A stretch of 39,189 nt of DNA from Clostridiales bacterium. Its GTDB lineage: Bacteria > Bacillota > Clostridia > Peptostreptococcales > Natronincolaceae. This document shows positions 1 through 39,189 of this stretch, piece after piece; position 1 is the first letter of the stretch, and each line of letters opens with the position of its first letter. The notes beneath the pieces were generated by a model that did not search any database, was not told the DNA's origin, and saw nothing but the letters and a program-made list of their open reading frames with translations. Position numbers and translations under genes: made by a program. The DNA is taken from the NCBI GenBank assembly GCA_012519835.1, contig JAAYPJ010000009.1:1-39189 (forward strand), written 5' to 3'.

Positions 1-9
1 GCAGGGTGA

Positions 10-108
10 TTATTTTTTCCGGCTGTTATTCCTATCTAAATAGGAGATAAGCGATATTAGCAATACACCAAATGCAATTATTAAATATATTGCCTCGTAT
101 GTACTCAT
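10..108 (-). CDS. Holin-like type I toxin-like small membrane peptide
   Basis: A 32-residue peptide starting MSTYEAIYLI, with one hydrophobic helix (about residues 7-24) and a charged tail ending DRNNSRKK. The MxTYEA start, single membrane helix and basic end match the short 'putative holin-like toxin' family of Firmicutes, related to TxpA/Fst-type type I toxins. An excellent GGAGGTGG ribosome site lies just upstream of the ATG. The 5' leader can form a 7-bp stem, CTACCTC with GAGGTGG (one G-U pair), that hides this site. An 8-nt GCAGGGTG at 150-157 (read on the minus strand) is the exact complement of CACCCTGC at 1-8, just after the stop. Such 5'-3' pairing and site masking are typical of type I toxin mRNAs. 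Toxicity and an antisense antitoxin RNA are inferred; no antitoxin gene was located. Confidence 0.72.
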   Translation of the reverse strand: MSTYEAIYLIIAFGVLLISLISYLDRNNSRKK

Positions 109-293
109 CGCTCCACCTCCCTTCATCCGAAGTAAAGAGGTAGCAACCACACCCTGCTTTTCCGATTACCTTATACTTATAATATCATATCCGTTAAAAT
201 TATACTAATATAATAATCTTTATCTTAATTGAGCAACAAATCAGGCGGGCAAAACCCCCCCATATGCTAGCAGCTATGTTGCAAGATTGTAAA

Positions 294-310
294 GGCGGCT
301 TATGGCCGCC
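294..310 (-). terminator. Hairpin terminator after the DUF1002 gene
   Basis: Read on the minus strand, a perfect 6-bp GGCGGC/GCCGCC stem with a 5-nt loop sits 6 nt past the stop of the DUF1002 gene. It is followed by TTTACAATCTT, a weak U tract, so termination is likely but may be incomplete. Confidence 0.6.
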
Positions 311-315
311 TGTCA

Positions 316-1188
316 TTATTTTAATCTGTTAAACAAGGAATTAAAAAAATTCTTTATCGCATCTATGATCCGCTGTAACAAGGATTTTACCTGTTCATTG
401 TCTTTTAACGTTTTATCTATTTTTTCACCGATTCCCTTTAGCTGGTTTTTTATTTCCTCCGTATTCAGATTTAACCTGTTTATTTTCTCCATCAATTTGG
501 AGATACTCTCGATTTGTTCCGCGCTTAGATTGATATCCAAACGTCCTGCTATATCTATTATTATCTTTTTTATTTCCTTTGAACCTTTCGCCCCTTTTTC
601 AATAACCTTTTCCTTGACTTCCTTTATCAACTCGGTTGCTCTTTCTTTTCCTATCTTTTCACCGAGTTCCCCTGTTTTGATAACTTCCTCATTTGCTACC
701 CTTTTCTGTTCCGTATTAATTTTCTTACCCGTGGCCTGTTCAAAGGCCTTTAATATGCCTGTAAGCGCGCCTGTTCCCGAAACTGCAAACGGTGCTGCCG
801 CAATTACTTTAGCGTCCTTAACACCTGCCGTAACCAGTGCATTTCGATACATATCTTTAGTTACCCAGGATATATTATAGGTTTCCACTTCAATCCCCGA
901 ACCTTTTTCCAGCACCTCGACATATGCGGATGATATTGTGATTTTACCTATCTGCTCTTCAGGTGCTATGCCTTCCAAGAATGCCCTCTCTTCTTCATTG
1001 TTTACTTCTATTATCTGTGTCGTTTCTTTGGACACATTGAAAAGCTTTAAAATCTGCTCTCTTTGTGCCTCATTAAGGTCCTTAGCCAAGGTCACAACTA
1101 TGGTATTATCGGCATATGCAAAAATATTGAATATAGAAATAAAAACTAGCATTATGATTATATGTTTCACTGATTTGCTTTTTATCAT
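316..1188 (-). CDS. DUF1002 family secreted protein (YpuA-like)
   Basis: A 290-residue protein with an N-terminal signal peptide (basic SKSVKH, then a hydrophobic stretch ending FAYA) and a mature part beginning DNTIVVTLAKDL. The AKDLNEAQREQILKLF segment and a later GTGALTGILKAFEQATG segment are characteristic of DUF1002, the family of Bacillus subtilis YpuA, whose function is unknown. The C-terminal third is rich in Lys/Glu helices. I chose the ATG at 1188 because GAGGTG lies 5 nt upstream; a GTG two codons earlier is also open. It lies downstream of proS in the same direction and ends at a hairpin terminator. It is probably exported and either cell-wall associated or secreted. No enzymatic role can be assigned. 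Confidence 0.85.
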   Translation of the reverse strand: MIKSKSVKHIIIMLVFISIFNIFAYADNTIVVTLAKDLNEAQREQILKLFNVSKETTQIIEVNNEEERAFLEGIAPEEQIGKITISSAYVEVLEKGSGIEVETYNISWVTKDMYRNALVTAGVKDAKVIAAAPFAVSGTGALTGILKAFEQATGKKINTEQKRVANEEVIKTGELGEKIGKERATELIKEVKEKVIEKGAKGSKEIKKIIIDIAGRLDINLSAEQIESISKLMEKINRLNLNTEEIKNQLKGIGEKIDKTLKDNEQVKSLLQRIIDAIKNFFNSLFNRLK

Positions 1189-1271
1189 TTCCACACCTCA
1201 TTTGGCTTTATTTTTTATTTTGCCACATAATGTATGTTTTATACCGTTTCACAAATCCGATTAAGCCATAA

Positions 1272-2714
1272 CTAATATGCCTTAGCCAAATACACCATAT
1301 GTTTGGCTTTCCTGTCACAAAAAGCGCATTTATCCCCTAAATTTTCTTGCTCAAATGGGATGCATCTTATGGTGACACCGGTTTTATCTTTAATGTTCTC
1401 TTCACATTCTGTTTCTCCGCACCACATAGCTTTAACAAAACCGGGTTGCATGTCCATGACCTCTTCCAGCTCATCAAAGGTTTTTATTGTATAGGTCTTT
1501 TTGTCCCTCATAACCGTGGCCTTATATAATAAATTATAATTTATATCCCGTAACAATTTTTCAACGGTTTCTTCTAAATTATCCAAGGAAACAGCTTCTT
1601 TTTCCAACTCATCCCTTCTGAACAATATGGCCTGGCCTTTTTCTATATCCCTGGGACCTATTTCTATTCTTATAGGAACACCTTTCATCTCCCATTCGTT
1701 GAATTTCCAGCCGGGAGAATAGTTTTCGCGATCATCCAACTCAACCCTGAATTTATCCTTGAGCCTGTTAAACAGTTCCTGTGCTTTATCCAATACACCC
1801 TCTTTATGAAACGCTATCGGTACTATAACCACTTGAACAGGGGCTACTCCCGGAGGCAATACCAACCCTCGGTTGTCCCCATGGGTCATTATAATTCCGC
1901 CGATCAACCTTGTAGAAACGCCCCAAGATGTATGATAAGGATGTTTGAGTTCCCCGTCCCTATCCGAATAAGTTATATCGAATGCTTTTGTAAAATGTTG
2001 CCCCAGATTGTGGGAAGTTCCGGCCTGTAATGCCTTACCGTCATGCATCAGAGCCTCCATGGTATAAGTAACATAGGCCCCGGCAAACTTTTCCCTTTCG
2101 CTTTTCTTTCCTACAATAACGGGCATTGCGAGCAGTTCTTCCGCAGTCTCCTTATAAATATCCAACATTTGCAAGGCTTCTTCCTCTGCCTCTTCATATG
2201 TCTCATGCAAGGTATGACCTTCCTGCCATAAAAACTCCGAGGTCCTTAAAAACGGTCTCGTGCTCTTTTCCCAGCGCACAACATTACACCATTGATTATA
2301 TAAAAATGGTAAATCTCTATAGGATTTTAACCATCTTGAGTACATTTCACAAATAATAGTTTCCGATGTCGGTCTGATACAGAGTCTTTCCGTCAGTTCT
2401 TCGTCTCCTCCCTGAGTAACCCAAGCCACCTCAGGCGCAAAACCTTCCACATGTTCTTCTTCCTTCTTCAAAAGGCTCTCCGGTATCAGTAGTGGAAAAT
2501 AACAATTTTTATGTCCCGTGTCCTTAAATCTCTTATCTATATATTCCTGTATGTTTTCCCAAATGGCATATCCATAGGGTTTGATAACCATGAAACCCCT
2601 GATCGGTGCGTAATCTACCAGATCGGTCTTTTTTATAACATCCGTATACCACTGTGCAAAATCCACTTCCATCGGTGTGATTTCTTCAACAAATTGTTTT
2701 TCATTTTTTGACAT
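1272..2714 (-). CDS. proS: Prolyl-tRNA synthetase, archaeal/eukaryote-like (type 3)
   Basis: Charges tRNA-Pro with proline in the cytoplasm. The 480-residue length, the lack of the bacterial editing insertion and the Tyr-terminated C-terminus (ending YLAKAY) identify the short archaeal/eukaryote-like ProS found in many Clostridia. Class II motifs are visible: [36 protein letters not shown] with a QEGHT that follows it, and the glycine-rich [14 protein letters not shown]-terminal zinc-type cluster (CGETECE and CAFCDRK) is present. The start has a good GGAAGGAGA site. It follows ispF in the same direction after a 165-bp spacer with a foldback repeat, and no T-box is visible there, so regulation by uncharged tRNA-Pro is not supported. 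Confidence 0.97.
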
Positions 2715-2788
2715 ATTTATGTCTCCTTCCTAATTGATTTATGTAGCGTTATTTGACTGAAAGTATCCTGAATTATGTTATTGCCATA

Positions 2789-2839
2789 AAGGTAGGCCTC
2801 GCCTACCCGCGGGCAGACAGGGTCGTCTGCCCCTACCTT
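2789..2839. repeat. Nested foldback repeat in the ispF-proS spacer
   Basis: Outer arms AAGGTAGG (2789-2796) and CCTACCTT (2832-2839) enclose two hairpins, GGTAGGC/GCCTACC and GGGCAGAC/GTCTGCCC (2811-2818 with 2825-2832). It is GC-rich in an AT-rich spacer, consistent with a small dispersed intergenic palindrome. There is no U tract, so it is not a classic terminator. Confidence 0.75.
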
Positions 2840-2879
2840 CGATCGTCTTTTTCTGACCTCGAATAGATAGATATACAGC

Positions 2880-3359
2880 CTATCCCTGTTCCCTAATTAT
2901 ACTTACTATTGATTTAGCAGCTATTCCTTCACCTGTACCTATAAAACCCAGCCCCTCTGTGGTTGTAGCTTTGATATTTATTTTGTCAACCTCAGTATTT
3001 AAGGCCGATGCAATATTATTTCTCATCTCTTCAATATATGGCGCCATTTTGGGTTCCTGAGCAACAATAATAGCATCCAGGTTGTTGATAACATATCCCT
3101 TAGAATTTATTAAAATACCGACTTCACGTAAAAGCTCCAAGCTGTCTGCGCCTCTGTATCTTTCGTCCGTATCGGGAAAGTGCTTGCCGATATCGCCTAA
3201 AGCTGCCGCACCCAATATAGAATCCTTGATAGCGTGCAACAAAACATCCCCATCTGAATGGCCCAATAATCCCTTTTTGTAGGGAATATTCACACCGCCT
3301 ATTATCAACTTCCTGCCTTTTACCAGACTATGCACATCATATCCTATTCCTACTCTCAT
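2880..3359 (-). CDS. ispF: 2-C-methyl-D-erythritol 2,4-cyclodiphosphate synthase
   Basis: Fifth step of the MEP isoprenoid pathway: cyclises CDP-methylerythritol 2-phosphate to MEcPP with release of CMP. The 159-residue length is standard. The metal-binding GYDVHSL (Asp8 and His10) is at the N-terminus, [12 protein letters not shown] follows with the third ligand His, and IGKHFPDTD and [17 protein letters not shown] are canonical. The ATG lies 2 nt after the ispD stop, so the two are almost certainly translationally coupled. This ispD-ispF pair matches the order downstream of radA-disA-yacL in Bacillus. Confidence 0.97.
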
Positions 3360-3361
3360 CT

Positions 3362-4057
3362 TTAGATATTCTCCCTTTTTTTTAAAATCCCTTCACCCAA
3401 TATAAGGTCTTCCGGCGTTGTAATTTTTATATTTTCATAGCTTCCTTCTACAATCCTTACGGTATGGCCCAATTTTTCAATAAGCATAGCATCATCGGTA
3501 ACCTTTGTGTTGTCAGTCTGCAACCTTTCATAAGCCTCCAAAAGCAGTTTATACCTAAAAGTTTGCGGTGTCTGCACCGCCCATAATATGTCCCTATCCG
3601 GAGTATAATCTACTTCCATATTTTTGTTACCCACTTTTATTGTGTCCTTTACACGTACGGCCACGACACATGCACCCATATCCCCTGCCGCCTTTATGCT
3701 TTTTTCTATGATGCTGTCGGTAACAAAGGGCCTTGCACCGTCATGTATTAGTACAATGTTACAATTCCCGTCTATCGCTTTCAATCCGTTATAAACGGAG
3801 TCCTGCCGCTCTGTTCCGCCTTCTACTATTTTAACAACCTTTTTAAGGTTATATTTATATATGATATCCTTTTTAGCCAAGTCTGTCTCACCTCTGCCCA
3901 CCACTAAAATTATTTCGTCTATCAGGTCCATATTTTCAAAAACCTCTATAGTGTGGGCAACTATAGGCTTGTCGGCTAAAAGTATGTATTGTTTATTATA
4001 ACCCCTTCCCATACGCTTCCCTTTGCCCGCTGCAACAATAATAGCAATGTTTTTCAA
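3362..4057 (-). CDS. ispD: 2-C-methyl-D-erythritol 4-phosphate cytidylyltransferase
   Basis: Third MEP-pathway enzyme: couples MEP to CTP giving CDP-methylerythritol. The 231-residue protein has the nucleotide-binding AAGKGKRMG at residues 9-17, followed by NKQY, the conserved IHDGARPFV, and a later AVQTPQTFR and TDDAMLIE, all diagnostic of IspD. It is separate from IspF rather than fused. It lies downstream of yacL, but a hairpin at about 4136-4172 separates them, so ispD-ispF may depend on read-through or on a weak promoter in the 4058-4135 spacer, which I could not identify. Confidence 0.97.
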
Positions 4058-4135
4058 AATTTCACCTTCTCCCTAAATAGATAATACAATAGTAAAAGAA
4101 AAATGTCACCTCCCGCAGTCGCGCAACACAAATAA

Positions 4136-4172
4136 GAAGGCCTCCCTACTATTTAGCAGGGAGACCTTTTAA
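4136..4172 (-). terminator. Hairpin terminator after yacL
   Basis: A CTCCCT/AGGGAG-centred stem flanked by AAGG and CCTTT arms, with A-rich sequence before it and T-rich sequence after it on either strand. It would stop minus-strand transcription from yacL before ispD, at least partly. Confidence 0.65.
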
Positions 4173-4252
4173 TTTAACTTATTATACCGGGGAATTACAA
4201 CTACATGCATCCTTATTAGGTATTTATAATATACCGGATAAACCTCTGTTAA

Positions 4253-5359
4253 TTATGCAGTTCTGTCTACCATTGCTTTCGGCTTTGCAAAAATCATACG
4301 GCCTGCGGCTGTTTGCAGGACGCTTGTTACTAACACATCTATGGTTTGGCCTATGTACCTCTTTCCACCTTCCACAACAATCATAGTGCCGTCGTCCAGG
4401 TAGGCTAATCCTTGGCCTGTTTCCTTTCCATCCTTCACTATCTGTACAAGCATTTCCTCCCCGGGTAATACCACAGGCTTGACAGCATTGGCCAACTCGT
4501 TGATGTTAAGCACCGGCACACCCTGAAACTCCGCCACCTTGTTTAAATTATAATCATTGGTCACAACCTTGCCGTCTAATACCTGGGCGAGTTTTAAAAG
4601 CTTGGAATCCACTTCCACAATATCCGAAAAATCCTTTTCATATATCTTTACTTCAATATCCAATTCTTTTTGAATCGTATTTAGGATATCGAGACCCCTT
4701 CTTCCACGGTTGCGTTTCAATACATCTGAAGAATCCGCTATATGCCTCAGCTCTTCCAGTACAAAACCCGGGATTATTAAAGGCCCCTCCACAAATCCTG
4801 TTCTGCAAATGTCGGCAATACGCCCATCTATAATAACACTGGTATCCAATACTTTAGCAGAACTCTGACCATCTCTTTTAGTACCACGTTCTTTGAATAT
4901 ACCTTTCTTGAAGATATCCTGTGTGCCGGACAATTCACCTGTTTTCTTTGTAGCAACTTTAATTCCGAGATAACTCATAAATATATAAATTAAAACAGAT
5001 ACAATGAACCCAAGCAATTGAAACGGCATAATGTTGGTAATTAAATTTGTAACTAAATAAGAAATTATGAGTCCGATTATTAATCCTACCGACCCCAAAA
5101 TAATGTCTATAGTAGGCACCTTAGAGAGCTCTTTTTCTATCTTGTTAACAGCCTCCCTACTTTGATTGATCAACCAAGGTGATAATATGAATAACATGAC
5201 TCCGCTCGTTAACGATGATATTATAATTCCTATCACATAGTTTCTGGGATCACCGGCAATACTGATTATATCCATTTCCTTTACAACATACATATACAAT
5301 GCGGCACCCGATACAGCACCAAAAACCGTCAAAATTCCTCGAATAATTTTATTTATCAC
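4253..5359 (-). CDS. yacL: Membrane-anchored PIN/TRAM domain protein (YacL-like)
   Basis: A 368-residue protein with four predicted membrane helices in the first about 140 residues. A cytoplasmic PIN nuclease-like domain follows ([15 protein letters not shown] with its acidic residues, then [12 protein letters not shown]), then a C-terminal TRAM domain (about 300-355, with [18 protein letters not shown]). This is the YacL family, conserved next to disA and ispD in Firmicutes; RNase or RNA-binding activity is likely from the fold but the target is unknown. I chose the GTG at 5359 because a perfect AGGAGGTGG site lies 6 nt upstream; an ATG seven codons earlier has that site inside the reading frame and is less likely. 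carD precedes it. Confidence 0.92.
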
Positions 5360-5467
5360 TTTGAACCACCTCCTATCCATCCATTATGCCCAGATTTCTT
5401 ATTTTTAAAACCCCTTCCCGGGTTTCTTTATTCCAATCAGATTAGACAAAAATGTCCAGATACAATT

Positions 5468-5980
5468 TTATAAAACTGCATCTGGTACAGTTGGCCCAAT
5501 CTGTCTTAGAATAACTTCCTCGATAAGGTCTATTGCTTCTTCTTCGGATATTTCGGCCACAAGCACGATTTCGCTTATTAAAATTTGCCTTGCATTGCTC
5601 AACATCTTTCTTTCGCCTGTAGACAGACCCTTTTCCTTGTCCCTCAGCGTCAGGTTTCTTACCACCTCCGCTATTTCATAAATATCCCCGGTTTTAATCA
5701 GTTCCATATTAGCTCTATATCTGCGATTCCAATTTTTGTGCATCTTAGTTGTTTCCGAGGCTAATACGTCCAACACATTTTCAATTTCCTTAAAATCAAT
5801 GACTTTTCTAATCCCTATGTCTTCCATCTGGTCTAGGGGAATCATTACCTGCATATTGCCAATAGGCATTTTCATTATATAGTATTTTCTCTTTTCACCT
5901 AGTATTTCCCTTTCCTCGATGGATTCTATTACACCGGCACCGTGCATAGGATAGACAATTTTTTCTCCTATATTAAACAT
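5468..5980 (-). CDS. carD: CarD family transcriptional regulator
   Basis: A 170-residue CarD/CdnL-type protein that binds the RNA polymerase beta subunit through its N-terminal Tudor-like domain and stabilises open promoter complexes. The start reads MFNIGEKIVYPMHGAGVIES, the family signature, followed by MQVMIPLDQ. The C-terminal helical domain has the conserved NRRYRANMELIKTGD-like segment and LSTGERKML. The ATG at 5980 has GGAGGAG just upstream; a longer frame upstream lacks a site and overlaps the promoter. It sits between disA and yacL and has its own near-perfect promoter, so it can be transcribed apart from radA-disA. Confidence 0.95.
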   Translation of the reverse strand: MFNIGEKIVYPMHGAGVIESIEEREILGEKRKYYIMKMPIGNMQVMIPLDQMEDIGIRKVIDFKEIENVLDVLASETTKMHKNWNRRYRANMELIKTGDIYEIAEVVRNLTLRDKEKGLSTGERKMLSNARQILISEIVLVAEISEEEAIDLIEEVILRQIGPTVPDAVL

Positions 5981-6020
5981 GACTCGCTCCTCCCCAAAAT
6001 GATGAATTACTATAATATAT

Positions 6021-6049
6021 AGTATACCCCAAATATAGGAATATGTCAA
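6021..6049 (-). promoter_or_regulatory. Sigma-A promoter for carD
   Basis: On the minus strand TTGACA (6044-6049), a 17-nt spacer, then TATACT (6021-6026). The predicted start site is about 35 nt upstream of the carD ATG. Confidence 0.85.
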
Positions 6050-6262
6050 TTAAAATGAATATTTTATCACAACAGCTATTGATTGTCAAACATTTTTACA
6101 GAGCATTTTCTGTTCGTTTTTCGTTTTTAATCACTTATTTATAATTTCCTACACTCCAATCCCTATACCGGAAACCTAATGTCGGCTTGCCATCGTACTT
6201 GAACTTTCTGATGTTTTGTGCCATCTGTTCAGCAATTATCCATCTATAATTTCCGGCATTCC

Positions 6263-6290
6263 AACCTCTAACTTCTAACCTCTAACCTCC
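6263..6290. repeat. Heptamer tandem repeat, four copies
   Basis: Four contiguous 7-bp units, AACCTCT, AACTTCT, AACCTCT and AACCTCC, ending 4 bp from the disA stop codon. On the other strand the units read like TTAGAGG/TTAGAAG. The rest of the 6050-6262 spacer is AT-rich with no gene seen. Confidence 0.85.
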
Positions 6291-6293
6291 AAA

Positions 6294-7370
6294 TCATATA
6301 TGTCTATCTAAAAGCACCTGTTCTTGCAGTCTCCTCAATCCATCTTTGATTGCCCTGGCCCTGACCTCACCGATACCTTCAACATCGTCTAATTGTTCTG
6401 TAGAAGCCTTAAGTATTTTTTGAAAACTGGAGAATTCTTTTAACAAATTTTCTATTACGGCAAAAGGGAGTCGCGGTATTTTATTTAGTATCCTGTATCC
6501 CCTTGTAGACACTGTAACATCCAACGCGTTCATATTGGAACCATATCCCAATATCCTCGACATCAGGGATAAATCCAGCAGCTCCTCGGAAGATAATCCG
6601 CGTAACATTTCCTGTATCTCATCTTCCCCGGTTTCAGGGTTTACGTTATAATCCATAATCACATATTTGCCATCCTCGATGACATTGGCTACCAGCTCCT
6701 TCATCTGCATGTTTACCAATCTGCCTTCACTGCCTAATTCACAGATATATTTTTCTATTTCATGAACTATTTTTATAACCATCTCTGTTCTCTGTATTAC
6801 GGTAGCTACATCGTACACGGTAACCAAATCCTCAAATTCCAGAGCACTCAGGTTTATTGTAGCCTGATCTAATACGGATTTATATTTCTCAAGGGTTTGG
6901 ATCGCTTGATTAGCCTTAGTTAAAATCTTGTTGGTATCCTGAACAATATACTTACTATGCCCCTTATACAAAGTTATAATATGGCGTTTCTGCGAAATTG
7001 AAATGACTGCCTGCCCGGTTAACTTTGCAACCCTTTCGGCTGTCCTGTGGCGCGTCCCGGTTTCCGCCGATTGAATCGATGCATCTGTCATTATGTGGGT
7101 ATTAGCATAAAGGATCTTTTTGCAATCACTGCTTAAAATAATAGCGCCATCCATTTTGCATAACTCATAAAGGTAGGCCGGAGAAAAATCAACGTTTATG
7201 GCAAAACCGCCATCTACCATATCTTTTATCGCTTCACTATAACCTATAACTATAAGTGCTCCTGTCATTGCTTTTAATACATTCTCTAAACCCTCCCTCA
7301 GGCTCGTGCCCGGGGCTATCGTCCTGATGGCTTCAAACAATTGGGTTTCTTCGATTCGTGATCCTTTCAA
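6294..7370 (-). CDS. disA: Diadenylate cyclase / DNA integrity scanning protein DisA
   Basis: Makes the second messenger c-di-AMP from two ATP while scanning DNA for branched structures. The 358-residue protein has the DAC domain (about 10-150) with DGA at 74-76 and GTRHRTAER at 105-113, both catalytic signatures, then a helical spine and a C-terminal helix-hairpin-helix DNA-binding region (LDDVEGIGEVRARAIKDGL). The start is TTG, supported by an AAGGAGGCG site 7 nt upstream. It lies directly downstream of radA, whose product is a known negative partner of DisA in Bacillus. The radA-disA spacing is 180 bp and contains a 16-bp palindrome. Confidence 0.97.
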   Translation of the reverse strand: MKGSRIEETQLFEAIRTIAPGTSLREGLENVLKAMTGALIVIGYSEAIKDMVDGGFAINVDFSPAYLYELCKMDGAIILSSDCKKILYANTHIMTDASIQSAETGTRHRTAERVAKLTGQAVISISQKRHIITLYKGHSKYIVQDTNKILTKANQAIQTLEKYKSVLDQATINLSALEFEDLVTVYDVATVIQRTEMVIKIVHEIEKYICELGSEGRLVNMQMKELVANVIEDGKYVIMDYNVNPETGEDEIQEMLRGLSSEELLDLSLMSRILGYGSNMNALDVTVSTRGYRILNKIPRLPFAVIENLLKEFSSFQKILKASTEQLDDVEGIGEVRARAIKDGLRRLQEQVLLDRHI

Positions 7371-7457
7371 AAGTTCGCCTCCTTTATAACCTGTTAATTA
7401 CAACCGGAATTCATCTTATATTATTAACATCAATTCCAACATTACCTCAGAAGTTAT

Positions 7458-7473
7458 GGGGAATGAATTCCCC
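7458..7473. repeat. 16-bp palindrome in the radA-disA spacer
   Basis: GGGGAAT-GA-ATTCCCC, a near-perfect dyad about 85 nt upstream of disA. It may be an operator or chance; there is no U tract. Confidence 0.4.
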
Positions 7474-7550
7474 GCCACCCTTTCCCCCTAATTTACCGGA
7501 AATAAATTCTTTGCCGCTTCATCGAAGAAAATAAATTTTGTGCTATCTCA

Positions 7551-8915
7551 TCAAAAAATTAATAAATCCAGGGCCTCTTTCAGGGTATTTACTCCCCTAC
7601 ACCCCATGCTGCTTCCCCCGGGGCCGGGTTTGTTTTTCCGAGGTATAATACAATTTGTAAACCCCATCTTTTCCGCTTCCTTCATCATTTTATCCAAATG
7701 GTTGACAGGTCTTAACTCTCCTGTCAGGCTGATTTCCCCCATAGCAATCATCTCTTTCGATTGGATAGATATGCCTCGTATACTGGAATAAATAGCCATA
7801 GCAACCCCCAGATCCGCAGATGTCCCTTCCAGCTTTAATCCCCCTACCACATTGACGTAGATGTCCTTGTTCATCAAAGAAAGGCCTATTTTCTTCTCCA
7901 AAACCGCAATAATAAGGTTTAGCCTGTTTAAATCGATTCCTATGGCAGTACGCCTTGGAAAGCCTGCATTTGTCGGAGTTACCAAGGCCTGTATCTCCAC
8001 CAAAAGCGGTCTCGTTCCCTCAAATGTGGCGATTACGATAGCCCCTTCCGTTTCAGGGGTCAGTGATTCCAGAAATATGGCAGAAGGATTGCTGATTTCA
8101 ATCAGTCCTTCCTCCCTCATCTCAAACACACCTATTTCACTGGTAGTCCCAAACCGGTTTTTTAATGCCCTCAATATTCTGAATTCTTGGGTCCTGTCCC
8201 CTTCAAAATGCAATACGGTATCAACCATATGCTCCAGGACCCTAGGCCCCGCCAGTTCCCCCTGCTTTGTAACATGGGCCACTATAAACATTGGAATGTT
8301 TTTAGACTTGCCGATTCTCATCAGGTTATTGGAACATTCCTTAACCTGAGAAACGCTGCCGGGCGCAGATGATAAGTCTTCCTTAAACAAGGTCTGTATG
8401 GAATCTATGATAACAAAGACAGGTTCGTATTCTTCTATATATTTTTCGATGACATCGACATTTGTCTCCGATACTATATATAGGTTGTCCGAAAGAGAGT
8501 TTAACCTTTCACCCCTCATTTTTATCTGTTCTTCAGATTCCTCGCCGGACACATAGAGGGTTCTTCCATATTTATCCGCAACAGCGCTGCCCACCTGTAA
8601 AATCAATGTGGATTTTCCAATCCCAGGCTCTCCCGACACCAGTATCAAGGAACCTTTTACAAGCCCTCCCCCTAATACTCTATTCAACTCGCCGATCTGT
8701 GTGTCATATCTTTCATAGGCACCGGACTTGACATTTTTAATGGGTTGGGGTTTGGATTGATTGACTATTGTGGGTGACCTTTTAAATTCCACTTTGACAC
8801 CTGTCAGTTCTTCTTCCATGCTGTTCCAGCTGTCGCATCCGGGACATTTTCCCAGCCACCTGATGCTTTCATATCCACATTCTTGGCAAACAAATTTGCT
8901 CTTGATTTTCGACAT
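7551..8915 (-). CDS. radA: DNA repair ATPase RadA (Sms)
   Basis: A RecA-like, hexameric branch-migration helicase for recombination intermediates. The 454-residue protein has an N-terminal four-cysteine zinc finger (C10, C13, C24, C27), Walker A GEPGIGKST at 95-103, Walker B VFVIIDSIQT, the RadA-specific KNRFG motif near residue 255, and a C-terminal Lon-like domain (MNKDIYVNVVGGLKLEGTSAD) that in RadA acts as a scaffold. It heads the radA-disA-carD-yacL-ispD-ispF cluster. clpC, its usual upstream neighbour in Bacillus, is absent; the gene is instead divergent from an EF-G paralogue. Confidence 0.97.
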   Translation of the reverse strand: MSKIKSKFVCQECGYESIRWLGKCPGCDSWNSMEEELTGVKVEFKRSPTIVNQSKPQPIKNVKSGAYERYDTQIGELNRVLGGGLVKGSLILVSGEPGIGKSTLILQVGSAVADKYGRTLYVSGEESEEQIKMRGERLNSLSDNLYIVSETNVDVIEKYIEEYEPVFVIIDSIQTLFKEDLSSAPGSVSQVKECSNNLMRIGKSKNIPMFIVAHVTKQGELAGPRVLEHMVDTVLHFEGDRTQEFRILRALKNRFGTTSEIGVFEMREEGLIEISNPSAIFLESLTPETEGAIVIATFEGTRPLLVEIQALVTPTNAGFPRRTAIGIDLNRLNLIIAVLEKKIGLSLMNKDIYVNVVGGLKLEGTSADLGVAMAIYSSIRGISIQSKEMIAMGEISLTGELRPVNHLDKMMKEAEKMGFTNCIIPRKNKPGPGGSSMGCRGVNTLKEALDLLIF

Positions 8916-9056
8916 TTAATCACCTGCCCAACTTTCTCTATCTTTCTATTGTAACATAAAAATAGGTATATTAAACTGCCTTATTTCCAATATTATAAAT
9001 GAATTCATCGCTATGCTCAGATAATTAACGAGCGAATTTATTATTACATATAGTAA

Positions 9057-9085
9057 TTGACGAATGAATTGATGTCATATAAAAT
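9057..9085 (+). promoter_or_regulatory. Probable promoter for the EF-G paralogue
   Basis: TTGACG (9057-9062), a 17-nt spacer and TAAAAT (9080-9085), giving a leader of about 110 nt. The divergent 8916-9202 spacer otherwise contains only AT-rich sequence and short dyads. Confidence 0.6.
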
Positions 9086-9202
9086 ATCTTGTAACCAATG
9101 TAATTAAAAATACTAAAAATAAAAAAGGGTTTCTAGTGGTTGTATAGAATATTTCAACTAATAATCCAAAAATTAATTGCATAAATAGCGAGGAGGAAAG
9201 GC

Positions 9203-11275
9203 ATGAAAATATATGAAGCGAAACACATCAGAAATGTTGCTTTTTTGGGCCATGGAGGTTCCGGCAAAACAACATTGACAGAGGCCATTCTATTTTCCAA
9301 CGGGTTAGTTAATAGAATGGGCAGAATCGAAGATGGAAATACGGTTTCGGATTTCGATAAAGAAGAAACTGCAAGAGGTATATCAATCGGTACATCTTCA
9401 ATTCCCGTAGAATGGCAAGAACATAAAGTTAATATTCTGGATACACCGGGATATTTCGACTTTATAGGCGAGGTGCAGAGCGCTTTAAAGGCTGCCGATG
9501 GGGCAGTTATTTTGGTAGATGCTTCAAACAGCATAGAAGTGGGTACAGAAAAATCATGGGACTTTGTTATAGACAACGAAAAACCCGCATTTATTTTTGT
9601 CAACAAAATGGACCGTGAAAATATTGATTTCGATAAGGTATTAAATGATTTGAAAGAAAAGTTCGGCAATAAGGTCACCCCATTCCAAATCCCACTTGGT
9701 AAAGACGAAGATTTCATAGGTAATATAAATATTATAAAAATGGTTGCCGAAGAATATGACGGGAAAGGTTACACAGAAAAACCTATACCGGAAAGTTTAA
9801 TGGAGCAGGTAAACCCGATTCGTGAAATGTTGCTGGAATCCGTTGCTGAAAGCGACGAGGCCCTGCTGGAAAAATTTTTCGAGGGCGAAGCCTTTACAGA
9901 ACAAGAAATTCAGGAAGGCTTGAGAAAGGGCATTATAAGCGGAGACATAGTTCCTGTTTTATGTGGTTCCTCTGCTAAAAATATAGGTACCCACTCCCTG
10001 TTGGATATGCTGGTACATTATTCACCGTCACCGGCGGATATGCCGGTAAGGGAGGGCTATAACCCGAGAAACAGGGATGAAATTATTGAAAGAAGCCCGG
10101 AACCGGATGAACCCTTCTCGGCACAGGTGTTTAAAACAATTGTCGACCCCTATGTGGGTAAAATATCCCTTTTGAAAATTAAATCCGGTAAACTCACATT
10201 AGATATGGAGGTACTGAATACAAATAAAGATAGAAGAGAAAAAGTCGGTTCCCTATTTGTGCTGAGAGGAAAAAATCAAATTGAAATAGCAGAAGCATTT
10301 GCAGGGGATATTGTATCTATTGCCAAGCTCCAGTATACCAGTACAGGAGATACGCTATGCAGTGTAAACGATCCCATTATATACAGCGGTATAGATTTTG
10401 TAAAACCTCAACTTGCTTTGAGTATCGAGCCTAAATCAAAGGGGGATGAAGAAAAAATCAGCTCCGGACTTCAGCGTCTGGCAGAGGAAGATCCCTCCTT
10501 CTATTTTGAGAGAAATCAGGAAGTAAGACAGACCCTTATTTTCGGACAGGGAGAACTGCATATCAATATAATTACAAGTAAACTGAAGAACAAGTTCGGT
10601 GTAGATGTTGAGCTCAAGGATCCCAAGGTGCCTTATCGTGAAACCATCAAAGGCAAATCCGATGTTCAAGGAAGGCATAAAAAGCAGTCGGGAGGACATG
10701 GACAGTACGGTGATGTCAAAATCCGTTTTGAACCCGCTGCTACCGACTTCGAATTTGAAGAAGAAATTTTCGGCGGATCGGTTCCAAAGTCCTATATACC
10801 GGCAGTGGAAAAAGGTCTGAGAGAGTGTCTGGAATCAGGCGTACTTGCGGGATATCCCGTTGTTAATGTTAAAGCTGTGCTATATGACGGTTCTTACCAT
10901 GAGGTTGACTCCTCGGAGATGGCTTTTAAGATTGCAGCATCGATAGCATTTAAAAAAGGAATAGAAACAGCCAACCCGGTATTACTGGAACCCATTGTAA
11001 AGGTTGATGTTATGGTGCCTGAGGAATATATGGGTGATGTGATGGGTGATTTAAACAAGCGCAGGGGCAGAATTTTGGGTATGGAGCCACAGCCCAAAGG
11101 AATGCAATTAGTAGTCGCGGAGGCCCCGCAATCTGAAATGTTTAAATATGCTACAGACTTGAGATCAATGACCCAAGCCAGGGGCAGTTTCACCATGGAA
11201 TTTGCGAGATATGAGGAAGCACCTCAATCGATAAGCGAAAAAGTGATAGAAGCCGCAAAAGAAGAAGATAAATAA
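9203..11275 (+). CDS. Elongation factor G-like GTPase (EF-G2 type paralogue)
   Basis: A 690-residue five-domain EF-G relative. The G domain has G1 GHGGSGKTT at 16-24 and NKMD at 134-137. G3 reads DTPGYFDF (80-87), so the catalytic His of the usual DTPGHVDF is Tyr at position 84. Domain IV (YRETIKGKSDVQGRHKKQSGGHGQYG) and domain V are complete. These changes match the EF-G-like paralogue clade (FusA2 / Thermotoga and Thermus EF-G-2 type), not the housekeeping EF-G encoded next to rpsG. A role in translocation, recycling or stress is unknown. A GAGGAGGAAAGG site precedes the ATG. It is transcribed alone and converges on nrdJ. Confidence 0.93.
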   Translation: MKIYEAKHIRNVAFLGHGGSGKTTLTEAILFSNGLVNRMGRIEDGNTVSDFDKEETARGISIGTSSIPVEWQEHKVNILDTPGYFDFIGEVQSALKAADGAVILVDASNSIEVGTEKSWDFVIDNEKPAFIFVNKMDRENIDFDKVLNDLKEKFGNKVTPFQIPLGKDEDFIGNINIIKMVAEEYDGKGYTEKPIPESLMEQVNPIREMLLESVAESDEALLEKFFEGEAFTEQEIQEGLRKGIISGDIVPVLCGSSAKNIGTHSLLDMLVHYSPSPADMPVREGYNPRNRDEIIERSPEPDEPFSAQVFKTIVDPYVGKISLLKIKSGKLTLDMEVLNTNKDRREKVGSLFVLRGKNQIEIAEAFAGDIVSIAKLQYTSTGDTLCSVNDPIIYSGIDFVKPQLALSIEPKSKGDEEKISSGLQRLAEEDPSFYFERNQEVRQTLIFGQGELHINIITSKLKNKFGVDVELKDPKVPYRETIKGKSDVQGRHKKQSGGHGQYGDVKIRFEPAATDFEFEEEIFGGSVPKSYIPAVEKGLRECLESGVLAGYPVVNVKAVLYDGSYHEVDSSEMAFKIAASIAFKKGIETANPVLLEPIVKVDVMVPEEYMGDVMGDLNKRRGRILGMEPQPKGMQLVVAEAPQSEMFKYATDLRSMTQARGSFTMEFARYEEAPQSISEKVIEAAKEEDK

Positions 11276-11280
11276 ATTAA

Positions 11281-11310
11281 ATGCACCGGGGATTGTCTCC
11301 GGTGCATTTT
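11281..11310. terminator. Bidirectional terminator between the EF-G paralogue and nrdJ
   Basis: A 9-bp stem ATGCACCGG/CCGGTGCAT followed by TTTTATATT on the plus strand, and by TTTAATTTATTTA on the minus strand. It lies between convergent stops at 11275 and 11318 and can serve both genes. Confidence 0.9.
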
Positions 11311-11317
11311 ATATTCT

Positions 11318-13681
11318 CTATCGTACAGGACAAATGCCGTTATCACAATTACAACCGTTGCCGCCGCCTGCAGTTAGATTTACCTCGTGCTCCTCGTATT
11401 TACTAATCAATGAAGGAATAAAAGGTTTCATCTCTTTCTTCCTTCTGTTATATTCTTCCTCATCAATCGCCTCATAGGGCAACAATTGATAAAAGTTGTC
11501 TTCCAAGGCCAAAAATGAAACCGCAACAACATCGTCCCAATTTTGCCATATCCATTCTTCGACCATTGTCCATTCATGTTCTCTCACATGCACGGTTATA
11601 GAACAATTATGGTCAACATAGTTGTCCATAAATAGCTTATAATTCTCCAACTGTTCTATTGCGGTGGCATCATATTTTGTCTTCCCCGCCGGCGCTTTTA
11701 TCGGAAATTCCACCACCTTTGTAGCACATGTCTTCCAATCTTGGCCGATTTCCGGGTAAACCGGGTATCCCAAATCTTCACATACCTTTACCAGCGGATC
11801 ACTGGAACTGATCCTTATTCTCCTTATATAATAGGGGGAATGTGAATAATGGACACCACTGGACACGGTGGGTAACTGGCTCAATGTGCCTTCCGGTTTC
11901 ACGGTAGTCACCAATAAAGGGATGTTTTGTCCGATTTCCTTAGCATATATGTCCACCTCTTCCCGTGCTGTCTTTCTCAACATATCCAATATGTCGGCTT
12001 CTTCCTCCCTGGACATATTAGTCGCATTGACCATGTCCTGCCACCCGGTCAAGGAACAGCCCACCAGCTTATCCCTCTGCTGTATTTTATCCCAATTATG
12101 CAGTTCAAGTTCCACACAGGTCATTCTATATCCGGCCCTAACGGATAATCTTTGGGCTTCTAAAAGGCTGTCCATGTCTAATGTCCTGTCTTCACCCACA
12201 AATGCCAACACATTTACTGTGGTTAAATTGCACAGTCCCCTTGAGTCCAACAATATCTCTCCGCAGGGATTTACACCCTGCATATTAGGTCTTCTCTTTG
12301 ATGCGGCCTCCGCGTTAACCCACCCGGGCTCTCCCGAATAGCGCATCTGCTGTATCTGCCAATGAAGCTTTTCGCGACTCGGCTTTTCGGTATAATAAAT
12401 TGAATTGTTGCTCATCTGCCTATGCACAATATTTTGGTCGACTATCCATTGTCCGTCGATTTGATTATATAAATTGGATTTGGCTTCTATACTTTCCCTA
12501 TCGTCAGGATCGATTAAAATCATTTCAGCCGTGCGCCTGACGCCACCCACTACAACGTTTTCACCGATAATATTGGCAATATCCAGACAGTGGATAGGTC
12601 TCAGTTTTGTCTTTTTAAAACCGTTCATTTTTCTGCTGTTTTTTATTATTCTGTCTATTTTATAAAACATATTCTTTAGACTTGAATGTCCACTAGCTGT
12701 CCCGCCAAAGGTTTTTAACCTTTCCCCCTTCGGCCTGACATGATCATAATTTATAATAATTGTCTTGATATTCCTGTACTCATTGCTATACAACAATTTA
12801 AAGAAAAAATCCAAAGATTGTACCCAGCCCTCCTTACTGTCCCCCACGGTAATTTTGACAGTATTATTATGTGTGAAATGAAAACTGGTGTTGTCTTCCC
12901 TTGCATCATGAGGCATGGGTGTATAATCTTTATGTATGATTTCATAATCAACCCTCAGTTCTGGAAGGTTTTTTATATCATTCTTCAAAACCCTGACACC
13001 TACTCCTGAACCGAGCATCAGTAAATAAAAAAGCTCCCTGAATGCTTCAAAACTATCTATAACCAAAAAAGAACAGTTATAATTAGCCATGGGATGATTT
13101 TCAGTAACAGCTGTTCCCCCCACCCAGAATGTTCTGCCGGACAAAAATTGTCTGAGGTTATAGATATTATCAAATAATTTTTCCGCTTCTTCTCTCCTTG
13201 TGGGTACCAGACTGCAATTATATTCAACCGCCCTTCTGACAGTCTCCCACCAATATTCCCTTCTTCTCTGATCAGGTAACCATCTGGAGTATGTACGATA
13301 ATATACGAAATTACCTAATTGATTTAAAGGAGATAACTGATGTTTATACTTGCTGACAAATTCGTCTGTCAATAGGGTCCCGGCACCTTTCTTAGGCATA
13401 CTTCTTAATTTGGCCCTTTCATTTCTGTAGATAATATAACGCTTAGCTACGTCCTTTCTATCCGAAGACATCAGTTTCATTTCTATAATATCCTGTATCT
13501 CTTCCACATGCATGGGCCCCGTTTGGTTTCTTATCTTCTCACCGATTTCCTCCGCGATCCGTGCACTCAGCCCCTCATCTATACCTCCCTTGGTTTCCGC
13601 CATCGCTTTGTTGATCGCGTTTACAATTTTAGTTAAATCGAGATCCACTTTTCTCCCGTCCCGCTTTATAACTTGAACCAT
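11318..13681 (-). CDS. nrdJ: Adenosylcobalamin-dependent ribonucleoside-triphosphate reductase (class II)
   Basis: Reduces ribonucleoside triphosphates to dNTPs using a cobalamin-generated thiyl radical, with no oxygen requirement. The 787-residue protein has an N-terminal ATP-cone (VIKRDGRKVDLDLTKIV, about 1-90). The Lactobacillus-RTPR-like catalytic barrel follows: the C203 of NYNCSF and C484 would form the active-site disulfide, C473 in NPCGEI would carry the radical, and E475 is the partner acid. The C-terminal tail has C779-X4-C784, the swinging re-reduction pair. The ATG at 13681 has AAGGAGAAG 8 nt upstream. No B12 riboswitch is seen upstream; a thioredoxin-like gene lies immediately upstream. 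Confidence 0.95.
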   Translation of the reverse strand: MVQVIKRDGRKVDLDLTKIVNAINKAMAETKGGIDEGLSARIAEEIGEKIRNQTGPMHVEEIQDIIEMKLMSSDRKDVAKRYIIYRNERAKLRSMPKKGAGTLLTDEFVSKYKHQLSPLNQLGNFVYYRTYSRWLPDQRRREYWWETVRRAVEYNCSLVPTRREEAEKLFDNIYNLRQFLSGRTFWVGGTAVTENHPMANYNCSFLVIDSFEAFRELFYLLMLGSGVGVRVLKNDIKNLPELRVDYEIIHKDYTPMPHDAREDNTSFHFTHNNTVKITVGDSKEGWVQSLDFFFKLLYSNEYRNIKTIIINYDHVRPKGERLKTFGGTASGHSSLKNMFYKIDRIIKNSRKMNGFKKTKLRPIHCLDIANIIGENVVVGGVRRTAEMILIDPDDRESIEAKSNLYNQIDGQWIVDQNIVHRQMSNNSIYYTEKPSREKLHWQIQQMRYSGEPGWVNAEAASKRRPNMQGVNPCGEILLDSRGLCNLTTVNVLAFVGEDRTLDMDSLLEAQRLSVRAGYRMTCVELELHNWDKIQQRDKLVGCSLTGWQDMVNATNMSREEEADILDMLRKTAREEVDIYAKEIGQNIPLLVTTVKPEGTLSQLPTVSSGVHYSHSPYYIRRIRISSSDPLVKVCEDLGYPVYPEIGQDWKTCATKVVEFPIKAPAGKTKYDATAIEQLENYKLFMDNYVDHNCSITVHVREHEWTMVEEWIWQNWDDVVAVSFLALEDNFYQLLPYEAIDEEEYNRRKKEMKPFIPSLISKYEEHEVNLTAGGGNGCNCDNGICPVR

Positions 13682-13777
13682 CAAAATCTTCTCCTTGTTC
13701 CCATCTCTTTTCGTTTCATCAAAACAATCCTTTTATATCCCCCTCAAAACCCTTTGTCGTCCAACTCTTTGATTGGG

Positions 13778-14287
13778 CTATTTTTTTGTTATAATATCGA
13801 CAATCTCCTTTATAGTTTCGTCGACGTATTCCCCTTTTTGGTATTTACGTTTCGCTACGACTACTTCAACCTGGTTGCCCTTGCTTATGATACTATCGAG
13901 TATTTTGGGATTTTCAACAAAGGCTCCTATTTCCTCAAATTTGTCGTTTAGAATAATAAATGTGGGAATTTTAAGTTTAGTGTCTGTTTTATAATTCCCC
14001 ATATACTTTTCATTATCCTCTTTGGGCAAAATTCTGAACATGATATTGGGATTGATATCATTTATTTTTTTGAGTGCGGGTAAATTTATAATGCAATCGG
14101 AACACCATAATTCAGCAAAAGCTAATATGTATATCGACTCGTCTATCGATTTAATTTCATTAAATAATTCTTCATCAATTTCAATTCCATCATATATTTC
14201 TAACAATTTTTCCATATTTACGTCGTGACCTTCAGGGGCGAACATTTCAAAGGACTCCCCATTTTTGAATAATTGCTGCAAACTCAT
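13778..14287 (-). CDS. Thioredoxin family protein (Thioredoxin_9-like)
   Basis: A 169-residue protein with a WCSDC active site at 61-65 (CXXC thiol redox centre), preceded by a helical N-terminal region and followed by KIPTFIILNDK, the cis-proline segment of a thioredoxin fold. The extended N-terminus and WCSDC fit the Thioredoxin_9 family. It lies 96 nt upstream of nrdJ in the same direction, so a role in reducing the reductase tail is plausible but unproven. I chose the ATG at 14287, preceded by GGGGGAAAGG; a GTG eight codons earlier is possible. Its own extended -10 promoter lies just upstream. Confidence 0.82.
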   Translation of the reverse strand: MSLQQLFKNGESFEMFAPEGHDVNMEKLLEIYDGIEIDEELFNEIKSIDESIYILAFAELWCSDCIINLPALKKINDINPNIMFRILPKEDNEKYMGNYKTDTKLKIPTFIILNDKFEEIGAFVENPKILDSIISKGNQVEVVVAKRKYQKGEYVDETIKEIVDIITKK

Positions 14288-14324
14288 ACCTTTCCCCCCC
14301 AGTATTTTCACAGCTATTTGTATT

Positions 14325-14333
14325 ATTATACCA
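14325..14333 (-). promoter_or_regulatory. Extended -10 promoter for the thioredoxin-like gene
   Basis: TGGTATAAT on the minus strand is an exact TGn extended -10 element about 38 nt upstream of the ATG. No good -35 is present, which extended -10 promoters tolerate. Confidence 0.55.
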
Positions 14334-14382
14334 CTATTCTATTTTATATTCTATTTTAAATTTAAGGCGAATAATTGAATAG

Positions 14383-14635
14383 CGGTTAAACGTTACAGTT
14401 CACACCCCAACCCATGCGCAGCCAACCAAATGTGCAAAATTTCAATTAATGTACGAATTTTACGAGATTTATCCCAATTCATACCACATTTACAACGTAT
14501 TAGCTTATAATTCATGCAATAGTCTTTATTATGTTGTATATTTGCTGTATACATAGGAATTACTTGAAATTTTGCACAGTCTGCTATTGGCAGGGAAGCA
14601 TTTTGGTAGCAGGGTGTGAACAGTAACGGTTAAAC
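14383..14635. mobile_element. MITE-like element with 9-bp target duplication
   Basis: A 235-bp insert (about 14392-14626) is flanked by direct 9-bp repeats CGGTTAAAC at 14383-14391 and 14627-14635. Its ends are inverted repeats (TTACAGTTCACACCC against TTACTGTTCACACCC). An inner inverted pair TGTGCAAAATTTCAA is exact. No transposase frame fits inside, so it would be mobilised in trans. The parent family is not identified; a 9-bp duplication is compatible with IS256-like elements among others. It accounts for most of the 358-bp spacer between the thioredoxin-like gene and the lysS terminator. Confidence 0.75.
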
Positions 14636-14669
14636 AGCTAAGTGTCGGATCAGATTATAAGCATTTGTT

Positions 14670-14700
14670 AAAAAAACACCGGGAACGATTCTCCCGGTGC
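14670..14700 (-). terminator. Terminator of the greA-lysS transcript
   Basis: On the minus strand CACCGGG, a loop, CCCGGTG, then seven Us; 13 nt past the lysS stop. Confidence 0.93.
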
Positions 14701-14712
14701 TTATGTTAGTGT

Positions 14713-16203
14713 TCAATCCCTATTTTCTTCACTCATCGGTTTCATTGTAGGAAATAATAATACATCACGGATGGACGGAGAATCTGTCAACAGCATTATT
14801 ACCCTGTCTACCCCTATCCCCAATCCGCCCGTAGGCGGTAATCCTACTTCCAAAGCATTTAAAAAATCTTCATCCAGCATATGTGCCTCCTCATCGCCGG
14901 CTTCACGTTGTGCCAATTGTTCCATAAACCTCTTGCGCTGATCGAGGGGGTCGTTGAGCTCCGAAAAGGCATTTGCAACCTCCCATGTATTAATAAAGGC
15001 CTCAAACCGATTTGTTAGTTCCGGATTGTCCGGATTTCGTTTTGCTAAAGGTGATACTTCCACCGGATACTGCGTTATAAAAATAGGCTGGACTAAATGT
15101 TTTTCAACATATTTCTCGAATACTTCACTGATGATATGGCCTCTTTTCATTTCGGGTTTGATTTCGATTCCTAAATCCTTACCTATTTCAATCGCTTCAT
15201 CATCGGTTTTGATATGATTAAAATCCACATCTGCGTATTTTTTACATGCATCTATCATTGTCATCCTGTCCCATGGAGGAGTTAGGTCCAGGTTTTGGCC
15301 CTGGTAATTAATTTTAGTAGTACCCAGAGCTTTCTCGGCAGCATAAGCTATTATATTTTCGGTGATTTCCATCATATCATTATAATCCGCATAAGCCCTA
15401 TAGAGCTCGATGCTTGTAAATTCAGGGTTGTGTTTGATAGACATACCTTCATTTCTGAACATTCTACCCATCTCATATACCTTGTCAAATCCCCCGATTA
15501 TTAACCTTTTTAAAAATAGCTCATTTGCAATCCGCAAGTACATATCAATATCCAAGGTATTATGGTGTGTAACAAAAGGTCTGGCGTTAGCCCCCCCGGC
15601 TATAGTACCCAATATCGGGGTTTCTACTTCCAGATACCCCTTATTATCCAAGTATTCCCTTATGGCCTTGATTATCTTGGATCGGACAACAAAGGTTTCT
15701 TTTACCTCCGGGTTGACTATCAAATCCGTGTATCTCTGTCTGTATCTCAAATCATGATCCTTCAACCCATGCCATTTTTCCGGTAAAATTTGAATCGATT
15801 TTGTAAGCAGGCGGATTTTATCCGCCCTTACCGAAATTTCTCCTTTTTTCGTCCTAAAAACCTCTCCTCTTACCTCCAGGATGTCCCCTATATCATAGGT
15901 AGTAAATAGTTCGTAATCCTCTTTGCCTATTCGGTCTTGTCTCACATACGACTGAATTTGGCCACAGCTATCCTGAATGTTGATAAAACTCGTCTTGCCA
16001 TGGCCGCGCTTGGCCATTATACGCCCTGCAACTGTTACCCCACTGCCTTCTAACTGTTCAAATTCATCCTTTATCTGCCTACTATAATGGGTAACATAAA
16101 CCTTTTCTATTTGAAAGGGATCTTTTCCTATACTTTTTAAATGTTTTAACTTGTCTATACGAATTTTGATCAATTCATTCAAGCCCTGTTCTTCATTTGT
16201 CAT
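14713..16203 (-). CDS. lysS: Lysyl-tRNA synthetase, class II
   Basis: Charges tRNA-Lys. The 496-residue length is normal. An N-terminal OB-fold anticodon domain (about 55-155, [18 protein letters not shown]) precedes the class II core: motif 1 [17 protein letters not shown], motif 2 [20 protein letters not shown], and motif 3 [13 protein letters not shown]. It lies 14 nt after the greA stop and forms a greA-lysS pair, a common Firmicute arrangement. No T-box for lysine is visible. Confidence 0.98.
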
Positions 16204-16217
16204 TAGTTACCCACAAC

Positions 16218-16694
16218 CTATCTTGTAATTTGTAATATCTGATATTTAGTAACTCCATCCGGAATTTGTATCTCTACAATCTCCCCTACCCTAGATCCTA
16301 TCAAAGATTTGCCGACAGGGGACTCATTAGATATTTTAAGTTCATACGGATCCGCCTCAACTGAACCGACTATCATATATTCAACAATTTCGTCAAATTC
16401 CAGATCCTTAACCTGTACAGTTGCTCCTATACTGACAACATCTGTATTAATATCATCCTCATCTATTATTATAGCCCTGCGAAGCATGGCCTCAAGTTTG
16501 TTTATTCTGTCTTCTACCTGGGCTTGCTCGTTTTTAGCCTCGTCATATTCCGAATTTTCACTTATATCTCCAAAAGCAATGGATTGCTTTATCCTCTCAG
16601 CTATTTCTTTTCTTTTCACGGTTTTAAGCATTTCCAATTCATCTTCCAATTTTTTTAGCCCATGAACCGTCAAGACAACTTCCTTATCCACCAT
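16218..16694 (-). CDS. greA: Transcription elongation factor GreA
   Basis: Rescues backtracked RNA polymerase by stimulating transcript cleavage in the secondary channel. The 158-residue length is standard. The N-terminal coiled coil ([17 protein letters not shown], about 8-75) carries the tip acids in [13 protein letters not shown], and the C-terminal FKBP-like domain has [14 protein letters not shown]. The ATG at 16694 has AAGGAGAG upstream; an upstream in-frame extension lacks a site. A 288-nt leader and a perfect consensus promoter lie upstream. Confidence 0.97.
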
Positions 16695-16837
16695 TATAAT
16701 CTCTCTCCTTGTCTTCAAATAATAGAACCTCAATCCATATGGGTTACCCAATTCCCCATTTAAAGTATTGTTATGATGTTAGTTCATGACATATGTTTCA
16801 TAAACAAAGGCAAGATTCTTCATCTCACCTTGCTCTA

Positions 16838-16871
16838 TTTAAAATGGCTCCCTTATAAGGCCCATTTTAAA
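16838..16871. repeat. Palindromic hairpin in the greA leader
   Basis: Arms TTAAAATGG and CCATTTTAA surround an inner CCTTATAAGG dyad, about 145 nt into the greA leader. It has no U tract. It could be an RNA structure or a protein site. Confidence 0.6.
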
Positions 16872-16988
16872 ACCCTTGTTATTTTATCCCAAATCATCCT
16901 GCGTCATCATCGGTCAATATCCATAATCAGTCACAGTATATACCCTGTTCTCTGATGTCTATTCTATTTAGATAATTATATTTTACAT

Positions 16989-17017
16989 ATTATAAGATAG
17001 TAACTATTAAATGTCAA
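16989..17017 (-). promoter_or_regulatory. Perfect consensus sigma-A promoter for greA-lysS
   Basis: TTGACA (17012-17017), 17-nt spacer, TATAAT (16989-16994) on the minus strand, the exact consensus. The start site near 16982 leaves about 288 nt of untranslated leader before greA. That leader also holds a GCAAG/CTTGC hairpin and the palindrome at 16838-16871; no gene is seen in it. Confidence 0.9.
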
Positions 17018-17037
17018 GTGAAAACCGAGCTTTTGCA

Positions 17038-17961
17038 TTACGTAGCTTTTCCAATTTTATTCAAATATTCTATTCTGGGTTCAAGATCCAGTCTGTCTAA
17101 AATCTCCTCATACTCATTTAATGTCCCTTCTTTTTTGTTTGCTTTAAGAAGGGAGATTACTACACCTTCCATCACGTTAGTGCCAAAGGACCTGCCGTCA
17201 AATTCCGGAGTAGTAGTAACAAACAGACCTACGCCCCTGGCCTTCAGTTGATTTACGTCCTCCTCCGTAACTGTATTTGTGATTATTGCTTTGCCCTTCA
17301 TGTCGGCCGGCATAAACCTTTTGATATAATGAAAGTCTCCTGCCACAACTTCTGCATTATCATAATATTTGGCAAACTTATCATCAATATTTTCATTTTG
17401 TTCCTTCCCTGTAGGGTATAATATGCGAAACGGCAATTGGCAGACAATCGGTGCCGCCACGGCTGCCACCCTGTGCAGGCCCTTTAATGAGTGTATAGGA
17501 ATCTTTATGCCGAGGGCAAACATTAAGTCTCCCAGTAGTATATCAGCACCGCAACGTTCCAAGCTTTCTGCCATGCCGAAACGATCCATCCCGCTGGTAA
17601 CCAACACCTTTTTTCCCGTAAAGTTAATTATGTCATTATTATGTAAATAGTGAATAATCCTTCTCTCTAATGTATTTTTTAAACCTGAACCGTCAACCAC
17701 CGGTGTGACTTTGGCCGCATTTTTAATAGGTAGCGCTGCTCTGATCGTATATGGCCGATCTCCTGCCCATATGTGCAAACTGATGCCGCCCATTCCTATC
17801 GCATCGACCTTGCCATCTATTTTTTCTATCAGCTCAATTGCCTTTTTTATGCTCCCGTCTGTACCGATACGTTCAATAGTAAATTTTTCACCCATTATTT
17901 CAGTTTCAACATAATGGTCTCTTTTGGAGCTGCCAATGCTTACGCTGACCACTTTTTTCAT
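17038..17961 (-). CDS. Uncharacterised protein, often labelled quinate 5-dehydrogenase
   Basis: A 307-residue soluble protein starting MKKVVSVSIGSSKRDHYVE. Similar clostridial proteins are often named quinate 5-dehydrogenase, a label I would not trust. Visible parts are an N-terminal segment with DAIGMGGISLHIWAGDRPY, a Rossmann-like stretch (FTGKKVLVTSGMDRFGMAESLERCGADILLGD split here: KKVLVTSGMDRFGMAESL), and a C-terminal VGLFVTTTPEFDGRSFGTNVMEG. The last resembles the end of a nucleotide-binding fold. Start is supported by AGGAGGT. It lies 63 nt after dusB in the same direction and just upstream of the greA promoter. No substrate can be assigned. Confidence 0.7.
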   Translation of the reverse strand: MKKVVSVSIGSSKRDHYVETEIMGEKFTIERIGTDGSIKKAIELIEKIDGKVDAIGMGGISLHIWAGDRPYTIRAALPIKNAAKVTPVVDGSGLKNTLERRIIHYLHNNDIINFTGKKVLVTSGMDRFGMAESLERCGADILLGDLMFALGIKIPIHSLKGLHRVAAVAAPIVCQLPFRILYPTGKEQNENIDDKFAKYYDNAEVVAGDFHYIKRFMPADMKGKAIITNTVTEEDVNQLKARGVGLFVTTTPEFDGRSFGTNVMEGVVISLLKANKKEGTLNEYEEILDRLDLEPRIEYLNKIGKAT

Positions 17962-18024
17962 TTTAATTACCTCCTAGGTCCGCCGTCCCTATTTTACAGA
18001 TGCGTCGGTACATCCCCTATTTTG

Positions 18025-18993
18025 TTATCCGTCTACCCTGTCTAAATACTCTGTCAGGACCTTTTTCATGTCATTTTTATATTTGATTTTATTAATTTGG
18101 TTGCGAAGATTCGCTGAATTTTTCAATCCTTTCAGGTACCACGCAATATGTTTCCTCATCTCCATAATTCCGATATGTTCCCCTTTATAATTGATTGCTA
18201 AATCCAAATGCCTTAACGCCATATTTATCTTTTCTTTTGGGGTAGGTTCAGGAAGGAACTTACCTGTTCTCATATAATGTGCAAATCTTTTAAACAGCCA
18301 GGGGTTACCCAGGCTTCCTCTGCCAATCATAATTGCATCACATTTGCTTTCATCCGACAACCTTATTCCATCTTCCACTGTAAATATATCCCCATTGCCT
18401 ATTACGAGAATGGTTACAGCTTCTTTTACCTTTTTTACAATGTCCCAATCAGCTTTGCCCGAATAAAACTGGTCCCCGGTTCTGCCATGGACGGTTATTG
18501 CTTTTGCCCCGTTTTGCTCTATAATCTTTGCAAGTTCAACCGCATTGATACTGTTTTCATCCCAGCCTTTGCGTATTTTAACTGTAACGGGTTTTGTACA
18601 TTCCCTGACAACCGCCCTGATAATTTTGCCGGCTAAATCAATATTCCGCATGAGAGCACAGCCATCCCCGTTTTTAACTATCTTGGGGGTGGGGCAACCC
18701 ATGTTTATATCCAATATGGCATTTTCTCTGCAGTTAAGCATGTAAGCAGCTTTGGCCATAACGTCAGGGTCCGAACCGAATATCTGCAACGCAACAGGTT
18801 TTTCATCCGGATGAATTTCTAATAATTTCTCGGTTTTTTTATCCCCATAGTATAGTCCCCTGGAACTTATCATCTCCGTATATACCATCCCACAGCCCAT
18901 TTCTTTACATATAAGTCTGAAAGGAAGGTCTGTTACCCCAGCCATGGGAGCCAAAAAAACGGAGTTTTCTAAAATCACATCACCTATTTCCAT
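18025..18993 (-). CDS. dusB: tRNA-dihydrouridine synthase (DusB type)
   Basis: FMN enzyme reducing uridine to dihydrouridine in tRNA. The 322-residue TIM barrel starts FLAPMAGVTDLPFR and has DINMGCPTPKIVKNGDGCAL with the catalytic Cys of GCP. KIRKGWDE, ITVHGRTGDQFYSG and IMIGRGSLGNPWLF bind FMN. A C-terminal helical RNA-binding region follows (LDLAINYKGEHIGIMEMRKHI). AAAGGTG precedes the ATG. It starts 20 nt after the coaX stop, so it is probably cotranscribed; the coaX-dusB-greA-lysS order recurs in Clostridia. Confidence 0.96.
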   Translation of the reverse strand: MEIGDVILENSVFLAPMAGVTDLPFRLICKEMGCGMVYTEMISSRGLYYGDKKTEKLLEIHPDEKPVALQIFGSDPDVMAKAAYMLNCRENAILDINMGCPTPKIVKNGDGCALMRNIDLAGKIIRAVVRECTKPVTVKIRKGWDENSINAVELAKIIEQNGAKAITVHGRTGDQFYSGKADWDIVKKVKEAVTILVIGNGDIFTVEDGIRLSDESKCDAIMIGRGSLGNPWLFKRFAHYMRTGKFLPEPTPKEKINMALRHLDLAINYKGEHIGIMEMRKHIAWYLKGLKNSANLRNQINKIKYKNDMKKVLTEYLDRVDG

Positions 18994-19013
18994 ATTTTCA
19001 CCTTTTATGTTAT

Positions 19014-19796
19014 CTACCTTATTCGATCATCTTTATTGCGTTCATAAATAATGTTCAATCCCTCCAGGGACAAAAACCGATCTATTATGTCTATACATGC
19101 AGCTTCATTGACCACAAAGGTTACAAACCCACCGGTAGCGATTACCTTGGTGGACTTATCTTTGATTTCCGCCTTCATCTTTTTTACTATATATTCTACC
19201 AAACCCGCATAGCCATATATTATGCCGGCCTGCATACTGTTTATGGTGTTTTTGCCTATGACTTTCCTGGGTTTAACCAGTTCTATTTTAGGTAATTTTG
19301 CAGCCTTCTCAAATAGCACGTCACTGGAGATTTTAATACCGGGTGCTATTGCACCCCCCAGGTATTCGCCCTTTTCCGATACAACACAAAACGTTGTCGC
19401 AGTGCCAAAATCCACTATTATTAATGGCCCGCCATACTTTTCATAGGCAGCAATCGCATTGACAATCCTATCTGCTCCAACCTCTGCGGGATCGTCATAT
19501 TTTATATTTATGCCCGTTTTAATGCCGGGCCCGACTATCAAAGGTATTATGTTGAACAATCCTTTTATAGCCTTTTCGAGAGAATACATAATGTTGGGCA
19601 CCACAGAGGCTATAACAACATCTTCAATATCTCTGACATTCAAATTATTATACTGAAAAAATTGATAAATGAGTATCCTGTATTCATCGGATGTTTTATT
19701 TTTGTCTGTTGAAATTCTCCAGAAATCTATCAATTCCTTACCGCTGTAAACACCCAACACGATATCGGTATTTCCCACATCGAGAACCAAAATCAT
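19014..19796 (-). CDS. coaX: Pantothenate kinase, type III
   Basis: First step of coenzyme A synthesis: phosphorylates pantothenate, and unlike type I is not inhibited by CoA. The 260-residue ASKHA-fold protein has [12 protein letters not shown] at the N-terminus (phosphate-binding), [26 protein letters not shown], and [15 protein letters not shown]. It sits 16 nt downstream of an ECF-type S component and follows birA, forming a vitamin/cofactor run. Confidence 0.97.
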
Positions 19797-19812
19797 CTGT
19801 TCACCTTCTTGG

Positions 19813-20331
19813 CTAATCTATTTTGTAATTTTTTAGCCCTTTCATTACTATAAGAACTATGATGGAAGAAACTACAACTTCCGCAATTCCATTTGTCGCA
19901 GCAACACCGACAACTGCCGTAAAGGGCAAATATCCCCTCAAATAAGCCATAGACAATACCCCGACAGTGTTAGTTAATGTTCCTACAACAGCTGCGGCTA
20001 TCGGGTGTTTAAATGCCCTATAGGCGTAGTAGCTTGTTACACCTATAAGAACCCTCGGTAATACCGATACCAGGGGATCTGCGAAAAATGAGGTCCCCAC
20101 TCTTAAAAAACTGCTGATACCGAATATCAAACCCACTAAGACTCCTACTATCGGGCCCCCCAAAATAGCACCGATAATAACGGGTATATGCATGGTAGTT
20201 GCATTGTTAACACCAACAAAAAAAGGTATAGGTATATAACCTATCGGGGTCATGCTCAACACCACCGAGAATGCACCCAACATACCTGCAACCGCTACTT
20301 TTTTTGTTGACAATTTTGTGTCTTGAATCAT
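19813..20331 (-). CDS. ECF transporter S component, probably pantothenate (PanT-like)
   Basis: A 172-residue integral membrane protein with about five to six hydrophobic helices, starting [17 protein letters not shown] and containing [19 protein letters not shown] and a later TLTNTVGVL, typical of substrate-binding S subunits of energy-coupling-factor vitamin importers. The shared EcfA/T module is not in the window. Adjacent coaX makes pantothenate the likeliest substrate; biotin is an alternative given birA next door, but the sequence does not resemble BioY. The ATG at 20331 is 7 nt after GGAGG; one two codons upstream would sit on the site. Confidence 0.82.
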
Positions 20332-20469
20332 TTCCATCCCTCCGTTCCAGCTCCCATGGGATGCCGGACAATTTTTTTAAAAATAACTTTTGAAACAGTC
20401 CAGCTCGAAATATGATGCCGGCTATCTCGTTATTAATATTTTAACAGGATATAGCCTATATTACAATAA

Positions 20470-21450
20470 TTATATATATCCTCTTTCTCCTCTGATGGAT
20501 ACTTCACCGGACGAAATCAGCTCCCTATTGCCGTCTTCCTTCTCCACTAATAGCAATCCGTCATCATTGATATCCACAGCCCTTCCCATCTTTTCCGATT
20601 TACCTTGAATAATTCTGATATTTTTTCCCAGCACTGCGGAATATGCTTTAATCATGGGTAAAACTTCGTTTAAATTCAAGTGTAACGTATAATTGTTATA
20701 CATGATTTCAAAGTTTTCTAATATATCGACTAAAAGTTCTTTACGGTCAACCTTTTTACCGCCTTCTATAAACAATGAAGTGGCTTTCTTGCCTACTTCT
20801 TCCGGAAAATGCTCCATATTTGCATTTATGCCGATACCTATAACAACATAATTGATTTCGTTTAATTCCCCCGCCATCTCGGTTAAAATACCGCATACCT
20901 TTTTACCGTTGATGACAATATCGTTAGGCCATTTAATTAGGGCATCCAGCCCCGTTAGCTTTCTGATGGATCCACATACGGCTACAGCTGCTATTTGTGT
21001 CATCTTTATACCTTCCCTGGGGGGGATGTCGGGTTTTAAAATTAAACTCATCCAGATGCCGGTCCCCTTAGGTGAAATCCATTCCTTACCCCTCCTGCCT
21101 CTTCCTGAAACCTGTTCTTCAGCCAAAACAACAGTTCCATTTTTCAATTGGCCGGCCTTTTTTTTGATATAGTTATTGGTAGAATCGATGCTGTCAAAAT
21201 AAATAATCCGCTTTCCTATAATATTATTATGAATAGAACTTCCTATCTCCCCGGGTAAAAGTTTATCTTTCATTTCTGAAAGCCTATACCCCTTTCCCGG
21301 TGCTGTTTTTATACTATATCCTTCTTTCTTTAATATATTTATATGTTTCCATACTGCCGTGCGGGATATTCCCAGATTTACGGCTAATGTTTCTCCTGAT
21401 ATGTAATCCTCCCTGTTTTTATATAATTCCTCCAGTATTTTATTTCTCAT
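20470..21450 (-). CDS. birA: Bifunctional biotin ligase / biotin operon repressor BirA
   Basis: Attaches biotin to carrier lysines via biotinyl-AMP and, when loaded, represses biotin genes. The 326-residue protein has an N-terminal winged helix (about 1-62, LAVNLGISRTAVWKHINIL), the catalytic domain with STNNYIKKKA, the adenylate loop GRGRRGKEW, and KWPNDIVINGKKVCGIL, then a small C-terminal SH3-like domain. I chose the ATG at 21450 with AGGAG 7 nt upstream; a longer open frame reads back through repeat sequence. It lies downstream of the decarboxylase genes whose biotin carrier it would modify. Confidence 0.96.
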   Translation of the reverse strand: MRNKILEELYKNREDYISGETLAVNLGISRTAVWKHINILKKEGYSIKTAPGKGYRLSEMKDKLLPGEIGSSIHNNIIGKRIIYFDSIDSTNNYIKKKAGQLKNGTVVLAEEQVSGRGRRGKEWISPKGTGIWMSLILKPDIPPREGIKMTQIAAVAVCGSIRKLTGLDALIKWPNDIVINGKKVCGILTEMAGELNEINYVVIGIGINANMEHFPEEVGKKATSLFIEGGKKVDRKELLVDILENFEIMYNNYTLHLNLNEVLPMIKAYSAVLGKNIRIIQGKSEKMGRAVDINDDGLLLVEKEDGNRELISSGEVSIRGERGYI

Positions 21451-21474
21451 TATCATGCTCCTTACTAATTGCGC

Positions 21475-21493
21475 GGGCGACCAAAGGTCGCCC
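21475..21493. repeat. GGGCGACC/GGTCGCCC palindrome upstream of birA
   Basis: A perfect 8-bp inverted repeat with a 3-nt AAA loop, 25-43 bp upstream of birA. It belongs to the same GC-rich small-palindrome style as 2789-2839. Confidence 0.7.
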
Positions 21494-21526
21494 CCACCAT
21501 CTGGAAGCCGGATATCGGTTTGCCCA

Positions 21527-21593
21527 GACACAAGGGACGGCTCTTCTTATGTCGTGTCTTACCAACGACACAAAAGAACCGTCCCCCTGTGTC
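21527..21593. repeat. 67-bp long inverted repeat (REP/MITE-like)
   Basis: Left arm GACACAAGGGACGGCTCTT and right arm AAGAACCGTCCCCCTGTGTC enclose a small internal dyad (GTCGT/ACGAC). The 'GACACAGGGGACGGTTCTTTTGTGTC' type recurs widely in Clostridia and is often seen near REP-associated transposases; none is present here. Confidence 0.8.
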
Positions 21594-21615
21594 CGCCTTC
21601 ATTTCCGGCCTCATC

Positions 21616-22749
21616 TTAGCCAAACAATGATAACAACACACCTGCCGCCACGGCAGAACCTATTACTCCTGCTACATTAGGTCCCATTGCATGCATCAAC
21701 AAGAAGTTTCCCGGATTTTCTTGTTGCCCGACAACCTGGGAAACCCTGGCCGCCATAGGCACCGCAGAAACCCCTGCAGAACCTATAAGCGGGTTGATCT
21801 TGCCACCCGATAATTTATTCATCAGCTTTCCAAGTAGTACCCCTCCGGCCGTGCCTATGCCGAAAGCAACTACACCGAGAACAATTATTTTAATTGTTCC
21901 CGAACTTAAAAACTGTTCTGCGCTGGCTGTTGCTCCAACGCTTAAACCTAATAATATGGTAACTATATTTATAAGCTCATTTTGAGCCGTCTTGGAAAGT
22001 CTCTCAGTTACGCCGCATTCCCTGAAAAGGTTTCCTAACATCAACATACCTACCAAGGCTGCTGCACTCGGTACCAACAGGGCAACCACGATGGTTACCA
22101 TTATCGGGAAGATAATCTTCTCGGCCTTGGACACTTCCCTCAACTGCTCCATTTTAATCATTCGCTCCTTTTTAGTCGTAAGAACCTTCATGATAGGGGG
22201 CTGAATGATCGGAACGAGTGCCATATAGGAATAGGCTGCAATTGCTATAGGCCCCAACAAATCCGGTGCCAATTTGGAAGTTAAAAATATTGCCGTTGGC
22301 CCGTCCGCCCCGCCTATGATTCCGATAGATGCGGCCTCTTTAGCCGTAAACCCGAGCAATGTCGATCCGATAAATGTAATAAATATTCCCAACTGTGCTG
22401 CTGCCCCCAAAAACAAACTCTTCGGATTAGCAATTAACGGACCGAAATCCGTCATTGCACCGACACCCAAAAAGATCAGGGGCGGAAAAATCCCCAATTT
22501 TATTCCGGAACCGTAAATATAATGTAACAATCCTCCCGGAGAGTCTGCTGTTCCGGCGTCCATAATCCCGGCAAGGGGCAGGTTGGCCAATAACATGCCA
22601 AAAGCTATAGGAACCAACAGCAAGGGTTCGAATCCTTTTTTAATTGCCAGATATAATAGCAAACATGAGATACCTATCATGAGCAATTGGCCAACTGTTA
22701 AACTTGCAAAACCTATGTTTCTTAAAAAATCTACAATTATATCGACCAT
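21616..22749 (-). CDS. Sodium-translocating decarboxylase, beta (membrane) subunit
   Basis: The 377-residue polytopic subunit that couples carboxybiotin decarboxylation to Na+ export. About ten to eleven hydrophobic helices are visible. [17 protein letters not shown] holds the conserved acidic residue of the Na+ path, and [19 protein letters not shown] and the C-terminal [16 protein letters not shown] are OadB/MmdB/GcdB hallmarks. It is the last of the decarboxylase cassette and is cotranscribed with the biotin carrier 35 nt upstream. The alpha subunit type (MmdA) points to methylmalonyl-CoA rather than oxaloacetate as substrate. Confidence 0.96.
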
Positions 22750-22784
22750 TTTGCATCTCCTTTTGATTGTTTTAAATGCTTTTC

Positions 22785-23189
22785 TTATTTAAGAGACACT
22801 AAAATATCTCCACCATTTACAGATGCACCCTGGGCAACATGAATAGATGCAACAACCCCGTCAGCCGGAGCCAAAATTTCATTTTCCATTTTCATAGCCT
22901 CTAAAATTAAAAGTACATCCCCTGCTTTAACCTCTTGGCCTTCTTTAACCTCAACCTTCCAAATATTCCCCGGCATCGGTGCCTCTATAGCCGTGGAGCC
23001 TTCCGGAACTGCCGTGGATGAAGCGGGTTTGGCCGCAGGTACGGACTCCTTGGCCGGCTCGGCCACCGGTGCAGGTTCCGACGGTTTAGCCGCCGGTGCC
23101 GAAATTGCATTTGGCGATGCACCGCTCACAACCTCCTCCACTTCTACTTCATAAGAAACACCGTTTACAGTTATGTTAAATTTTCTCAC
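22785..23189 (-). CDS. Biotin carrier subunit of the Na+ decarboxylase
   Basis: A 134-residue carrier with a small N-terminal domain, an Ala/Pro-rich flexible linker (about 24-63) and a biotinyl domain with EAMKMEN; K100 is the lysine biotinylated. It shuttles the carboxyl group from the carboxyltransferase to the beta subunit, and matches MmdC. The start is GTG with AGGAGG upstream. birA further down the same transcript supplies the ligase. Confidence 0.95.
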
Positions 23190-23244
23190 TGCGTAATTCC
23201 TCCTTAAATAGTAAAATTATAAAACCCGGACAGAATCCCTTTGA

Positions 23245-23667
23245 TTAAAGCATGCTATTGATCTGTTCTATTCTGCCCATTTTTGCCCAAATAGGTGTTG
23301 AATCTTGTACACGTCTGATATTTTTGACAACAACATCTTGTGCGGAAACATTAAGACTTGCAGCTACGGCAGCTGTAATAACTGCTATAAGTTCCATATT
23401 AGGATTGGTGTTTCCCCCACCTGTTTGCATGGATTCTTTATTGCCCGGGTTCGCTGTTTCATCTATACATAAACCCGGTTCAACCGTTTCTGCGACTTTT
23501 TGCGATTTATTCATTAGTCCTTCCATAACAACGATAGCAAAATATAATATAGCCAATGCTGCAAATACTATAATCAATCCCAGGACAGTCACCTGAATAC
23601 CGGCTAAGAGTTTTTCTCCCATGGTCATAGTATCGATAGAAAATTTCATTTTCTCCAACAAATTCAT
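23245..23667 (-). CDS. Decarboxylase gamma/delta subunit (OadG/MmdD type)
   Basis: A 140-residue protein with one N-terminal membrane helix (QVTVLGLIIVFAALAILYFA, about residues 25-44), a polar linker, and a C-terminal region (MELIAVITAAVAASLNVSAQD, then WAKMGRIEQ). This arrangement fits the OadG/MmdD subunit that holds the carboxyltransferase and beta subunits together. GAGGTG precedes the ATG. It lies between the carboxyltransferase and biotin carrier genes. Confidence 0.88.
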   Translation of the reverse strand: MNLLEKMKFSIDTMTMGEKLLAGIQVTVLGLIIVFAALAILYFAIVVMEGLMNKSQKVAETVEPGLCIDETANPGNKESMQTGGGNTNPNMELIAVITAAVAASLNVSAQDVVVKNIRRVQDSTPIWAKMGRIEQINSML

Positions 23668-23685
23668 TGTTTTATCACCTCACTT

Positions 23686-23726
23686 TTAGAAGTCGGAAAT
23701 CAGAGTGCCGGAGTGCCCGAGTGCCG
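23686..23726. repeat. Short tandem repeats between oadG and mmdA
   Basis: Heptamer-like units TTAGAAG and TCGGAAA (23686-23699) lead into three 8-bp copies GAGTGCCG, GAGTGCCC, GAGTGCCG (23703-23726). The unit TTAGAAG also occurs in the array at 6263-6290 (other strand). Confidence 0.7.
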
Positions 23727-23759
23727 GACTCCTTTAAGATTCTGTATAGCCCGGAGCCC

Positions 23760-25307
23760 TTACAGTGGTAAATTGCCATGTTTTCTGGCCGGCCTTGTTT
23801 TTCTTTTGCTTGCCAGCATATTGAGGGCATCCACCACCCTGAATTTTGTGGTAGAGGGTTCTATAATGTCATCGACAAAACCCCTTTCCGCCGCCCAATA
23901 AGGTGTAGATATTTCATTTTTATATTGTTCAATTTTTTCAAGTCTTGCGGATTGCGGGTCTTCAGACTCAGCAATTTCCTTTTTGAATATTATATTGGCA
24001 GCGCTTTCAGGTCCCATCACGGCAATCTCCGCCGTCGGCCAGGCGAGTACCATGTCCGCGCCCAAATCCTTGCTGCACATAGCTATATATGCACCGCCAT
24101 ATGCTTTTCTAACTATCAGAGTAACCTTCAATACCGTTGCCTCGGCATATGCATAGAGAAGCTTCGAGCCATGACGAATAATCCCGCCATATTCCTGTTC
24201 TATTCCCGGCAAAAAGCCTGGAACATCCACTATAGTTACTATCGGAACATTAAAACAATCGCATGTTCTGACAAATCTTGCCGCCTTGTCGGAAGCGTTA
24301 ATATCTAAACAACCTGCCAACACTCCGGGTTGATTTGCAACAATACCTATGGACTGTCCGCTGATACGCACAAAACCTGTAATAATATTTTGAGCATAAT
24401 ACTTATGGACCTCAAAAAATTCCCCATCGTCGGCGAGTATCCTGATCAGGTCCTTCATATCGTACCTTTTTTCTGAATCTTCTGGCACAATCTGATCCAA
24501 TTCGGGAACTATTTTGTTAATATCATTTGTTATATCAGTCTCCGGGGCTGTCTCCAAATTATTGGACGGCAAAAAGGAAAGCAACTTTTTGATTTGCTCA
24601 ATACATGCCTCATCATTTTCTGCAATAAAATGAGCAACCCCGCTGGTTTTATTGTGGGTCATAGCCCCGCCCAATTGTTCCATGGTCACTTCCTCACCTG
24701 TCGCAACCTTAGTAATTTGCGGCCCTGTAATAAACATTTGGCTCGTTTGATCTACCATAAACACGAAATCTGTTAATGCCGGGGAATATACGGCACCCCC
24801 TGCACAAGGCCCCATAATTGCTGATATTTGCGGTATCACTCCAGAGGCTAGGGTATTCCTATAAAATATCTGTCCATATCCGGACAAGGCATCCACACCC
24901 TCCTGGATCCTCGCCCCGCCGGAATCATTCATAGCAACTATGGGGGCCCCCATCCCCAGGGCTAAATCCTGTACTTTACGGATTTTTTGTGCATGTACCT
25001 CCCCCAACGAGCCGCCCATAACGGTAAAATCCTGGGAGTATGCATATACAGGCCTACCATCCACTAAACCGTATCCTGTTATAACACCCTCACCCGGTGC
25101 ATCCACCTTTTCCATACCAATCCTGACGCATCTATCCTTAACAAAAACATCCAGTTCCACAAAGCTCCCCTTATCAAATAACAGGTTCATCCTCTCCCTG
25201 GCTGTCAATTTGCCCTTTGTATGTTGTTCCTCAATCCTTTTTCCACCACCTCCTTCTTCAATCTTAGCCCTGCGGCTTCGAAATTCTTCCAATTTACTGC
25301 TGCCCAT
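23760..25307 (-). CDS. mmdA: Acyl-CoA carboxyltransferase, methylmalonyl-CoA decarboxylase alpha type
   Basis: Transfers the carboxyl group of (methyl)malonyl-CoA to carrier biotin in a Na+-pumping decarboxylase. The 515-residue length and tandem crotonase-like halves fit MmdA/PccB: the CoA-binding [19 protein letters not shown] and [13 protein letters not shown] in the N half, and [20 protein letters not shown] and [14 protein letters not shown] in the C half. It is the first gene of the cassette, with a clear promoter 131 nt upstream. Without flanking mutase or epimerase genes the substrate (methylmalonyl- or glutaconyl-CoA) is inferred from the family. Confidence 0.95.
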
Positions 25308-25437
25308 TTATATCCCTCCTAATTTATTTGATCTCCCCTTTCAATTAACCCAACAGAACCCCATCCATATCTCTTTTTTCCCTATTTTTCAAAACAAGAT
25401 ATACAAAATAAACATTTGCATTATATTATTACATGCT

Positions 25438-25466
25438 ATTTTATAGATTTTTTCTAATAGTTGCAA
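25438..25466 (-). promoter_or_regulatory. Promoter of the decarboxylase operon
   Basis: TTGCAA (25461-25466), 17-nt spacer, TAAAAT (25438-25443) on the minus strand, about 130 nt upstream of mmdA. Moderate consensus match. Confidence 0.6.
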
Positions 25467-25525
25467 CTAATTTTTAAAAAAGTTTTCCCTAATGTTTGAT
25501 TACTCCTTAAAGGGCTATATTATGG

Positions 25526-25558
25526 AAATAACTTTAGGGATTTTCCCTAAAGTTATTT
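25526..25558 (-). terminator. Terminator after ftsH
   Basis: A perfect 14-bp stem AAATAACTTTAGGG/CCCTAAAGTTATTT with a 5-nt loop, 27 nt past the ftsH stop. Its self-contained A/U flanks allow action on both strands. It insulates ftsH from the mmdA promoter. Confidence 0.93.
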
Positions 25559-25584
25559 AAAATACTCCATCCCTTATATATTGT

Positions 25585-27588
25585 TTATTTTTTCTCTCTA
25601 TCCTTTTCTGTTCCATCAGTTTTTTTCTGTACCTCCCCGTTGCCTTTATTATCATTATCCTCTTCAGTTTTTCCGGTTTCCATATCCGAAGCCGACTGTT
25701 TTTTTTCATTTTTCTTAACTTTGTTTACCTTTTCCCTGACATCCTCGGGTGTATCTTCTTCATCGACTGTTATTTTGCCGCTGAAAATCATTTCAAACTG
25801 TTCAGCATCTAAGGTTTCAGTTATCAAAAGTGCCTGGGCCACGGCATGGAGCTTATCCATATTTTCAGTCAATAATCTCTCTGTTCTTTCATGTGCCTCA
25901 TCAACAATTCGCCTGATCTCTTTGTCTATTTCCGCGGCTATAGATTCCGAATAATTTTTTGTGGAGTGGAAATCCCTTCCGACAAATACTTCTTCTTCAT
26001 CACTGAAACTCAATGAACCGAGTTTTTCACTCATACCGTACTTGGTAACCATCGCCCTTGCAATCGAGGTTACCTTCTGTAAATCATTTTGTGCTCCCGT
26101 GCTTATATCGTTTAACACGAGTTTTTCCGCAATCCGTCCGCCTAAAAGATGCACTATAATATTCTCCATTTCTGTTTTGGTTGCGTAATATTTATCCTCC
26201 GTGGGCAAAATCATGGTAAATCCACCGGTTCTGCCTCTCGGAATAATAGATACCTGGTGCACCGGATCAGAGTCGGGAAGCAATCTTGCGACTACAGCAT
26301 GGCCTGCTTCATGGTAAGCTGTCAATTTTCTCTCCTTGTCACTTATCACACGACTTTTCTTTTCTATACCCGCAATTACCTTTGTAATGGCTTCCTCCAC
26401 AACTTCCATCTCTATGACCTTTTCACCCCTCCTTGCAGTAAGAAGGGCGGCCTCATTCATCAGGTTCTCTATATCGGCCGGAGTAAATCCCGGAGTTCTT
26501 CTTGCTAATACCCTTAAATCCACATCTCTTGCTAAAGGCTTACCCTTGGAATGTACCTTTAATATGGCTTCCCTACCTTTGATGTCCGGCGCACCCACTA
26601 CTATCTGACGGTCAAATCTGCCGGGCCTCAATAATGCAGGGTCCAGAATATCGGGTCTGTTAGTTGCAGCTACAATTATAACACCTTCATTTACACCAAA
26701 ACCATCCATCTCGACTAATAACTGGTTTAATGTCTGCTCCCTTTCATCATGCCCGCCACCAAGTCCCGCACCTCTTCTCCTGCCGACTGCATCTATTTCA
26801 TCGATAAATATTATGCAGGGCGAACTCTTTTTCGCCTGTTCGAAAAGGTCGCGCACACGCGATGCACCGACTCCTACAAACATTTCGACAAAATCAGAAC
26901 CGCTTATACTAAAAAAAGGTACTCCCGCTTCGCCTGCAACAGCCTTTGTTAAATATGTCTTACCTGTTCCAGGGGGGCCTACCATTAAGACACCTTTTGG
27001 TATTCTGGCGCCAAGATCCATGTATTTTTTCGGGCTTCTCAGAAAGTCTACAATTTCCTGCAGTTCTTCCTTTTCCTCATCTAATCCTGCAACATCCTGG
27101 AATGTTATCTTGGTTCTCTCGTCATCCTTATACAGCTTTGCCCGGTTTTTCCCGAATGACATTACTCGACTGCCTCCACCCTGGGACTGTTGCATAAATA
27201 CAAACCAAAATACTACAAATATTAATATCATAAGCACAGAAGGCAACATTTCTATAAACCAGGGTGTACCCGGCTGTGGCGCTGCTTCGTATTTTAGCAC
27301 CCCGGATTTCATCTGCCTATCTATAACCTCGGTAAATTCCTTTTCATTAAATATTTCCGGCACAAAGGACTTAAAATTAACCTCTTCACCGTCCATGGTC
27401 ATAACCCCCTCAATAAGGCGGTCAACCATACGAATTTCGTGCACGTTTTCTTGTAATAGCTCCTGATATAAGCTAGAAAATTCAATATTTACTGTTTGCG
27501 GGGATTTATTTCCAAACTGTTGGATTATAAACAATAAAATAACGAACATCAAAATATAAAAACTTGCCCCTCGAAAAAATTTCCTCAA
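25585..27588 (-). CDS. ftsH: ATP-dependent zinc metalloprotease FtsH
   Basis: Membrane-bound AAA+ protease for quality control of membrane and regulatory proteins. The 667-residue protein has two membrane helices (about 8-24 and 115-135), Walker A GPPGTGKT, Walker [12 protein letters not shown], the second region of homology [19 protein letters not shown], and the zinc-binding HEAGH. A charged tail of about 50 residues follows the catalytic core. I chose TTG at 27588 (giving [13 protein letters not shown]), because GGAGGAGG lies 6 nt upstream; an in-frame ATG further up would put that site inside the gene. tilS lies 108 nt upstream without hpt, and ftsH has its own promoter. Confidence 0.98.
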
Positions 27589-27635
27589 ACAGAATCCTCC
27601 TCCCATCTACAATGCATAAATTACTACATCCTATG

Positions 27636-27664
27636 ATTTTACCACAATATATGTTTTAAAACAA
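27636..27664 (-). promoter_or_regulatory. Promoter of ftsH
   Basis: TTGTTT (27659-27664), 17-nt spacer, TAAAAT (27636-27641) on the minus strand, about 48 nt from the TTG start. Confidence 0.6.
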
Positions 27665-27696
27665 CTAAAAAAACCCGGACCTCAGACCGCCGGCCG

Positions 27697-29115
27697 TCAA
27701 GACAGTGCTAAATAATTGTCGGATGATACTTCCCGGTTTTTATCAAATATTATCTCCAGTATACGGCTTGTTTTATCGGTTACTTTATATTTCTCACTGA
27801 TTCTGAATCCCACTACCCACATAATTTCATCACCGTCACATATCAAAGGGATCCTATCTCTTTCATCACGTTCGACCTTATAATCAATAAAGAAGTCTTT
27901 CAATTTTTTACTTCCGGTTAAGCCCAGTGGATAGAAACGATCCCCTTCCCGACGATTTCTGACATTCAGTTCATTCTCAATTTTATCATAATCAAAATAT
28001 TTACGATATTTATCCCTGGATATTTCTTTAACTTCTTCACGTTCAACAATTCTCGTTTCAAAAGTTCCGCCTATTTCTTTCAAATCGAGACTCCCCTCTG
28101 TCGGTAATTCATAGTGAAATACCTTGTCCTCTTGTTCTCCCGTAACAAAACAGATGTTTTTATAATTTATTTTGGCAATCAGCCCCATAGGCAAGGTTAT
28201 CCTTTTCCCTGTTAAACCTTTTTGCATCAGTTCCAAAACATCCTGCACATGCTTATATTCCAGGATTTCCTGTCTTCCCAACAGTTGTCCCGCTGCCAAC
28301 CGAATCACTCTGGATTGTAACGCATTATGCAATTTCTGTATACCCGCTATAGGCAATTCTAATCCTTGTTCACCCTGATTGTCCACCAAATCCGCATAAA
28401 CCTCTCTTGCTTTCTCATCTATAAAATCAAAATCCTTTTTTAGTATTTCTGCAGTCCTTACCAGATTTGCCATAATATTTGGATTATAGTTTTCCTCTAA
28501 ATATGGAATTAATTCTAACCTTATCTTATTCCTGTAATATACAGATTCCAGATTGGATTTATCGATTCTCGGTGATAAGTCATATATTTTACAATATTTT
28601 TCTATACTTTCCCTATCTATATTAAGCAAAGGCCTGATAATTTTTCCCCGTTTGATGTGTATTGCTGTTAAACCTTGCAGCCCTGTCCCTCTCAAGAGCC
28701 TCATAAGCACAGTTTCCGCCTGATCATTTTTATTATGGGCCACGGCAATTTTGGTTGCATTAGCCCTTTGTGCAACCTCCTCAAAAAAATCATAGCGAAG
28801 TATCCGTCCGGCCTCCTCCGAAGACAATCCATGTCTTTTTGCATATTGGGGTACGTCCATACTTTTAATAAAACATAACACATCTAGCTCTTCGCAAAGA
28901 TCGGATACATATCGGGCATCCATTTGCGCTTCTATACCCCTAAAATTATGATTTAAATGGGCACCGTATAATTTTAAATCATATTCCTCCCTGAGCTGAT
29001 AGAGAACATGTAACAGACATACCGAATCCGGTCCTCCTGAAACTGCTACAATAACCTTATCCCCTTTTTCTATTAGATTATGTTCTTCAATCGCTCTTTT
29101 TATCCTATCCAACAT
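27697..29115 (-). CDS. tilS: tRNA(Ile)-lysidine synthase TilS
   Basis: Converts C34 of tRNA-Ile(CAU) to lysidine so that it reads AUA. The 472-residue protein has the N-type ATP-pyrophosphatase PP-loop SGGPDS at 26-31, the HLNHNFRG and ARILRYDFF-like segments of the synthase core, HNKNDQAETVLMRLLRGTG, and a C-terminal domain (DFFIDYKVERDERDRIPL). It directly precedes ftsH, an arrangement seen across Firmicutes, but the hpt gene usually between them is missing. A near-perfect promoter lies 95 nt upstream. Confidence 0.96.
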   Translation of the reverse strand: MLDRIKRAIEEHNLIEKGDKVIVAVSGGPDSVCLLHVLYQLREEYDLKLYGAHLNHNFRGIEAQMDARYVSDLCEELDVLCFIKSMDVPQYAKRHGLSSEEAGRILRYDFFEEVAQRANATKIAVAHNKNDQAETVLMRLLRGTGLQGLTAIHIKRGKIIRPLLNIDRESIEKYCKIYDLSPRIDKSNLESVYYRNKIRLELIPYLEENYNPNIMANLVRTAEILKKDFDFIDEKAREVYADLVDNQGEQGLELPIAGIQKLHNALQSRVIRLAAGQLLGRQEILEYKHVQDVLELMQKGLTGKRITLPMGLIAKINYKNICFVTGEQEDKVFHYELPTEGSLDLKEIGGTFETRIVEREEVKEISRDKYRKYFDYDKIENELNVRNRREGDRFYPLGLTGSKKLKDFFIDYKVERDERDRIPLICDGDEIMWVVGFRISEKYKVTDKTSRILEIIFDKNREVSSDNYLALS

Positions 29116-29209
29116 GATATATATTCATCCTTCGCCCTTTTAATCGAAATTATTTATATGCAGAACAATTTTCTACTTATTTTACAGGTTTTTCTTTTAT
29201 TCTCTTTAC

Positions 29210-29238
29210 ATTATATATTGTTAGCAATGTATTTGCAA
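29210..29238 (-). promoter_or_regulatory. Promoter of tilS
   Basis: TTGCAA (29233-29238), 17-nt spacer, TATAAT (29210-29215) on the minus strand; the leader is about 88 nt. Confidence 0.8.
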
Positions 29239-29378
29239 AACTTTTAATGTCTTTTTTCTGCCCTCCGATACATTTATCATGTTAACCCTTACTGCCCTAT
29301 TTACTATCATGTTATTCGGTTTTGTCTTTGGCCTGTCTAAACTGAGACGGAATGCATTTATGTGGGGCCGGCACCGGG

Positions 29379-29407
29379 TTGACAAATGCAGGTGATAGGA
29401 TTAATAT
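29379..29407 (+). promoter_or_regulatory. Promoter of the LTA-synthase-like gene
   Basis: TTGACA (29379-29384), 17-nt spacer, TAATAT (29402-29407). The resulting leader of about 180 nt carries the foldback repeat at 29441-29553. Confidence 0.75.
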
Positions 29408-29440
29408 TTTAATAAATAAGAGACCAACAGAGCCATCAAG

Positions 29441-29553
29441 CTGTGTAAAAAGGCACGTCCTCCGCCTTTTTGTCATCCTGAACGTAGCGAAGGATCTGTA
29501 TTTTGGAATGTTTAAGACTCTTCGCTTCGCTCTGAGTGACAATTTTCACACAG
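29441..29553. repeat. Dispersed palindromic repeat of the 'GTCATCCTGA...GCGAAGGATCT' type
   Basis: Outer arms CTGTGTAAAA and TTTTCACACAG enclose GTCATCCTGAACGTAGCGAA (from 29472) and its imperfect inverted copy TTCGCTTCGCTCTGAGTGAC (29521-29540). This is a recognisable MITE-like repeat scattered through many bacterial genomes. It carries no gene. It is in the leader of the following gene. Confidence 0.85.
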
Positions 29554-29594
29554 TCTGCCACAGTCTATTATCCCCCGATCTAGGAGTGAATAAA

Positions 29595-31385
29595 TTGAAC
29601 AGAAAACAAATCATTAAACCGGCACTCACAATCGCCACCATGATAATATTGAGCGTTATAATAATGATTATAACCTTCGGTTTCTCATCCGCTACATTAA
29701 ATATATCATTGTTTAAAAGTTATTTTAAACAAGGCATGCTTATTTTTATGAACTTTATCCCCATATTCCTGCTGATGTGTTTTATATATTTAATGTCCAA
29801 CAGGTTATGGCTGGCGTATTTATCAACGGCGCTGACATTTACCGCAATAGGTATAATAAATAAACTGAAGTTGACCTACAGGGATGACCCTTTTACCTTT
29901 GTGGATATAAAATTGGTCAGGGAATCCCTCAAAATGACGAAAACTTACGACCTAAGCCTGAGCACAAGGGTCATAGCAATGATACTGGGTCTGATCGGGA
30001 TAGGTATTATATTAAAAGTATTCTTTCAACCTAAAATCAGAACCAAAAATGTGAGAATGACTCTTATATTATTCTTAAGTGTTTTATCTATAGCCATATT
30101 CAGGGGTTATTATTTTAACCCGGAGGTATATGCGGAATTAGGGGATAAGGAAGTTATAAATGTGTGGATCGACTCACAAACCTACCAGTCCAAGGGGCTT
30201 GTCTATCCTTTTATCTATAGCATCCGGGACCTGAAAGCACATCCCCCGCAGGGATATGATAAAAACGAAGCCAAAAAAATTCTGAATAAGAACGGCTATA
30301 AGGATATTCCGGACGATAGGAAGATAAATATTATATCTGTCATGTTGGAAGCATATAACGATTTTTCCGAATTTAAAGATATAAATTTAAATGTAGATAT
30401 ATATGAAGAGTTTCATAAGCTTCAGAAAGAATCTATCCATGGTAAACTTATAACGAATGTATTCGCGGGAGATACCATAAACACGGAAAGATCATTTTTA
30501 ACGGGATATTTTACCCACCCGGGATATTTTAAAGAAACCAACTCTTTTGTCCGGTATTTGAAAGAACAGGGTTATAGAACCGAGGCCATGCACCCCATAA
30601 CAGGATCCTTCTATAATAGGCGAAATATAAATGAATATTTGGGATTTGATAAATATGATCATTATGACAATAAATATAACCGAATTCAAGGATCGTATTT
30701 GATGGATATAGATTTTTTTGATTTTATAATAGAGGGATTTGAAAACAGTAAAAAAGATAATATGCCCTATTTTAATTTTTCAGTAACCTATCAAAACCAC
30801 GGGCCGTATTCAGACGAGAAATGTTCAGACATACAATACCTGGTTAAAAAGGACCACTATGACGATTCGAATTATAACATAATAAACAATTATATGGCAG
30901 GAATAAACAAAACCGATGCAGCCCTCAAAAAATTATTCGATTATTTCAGAGAAACAGAGGAACCTGCAATTATAATAATATTCGGGGATCATAACCCCTG
31001 GCTTGGAAAGGATAACAGTGTATATAAAATGCTGGGTATCAATTTGAATCTACAGGATATAGAGGGATTTAAAAATTACTATCAGACCCCATATCTGATT
31101 TGGGGAAACGACGGCGCTAAAAAAATTCTCGGTAAGGATTTAAAAGGGGAATCAAAAACCATGAGTCCCAATTTCCTTATGTCCGAACTGTTTGATTGTT
31201 TGGGTTGGGAGGGCAACGAATATATGCAATATATTACGAAAATGAAGGAAAGGTTTGATGTGAACCATAGATTATACTTTAAAGAAAACGATGAATTTAC
31301 TACGGAATTATCGGAGGAAAACAATAAAATTTGGCAGGAATTTAAAAATATTGAGTATTTTTATAGCAATAACTTTGGAAAATAA
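29595..31385 (+). CDS. LTA synthase family membrane sulfatase
   Basis: A 596-residue membrane enzyme of the lipoteichoic-acid-synthase / alkaline-phosphatase superfamily. About five N-terminal membrane helices (to about residue 170) precede an extracellular sulfatase domain: NIISVMLEAYNDFSEF with the metal-binding Glu near 250, GDTINTERSFLTGY with the nucleophilic Thr near 294, YQNHGPY, and FGDHNPWLG near 463. It could transfer glycerol-phosphate or phosphoethanolamine-like groups onto a lipid or glycan; the substrate is unknown. I chose TTG at 29595 because AGGAG lies 8 nt upstream; the open frame extends upstream through repeat DNA with no site. Confidence 0.9.
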   Translation: MNRKQIIKPALTIATMIILSVIIMIITFGFSSATLNISLFKSYFKQGMLIFMNFIPIFLLMCFIYLMSNRLWLAYLSTALTFTAIGIINKLKLTYRDDPFTFVDIKLVRESLKMTKTYDLSLSTRVIAMILGLIGIGIILKVFFQPKIRTKNVRMTLILFLSVLSIAIFRGYYFNPEVYAELGDKEVINVWIDSQTYQSKGLVYPFIYSIRDLKAHPPQGYDKNEAKKILNKNGYKDIPDDRKINIISVMLEAYNDFSEFKDINLNVDIYEEFHKLQKESIHGKLITNVFAGDTINTERSFLTGYFTHPGYFKETNSFVRYLKEQGYRTEAMHPITGSFYNRRNINEYLGFDKYDHYDNKYNRIQGSYLMDIDFFDFIIEGFENSKKDNMPYFNFSVTYQNHGPYSDEKCSDIQYLVKKDHYDDSNYNIINNYMAGINKTDAALKKLFDYFRETEEPAIIIIFGDHNPWLGKDNSVYKMLGINLNLQDIEGFKNYYQTPYLIWGNDGAKKILGKDLKGESKTMSPNFLMSELFDCLGWEGNEYMQYITKMKERFDVNHRLYFKENDEFTTELSEENNKIWQEFKNIEYFYSNNFGK

Positions 31386-31392
31386 ATTAGGT

Positions 31393-31421
31393 TTGTAAAC
31401 TGTCCTATGAAGCCCTATAAT
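31393..31421 (+). promoter_or_regulatory. Promoter of ilvE
   Basis: TTGTAA (31393-31398), 17-nt spacer, TATAAT (31416-31421), about 57 nt upstream of the ilvE ATG. Confidence 0.75.
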
Positions 31422-31477
31422 ATAACCTAAGGAATCCTAATTTTTATATTATTATGTTATAACCTAGGAGGAGTACA

Positions 31478-32518
31478 ATGAGTACAATGAAAAAGGATGT
31501 AAATATTGATTGGGAAAAGCTTTCGTTTGCATACATAAAAACGGATTTACGTTATGTATCTAAATGGAAGGACGGAAAATGGGATGAAGGTAAATTGGTA
31601 GAAGATAACACATTAACTATCAGTGAAGGGTCACCTGTCCTTCATTATGGACAACAATGCTTCGAAGGAATGAAAGCGTATAGAAGAAAAGACGGTACAA
31701 TTCAGCTCTTCAGGCCCGACCAAAATGCCAAAAGAATGAATGATAGCTGTAACCGTGTTTTGATGCCGGAGATACCCGAAGAAAAATTTATTGACGCCTG
31801 TATTCAGGTGGTTAAAGCTAATGCGGCTTATGTTCCGCCATACGGAACCGGTGCTACCCTATATATCCGACCCTTTGTCATAGGTGTAGGGGATAACATA
31901 GGTGTGAAACCGGCCTCGGAATATATATTCAGTATTTTCTGTGTACCGGTAGGTGCTTATTTTAAAGGCGGTTTGGCCCCCGTTAACTTTATTGTAACGG
32001 ATTATGACAGGGCTGCCCCCCATGGCACGGGAGCAATTAAAGTAGGCGGCAACTACGCGGCCAGTCTCATGCCTAACAGGATTGCTGTGGAAAAAGGTTT
32101 TGCGGATTGTATCTATCTGGACCCTGCAACTCATACAAAAATTGAAGAAGTAGGTGCAGCTAATTTTTTCGGTATAACCAAGGACAATAAATTTGTAACA
32201 CCGAAATCCCCTTCTATATTACCCAGCATTACCAAATACTCATTGATGCATGTGGCCAAAGAGTATCTGGGTCTGGAGGTGGAGGAAAGGGATGTATTTA
32301 TTGACAATTTAGATGAATTTAAAGAAGCGGGAGCATGTGGCACTGCAGCAGTTATAACCCCAATCGGAGGTATAGAATATAACGGAAAACTTCATGTGTT
32401 CCATAGCGAAACCGAGGTAGGTCCCGTTACAAAACAACTGTACGATATACTTTGCGGAATTCAATTTGGCGATGTTGAGGCCCCGAAAGGATGGATAGTG
32501 TCGATCAGTCCCTGCTAA
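31478..32518 (+). CDS. ilvE: Branched-chain amino acid aminotransferase
   Basis: PLP enzyme interconverting Leu/Ile/Val with their 2-oxo acids and 2-oxoglutarate. The 346-residue length fits the larger type of IlvE. Visible are [34 protein letters not shown], and [15 protein letters not shown] in which K188 should form the PLP Schiff base. The C-terminal [14 protein letters not shown] and a closing GWIVSISPC are complete. AGGAGG precedes the ATG. It is monocistronic: upstream is its own promoter, and downstream is a pseudogene. Confidence 0.97.
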
Positions 32519-32565
32519 AAAACGCCGTGACAGCATTTCCCGGTCTTCCATGAAACTGGGTTGGA

Positions 32566-33250
32566 ATGGTCTTGCTTCTTTCAATTATGACAGGCTGCAA
32601 TAAAAATTCGGCCAAGGAAAATTCGGGGCAAAATGTAAAAACACTATTCCCGCCTTTGGCAACGACTACAGGTTTTGCTAATTATAGCGAAAAAGCTGTT
32701 GATTGTTCACCGAGCGTAAAACCTTATAAGATTGACCCCGAGCTTGGCAATATAGTCAATCGGGATATGTTTGAGTTTTCCACGGAAGCGGAGCAATTAC
32801 TCGTGAATAACTCCAACTATTTTATAGATGGAGCTTCTAAAGAAGTTTGACGGTGAAACCCGGACCCAAAACCTTTATTGGAGTTGGCTTTATACTCTTG
32901 ATGCCTTAATAGGCGAAAAGGGTGAGGGTTATCCGTCCTTTATGCATAGCAAAGCCTGGCTCCATAAGGAACTGAACACTTTCTTGTCCAGCTGGACCGA
33001 ACTCAAACACGATACAATACTTTATGCCAAACAGATTTACGCCGAAATGGGCGGCGGTATGGCAGGTGTAGACGATCGCGGATATGTGGAACCGAATCCG
33101 AAACTCTACGCCAGGCTGGCTGCTCTCGTAAATATGACCCGAGAAGGTCTATCTACCCGGGGACTTTTAGACGACAGGAATCAAGAAAACCTGGAAAGGT
33201 TGGAGCAGTTAGCCCTTTCTTTGAAGGCAACATTTGTTAATTGTTTTTAA
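32566..33250 (+). pseudogene. DUF3160 lipoprotein pseudogene with internal deletion
   Basis: Two pieces of a DUF3160-family surface lipoprotein in different frames. 32566-32850 encodes a lipobox-like start (VLLLSIMTGC) and an N-terminal segment ending EFSTEAEQLLVNNSNYF. 32828-33250 encodes a C-terminal portion with SWTELKHDTILYAKQ, EMGGG, RGYVEPNPKLYARLAAL and MTREGL, the most recognisable family motifs. Intact relatives have several hundred more residues between the two, including an NRYxxxPNFITTDSMLH-like region that is missing here. A frame change at about 32830 marks the deletion point. The signal-peptide start has no ribosome site and may also be frameshifted near 32560. Function is lost. 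Confidence 0.8.
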
Positions 33251-33708
33251 AACAAGTTGTAAAAAAATTTGGACTTAGTTTATACCCCGAGTCCTTCCCC
33301 GTTTGGGACAGCGATAAAGAAGCTTTTGTAGCTATGGAACAATATATACTTTCCGTAGATAATACCCTACAGAAATACAGGATAGCTCGGAGCCAACGGT
33401 ATGATCTCGATGGTGACGGTAAACCCGAAGAATATATTTTAAAAGATGGACATTTAACAGTAAAAGAAGGCTTGGATATTATATAGCAATCCCCGGAGGA
33501 TTGGTGGGTGGATTATTTCTTCATAGGTGATGCAACCAACAATGGCAAATCCGAACTCAGTCTTTCAGTCTGGAAGGAAGGGAGTTTCTATCCCTATAAA
33601 CCTTTTTGGGTTGAAGAAGAGGATACATGTATTAAAAATCACCTTTTCATATTCCAATTTGAAAGGAATGGGTTAAAACCGATTATTCTAGCACTCCTCA
33701 AATTTTAA
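33241..33708 (+). pseudogene. Second broken gene with nonsense codon, secreted repeat-type protein
   Basis: One reading frame interrupted by TAG at 33484-33486, where a Trp would restore the phrase IIWQSPEDWWVDYF. The piece before it has YDLDGDGKPEEYILKDG, a calcium-binding-like VCBS/FG-GAP motif; the piece after it has DATNNGKSELSLSVWKEGSF and KPFWVEEEDTCIKNHLF. The frame has no start with a ribosome site and appears joined to the end of the DUF3160 remnant by a deletion. Homologues of the second part are seen in clostridial secreted proteins. It overlaps the end of the next (minus-strand) gene by 21 bp. Confidence 0.65.
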
Positions 33709-34839
33709 ATTAATGTGCGTCTTTTTATATCCATACTCCTCTCCAATGTCGTCAATCATTTTAAATAAGACTTTATAGCTATTTTCACTCGGATCGCCAT
33801 AGACATCTTTACATTCAATATGCAAATCCGCAATTCTGCTATAGTTAACACTCAAATCATCATTGATGACCACATTTGCATTTCTATTATCCAGTTTTTT
33901 AACAAAGATATGTTTTACTAAATTGGCCAATTGATATGCAAGAGGCAGGTGCATTTTATTTTCCCCATTCATATTTAAGAGGATATCAGTAGAAAACGGA
34001 TTAATATTCGTTAGGGAAAGGCCCCTATTTAACCTTTCATAATCCTTGTCATTAAAACCTATTTTATCTAGAATTTTTTTATAGCAATTTTCCTTAAAAG
34101 TCCAGTTAAAAGACACGTCTACAGCGTTTCCTGCACCAACATTATAGACAGGCACCACTATATTCGGATATATCCCTCTCATTTTTTCTTCAAAAAAAAC
34201 CCTGTCTGCAATTCTTTCAATGCAGGTTTCCCTTATATCATGGAATATTTCTTTTATTGCTTTTCCATTATAACTATAACCTGTATCATCTAATTTATCG
34301 GCATCCCTATCCAAATTTGAAAAAGCATTTTCCCCGTTTTGGTATTTATGTACTTTAGTAATTTCGCTTCTGAAATTTTCAAAATCAACATTTTCAATGT
34401 CTTTTTGCCATCTGTTATTTTCCCTTTCATTCACAACCTTTTCGTACAGAACATCAACTATTAACATTTTATATTCGTCTATTTCTATTTCAATGTTCCT
34501 GTAGTACTCTTCTATTAAATGCAAAAAAGACTTGTCGGTCATAACATAGTTTCCTTCACTGTTATGGTAAATATAAAATTCAGTATTTATGGGTTTTATA
34601 AGGGGCTTGACATTCATCAAGGTACTTTTTATTGTGGTTTCTATCCCCCATAAGGTTACTAACCCGGCAACCAGTGCGCCAATCACATTCCCCCAATATT
34701 GAAGCCATGCGTTATTATCTGCCATTGTAACTATTGGTAAAAATAATATCTTATTAATCGAAAAACTTATTACAATTGTAAACAGGATAATGATAACATA
34801 TCTCTTCCAAATACCCAGGTCTTTAATGTTACTAAACAT
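33688..34839 (-). CDS. Uncharacterised protein with two N-terminal membrane helices
   Basis: A 383-residue protein of unknown family. Helix 1 (about 13-33) and helix 2 (about 44-66, WLQYWGNVIGALVAGLVTLWGI) anchor a large charged soluble domain. The 'YWGNxIGAxxAGxxTxxGIxxTI' helix resembles small membrane anchors common in phage-defence and phage-type hypothetical proteins, but that is only a resemblance. The soluble domain has a VPVYNVGAGNAVDVSFNW segment that looks like a beta-sandwich edge. Its ATG has only a weak purine-rich site, so expression is uncertain. It is isolated in the decayed region, with no operon partner and convergent pseudogenes. Base composition is AT-rich. Confidence 0.6.
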   Translation of the reverse strand: MFSNIKDLGIWKRYVIIILFTIVISFSINKILFLPIVTMADNNAWLQYWGNVIGALVAGLVTLWGIETTIKSTLMNVKPLIKPINTEFYIYHNSEGNYVMTDKSFLHLIEEYYRNIEIEIDEYKMLIVDVLYEKVVNERENNRWQKDIENVDFENFRSEITKVHKYQNGENAFSNLDRDADKLDDTGYSYNGKAIKEIFHDIRETCIERIADRVFFEEKMRGIYPNIVVPVYNVGAGNAVDVSFNWTFKENCYKKILDKIGFNDKDYERLNRGLSLTNINPFSTDILLNMNGENKMHLPLAYQLANLVKHIFVKKLDNRNANVVINDDLSVNYSRIADLHIECKDVYGDPSENSYKVLFKMIDDIGEEYGYKKTHINLKFEEC

Positions 34840-35165
34840 ATTAAAACCCCCCGCATTTTTATATGTTAACTAACTTATGTTATACCATATATTTCATTTT
34901 ATTGGGTTAGCGATATACTGTGCATGATAAAATAAATTGGTTTTTTTATCTATATTTATTATGATACACTATATTAGTTCACATTAAACTTCTTAATACC
35001 GAAATTTTTAATATTTTAAATATTTTTAACCGTTACCCACCGTTCCATCAGGGCAACATTACTGACCCGTTTTCCTTTCATTCCTCAATTTTACACCTGA
35101 TTATGAGTACTATATTTCTGACAGGCATTTGCAGAGTATCCCAAAGCAAAATTTTGATTTAAATA
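34840..35165. other. Spacer with no gene seen
   Basis: AT-rich, low-complexity sequence between two minus-strand genes. I see no convincing open frame, RNA or repeat. An 11-nt stretch TTAACCGTTAC at 35026-35036 matches the end of the MITE at 14383-14635 and may be chance. Confidence 0.5.
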
Positions 35166-35189
35166 AAGGGCCCAATAGTAATGGCCCTT
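35166..35189 (-). terminator. Terminator after the Tudor-like/coiled-coil gene
   Basis: Perfect AAGGGCC/GGCCCTT 7-bp stem followed on the minus strand by TATTTAAAT, 8 nt past the stop. Confidence 0.8.
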
Positions 35190-35196
35190 ATCCAAT

Positions 35197-36054
35197 TTAA
35201 ATACGCATTAATGCGCCGTCCGTCTCCGGTATCTCTTCTTTTTTTATTCGATTCATTTGACAGAAATATTCAAAAAATTGCCGTGCACTTTTTTGTTCTG
35301 CAGGGTCCTCTTTCAATGAAACAATATCACGTAAAATTTGTGCCATCCATATATTATCAAAATAACGATGTCGCCCGGTGTTCCAGGTCATCCTGTGCGG
35401 GTGTTTTTTGTTAACATAATAGTTCCAAAAAAGCATTTTTTCTGCCTCCTGCTCCGATAAACGAAGTCTGTATTTTGAATGAGCAGGGATATACCCGTTA
35501 ACATTCGTTTTGTTGTCAAAAGTTTCATTTACCATAAAAACACCTAAAATACGTCTGTCCCTTTCAGGCATATCAGGCTCCCTCGCCGTCAAAAGGCAGG
35601 CACTATTTTGACTTGTTCTAGCCAGCCGTCTCGGTTGACCTTGTTTTTCACCACTTTTTATTACCCCGATAAAAACATCCCATCTTTCAAAAATACTATC
35701 CTGTTCTTGTTCTTTACACCAAAAAACAGACTGGGATTGGGGATGGATTTTCTGAGTTTTACGTCTTGCAATATTTCTTTCTTGTGCTAAAAGATGTCGT
35801 CGCTTTTTACTTTGCAGGGCCCTTAACTCCTTGAGTCTCTGCTTTTCTTCCTCGCATTCTTTTTTCTTCTTTTGTACCATTTTCGCCATCTTTTGATCAG
35901 TAAGCGTAAGGTATGTTCCAAACGCATCGGGGAAAACAAACTTTTTGTTGCCCGATGGAAAATTTATTCCAATATACGAATCACGAAATTTAACGACTCT
36001 CCCTTTACCAAAAATCTTGTGTACCACCTGTTTATCAATTAAATCTGCCAGCAT
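35197..36054 (-). CDS. Uncharacterised protein: Tudor-like domain, basic coiled coil, beta-rich C-domain
   Basis: A 285-residue protein. Residues about 8-50 (VVHKIFGKGRVVKF, then GINFPSGNKKFVFPDAF) form a small SH3/Tudor-like barrel as found at the ends of nucleic-acid enzymes. Residues about 55-105 are a Lys/Arg/Glu-rich coiled coil. The C-terminal 180 residues include RWDVFIGVIKSG, RRLARTSQNSACLLTAREPD, RDRRILGVFMV and GRHRYFDNIWMAQILRD, suggesting a nucleic-acid-related or PUA/EVE-like beta domain by look only. Some database entries of this kind carry the name malate synthase, which nothing here supports. The ATG at 36054 has a strong GGAGGTG 5-6 nt upstream. Confidence 0.75.
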   Translation of the reverse strand: MLADLIDKQVVHKIFGKGRVVKFRDSYIGINFPSGNKKFVFPDAFGTYLTLTDQKMAKMVQKKKKECEEEKQRLKELRALQSKKRRHLLAQERNIARRKTQKIHPQSQSVFWCKEQEQDSIFERWDVFIGVIKSGEKQGQPRRLARTSQNSACLLTAREPDMPERDRRILGVFMVNETFDNKTNVNGYIPAHSKYRLRLSEQEAEKMLFWNYYVNKKHPHRMTWNTGRHRYFDNIWMAQILRDIVSLKEDPAEQKSARQFFEYFCQMNRIKKEEIPETDGALMRI

Positions 36055-36350
36055 ACTGCACCTCCATTCTACCTGCACAATCCCTGTAAAAATCCCTTTG
36101 GATATCTATTTTGATTCAATCGGCAATATTATTACAGGGTTCCCGTTTATAGCCGGAAACTTTCCTGTTATTCCCCATTTAGAAAAAATACAAAAAAACC
36201 GTTATGTTCCATTCTACGTCTATGAATTAGAATTCGAACCACGGGTATTATTATTATAACACTAATGGGATAATAATTCAAATATTTATGTTGACATTAC
36301 TATATATCATATTATAAAATAAAAGTTTAGTTATTTACAAATAGTTTACA
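36055..36350. other. Spacer with no confident gene
   Basis: AT-rich spacer upstream of the Tudor-like gene. A plus-strand open stretch at about 36080-36259 has no start or ribosome site and no family I recognise; it may be a gene remnant. Confidence 0.4.
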
Positions 36351-36506
36351 CATGGCACGGGAACGTGTGGCAGGAAAGATTTTTCTGAAGAATTAAAATC
36401 TTATTACCGGGAACCTTATTTTTGGAGCAGGTCATACTTTGTATCCACTGTAAGCGAACAGTCCCAAGCAGTGGCGGAACAGTACATTGAAAATCAGAAA
36501 GGCTGA
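36351..36506 (+). pseudogene. C-terminal remnant of an IS200/IS605 transposase (TnpA)
   Basis: A plus-strand frame ending at TGA 36504-36506 reads EELKSYYREPYFWSRSYFVS and then VAEQYIENQKG. The FWSRSYFV-plus-YIENQ pattern is the C-terminal end of Y1 (HUH) transposases of the IS200/IS605 family. The catalytic HUH and Tyr motifs are absent, so only the last about 45 residues remain. It lies directly upstream of the T-box promoter, at the boundary between the decayed region and aspS. Confidence 0.7.
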
Positions 36507-36599
36507 TTAGGGATTCATCTCCACTCTGCACTTTGTTTAGGATGGAGTGTTCTTCCTTTTATTATAAAATATGCTCAAGTAGTGAACAATAATATATTA

Positions 36600-36628
36600 T
36601 TGACAAAAAACAAATATTTTTATATTAT
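36600..36628 (+). promoter_or_regulatory. Promoter of the T-box / aspS transcript
   Basis: TTGACA (36600-36605), 17-nt spacer, TATTAT (36623-36628), near consensus. Transcription would start about 36635. Confidence 0.85.
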
Positions 36629-36656
36629 GATAGTCAATAGAATATAGTTCACAAAA

Positions 36657-37010
36657 AAGGCTATGAACGGAAGAGTAGATTAAATAAACTGGTTACAGAG
36701 AGCCGGCGGTGGTGAGAATCCGGTACAAAGAGTTTAATTGAAGAACATCCGGGAGTCGCTAACCGAAAGCATATATAAACGGGCTTAAATGTATTTGCCA
36801 CATTACTATATTATAGATAGATAAATGAGCTGCCCGGAACTGAACTATATGCAAGTAGGCTTAGATGTATCTGCTACATTACAGCAGTAGATATAGATAT
36901 TGGATCTGTATTGAAATCGAGTGGATTATTTTATTATAATCAATTTGGGTGGTACCGCGAAATCAAAACCTTTCGTCCCTGTTATTAAATAATGGATGAA
37001 GGGTTTTTAT
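36657..37010 (+). promoter_or_regulatory. T-box riboswitch controlling aspS
   Basis: A tRNA-sensing leader. Stem I has the AGTA box (GAGTAG near 36675), the AG-bulge CAGAGAG and GGTGGTGAG distal-loop signals, then the specifier region GAAGAAC (36740-36746) followed by ATCCGGGAGTC. The T-box proper is GGGTGGTACCGCG (36947-36959), whose UGGU bulge would pair with an NCCA tRNA end. The terminator is an about 14-bp stem, AAAACCTTTCGTCC (36965-36978) against GGATGAAGGGTTTT (36994-37007) with two wobble pairs, and a U run. The specifier holds overlapping GAA (Glu) and AAC (Asn) triplets and no in-register Asp codon. Between stem I and the antiterminator is a 25-bp imperfect duplication. Confidence 0.95.
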
Positions 37011-37281
37011 TATGACCTAACCCGATCCGACACTCCGCCCTTTTCAAAGTAGTATTTTTGTTTGTTGTTAATATTTCTACTAAATTAAGGGGGCTTTATT
37101 TGTTATCAACTGAGTGTCGGAGAGTGAAGAAATTTGTAATGTTTGTCTGCGGAGAATAGCCTAACCCATATGAGAGGTGAGAGGCGCGAAGTGGGAAGTG
37201 AAACTTCAGGAAATGATTTTTCATCAATTGAGGAGATTAAAATTAAATATAAAAGACAAAGGCAAGTATAGGAGGGAAAAA
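37011..37281 (+). other. Long aspS leader after the T-box, with dyad and heptamer repeat
   Basis: Downstream of the T-box terminator, 271 nt precede aspS. CCGACACTC (about 37027-37035) and GAGTGTCGG (about 37112-37120) form a 9-bp inverted pair about 85 nt apart. A heptamer run GAGAGGT, GAGAGGC, GCGAAGT, GGGAAGT lies at 37172-37199. No gene is seen. Confidence 0.6.
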
Positions 37282-39189
37282 ATGATAGAACAGAAAAGGA
37301 GTCACTATTGTGGGCGAATATATGAAAAAGATAAGGCTACTACGGCCACAGTAACAGGATGGGTTCAGAGAATAAGGGATATGGGCGGAGTATTGTTTGT
37401 GGATTTAAGGGATAAAACAGGAATACTTCAAGTAGTTTTTAACATAGAAAAGACGGGAGAAGAAGTATTCTCCCTGGCGGAAAGCCTGAGAAACGAATAT
37501 GTAATAAAGGTTCAAGGTCAAATAGAACAAAGGGATGAAGAAACATACAATCCGAATATTCCCACAGGAACCATAGAACTGAGAGCAAAGGATCTGGAGA
37601 TATTATCAAAATCAAAACCGTTACCGTTTCCGGTGGAGGACAATATCAATGTAAAGGAAGAAATAAGGTTTACCCACAGATACTTGGATTTGCGCAGACC
37701 AAAATTGTACAAGAACCTTGCATTGAGACATAATACCGTAAAATCCATAAGAAGATATCTGGAGGATAATGATTTTATGGAAGTAGAAACACCAATATTA
37801 ACCAAAAGCACACCGGAAGGTGCAAGGGATTATTTAGTACCCAGTAGAATCCATGAAGGTAAATTTTATGCATTACCTCAATCACCTCAGATCCTCAAAC
37901 AAATATTAATGGCATCAGGTATAGACAGATACTACCAGGTAGCAAAATGCTTCAGGGATGAAGACTTGCGCGCAGACAGGCAACCGGAATTTACCCAGGT
38001 AGATATAGAACTGTCCTTTGTGTCACAGGAAGAGGTATTGGAACATATGGAAGGATTATTTAAACAGGTATTTAAGGAAGTAATGAATATTGAATACAAA
38101 GATGCCTTTCCGAGACTGACCTATCAGGAAGCCATGGATTTATACGGTACCGATAAGCCGGATTTAAGATTTGATATGCAAATAGTAGACCTGAGCCATA
38201 TAGCTAAGGATTGCGGATTTAAAGTCTTCAGAAATATAGTGGACAGCGGGGGTGCCGTAAGGGCTTTAAATATAAAAGGCGGAAACTCCCTTACAAGAAA
38301 TGAAATAGACGATCTTACAAAACTGGCTATAGACTACGGTGCTCAAGGAATGGCCTGGATTGCCATAGAACCGAATGGGAATCTGAGGACATTACTGACA
38401 AAGTTCCTATCGAAAAATGAAGTAAATGAAATAACAAAGGTGATGAAAGCCGAACCCGGAGATATGATAATCTTCTGTGCGGATACACTTGAAGTTATAT
38501 ACAAAACCCTGGGAAACCTGAGGCTACACATCGGGGACAGGATGGGGCTTAGGGATAAAGATGATTATAAATTCCTCATAGTTACGGATTTTCCACTCCT
38601 GGAATGGTCGGAAGAGGACGGAAGATATGTGGCCATGCATCACCCGTTTACCATGCCGGTGGAGGTGGACAAATTCCTGGCGGGTGAAGATTTGGACAAG
38701 ATAAATGCAATGAGCTATGACTTTGTCCTAAACGGTATAGAACTTGGCAGCGGCAGTATCAGAATCCATAGGGATGATGTACAAAGAAAAATGTTTGAGA
38801 TATTAGGTCTGTCTGACGAAGAAATCCTACATAGATTTGGATTTGTGTTAGAGGCATTTTCATACGGTACACCGCCCCACGGCGGGTTCGCCTTCGGGTT
38901 GGACAGACTGGTCATGATCATGTCCCAATCAGATAGTATAAGGGATGTAATAGCGTTTCCAAAGACAAGGGAAGCAAGCTGTCTTTTAAGTGATGCGCCC
39001 AGTACGGTTGATAAGGAACAGCTTGATATTTTAGGTTTATCAATAGGGAAATATACTGAAGAAGACAAAAAAGAATCGGAAATAGAAATAGAAATAAAAT
39101 TGGATATAAATGAACTGGAAGAATTGTCCGAACTACTTTTAGATAAGAAGGAAAAAGAAGAAATAGAAAAGGAAATCAGGGAATTAATA
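37282..39189 (+). CDS. aspS: Aspartyl-tRNA synthetase, probably non-discriminating, with C-terminal GatC-like extension (partial)
   Basis: Charges tRNA-Asp and, as inferred, also tRNA-Asn. 636 codons are visible and the frame is open at the window end. The N-terminal OB domain (TATVTGWVQRIRDMGGVLFV) has Met where many bacterial AspRS have His in RDHGG. The class II core has YQVAKCFRDEDLRADRQPEF, a GAD-type insertion domain, and GGFAFGLDRLVMIM. AspRS proper should end near residue 590 (STVDKEQLDILGLSIGKY). The frame instead continues through a charged linker into INELEELSELLLDKKEKEE, whose hydrophobic spacing matches the GatC N-terminus. AGGAGGG precedes the ATG at 37282. It follows a T-box with a Glu/Asn specifier. 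Confidence 0.95.
   Translation, partial: MIEQKRSHYCGRIYEKDKATTATVTGWVQRIRDMGGVLFVDLRDKTGILQVVFNIEKTGEEVFSLAESLRNEYVIKVQGQIEQRDEETYNPNIPTGTIELRAKDLEILSKSKPLPFPVEDNINVKEEIRFTHRYLDLRRPKLYKNLALRHNTVKSIRRYLEDNDFMEVETPILTKSTPEGARDYLVPSRIHEGKFYALPQSPQILKQILMASGIDRYYQVAKCFRDEDLRADRQPEFTQVDIELSFVSQEEVLEHMEGLFKQVFKEVMNIEYKDAFPRLTYQEAMDLYGTDKPDLRFDMQIVDLSHIAKDCGFKVFRNIVDSGGAVRALNIKGGNSLTRNEIDDLTKLAIDYGAQGMAWIAIEPNGNLRTLLTKFLSKNEVNEITKVMKAEPGDMIIFCADTLEVIYKTLGNLRLHIGDRMGLRDKDDYKFLIVTDFPLLEWSEEDGRYVAMHHPFTMPVEVDKFLAGEDLDKINAMSYDFVLNGIELGSGSIRIHRDDVQRKMFEILGLSDEEILHRFGFVLEAFSYGTPPHGGFAFGLDRLVMIMSQSDSIRDVIAFPKTREASCLLSDAPSTVDKEQLDILGLSIGKYTEEDKKESEIEIEIKLDINELEELSELLLDKKEKEEIEKEIRELI

Follow-up and report, generated by a model that had tools for sequence, protein, structure and literature searches.

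In Clostridium acetobutylicum, the T-box of the transamidation operon is described as carrying overlapping Asn and Glu triplets, as far as the original work (Saad 2012 JBC; Saad 2013 PNAS) is related in PMC4206432, PMC4052509 and PMC7778990. Production of Asn on tRNA-Asn with GatCAB is known from the same organism as well as from Deinococcus radiodurans and Thermus thermophilus, the latter two using an extra AspRS, and a U1-A72 pair is needed for transamidation (PMC4206432). For assigning the codon that a T-box reads, the TBDB rule takes bases two to four of the specifier loop, counted from its 3' end, with the -1 and +1 frames as alternatives (PMC7778990).

Here, we describe a leader in which overlapping GAA and AAC triplets likewise stand before an AspRS-GatC transamidation operon, a parallel that a preliminary description of this DNA had drawn correctly. 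The window, that is, the whole stretch of 39,189 nucleotides that was analysed, is an entire contig ending within the second AspRS gene, aspS2, and belongs to a genome that is 99.9% complete in a fragmented assembly. Based on the structure and register of the leader, the gene content of the operon and of the pathway, and a set of control T-boxes, we propose that the leader is very probably a class I transcriptional T-box riboswitch, specific for Asn, on an operon for tRNA-dependent Asn synthesis.

Leader structure and specifier register

The T-box that had been suspected upstream of aspS was recovered by the Rfam model RF00230, which matches the plus strand at 36654-36983 over its full length (model positions 1-219) with 117.3 bits and an E value of 1.6e-25, the gathering score being 93. 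Folding with this model, which had been suggested as a check, fixes the specifier loop at GAAGAACA; an MFE fold of Stem I, obtained independently, closes this loop with CGGA/UCCG, as does the Rfam alignment. The string GAAGAAC lies exactly at 36740-36746, as reported before, and is followed by ATCCGGGAGTC. As expected of a T-box, the leader contains a UGGN bulge within an antiterminator that competes with the terminator. The features are as follows.

36600-36628, plus strand: promoter-like TTGACA-17-TATTAT (11/12), a consensus match only, in an AT-rich region where chance matches are expected
36654-36983, plus strand: T-box leader (RF00230), by covariance model match
36660-36757, plus strand: Stem I, by Rfam alignment and MFE fold
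36740-36747, plus strand: specifier loop GAAGAACA, by sequence, Rfam alignment and MFE fold
36744-36746, plus strand: specifier AAC (Asn) in the TBDB +0 frame, from the TBDB rule, with ten further T-boxes of the genome as a check
36743-36745, plus strand: overlapping GAA (Glu) in the -1 frame, generic context by comparison with other T-boxes
36753-36828, plus strand: Stem II-Stem III block, copy 1 of a tandem duplication
36829-36905, plus strand: Stem II-Stem III block, copy 2, AGTA retained
36950-36953, plus strand: T-box bulge UGGU, predicted partner of the tRNA acceptor end
36961-37011, plus strand: intrinsic terminator hairpin and T run, alternative to the antiterminator, by fold (z -4.8)
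37282-39189, plus strand: aspS2, second AspRS fused to GatC, truncated by the contig end

Compared with the leaders of relatives, this one has about 80 additional bases, because the Stem II-III block of about 76 bases is present in tandem duplicate (window 36753-36905; 71% over 62 bases). Copy 1 lacks AGTA, and the duplication was not called by TRF.

The preliminary description had taken GAA (Glu) as the usual register. By the TBDB rule, however, AAC (Asn) occupies the standard register of the window loop and GAA the -1 frame, and the +0 register proved right for ten further T-boxes of this genome, which belong to nine aminoacyl-tRNA synthetases and the histidine gene hisZ. Their +0 codons are GUA for ValRS, GCA for AlaRS, UCC for SerRS, UUC for PheRS, CUC for LeuRS, AUG for MetRS, UGC for CysRS, ACU for ThrRS, GGC for GlyRS and CAC for HisZ, and they contradict a Glu-only register. 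A GAA overlapping AAC does exist, at 36743-36745; the GAA at 36740-36742, which had been offered as a codon, is instead the conserved GAA of the loop that is present in T-boxes of every specificity. An Asp T-box could be discarded, since GAC and GAU are absent from all three possible frames (GAA, AAC, ACA), just as had been stated before. The AAC specifier thus read matches the pathway downstream, an operon for tRNA-dependent Asn synthesis.

The AspRS-GatC operon and its probable role in asparagine supply

The open reading frame downstream of the leader consists of an AspRS (767 bits to TIGR00459) and the start of a GatC domain. Contig C39, which shares 127 identical bases with the end of the window, carries the remainder of GatC (PF02686, TIGR00135), followed by a gatA-like gene and gatB. 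The GatC-like tail noted earlier is therefore real and is completed on this contig; both GatC models also detect it independently in the aspS2 tail. Against NF009460, the fusion scores 637-641 bits, which does not reach the curated cut-off of 1379. The AspRS of aspS2 is of bacterial type with a GAD domain and about 51% identical to the other AspRS copy of the genome, on contig C110. At a motif site (position 31-type), it has Leu or Met, where non-discriminating AspRS reportedly has His according to work on Pseudomonas. The gene order is identical in the second genome of the genus (L048) and in genome G027 (L047).

The GatA-like protein of the operon is encoded at L310 1972-3300 (contig C39, minus strand) and, in the second genome, at L048 553-1911. 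It scores 282 bits against a GatA cut-off of 481. In an alignment with S. aureus GatA, K79 is replaced by Thr, and residues 158-187, containing S178, are absent; together with S154, these two are what we take to be the key amidase residues of GatA. Both species of the genus have an uninterrupted frame, with a dN/dS of 0.18, and the gene is therefore kept. Judging from the alignment, the protein is possibly a glutaminase-dead structural subunit. We suggest tentatively, as a possibility rather than a probability, that the Asn T-box of this genus controls an AspRS-GatC transamidation complex in which a glutaminase-dead GatA under purifying selection takes part in amidating Asp-tRNA-Asn with free ammonia or with the help of a GatA supplied by the gat locus of contig C156.

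Both AsnRS (asnS) and GlnRS (glnS) are encoded in the genome, and searches of the genome with the AsnB domain PF00733 and with AsnA PF03590 returned no match. With both synthetases present and neither AsnA nor AsnB matched, synthesis of Asn on tRNA-Asn is the most likely function of the operon; the presence of GlnRS means that GatCAB is not required for Gln-tRNA. Because no AsnA or AsnB was found, the AspRS-GatC/GatCAB route is probably the asparagine synthesis pathway of the cell. The fragmented assembly yielded no gene for tRNA-Asn or tRNA-Glu, and tRNAs of relatives were used instead. In these, tRNA-Asn, with one example from the same family, carries U1-A72 and G73, and tRNA-Glu carries A73. 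The hallmarks of tRNA-dependent Asn synthesis thus found are GatCAB with an extra AspRS, U1-A72 in the tRNA-Asn of relatives and the lack of AsnA and AsnB matches, with GatA being divergent.

Under Asn-specific control, tRNA binding, switching and misacylation would be expected to proceed as follows. Uncharged tRNA-Asn would pair through its GUU anticodon with AAC of the specifier loop and through its NCCA end with the UGGU bulge, whereupon the antiterminator would form and transcription would continue into aspS2-gatC, the gatA-like gene and gatB. Charging of tRNA-Asn would instead let the terminator form at 36961-37011. The second AspRS would load Asp onto tRNA-Asn, and GatCAB would then amidate the resulting Asp-tRNA-Asn. 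The extra GAA arises because the specifier is usually preceded by G.

Several further observations concern the surrounding gene content. The gat locus on contig C156 (L311 2521-5474, minus strand) encodes an intact GatA and a GatB of 301 residues without a YqeY domain, and its GatC domain and the end of a Lit-type membrane protein lie in a single open frame. Upstream of the genome's own asnS (L441 780-935), inspection by eye revealed a promoter close to consensus and a terminator hairpin in the style of a T-box, without Stem I; the region gives no Rfam T-box match and looks like a T-box remnant. In genome G020, of the same order and listed as complete, neither GatB nor GlnRS was found above cut-off. 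At 20339-20424 of the window, minus strand, a pan motif (RF01749, 42.9 bits) precedes the gene of a protein of 174 residues that matches no NCBIfam model, followed by genes for type III pantothenate kinase and dusB; this protein may have a role in pantothenate uptake or synthesis.

The GAA/AAC overlap in control T-boxes and the choice between readings

AspRS-GatC fusions occur 19 times in 394 genomes of the order, the present one included, and every one of these operons has an upstream T-box with AAC, two of them (L054, L057) identified by motif and lying under the Rfam cut-off. AAC is invariant among the 19, and the base before it is G in 17 and A in 2; the latter two read GAAAAAC, so that GAA is lost and AAC kept. 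Four of the T-boxes combine GAAC with a UGGC bulge. GlnRS was not found above cut-off in eight of the fusion-bearing genomes (G099, G157, G112, G190, G120, G139, G124 and G127). A contig profile search with the fusion alignment, in which two loci were inspected among the matches listed, yielded the same operon with the same loop in a rumen Oscillospiraceae genome (L230) and an ordinary AspRS at the other locus (L274).

As controls, we considered Asn T-boxes of the direct route. In the same order, 17 of 19 asnS T-boxes contain GAAGAACA. A class-wide scan with GAANAACATCTCNGAG, a pattern that leaves the base before the specifier free, gave 19 matches with T-box motifs, every one upstream of asnS or asnA (10 identities confirmed, the remainder recognised from sequence), and G precedes the specifier in 17. 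The overlap is hence found in 34/38 direct-route T-boxes versus 17/19 at AspRS-GatC operons (Fisher p = 1.0, computed with 34/37 before the last gene was identified). G also precedes the specifier in 50 of 80 non-Asn 8-nt loops from 21 genomes (Phe 15/17, Val 10/11), as assigned by a custom scoring script that misassigned a few, e.g. L009 and L011. It is enriched in Asn T-boxes relative to the pooled others (p = 0.0001), not relative to Phe and Val (p = 1.0), all these counts being of sequences related by descent rather than independent events. The overlap thus fails to separate the window T-box from ordinary Asn T-boxes, and the asnS and asnA controls rule it out as a mark of transamidation. 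Since these T-boxes share it and G is frequent in non-Asn loops as well, the overlap is generic: by sequence comparison, it is the usual surrounding of Asn T-boxes in these bacteria and alone no evidence for a sensor of two tRNAs.

The bulge leads to a similar picture. With the tRNAs of relatives, the acceptor ends of both tRNA-Asn and tRNA-Glu are predicted to be able to pair with UGGU, by wobble with G73 of the former and by a Watson-Crick pair with A73 of the latter. The U is also present in 13/19 asnS T-boxes, which rules it out as a sign of dual specificity. In the four GAAC-keeping AspRS-GatC T-boxes with UGGC, A73 would be rejected. Glu sensing by the window leader is possible as judged from these pairings and finds no support in the comparison.

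An alternative to Asn specificity is a two-codon T-box, in which the loop would read tRNA-Asn through AAC and tRNA-Glu through GAA after a one-base shift and so integrate two amino acid signals. It has a precedent in the C. acetobutylicum transamidation operon (Saad 2013, as related in PMC4052509), and it accommodates the GAAC of the window leader and of 17/19 operons, a UGGU capable of pairing with either discriminator base, and the location of both GAAAAAC operons in genomes with glnS. We nevertheless consider it unlikely: asnS and asnA T-boxes, which involve no transamidation, show the overlap equally often, G is the commonest base before the specifier in other T-boxes, four T-boxes of the same operon type keep GAAC next to a bulge unable to pair with A73, and GlnRS is present in the genome. 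The earlier suggestion that the leader senses two products of transamidation is left without support on the same grounds, given the identical GAAC loop at asnS and asnA; moreover, with GlnRS present GatCAB is unneeded for Gln, and charged tRNA-Glu is no product of transamidation.

The bulge U does speak against an Asn-specific leader to the extent that it would form a Watson-Crick pair with A73 of tRNA-Glu and merely a wobble with G73 of tRNA-Asn. This match and the GAA in the -1 frame would suit a Glu-specific T-box with GAA as its sole specifier, a reading that we find barely credible: the -1 frame is wrong for the ten other T-boxes of the genome, and two related operons have lost GAA to AAA, whereas AAC is never lost. 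The duplicated Stem II-III block with its AGTA-less first copy could be taken for a leader decaying out of function, but Stem I and the bulge are intact, as are the antiterminator and the terminator, and copy 2 retains AGTA and Stem III, which makes decay very improbable. As to the Asn synthesis assigned to the operon in our preferred reading, the point against it is the GatA-like subunit, which seems to lack glutaminase residues and thus bears on the source of ammonia.

Relation to known systems

The window leader shares its Asn/Glu triplet overlap with the C. acetobutylicum transamidation T-box and differs from that system in the duplicated Stem II-III block and in a genome whose GlnRS relieves GatCAB of Gln-tRNA formation. 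The published two-codon reading fits the window leader only as much as any Asn T-box of these bacteria. Indeed, the asnS and asnA T-boxes of Clostridia have the identical loop, with a UGGU or UGGC bulge, but control direct charging or free Asn synthesis, whereas the window T-box controls transamidation. The GAAC overlap that characterises the published two-tRNA T-box at the sequence level is therefore the common state of these asnS and asnA T-boxes, and either every such Asn T-box also senses tRNA-Glu or the overlap carries no signal.

On the protein side, aspS2 has the same fusion order as the bifunctional AspRS/GatC of NF009460, with nearly the whole model aligned. Like the present genome, D. 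radiodurans and T. thermophilus have both AsnRS and GlnRS (PMC4206432); their extra AspRS is of archaeal type, unlike the GAD-containing, GatC-fused bacterial enzyme found here. T-box control of tRNA-dependent Asn synthesis is thereby extended to a lineage with an AspRS-GatC fusion.
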